The notes beneath the pieces are model-generated. The model was not told the DNA's origin, did not search any database, and saw nothing but the letters and a program-made list of their open reading frames with translations. Positions 1 to 12,454 of a DNA stretch of 12,454 bases are shown piece by piece (within the stretch, counting starts at the first letter, position 1; each line of letters starts with the position of its first letter). The translations under genes and the position numbers were made by a program. The DNA comes from Candidatus Rokuibacteriota bacterium. GTDB taxonomy: Bacteria > Methylomirabilota > Methylomirabilia > Rokubacteriales > JACPHL01. Location: positions 1 through 12,454 of the forward strand of contig JACPHL010000344.1 of the NCBI GenBank assembly GCA_016188625.1. Direction: 5' to 3'.

Positions 1-1254
1 CCCCTCGAGCTCGAGGGGGGAGACCGCGAACCCCTTATACTTTATCAGCTCCTTCCGCCGGGAGACCACCCGGAGCCGCCCCGCCTCGTCGAGGTAGCCG
101 ATGTCGCCGGTCCAGAGCCAGCCGTCGCGGAGGACGCGGGCGGTCTCCTCGGGGTTGCGCCAGTACCCCTTCATGACGTGGGAGCCGCGGATTAGGATCT
201 CCCCGGGCTCGAAGGGGGGGAGCGGCCGGCCGGTCTCGGGGTCCACGATCCTGCGCTCCTCGCCGGGGACCCGGAAGCCCGAGATCGGGGCCTCGGTCAT
301 CCCGTAGCCGTTGGCGACGCGGATCCCGAGGAGCTTCTCGACCCTGGCCGCCACCTCAGGGGGGAGGGGAGCGCCGCCGGAGTTGATGTAGCGGACCGAG
401 GAGAGGTCGTAATCGCGGAGGCGCGGGAACTGGCCCAGCTCGATCAGGACCGCGGTGGTGGCGTAGAAGAGGGTGACCCGACAGCGCTGGACGAGCTCGA
501 GGCAGGTCTCGAGCCGGTAGCGCTCCAGGAGGAGCTGAGTGGCCCCCGCGGTGAGCGCGCCGCCGACCAGATTCAGGCCGTAGACGTGGCAGGCCGGGAC
601 GAAGATGAGCGAGACGTCGTCGCCGCGGACCTTGCCGGCCGCCAGGTACTGGTAGTGGCTCGCCACCAGGTTCTGGTGGGTGAGCATGACCCCCTTGGGC
701 CGCCCGGTCGTCCCGCTGGAGTAGAGGATAGCGAAGATCTCCTCGGCGGGATCCCTCGGCGGCGAGGGAAGCGGCTCGCCGGAGGCGAGAAGGGTCTCCC
801 AGGGCAGGGCGTCGGCGGCCTCCCCGACCACGACGACCTGCTCGAGGGCCCCCAGCTCGTGCCGGATCGGCCGGATCCGCTCCCAGCTCTCCGCCTCCAG
901 GGCGGCGACCCGCGCCCCCGAGTGGTCGAGGTGGTCGCGCGCCTCCTCGGCCTTGTAGGAGGCGTTCATCGGGACCGCGATCGCCCCGATCCGGCTCGCG
1001 GCGTAGAGGCCGAGCACGTACTCGGGGCGGTTCCTGAGCCCGAGGATGAGACGGTCGCCCGGCTGGACGCCGAGCCGGTGGAGGCCGAGGGCGACCCGCT
1101 CCCCCTGCTCGAGCAGCTCCCGGTAGCTCCACGGCCGGTCGCGGAAGATCAGGGCGGGCTTGTCGGGGACCCGCGCGGCCGAGGCCCGGAGGAGCTCGTG
1201 CCAGGCCACGCGGGGGAACTCGAAGGCCGGCGTTTCGGAGGCTCGGCGCTCCAC
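1..1254 (-). CDS. AMP-forming acyl-CoA synthetase/ligase, C-terminus cut off by window edge
   Basis: Member of the ANL superfamily of adenylate-forming enzymes, which activate a carboxylic acid with ATP and usually pass it to coenzyme A. Translating the minus strand from 1254 gives 418 codons without a stop. The phosphate-binding motif YSSGTTGRPKGV begins near residue 178. PACHVYG lies in the substrate-pocket region, NGYGMTE is around residues 315-321, and the ribose-binding WTGD aspartate is near residue 384. The hinge region RRKELIKYKGF follows just before the edge, so most of the small C-terminal domain with its catalytic lysine is outside the window. The start is the GTG at 1252-1254, the only usable start after an in-frame stop near 1290; I see no ribosome binding site before it. 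The N-terminal layout resembles long-chain or medium-chain fatty acyl-CoA ligases, but the substrate cannot be read from sequence; an aryl or other acid is possible. It is transcribed away from the hydrolase gene next door. Confidence 0.93.
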   Translation of the reverse strand, partial: MERRASETPAFEFPRVAWHELLRASAARVPDKPALIFRDRPWSYRELLEQGERVALGLHRLGVQPGDRLILGLRNRPEYVLGLYAASRIGAIAVPMNASYKAEEARDHLDHSGARVAALEAESWERIRPIRHELGALEQVVVVGEAADALPWETLLASGEPLPSPPRDPAEEIFAILYSSGTTGRPKGVMLTHQNLVASHYQYLAAGKVRGDDVSLIFVPACHVYGLNLVGGALTAGATQLLLERYRLETCLELVQRCRVTLFYATTAVLIELGQFPRLRDYDLSSVRYINSGGAPLPPEVAARVEKLLGIRVANGYGMTEAPISGFRVPGEERRIVDPETGRPLPPFEPGEILIRGSHVMKGYWRNPEETARVLRDGWLWTGDIGYLDEAGRLRVVSRRKELIKYKGFAVSPLELEG

Positions 1255-1261
1255 GACGCCA

Positions 1262-1291
1262 GGAATACCCGAAGGGCGCGCCCCGGGTCAA
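1262..1291 (-). promoter_or_regulatory. Possible sigma70-type promoter for the acyl-CoA ligase gene
   Basis: On the minus strand, TTGACC (1291-1286) is followed after 18 bases by TATTCC (1267-1262). The expected transcription start lies at about 1255, almost on the GTG start codon at 1254, which would make the mRNA leaderless or nearly so. This agrees with the absence of a visible ribosome binding site. A perfect 10-base palindrome, GGGCGCGCCC (1274-1283), sits in the spacer. The -10 match is only moderate, so this is a prediction. Confidence 0.4.
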
Positions 1292-1306
1292 GGGGAATTC
1301 CGGCGC

Positions 1307-1336
1307 TTGACGCCGGGGAAACCCCTGTGGTAGAAG
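1307..1336 (+). promoter_or_regulatory. Probable promoter for the hydrolase gene (extended -10)
   Basis: TTGACG (1307-1312) is followed after 18 bases by TAGAAG (1331-1336), which is preceded by TGG, an extended -10 element. The expected transcription start near 1343 would leave a leader of about 30 bases containing the AGGAGG ribosome binding site at 1361-1366. The inverted repeat CCGGCG-N5-CGCCGG (1300-1316) overlaps the -35 element and could be an operator. The promoter stands back to back with the one for the ligase gene. Confidence 0.5.
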
Positions 1337-1374
1337 GGCGAAGTCGCGGAATCTTCCCAAAGGAGGACCGCCCC

Positions 1375-2112
1375 GTGGAGCTCGTGACCGAGACCGTGAC
1401 CCTCGCCACGCCCGACGGGAGCATGCCGGCGTACCAGTGCCGGCCCGCCGCCGAGGGGAGCTACCCCGCCCTCGTCGTCGTCATGGAGGCCTTCGGGCTG
1501 AACCCGCACATCAAGAAGGTCGCCGAGCGCTTCGCCGGGGAGGGGTACGCGACCATCGCCCCGGATCTCTACCACCGCTTCGGGAGCCCCATCGTCCCCT
1601 ACGACGACATCCAGACGGCGATCGGCTACCTCAACCAGCTCCGGGACGGGCCGGTCATGGCCGAGATCGGGGCCGTCCTCGCCCACCTCAGGGCCCAGCC
1701 CTTCGTCGGCGAAGCGCCGGTCGGGATCACGGGCTTCTGCATGGGGGGGCGCGTCGCCTTCCTGGCGGCCTGCCACTACCCCGAGATCCGGGCCGCCGTC
1801 CCCTTCTACGGCGGCGGGATCGCGGCCGACTCTCCGAAGGCGCCCATCAACCAGGCCGAGAAGATCGCCTGCCCCCTCCTGCTCTTCTTCGGCGAGACCG
1901 ATCCCCTGATCCCCCTGGAGCAGGTGAAGCGGATCGAGGAGACCCTGGGCCGGCTCGGCAAGCGCTTCGAGCTCAAGGTCTACCCAGGCGCGGGGCACGG
2001 CTTCTTCTGCGACGAGCGCGGCGCCTACCACCCCGAGGCCGCCCGCGACGCCTGGACCCGGGCCGTGGCCTTCCTCGAGGCCCACCTGAAGCGGCACGGC
2101 GCCGCCTCCTGA
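1375..2112 (+). CDS. Dienelactone hydrolase family protein
   Basis: An alpha/beta hydrolase of 245 residues, the usual size for the dienelactone hydrolase family (carboxymethylenebutenolidase in the classical chlorocatechol pathway), which acts in the cytoplasm. The catalytic triad is visible: nucleophile Cys122 in GFCMGG, Asp176 in GETDPL and His208 in GAGHGFF. Cysteine in place of the serine used by most alpha/beta hydrolases is the family hallmark. The N-terminal VVVMEAFGLNPHIKKVAERFA and APDLYHR segments also fit. The GTG at 1375 is chosen as start because a perfect AGGAGG lies 8 bases upstream; the open frame continues further upstream but has no comparable start signal and would run through the promoter. 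No other ring-cleavage gene is in view, so the true substrate is unknown; many such proteins are general esterases or lactonases. The adjacent acyl-CoA ligase is divergent, and a shared pathway is only a guess. Confidence 0.92.
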   Translation: MELVTETVTLATPDGSMPAYQCRPAAEGSYPALVVVMEAFGLNPHIKKVAERFAGEGYATIAPDLYHRFGSPIVPYDDIQTAIGYLNQLRDGPVMAEIGAVLAHLRAQPFVGEAPVGITGFCMGGRVAFLAACHYPEIRAAVPFYGGGIAADSPKAPINQAEKIACPLLLFFGETDPLIPLEQVKRIEETLGRLGKRFELKVYPGAGHGFFCDERGAYHPEAARDAWTRAVAFLEAHLKRHGAAS

Positions 2113-2119
2113 CCGCCCG

Positions 2120-2353
2120 GTGCCCCGGCTGGTCATCGTGCGCCAGGACAGACCTTCACTCTATGAGTATTTCAAGACCTATACGGAAAAACCCGGAGAG
2201 ATAGCGGTGATTTCGGACCGGCGGATCGGGGAGCGGCGTCAACAGCCCGATCCCGTGCCGTTCGAGCGCCGGCGCCGTCAGCGGCGCACGCCTCTCAGCC
2301 CTCACCAGGAGCAAGAGCTCGAGGAGATGTGGTTCAGGATCGTCGAGATTTGA
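2120..2353 (+). CDS. Small unrecognised protein with DRR/GERR arginine motifs
   Basis: A 77-residue protein starting at GTG 2120, 7 bases after the hydrolase stop. I do not recognise a named family. The N-terminus reads as a beta strand (RLVIV), a helix (PSLYEYFKTY) and a second strand (IAVIS). It then enters a very basic stretch: DRRIGERR near residues 33-40 and ERRRRQRR near residues 49-56. The C-terminus is a short acidic amphipathic segment (EQELEEMWFRIVEI). From memory, small DRR.GERR proteins of this shape recur in GC-rich environmental bacteria, but no function is assigned. There is no signal peptide or membrane segment. The DNA is atypical: 28 of 60 bases are G or C over 2161-2220, far below the neighbouring genes. 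The arginine cluster suggests nucleic-acid or ribosome contact, which is inference. The ribosome binding site is weak, so translation may be coupled to the hydrolase. Confidence 0.7.
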   Translation: MPRLVIVRQDRPSLYEYFKTYTEKPGEIAVISDRRIGERRQQPDPVPFERRRRQRRTPLSPHQEQELEEMWFRIVEI

Positions 2354-2379
2354 GGACGACACCGTCGCCCGACCTCGCC

Positions 2380-2408
2380 TTGACTTTCCGCGGATCGTGT
2401 GATGAGAT
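2380..2408 (+). promoter_or_regulatory. Probable promoter of the rplU operon
   Basis: TTGACT (2380-2385) and TGAGAT (2403-2408) are separated by 17 bases. The -35 is strong and the -10 is partial. Transcription would start near 2415, giving a leader of about 30 bases before rplU. That is too short for a structured autoregulatory leader of the kind known for bL21 operons in Firmicutes. The region is visibly AT-richer than its surroundings, as expected of a promoter. Confidence 0.5.
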
Positions 2409-2444
2409 AAGAGCTTACTGAATCTTGAGGGAGGCCGATCAACT

Positions 2445-2759
2445 TTGGAAGCGGTGATCGCGAGCGGCGGCAAACAGTACCGGGTGAAGGAGGGACAGGT
2501 CATCCGGGTGGAGCGGCTCCCTGGCGAGAAGGGGGCCACGGTGGAGTTCCGGGAGGTGCGCTACCTGAAGGGGGAGGGCGAGCCGATCGTGGACGCGGGG
2601 CGGCTGACGAAGGCCCGCGTCCTCGGCCAGGTGCTCACCCAGGGGAAGGCCCGGAAGGTGCTCGTGGTCAAGTTCAAGCGCCGGAAGAACTACCGGCGGC
2701 GGAAGGGGCATCGGCAGGCCTTCACCGCCGTCAGGATCACGAAGATCGAGGTCGCCTAG
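2445..2759 (+). CDS. rplU: Large-subunit ribosomal protein bL21
   Basis: bL21 binds 23S rRNA in the large ribosomal subunit. The 104-residue length matches the family. The family N-terminus appears as [13 protein letters not shown], where most homologues read YAVI.TGGKQY, followed by the basic central segment [15 protein letters not shown] and the end [10 protein letters not shown]. The start is TTG at 2445, fixed by homology and by a GGGAGG ribosome binding site at 2429-2434, 10 bases upstream. It is the first gene of the operon and sits one base ahead of rpmA, the near-universal bL21-bL27 pairing. Confidence 0.97.
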
Positions 2760-4088
<1,329 letters not shown>

Positions 4089-4144
4089 CCCACCTGCCTG
4101 TCCCTGTCGCCACCCAACCGCGGCCCCGGGCGGTGGGGGGGGTT

Positions 4145-4171
4145 GGGGGAGGAGCGACGCCGCTCCCCCCC
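4145..4171 (+). promoter_or_regulatory. GC-rich hairpin directly upstream of the proB ribosome binding site
   Basis: GAGCG (4152-4156) pairs with CGCTC (4161-4165) around an ACGC loop. The stem continues with G4151-C4166, then a bulged A4150, then G4149-G4145 with C4167-C4171, about 11 base pairs in total. It ends exactly where the proB ribosome binding site AAGGTGG (4172-4178) begins. It may act as an attenuator, an RNA-stability element or a translation modulator between obgE and proB; there is no U-tract. It resembles the hairpins after rsfS. The 94-base gap also contains G- and C-runs, and I see no promoter in it. Confidence 0.4.
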
Positions 4172-4182
4172 AAGGTGGACCA

Positions 4183-5298
4183 GTGACCCGGCGGCCCCTG
4201 TCGGTCCGGCGGCTCGTGGTCAAGGTCGGGAGCGGCCTGATCGCGACCCCGGGGACCGGGCTCGAGCCCGAGCGGATCGCGGCCCTCGCGGTCGAGATCG
4301 CCGGGGTGGCCGGGCCGGCGGAGGTCGTGGTGGTCTCCTCGGGGGCGATCGCCGCCGGGGCGGCCCGGCTCGGGCTCCGCCGCCGGCCGCGCTCCATCCC
4401 CGAGAAGCAGGCCGCCGCGGCAGCGGGCCAGGCCGCCCTCATGTGGCACTACGAGCAGGCCTTCGCCGCCCACGGCCTCCGGGTCGCGCAGGTCCTCCTC
4501 ACCCAGGAGGACATCAGCCATCGCCCGCGCTACCTCAACGCCCGGAACACCCTGCTCACGCTCCTCGCGCACCGGCTCCTCCCCATCGTCAACGAGAACG
4601 ACACCGTGGCGGTGGAGGAGATCAAGGTCGGGGACAACGACAACCTCTCCGCCCTCGTGGCCCACCTGGTGGACGCGGACCTCCTGGTGCTCCTCTCCGA
4701 CACCGACGGGCTCTACACGGGCGATCCCCGTCGGGACCCCGCCGCCCGCCGGATCGACGTGGTGGAGGCGATCACGCCGGAGATGGAGCGCCTGGCCGGG
4801 CTCACCGAGGGGCCGCTCGGCACGGGCGGGATGCTCACCAAGCTCGAGGCCGCCCAGAAGGCGACCGCCGCCGGGGTCGCCATGGTCATCGCCGACGGGC
4901 GGGCGCCGGGGGTCCTCCGGGCGGTCCTGGCCGGGGAGCCGGTGGGGACCTACTTCCGCCCGCGGGCCGACCGGCTCGCCGCGCGCAAGCGCTGGATCGC
5001 CTTCGCCTCCCCGCCCCAGGGGCTCCTCCACGTGGACGCGGGCGCGCACCGGGCCCTGGTGGCGGGCGGCAAGAGCCTGCTCCCCTCGGGGGTCGTCAAG
5101 GTCGAGGGGGAGTTCTCGGCCGGCGACGCGGTCGGGCTCGTGGACCCGGAGGGCCGCGAGTTCGCCCGCGGGGTCGTGAGCTACGACGCCCGCGAGGTGG
5201 CGCTCCTGCGCGGGGCGAAGACGGCGGAGATCGAGCGGATCCTGGGCTACAGGGTGCTGGACGAGATCATCCATCGGGACAACCTGGTGCTGTTTTGA
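4183..5298 (+). CDS. proB: Glutamate 5-kinase with C-terminal PUA domain
   Basis: Catalyses ATP-dependent phosphorylation of glutamate, the first committed step of proline synthesis, in the cytoplasm. The 371 residues carry an amino-acid-kinase domain: VVKVGSG near 12-18, SSGAIAAG from 52, [10 protein letters not shown] from 137, GDNDNLSA near 150-157 and [14 protein letters not shown]. The [12 protein letters not shown] segment follows. A PUA domain occupies about residues 275-355 ([17 protein letters not shown]). The length is typical of the two-domain bacterial enzyme (E. coli 367), whose kinase domain is feedback-inhibited by proline. The GTG at 4183 follows AAGGTGG by four bases, tight but usable; a hairpin abuts that site. 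proA follows after 19 bases, so the two pathway enzymes are made together. Confidence 0.98.
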
Positions 5299-5317
5299 GG
5301 CGCGGGAGGAGAGGGCG

Positions 5318-6574
5318 ATGACGGTGCGCGAGCTGGTGGAACACAAGGCCCGGGCGGCGAAGGCGGCCTCCCGGGCGCTCGCCCTCGCCACCGCGCGGGC
5401 CAAGCAGGAGGCCCTGCTCCAGATGGCGCGGGTGGTGGAGGAGAGGCGGGACGCCCTCCTGGAGGCCAACCGGGCGGACCTCGAGCGGGCGCGCGGCCGG
5501 GGCCACCCCCGGGCCTTCCTGGACCGTCTCACCCTCACCGAGAGCCGGATCGAGGAGATGGCCCACGGCCTCCGCCAGGTGGCGGCCCTCCCGGACCCGG
5601 TGGGCGAGGTCGTCCGGATGTGGCGCCGGCCCAACGGGATGGAGGTCGGGAAGGTCCGGGTTCCCCTCGGGGTCATCGGCTTCATCTACGAGTCCCGCCC
5701 CAACGTGACCGCGGACGCCGCCGGCCTCTGCCTGAAGTCCGGCAACGCCTGCGTCCTCCGGGGCGGGAGCGAGGCCATCGAGTCCAACACGCACCTGGCC
5801 GCCATCCTGGCCAAGGCGGTGGAGAAGGCCGGGTTGCCACCCGAGGCCCTCCAGTTCATCGAGGTCCCCGACCGCGAGGCCGTCGAGGTCCTCCTGACCC
5901 TCGACCGCTACGTGGACCTCCTCGTCCCGCGGGGCGGCGAGGCCTTCGTCCGCCACGTCGCCGAGCGCGCCACCATCCCCGTGCTCAAGCACGACAAGGG
6001 GCTCTGCCACGTCTACGTGGACGAGTCGGCCGACCCGGCCATGGCCCTCGAGATCAGCGTGAACGCCAAGGTCCAGCGCCCGGGGGTCTGCAACGCCATG
6101 GAGACCCTCCTCGTCCACCAGGCCATCGCCCCGGCCTTCCTGCCTCCCCTGGCAGGCCGGCTCCGGGAGGCCGGGGTGGAGATCCGGGGGTGCCCCAGGA
6201 CGCGGGCCCTCGTCCCCGACGCCGCGGCCGCGACGGAGGAGGACTGGGCGACCGAGTACCTCGATCTGATCCTCGCCATCCGGGTGGTGGACGACCTCGA
6301 GGCGGCGCTGGCGCACATCCAGGAGCACGGCTCCGGGCTGGCCGAGGCGATCGTGACCTCCTCCTACGCCCGGGCCCGCCGCTTCCTCCAGGAGGTGGAC
6401 GCCGCCTGCGTCCTGGTCAACGCCTCCACCCGGCTCGTGGACGGCCAGCAGTTCGGGATGGGGGCGGAGCTGGGGATCTCGACCTCGAAGCTCCACGCCC
6501 GCGGCCCGGTCGGGGTGGAGGAGCTGACGACGACCAAGTTCGTCGTCCTCGGCTCCGGCCAGGTGCGGGAGTAG
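5318..6574 (+). CDS. proA: Gamma-glutamyl phosphate reductase
   Basis: Reduces gamma-glutamyl phosphate with NADPH to glutamate 5-semialdehyde, the second step of proline synthesis. It belongs to the aldehyde dehydrogenase superfamily, and its 418 residues match the usual 415-420. Visible blocks include [41 protein letters not shown] and the catalytic cysteine Cys258 in [14 protein letters not shown]. Near the C-terminus are [30 protein letters not shown] and [15 protein letters not shown] 5318 has GGGAGGA seven bases upstream. The unstable intermediate is thought to be channelled from ProB, which fits the adjacent arrangement. Confidence 0.98.
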
Positions 6575-6580
6575 GGCGGG

Positions 6581-7252
6581 ATGGCCGGGCCGCGCATCGG
6601 GGTCCTCGGCGGCACCTTCAACCCGGTCCACCTCGGCCACCTCCTCATCGCGGAGGAGTTCCGGGAGCGGCTCGCCCTGGATCGCGTCCTGTTCGTCCCC
6701 GCCGCCGCCCCGCCCCACAAGGGGGACCGCCGGCTCGCGGACCCGCTCCACCGCTACGCCATGGTCGCCCTCGCCGTCGCCGATCACCCGGCCTTCGCCG
6801 TCTCCGACCTCGAATTCCGCCGTCCCGGCCCCTCCTACTCCGCGGTGACCCTGGAGCTCCTGGCGGGGGAGCTCTCGGGGAGCCTCCTCTACTTCCTCAT
6901 GGGCTCGGACACCTTCCTCGACCTCCCGGCCTGGCGCACCCCGGAGCGGCTGACGACCTGGGCGACGGTGGCGGTCGCCCACCGGGGCGGGGTGAGCTTC
7001 GATCCGGCCTCGCCCGCCGCGGCCGCCGTGCTGGCCCGCCTCGGCCGCCCGGCCTGGCGGCGGGTCCCGCCCGAGCCGTGGAGCGCCATCCCGCCCGGCG
7101 AGGTCATCCTGGTCGAGACCGCCTCGCTCCCCGTCTCGGCGCGGGAGATCCGGCGCCGGGTGGCCGAGGGGCGGTCGGTCCGGTTCCTCGTCCCCCCCGC
7201 GGTGGCGGACTACATCGCGGCCCACCACCTCTACGCGGACCCGGAGCGGTGA
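6581..7252 (+). CDS. nadD: Nicotinate-nucleotide adenylyltransferase
   Basis: Joins ATP and nicotinate mononucleotide to make deamido-NAD, a required step in bacterial NAD synthesis. The 223 residues show the nucleotidyltransferase signature GGTFNPVHLGH at 10-20, then APPHK, the GPSYSAVTLE segment, FLMGSD at about 105-110, and the second ATP-binding motif SAREIR at 186-191. The end VPPAVADYIAAHHLY is typical. ATG 6581 lies six bases after the proA stop, and the reading frame overlaps rsfS by four bases (GTGA), so translation is probably coupled on both sides. nadD next to rsfS is a widespread arrangement. Confidence 0.97.
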   Translation: MAGPRIGVLGGTFNPVHLGHLLIAEEFRERLALDRVLFVPAAAPPHKGDRRLADPLHRYAMVALAVADHPAFAVSDLEFRRPGPSYSAVTLELLAGELSGSLLYFLMGSDTFLDLPAWRTPERLTTWATVAVAHRGGVSFDPASPAAAAVLARLGRPAWRRVPPEPWSAIPPGEVILVETASLPVSAREIRRRVAEGRSVRFLVPPAVADYIAAHHLYADPER

Positions 7253-7611
7253 AGACCGGCCCCGCCGCCGAGCGGAAGGCGCGCCTCGGGGCGCAGGCCG
7301 CCCTGGCCAGGAAGGCCGAGGAGCTCCTGGTCCTGAACCTGGAGGGCCTCTCCACCATCGCCGACTACTTCCTCCTTTGCTGCGGGACCTCCACGACCCA
7401 GATCACGGCGATCGCCGAGGCGATCGAGGGGACCCTCAAGGCGGAAGGCTCCCTCCCCCTCCACCGCGAGGGCGTCCCCGAGAGCGGCTGGATCCTCCTC
7501 GACTACGGCGACGTGGTGATGCACGTCTTCCTCGAGGAGACCCGCCGCTTCTACGCCCTGGAGCACCTCTGGGGCGACGCCCCCGCGCTCTCCCTGGAGG
7601 GGATCGGCTAA
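7249..7611 (+). CDS. rsfS: Ribosomal silencing factor RsfS (Iojap/DUF143 family)
   Basis: Binds uL14 on the large subunit and blocks joining of the small subunit, lowering translation during nutrient limitation. The 120-residue protein has the family blocks STIADYFLLCCGTSTTQ (usually ADYFVI.SG.S..Q), then GWILLDYGDVVMHVFLEETRRFYALEHLWGD. The start is GTG 7249, overlapping the nadD stop as GTGA. It is the last gene of the rplU operon: a strong hairpin begins three bases after its stop. Its position with rplU, rpmA and obgE makes most of this operon a ribosome assembly and quality-control unit. Confidence 0.96.
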   Translation: MKTGPAAERKARLGAQAALARKAEELLVLNLEGLSTIADYFLLCCGTSTTQITAIAEAIEGTLKAEGSLPLHREGVPESGWILLDYGDVVMHVFLEETRRFYALEHLWGDAPALSLEGIG

Positions 7612-7613
7612 AA

Positions 7614-7641
7614 TCGGAGGGGGGCTCTGCCCCCCTTCCGA
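7614..7641 (+). terminator. Terminator-like hairpin after rsfS, no U-tract
   Basis: GGGGGGC (7619-7625) pairs with GCCCCCC (7629-7635) around a TCT loop. The stem extends through A7618-T7636, a bulged T7637 and TCGG (7614-7617) with CCGA (7638-7641), giving 12 base pairs that start three bases after the rsfS stop. The downstream sequence is AACCTCCCCCC, so a classical intrinsic U-run is missing. It probably marks the operon end or protects the 3' end; whether it terminates transcription alone is uncertain. Confidence 0.5.
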
Positions 7642-7659
7642 AACCTCCCCCCAGAAGTG

Positions 7660-7678
7660 GCGCCGGCGAAGCCGGCGC
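7660..7678. repeat. Perfect GC inverted repeat with GAA loop
   Basis: GCGCCGGC (7660-7667) and GCCGGCGC (7671-7678) form an eight-pair stem closed by a GAA triloop, 18 bases downstream of the rsfS hairpin. It could be a second element of a tandem 3' structure that terminates or protects the operon transcript, or part of a dispersed intergenic repeat. No U-run follows. Confidence 0.5.
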
Positions 7679-7765
7679 TCGGAGTGGACCGTTCATCCGC
7701 GAGCCGAGGGTCGAGAGCGCGCGAGCCGCATCGGCGTTACCCCGGCTGGCTCCCAGGGAAATCGA

Positions 7766-7783
7766 GGGGGGCTGCCGCCCCCC
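7766..7783. repeat. GGGGGGC/GCCCCCC inverted repeat, related to the rsfS hairpin
   Basis: GGGGGGC (7766-7772) pairs with GCCCCCC (7777-7783) around a TGCC loop. The two seven-base arms are identical to the core arms of the hairpin at 7619-7635; only the loop differs. It is followed by AAGGACCCC, comparable to the CCCCCCAAGG context upstream of proB. It therefore looks like a second copy of a short intergenic palindromic element rather than a unique site. From memory, such elements are common between genes in very GC-rich uncultured bacteria. Confidence 0.5.
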
Positions 7784-7826
7784 AAGGACCCCACTCGGGG
7801 ACGTTCCTGGGCCAGCCCGTTGGGGG

Positions 7827-7855
7827 TTGATTTCGCCAAAAAGCCGTGGTAAGGT
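7827..7855 (+). promoter_or_regulatory. Promoter of the dksA-lapAB-comF cluster
   Basis: TTGATT (7827-7832) is followed after 17 bases by TAAGGT (7850-7855), preceded by TGG as an extended -10. Transcription is expected near 7862. This rules out the in-frame GTG at 7856 as a start and supports ATG 7907, with a leader of about 45 bases containing GGAGG at 7891-7895. Confidence 0.6.
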
Positions 7856-7906
7856 GTGCCCTTAAATCGAGGGTCGAATCCTCCAGAAGGGGAGGCGAGG
7901 GTCGCC

Positions 7907-8281
7907 ATGAAGAAGATGGCCAAGGACCGGTTGTCCTACTTCCGCAAGAGGCTCCTCGACAAGCAGCGGCAGCTGATGGAGGAGGTCGGTCGGAGCGCCC
8001 TCTACGGCAAGGGCCAGGAGGACGACTCCATCAAGGACCTCGGTGACCAGGCGGCCACCGCGTACACCCGTGAGTTCCTCTTCGAGCTGGGCAACGGCGA
8101 CCGTCGTCTGCTCAAGGAGGTGACCACCGCCCTCCGCAAGATCGAGGAGGGAGGGTACGGGGAGTGCGAGCGGTGCGGAGAGCCGATCGCCAAGAAGCGG
8201 CTGGAAGCGCTCCCCTTCGCGCGGTACTGCATCGACTGCCAGCGTCTCGTCGAGGAGGAGGAGCGGAGCGCCGCCGGGTAG
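7907..8281 (+). CDS. dksA: DksA/TraR-family transcription regulator
   Basis: DksA proteins enter the secondary channel of RNA polymerase and, with ppGpp in Proteobacteria, reset transcription of rRNA and biosynthetic genes. The 124 residues comprise an N-terminal helix and a coiled-coil hairpin with DLGDQA at its expected tip. This gives Asp44, Asp47 and Ala49 in the DxxDxA pattern required for E. coli DksA activity. A C4 zinc finger follows with Cys87, Cys90, Cys108 and Cys111 (spacing C-x2-C-x17-C-x2-C, CERCGEPI then YCIDCQ). The protein is shorter than E. coli DksA (151 residues), mainly at the N-terminus. Retention of both tip aspartates and all four cysteines favours a true DksA-like function over a TraR-like remnant. 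The ATG at 7907 is preferred over an upstream GTG that overlaps the promoter. It is first in a cluster with the LapA-LapB protein, four bases downstream. Confidence 0.93.
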   Translation: MKKMAKDRLSYFRKRLLDKQRQLMEEVGRSALYGKGQEDDSIKDLGDQAATAYTREFLFELGNGDRRLLKEVTTALRKIEEGGYGECERCGEPIAKKRLEALPFARYCIDCQRLVEEEERSAAG

Positions 8282-8285
8282 CCCG

Positions 8286-9578
8286 GTGCGGTCGCGGCTG
8301 GCCTTCCTCGCCGTTCTGGGCTTCGCCGCGCTCGTCACCTCTCTGACCCTCCTCAACCCCCACCGCGTCACCCTCCGCCTCACCCCGGGCCTCTCCCTCG
8401 AGCCGCCCTTGATCGCCGTGGTGCTGGGGGCCTTCGTCATCGGCGCCGCGATCTCCGTCCTGCTCTCCCTGATCCGGGACCTCGGGCGCACCGTGGCCGA
8501 GTGGCGGGCCGGGGAGCGGGCGGCCGAGCTGGAATCCGTCGAGCGCCTCTATCACGACGGGGTGGCGGCCCTCCTCAGGGGGGAGACCGATCGGGCCGGG
8601 GATCTCTTCCGGGCGATCCTCCGGCGCGAGCCCTCCCACCGGGAGGCCCTGATCCACCTCGGCGACCTGGCCCACCGCGCCGGGCGCTACGGGGAGGCCC
8701 TGGGGCACCACCAGAAGGCGGTGGAGCTGCGGGAGGACGTCCCCGGGCTCCTCACCCTCGTCGAGGACCTCCGGCTCCTCGGGCGCCCGGCCGAGGCGCT
8801 GGTCGCCCTCGAGCGCGCCCTCGCGCGGGAGCGCTCGCCCGCCCTCCTCGCTGCCCTCCGCGATCTGGCGGTAGAGGAGCGGCAGTGGGCGGCGGCGCTC
8901 CGGGCCCAGCAGGAGCTGGTCCGGCTCGCCCGGGACCCCGAGGCCCGGCGCGCCGAGCACGCCTGGCTGGCCGCGCTCCACTACGAGACCGGCAAGGCGC
9001 TCCTGGCCGCGGGGCAGGCCGCCGAGGCCGCGGGCGCCCTGCGCGAGGCCCTCAAGGCCGACCGGGGCTTCGCCCCGGCCTCGCTGGCGCTGGCGGAGGC
9101 CTACGAGCGATCGGGCGATCACCGCGAGGCGGTGCGGACCCTGGAGCGCGCCGTGGAGCATCACCCCGCCGTGCCGCTGCTCCAGCGGCTCGAGGCCCAC
9201 TACCGCGAGGCGGGCCGCCCCAGCCGGATGATCGAGCTCTACCAGGACGCCCTCGCCCGCTACCCCGGCGACCTGGCGTTGGGGTTCCACCTGGCGCGGG
9301 TCTACTACGAGCTCGGGATGCTGGACGAGGCGGCCGACCAGTTCCAGAAGGCGGAGGTGCAGGCCCCGGCCCTCCCGGCGGTCCACGGCTACCTCGCCCT
9401 CATCGCCGCCCAGCGGGGGGAGCCGACCGCGCTGCTGGCCGAGGCCCGCCGGGCCCTCCAGGAGGCCGGCGCCCTCGCGCTCCCCCACCGCTGCCAGGCC
9501 TGCCAGGCAGGCCACGCGGGCTGGGTGGACCGCTGCCCCGCCTGCGGGCGCTGGAACGCCGTCGTCCCGTCCCCGTAG
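8286..9578 (+). CDS. Single-chain LapA-LapB-like membrane TPR protein with zinc ribbon
   Basis: A 430-residue protein joining features of two E. coli genes. Residues 1-70 match the LapA/DUF1049 plan: a first membrane helix (about 4-23), a short loop containing NPHRVTLRL, and a second helix (about 41-63). A soluble region of about 85-390 follows, built from TPR helices; clear repeats include ALIHLGDLAHRAGRYGEALGH, ASLALAEAYERSGDHREAVR and LGFHLARVYYELGMLDEAADQ. The C-terminus is a rubredoxin-like metal site with Cys403, Cys406, Cys417 and Cys420 (HRCQAC, then RCPACGRW), as in LapB/YciM. In E. coli, LapB is a membrane-anchored TPR protein that, with FtsH, controls LpxC and thus lipopolysaccharide synthesis; LapA is encoded beside it. 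Here both parts lie in one frame with no internal stop. GTG 8286 begins four bases after the dksA stop. The role in envelope control is inferred from architecture. Confidence 0.88.
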   Translation: MRSRLAFLAVLGFAALVTSLTLLNPHRVTLRLTPGLSLEPPLIAVVLGAFVIGAAISVLLSLIRDLGRTVAEWRAGERAAELESVERLYHDGVAALLRGETDRAGDLFRAILRREPSHREALIHLGDLAHRAGRYGEALGHHQKAVELREDVPGLLTLVEDLRLLGRPAEALVALERALARERSPALLAALRDLAVEERQWAAALRAQQELVRLARDPEARRAEHAWLAALHYETGKALLAAGQAAEAAGALREALKADRGFAPASLALAEAYERSGDHREAVRTLERAVEHHPAVPLLQRLEAHYREAGRPSRMIELYQDALARYPGDLALGFHLARVYYELGMLDEAADQFQKAEVQAPALPAVHGYLALIAAQRGEPTALLAEARRALQEAGALALPHRCQACQAGHAGWVDRCPACGRWNAVVPSP

Positions 9579-9601
9579 GCCGCTCGGCCCCCAGGGCGGC
9601 C

Positions 9602-10321
9602 ATGATCGCCTGGCTCGCGCCGCTCCTCGACCTCGTCTTCCCGCCCCTCTGCCCTCTCTGCGAGCGCCGCGTGGACCGCCACGGCCACGATCCGCTCTGC
9701 GCCGGCTGCTGGGCGGCGCTCCCGCGGCTTCGGCCCCCCTTCTGCGCCCGCTGCGGCCGCCCCGTCCCGGGGCTCCCCCCCGCGGAGGTCTGCGAGGCCT
9801 GCCGCCGCGCCCCGCCGCCCTTCGCCTACGCCCGGGCGGTCGCCGCGTACCGGGACGGGATGCGCGAGGCGATCCACCAGCTCAAGTTCCGGGGGCGCGT
9901 CGCCCTCGCCCGCCCCCTGGGCGACCTCCTGGCCGAGGAGGGGGGCGCCGGCGTGCCGGTGGAGGCGATCGACGGGATCGTCCCGGTCCCCCTCCACCCC
10001 CGCCGTCTGGCCGAGCGCGGGTTCAACCAGGCCGAGCTCCTGGCGGCCCGGCTCGCCAGGCGCTGGCGACGCCCGCTCCTCACCAGGCTCCTCGTCAGGA
10101 CGCGCCCCACCCGCCCCCAGAGCGAGCTGGACGAGGCCGAGCGCCGGCGGAACGTGACGGGGGCCTTCCGGGCCCGCGATCCCGCGGCCGCCGCCGGCCG
10201 CCACCTCCTCGTGGTGGACGACGTCCTCACGACCGGCTCCACCCTCGGCGAGTGCAGCCGCGTGCTCCTGGCCGCGGGGGCGCGGGCCGTGGGGGTGCTC
10301 GCGCTCGCGCGCGTCGAGTGA
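9602..10321 (+). CDS. comF: ComF family protein (phosphoribosyltransferase fold with zinc ribbons)
   Basis: ComF proteins are needed for DNA uptake during natural transformation in several bacteria, and the Gram-negative homologue is also called GntX; the biochemical role is not settled. The 239 residues start with paired CxxC knuckles (Cys17/Cys20 and Cys33/Cys36, then FCARC and VCEAC). A type I phosphoribosyltransferase domain follows: IHQLKFRGR, DGIVPVPLHPRRLAERGFNQAELLA, RPQSELDEAERRRNVTGAF and the PRPP-binding loop VVDDVLTTGST at about 204-214. The length is ordinary. ATG 9602 is chosen because family members begin shortly before the first CPLC; the ribosome binding site is weak. It lies 23 bases after the LapA-LapB gene and is probably cotranscribed with it. 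No other competence gene is in the window, so a competence role cannot be concluded. Confidence 0.94.
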   Translation: MIAWLAPLLDLVFPPLCPLCERRVDRHGHDPLCAGCWAALPRLRPPFCARCGRPVPGLPPAEVCEACRRAPPPFAYARAVAAYRDGMREAIHQLKFRGRVALARPLGDLLAEEGGAGVPVEAIDGIVPVPLHPRRLAERGFNQAELLAARLARRWRRPLLTRLLVRTRPTRPQSELDEAERRRNVTGAFRARDPAAAAGRHLLVVDDVLTTGSTLGECSRVLLAAGARAVGVLALARVE

Positions 10322-10332
10322 GCGCGAGGCGA

Positions 10333-10361
10333 TTGACCCCCTCGTCGCGGGCCGATATAAT
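10333..10361 (+). promoter_or_regulatory. Strong sigma70-type promoter of gap-pgk
   Basis: TTGACC (10333-10338), a 17-base spacer and a perfect TATAAT (10356-10361) make this the best promoter in the window. Transcription is expected near 10368, leaving a leader of about 60 bases with a purine-rich GAGGAAGG ribosome binding site (10413-10420) before gap. An inverted repeat, GCCGA-N12-TCGGC (10351-10355 and 10368-10372), brackets the -10 element and start site and could be an operator. Confidence 0.8.
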
Positions 10362-10363
10362 GA

Positions 10364-11431
<1,068 letters not shown>

Positions 11432-11448
11432 GGCCGATGCGGGGCGCC

Positions 11449-11482
11449 GCGGGTGGGCGGTGGCGATGCCCTGGGCGCCCGC
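11449..11482 (+). other. Possible stem-loop in the gap-pgk spacer
   Basis: GCGGGTG (11449-11455) can pair with CGCCCGC (11476-11482), with one G-U pair, around a 20-base loop that itself contains GGC-GAT-GCC. It sits in the 103-base gap between gap and pgk. It could influence pgk level relative to gap, but stems of this size arise easily by chance in such GC-rich DNA, and there is no U-run. Confidence 0.2.
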
Positions 11483-11534
11483 AGCGGCGTGGGGCCCGGA
11501 GCGCGGCGGTGAGGGGGTCCAAAGGGATCCGGCG

Positions 11535-12454
11535 ATGGCGAAGCGGAGCATCGAGGAGGTCGAGATCGCGGGGAAGCGCGTCTTCCTCCGGGTAGACTTC
11601 AACGTGCCGCTCGCCGATGGGCAGGTGACGGACGATGCCCGCCTGGTCGCCGTCCTCCCCACCCTCGCCTACGCCCGGGGCGCGGGGGCGCGGGTGATCC
11701 TGGCCTCCCACCTCGGGCGGCCCAAGGGCAAGCCCGATCCGAAGTACTCCCTGGCCCCGGTCGCCCGGCACCTCGGGACCGCCCTGGGGCAGGAGGTCCC
11801 CCTGGCCCCCGACTGCGTCGGCCCCGAGGTGGAGGCCCGCGCCCAGGCCCTGGCGGCGGGAGAGCTCCTCCTCCTCGAGAACCTGCGCTTCCACCCGGGG
11901 GAGGAGGCCAACGATCCGGCCTTCGCCCGATCCCTCGCGGCCCTGGCGGACCTCTACGTCAACGACGCCTTCGCGGCCGCCCACCGGGCGCACGCCTCCA
12001 CCGAGGGGATCACCCGCTACCTCCGCCCGGCCGTGGCCGGGCTTCTCATGCGGCGCGAGCTCGAGATCCTCGCCAGGATCGTCGAGGCCCCGGACCGCCC
12101 CCTGGTCGCCATCCTGGGGGGCGCCAAGGTCTCCGACAAGCTCAAGTTGGTCCAGAGCCTCCTCACGCGGGTCCAGCGGCTCCTGATCGGCGGCGGGATG
12201 GCCTTCACCTTCCTCAAGGCGAAGGGGTACGAGGTGGGTAAGTCGCTCCTGGACGAGGAGAAGGTGGAGATGTGCGCCGGCGCCATGCAGCGGGCCAAGG
12301 AGCGCAACATCCCCCTCATTCTGCCCACCGACATCGTGGTGGCCGACGCCCTCGCGCCCGATGCGCACACCCGGGTCGTGCGGGCGGACCAGATCCCGGC
12401 GGATTGGGTCGGCGTTGACGTGGGGCCCGAGACCATTCGCATCTTCGAGGACGC
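11535..12454 (+). CDS. pgk: Phosphoglycerate kinase, C-terminus cut off by window edge
   Basis: Transfers phosphate between 1,3-bisphosphoglycerate and ADP, the step after Gap in glycolysis. From ATG 11535, 306 codons run to the window end without a stop; the usual length is about 390-400, so roughly a quarter is missing. The N-terminal domain shows RVDFNVPL (19-26), ASHLGRPKG, LLLENLRFHPGEE, YVNDAFAAAHRAHAST and VAGLLMRRELEIL. The start of the nucleotide-binding domain follows with GGAKVSDKL and LLIGGGMAFTFLKAKG. The C-terminal ATP-binding GGGD segment lies beyond the edge. A purine-rich AAAGGGA (11521-11527) sits seven bases before the start. It is probably cotranscribed with gap, as is common. 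Confidence 0.97.
   Translation, partial: MAKRSIEEVEIAGKRVFLRVDFNVPLADGQVTDDARLVAVLPTLAYARGAGARVILASHLGRPKGKPDPKYSLAPVARHLGTALGQEVPLAPDCVGPEVEARAQALAAGELLLLENLRFHPGEEANDPAFARSLAALADLYVNDAFAAAHRAHASTEGITRYLRPAVAGLLMRRELEILARIVEAPDRPLVAILGGAKVSDKLKLVQSLLTRVQRLLIGGGMAFTFLKAKGYEVGKSLLDEEKVEMCAGAMQRAKERNIPLILPTDIVVADALAPDAHTRVVRADQIPADWVGVDVGPETIRIFED

Follow-up and report, generated by a model that had tools for sequence, protein, structure and literature searches.

In E. coli, the membrane helix of LapB binds FtsH while its cytoplasmic part recruits LpxC, and YejM sequesters this membrane helix (PMC9356133). The C-terminal ribbon of LapB lies beside the substrate site of LpxC, which LapB also inhibits directly (PMC13333357). 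lapA and lapB are coupled in translation, and their products purify together (PMC7730581); the role of LapA itself in E. coli is unclear (PMC12444477). We were interested in a window of 12,454 nt from a Candidatus Rokuibacteriota assembly (344 contigs, 2.6 Mb, completeness 84%), in which the initial annotation had described a LapA and a LapB fused into one polypeptide downstream of dksA.

The gene in question occupies 8286..9578 on the forward strand (GTG start, stop codon included) and encodes a hairpin-type LapB of 430 aa, in which two hydrophobic helices are followed by a long coil, then TPRs, then a four-cysteine ribbon. Its frame is uninterrupted and strongly biased (GC 0.84/0.50/0.97 by codon position), with the GTG at 8286 as the sole ATG, GTG or TTG across 8124-8400. 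The nearest named relatives come from Rokubacteria genomes, six of which share 44-51% identity over the whole chain; 22 distant relatives still align over this length at 21-34%. Conservation together with coding bias rules out a chance open frame, and the presence of the same chain in many independent genomes rules out two genes joined by an assembly error. Frame, profiles and conservation confirm the proposed single chain with its two-helix N terminus, TPR body and ribbon. The central point of the earlier reading, that LapA hairpin and LapB body are combined in a single protein, is supported.

Hydropathy places the first membrane helix at residues 5-23 (8298..8354, + strand; helix 2-23 in the AlphaFold model) and the second at residues 42-60 (8409..8465, +), the latter also seen in the model and in structural alignments. 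The LapA_dom (PF06305) covers residues 24-83 (8355..8534, +), comprising the loop with Asn24, helix 2 with Gly53 and the start of the coil; Asn24 and Gly53 are invariant columns of the fused-form hairpin. When residues 1-85 or 1-95 are scanned alone, PF06305 scores 29.1-29.5 bits, barely above its cut-off of 28, and on the whole chain it falls below this cut-off (26.6 bits). Across the family, LapA_dom is matched by 24 of 26 fused-form N termini. A profile-profile comparison of the fused hairpins with 20 stand-alone LapAs using hhalign gave 96% probability (E=3e-9), and in both sets the Asn of the loop and the Gly of helix 2 are invariant; the match to E. coli LapA alone was weaker (70%, E=4e-5). 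The LapA-type character of the N-terminal hairpin, claimed from the start, thus finds backing in both the PF06305 match and the hhalign result. HemY_N is also matched by 13 of the 26 N termini, so this type of hairpin is not unique to LapA. The small, stand-alone size typical of LapA is missing here, the LapA part being the N terminus of a 430-aa chain. Likewise, LapB has a single N-terminal membrane helix where this protein has two that form a hairpin, and we therefore class it as a LapB variant rather than as an E. coli-type LapB.

The TPR body spans residues 85-396 (8538..9473, +), as judged by TPR profiles (about 85-395), the AlphaFold model and structural alignment, and the ribbon follows at residues 401-428 (9486..9569, +; PF18073). 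Several comparisons tie this part of the chain to LapB. The best NCBIfam profiles are those of LapB (90.6 bits, residues 75-429), a score that stays far below the equivalog cut-off of 363 bits. Against solved chains, phmmer returned LapB (2e-14, residues 80-428). BLASTP to E. coli LapB was co-linear from end to end (4e-17, 68.9 bits), and hhalign of the family with E. coli LapB, ribbon included, reached E=2e-27. In addition, the two LapB architectures have a number of residues in common, among them (this protein/E. coli) Trp201/Trp157, His142/His92, Asp161/Asp116, Ala138/Ala88 and the four cysteines. Of these, E. coli Ala88 is the site of a lapC suppressor mutation (PMC7730581).

The AlphaFold model (mean pLDDT 86) is weakest in the hairpin, where blocks within residues 1-50 average 48-69. 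In VIA-align, its top four rows were all LapB structures (Z 20.0-21.9), three of which, crystal forms, superimposed at 3.6-3.9 Å over 309-321 residues. The first unrelated TPR protein came close in Z (19.0) but at 9.6 Å; since TPR repeats generally inflate Z, the low rmsd over body and ribbon weighs more. Residues 1-384 of the LapB chain from the YejM/LapB complex aligned on model residues 48-430, and this starting point places LapB's own helix on the second helix of the hairpin. The first-ranked LapB structures, hhalign and the NCBIfam profiles agree on a LapB-type body and ribbon.

The rubredoxin-type ribbon calls for more caution. Cys403/406/417/420 lie where the initial annotation had placed them, are shared by 94% of the hairpin-type homologues and align with Cys357/360/371/374 of E. 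coli LapB. The profile score is borderline: PF18073 gave 21.2 bits against a cut-off of 25.7 in the protein scan and 25.9 bits in the genome search. RadA from the same genome outscores the LapB-type protein with this profile (56.5 bits). The four cysteines, originally read as a mark of LapB, do sit at the LapB position but are not diagnostic by themselves; we rejected the ribbon alone as proof of LapB, and the identity of the protein rests on the whole body. The RadA-like match lies at L111 (G000:C272:21496-21579), and the family name Zn_ribbon_LapB is misleading if used alone.

To see how far this architecture extends, we ran a search profile built from seven Rokubacteria proteins on 388 genomes, 95 of them from the phylum. 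The resulting counts of fused and split forms are lower bounds, each genome having been scored on its best candidates. Full-length fused proteins were found in 14 of the 95 phylum genomes, one of which (G020) belongs to another family of the class, and three more phylum genomes (G058, G081 and G082) hold cut or partial versions. Outside the phylum, the fused form is present in 23 of 293 sampled genomes spread over many families; 22 of these match from the hairpin onwards, and in the remaining one (G329) inspection of the locus revealed the first helix. Two proteins from outside the phylum (G099 and G247) are without the ribbon in the sequence read. The fusion is therefore no novelty of this genome. 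At least 13 genomes show the E. coli layout, in which a single-helix LapB is immediately preceded by a LapA match on the same strand. One genome, G185, combines the fused form with a lapA-lapB pair of the split type (loci L081 and L097); its lpxC is on the contig that holds the fused gene, ~13 kb away. Stand-alone LapA matches accompany the fused form in at least 10 phylum genomes and in several from elsewhere, so that the fused form does not simply replace LapA. The suggestion that a single chain would fix the LapA:LapB stoichiometry is for the same reason, and in view of G185, not a safe one. The genome studied here also carries a second LapA-domain match, at positions 2537-2632 of L109 (G000:C167:7036-7131, - strand), which shares one open frame with MgtE-like sequence and ends after the second helix, possibly through a frameshift. 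We found no description of a fused LapA-LapB in the open-access literature; the architecture may already have an entry in domain databases. We regard the fused form as a genuine version of a known regulator that has received little description; it is old and occurs here and there across many families of bacteria.

Its age is apparent from a maximum-likelihood tree of 60 proteins computed with the hairpin removed, comprising 21 single-helix LapBs including that of E. coli, 33 hairpin forms and six hairpin-less forms from Rokubacteria. A branch with 100/100 support parts the single-helix from the hairpin LapBs, and the six hairpin-less forms group on the hairpin side. With the hairpin kept, the same split was obtained apart from L104, whose first helix lies upstream of the start used. 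As one such branch separates the two sides, a single change of architecture suffices, and a recent fusion in this lineage is rejected by both trees. Judged from these sequences, the fused proteins represent a single old architecture and form a deep clade apart from the E. coli-type LapBs. The tree is unrooted and is compatible with a lapA-lapB fusion or with the split of an ancestral chain; the gene layout needed for a fusion is that of the genomes, at least 13, with LapA upstream of a single-helix LapB.

Many Rokubacteria relatives are without the hairpin, and the tree needs two losses within this group. Most of these forms start with a short conserved helix (MTLLSSLRT and variants) that is too little hydrophobic to span a membrane; in examples such as MTLLSSLRTLVSVGFDLKRLF it looks amphipathic. 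Hairpin and first TPRs are lost, with the short helix in their place, in L011/L066, L058, L060, L062, L063, L064, L065 and L071. In L010/L057 (G082), the first TPRs are deleted inside the chain and the hairpin is retained.

The gene order in the window is proB-like, proA-like, a nadD-like cytidylyltransferase gene (6581..7252, +; PF01467), rsfS (7237..7611, +, start not fixed; PF02410, 100 bits), a DksA/TraR-family gene (7907..8281, +; zf-dskA_traR and DksA_N), the hairpin-type LapB gene, comF (9602..10321, +; DZR_2 and Pribosyltran, with TIGR00201/GntX matches) and gap. The product of the DksA/TraR-family gene scores 83 bits with the DksA equivalog profile, short of the 115.5 bits required. 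The stop codon of this gene (8279-8281) is separated from the LapB start by four bases, as had been noted, and co-transcription of the two genes is plausible from this gap. The further idea of a special link between a stringent-type regulator and the envelope is little supported: outside the taxonomic order, genomes with the fused form repeatedly show nadD, rsfS, dksA-type or SPOUT methyltransferase genes upstream of it and, downstream, comF and phosphoglycerate mutase genes. As a member of an old nadD-rsfS-dksA-comF cluster, the dksA-like gene says little about envelope co-regulation.

What might such a protein do? Both lpxC and ftsH, for which the initial annotation had proposed a search, are found in this genome. 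The observations that it had named as grounds for giving up its reading, namely no LapA profile match, a structure unlike LapB or a genome devoid of lipid A genes, were not made. The presence of lpxC does not discriminate, as 338 of the 388 sampled genomes have this gene, and we rejected its co-occurrence as proof of function. In some fused-form genomes, all draft assemblies, lpxC was not found (G020, G126 and G081). A search across the 95 phylum genomes returned no DUF3413 (YejM-type) protein in this genome and one in seven others, which means that the E. coli circuit cannot be transferred in its entirety. The seven carriers are Rokubacteria (G049, G050, G055, G057, G059, G061 and G064), some with a fused and some with a hairpin-less LapB.

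Taking E. coli LapB as our guide for topology, FtsH docking, and LpxC binding and control, we consider it reasonably probable that the hairpin-type LapB is a membrane-anchored adaptor of the LapB type that presents LpxC to FtsH. A LapA-type two-helix hairpin would replace the single helix of LapB in one chain and would tether the TPR body to the cytoplasmic face of the inner membrane; given a hairpin, both chain ends should be cytoplasmic. TPR body and ribbon would bind LpxC, the hairpin would dock on FtsH, and LpxC would be handed over for degradation, restraining lipid A synthesis. Points against this view are the LapB profile scores, which fall far short of the equivalog cut-offs, and the many Rokubacteria relatives whose proteins have no membrane part. 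By this analogy, the protein probably helps control the amount of outer-membrane lipid made. A bolder and, in our estimate, improbable extension is that the LapB family consists of two ancient halves, of which the LapA-hairpin half runs its own LpxC circuit without a detectable YejM-type anti-adaptor; the hairpin would both dock FtsH and sense the membrane, and some Rokubacteria would have cut it to obtain a soluble or peripheral LpxC binder.

A different job for the same fold deserves consideration. The protein could be a LapB-like scaffold for other inner-membrane or envelope enzymes, without LpxC control through FtsH. The deep 100/100 split from the E. coli-type LapBs would fit such a role, as would the coexistence of fused and split LapB in G185, which suggests different jobs, and the fused-form genes in genomes without detected lpxC (G020). 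E. coli LapB, moreover, co-purifies with many other envelope proteins (PMC12444477). Yet the ribbon, the TPR signature residues and the fold are those of LapB, and lpxC and ftsH are both present in this genome, and we regard a scaffold for other clients as possible but rather unlikely.

The remaining doubts concern the membrane part. If the first helix were no more than an extra membrane segment attached to an otherwise ordinary LapB, its likeness to LapA would reflect general features of membrane hairpins rather than common descent. This would account for the LapB helix falling on the second hairpin helix (LapB 1-384 on model 48-430), the marginal PF06305 score (29 vs 28 bits, 26.6 in the whole chain), the weak match to E. 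coli LapA alone and the HemY_N matches in half of the N termini. It is hard to square with the match to stand-alone LapA (E=3e-9), which aligns the two helices as well as the Asn of the loop and the Gly of helix 2, or with LapA_dom in 24 of 26 members, and we think it unlikely. The same HemY_N matches could point to a HemY-type inner-membrane TPR protein with a two-helix N terminus, for which TIGR00540 (45 bits) and an hhalign comparison with E. coli HemY (E=8e-11) might also speak. We disfavour this reading as very improbable: LapB is far stronger by profile (90.6 bits), by hhalign (E=2e-27) and by BLASTP (68.9 vs 20.0 bits), the HemY alignment stops before the ribbon, and the whole-chain match to HemY is not as good as that to LapB.

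For an LpxC adaptor of the LapB type, the natural LapA-LapB chain found across many families is of broader interest, as it provides an independent argument that LapA and LapB work as one unit. The fused form offers single-chain constructs for asking whether the LapA hairpin contacts FtsH. For the role of the membrane part, ready comparisons exist in G185, with its two forms, and in those Rokubacteria that have naturally lost the hairpin.

Among known systems, RadA resembles the hairpin-type LapB only in its zinc finger, a ribbon of the CxxC...W..RCPxCGxWN kind with the top PF18073 score, which in RadA lies near the start of the protein. HemY likewise combines TPRs with two N-terminal helices, but its match is much weaker and its alignment contains no ribbon. 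E. coli LapA (YciS) and the stand-alone LapA/DUF1049 proteins have the two-helix hairpin with conserved loop Asn and helix-2 Gly; they are small separate proteins without TPRs or ribbon, and they have been retained by genomes that also encode the fused form. E. coli LapB (YciM) differs in having one N-terminal helix and a separate lapA gene in front of it, and it stands on the other side of the tree at about 25% identity, yet it shares with the protein described here a membrane-anchored TPR body of equal length and fold, the TPR residues listed above and the C-terminal four-Cys ribbon.
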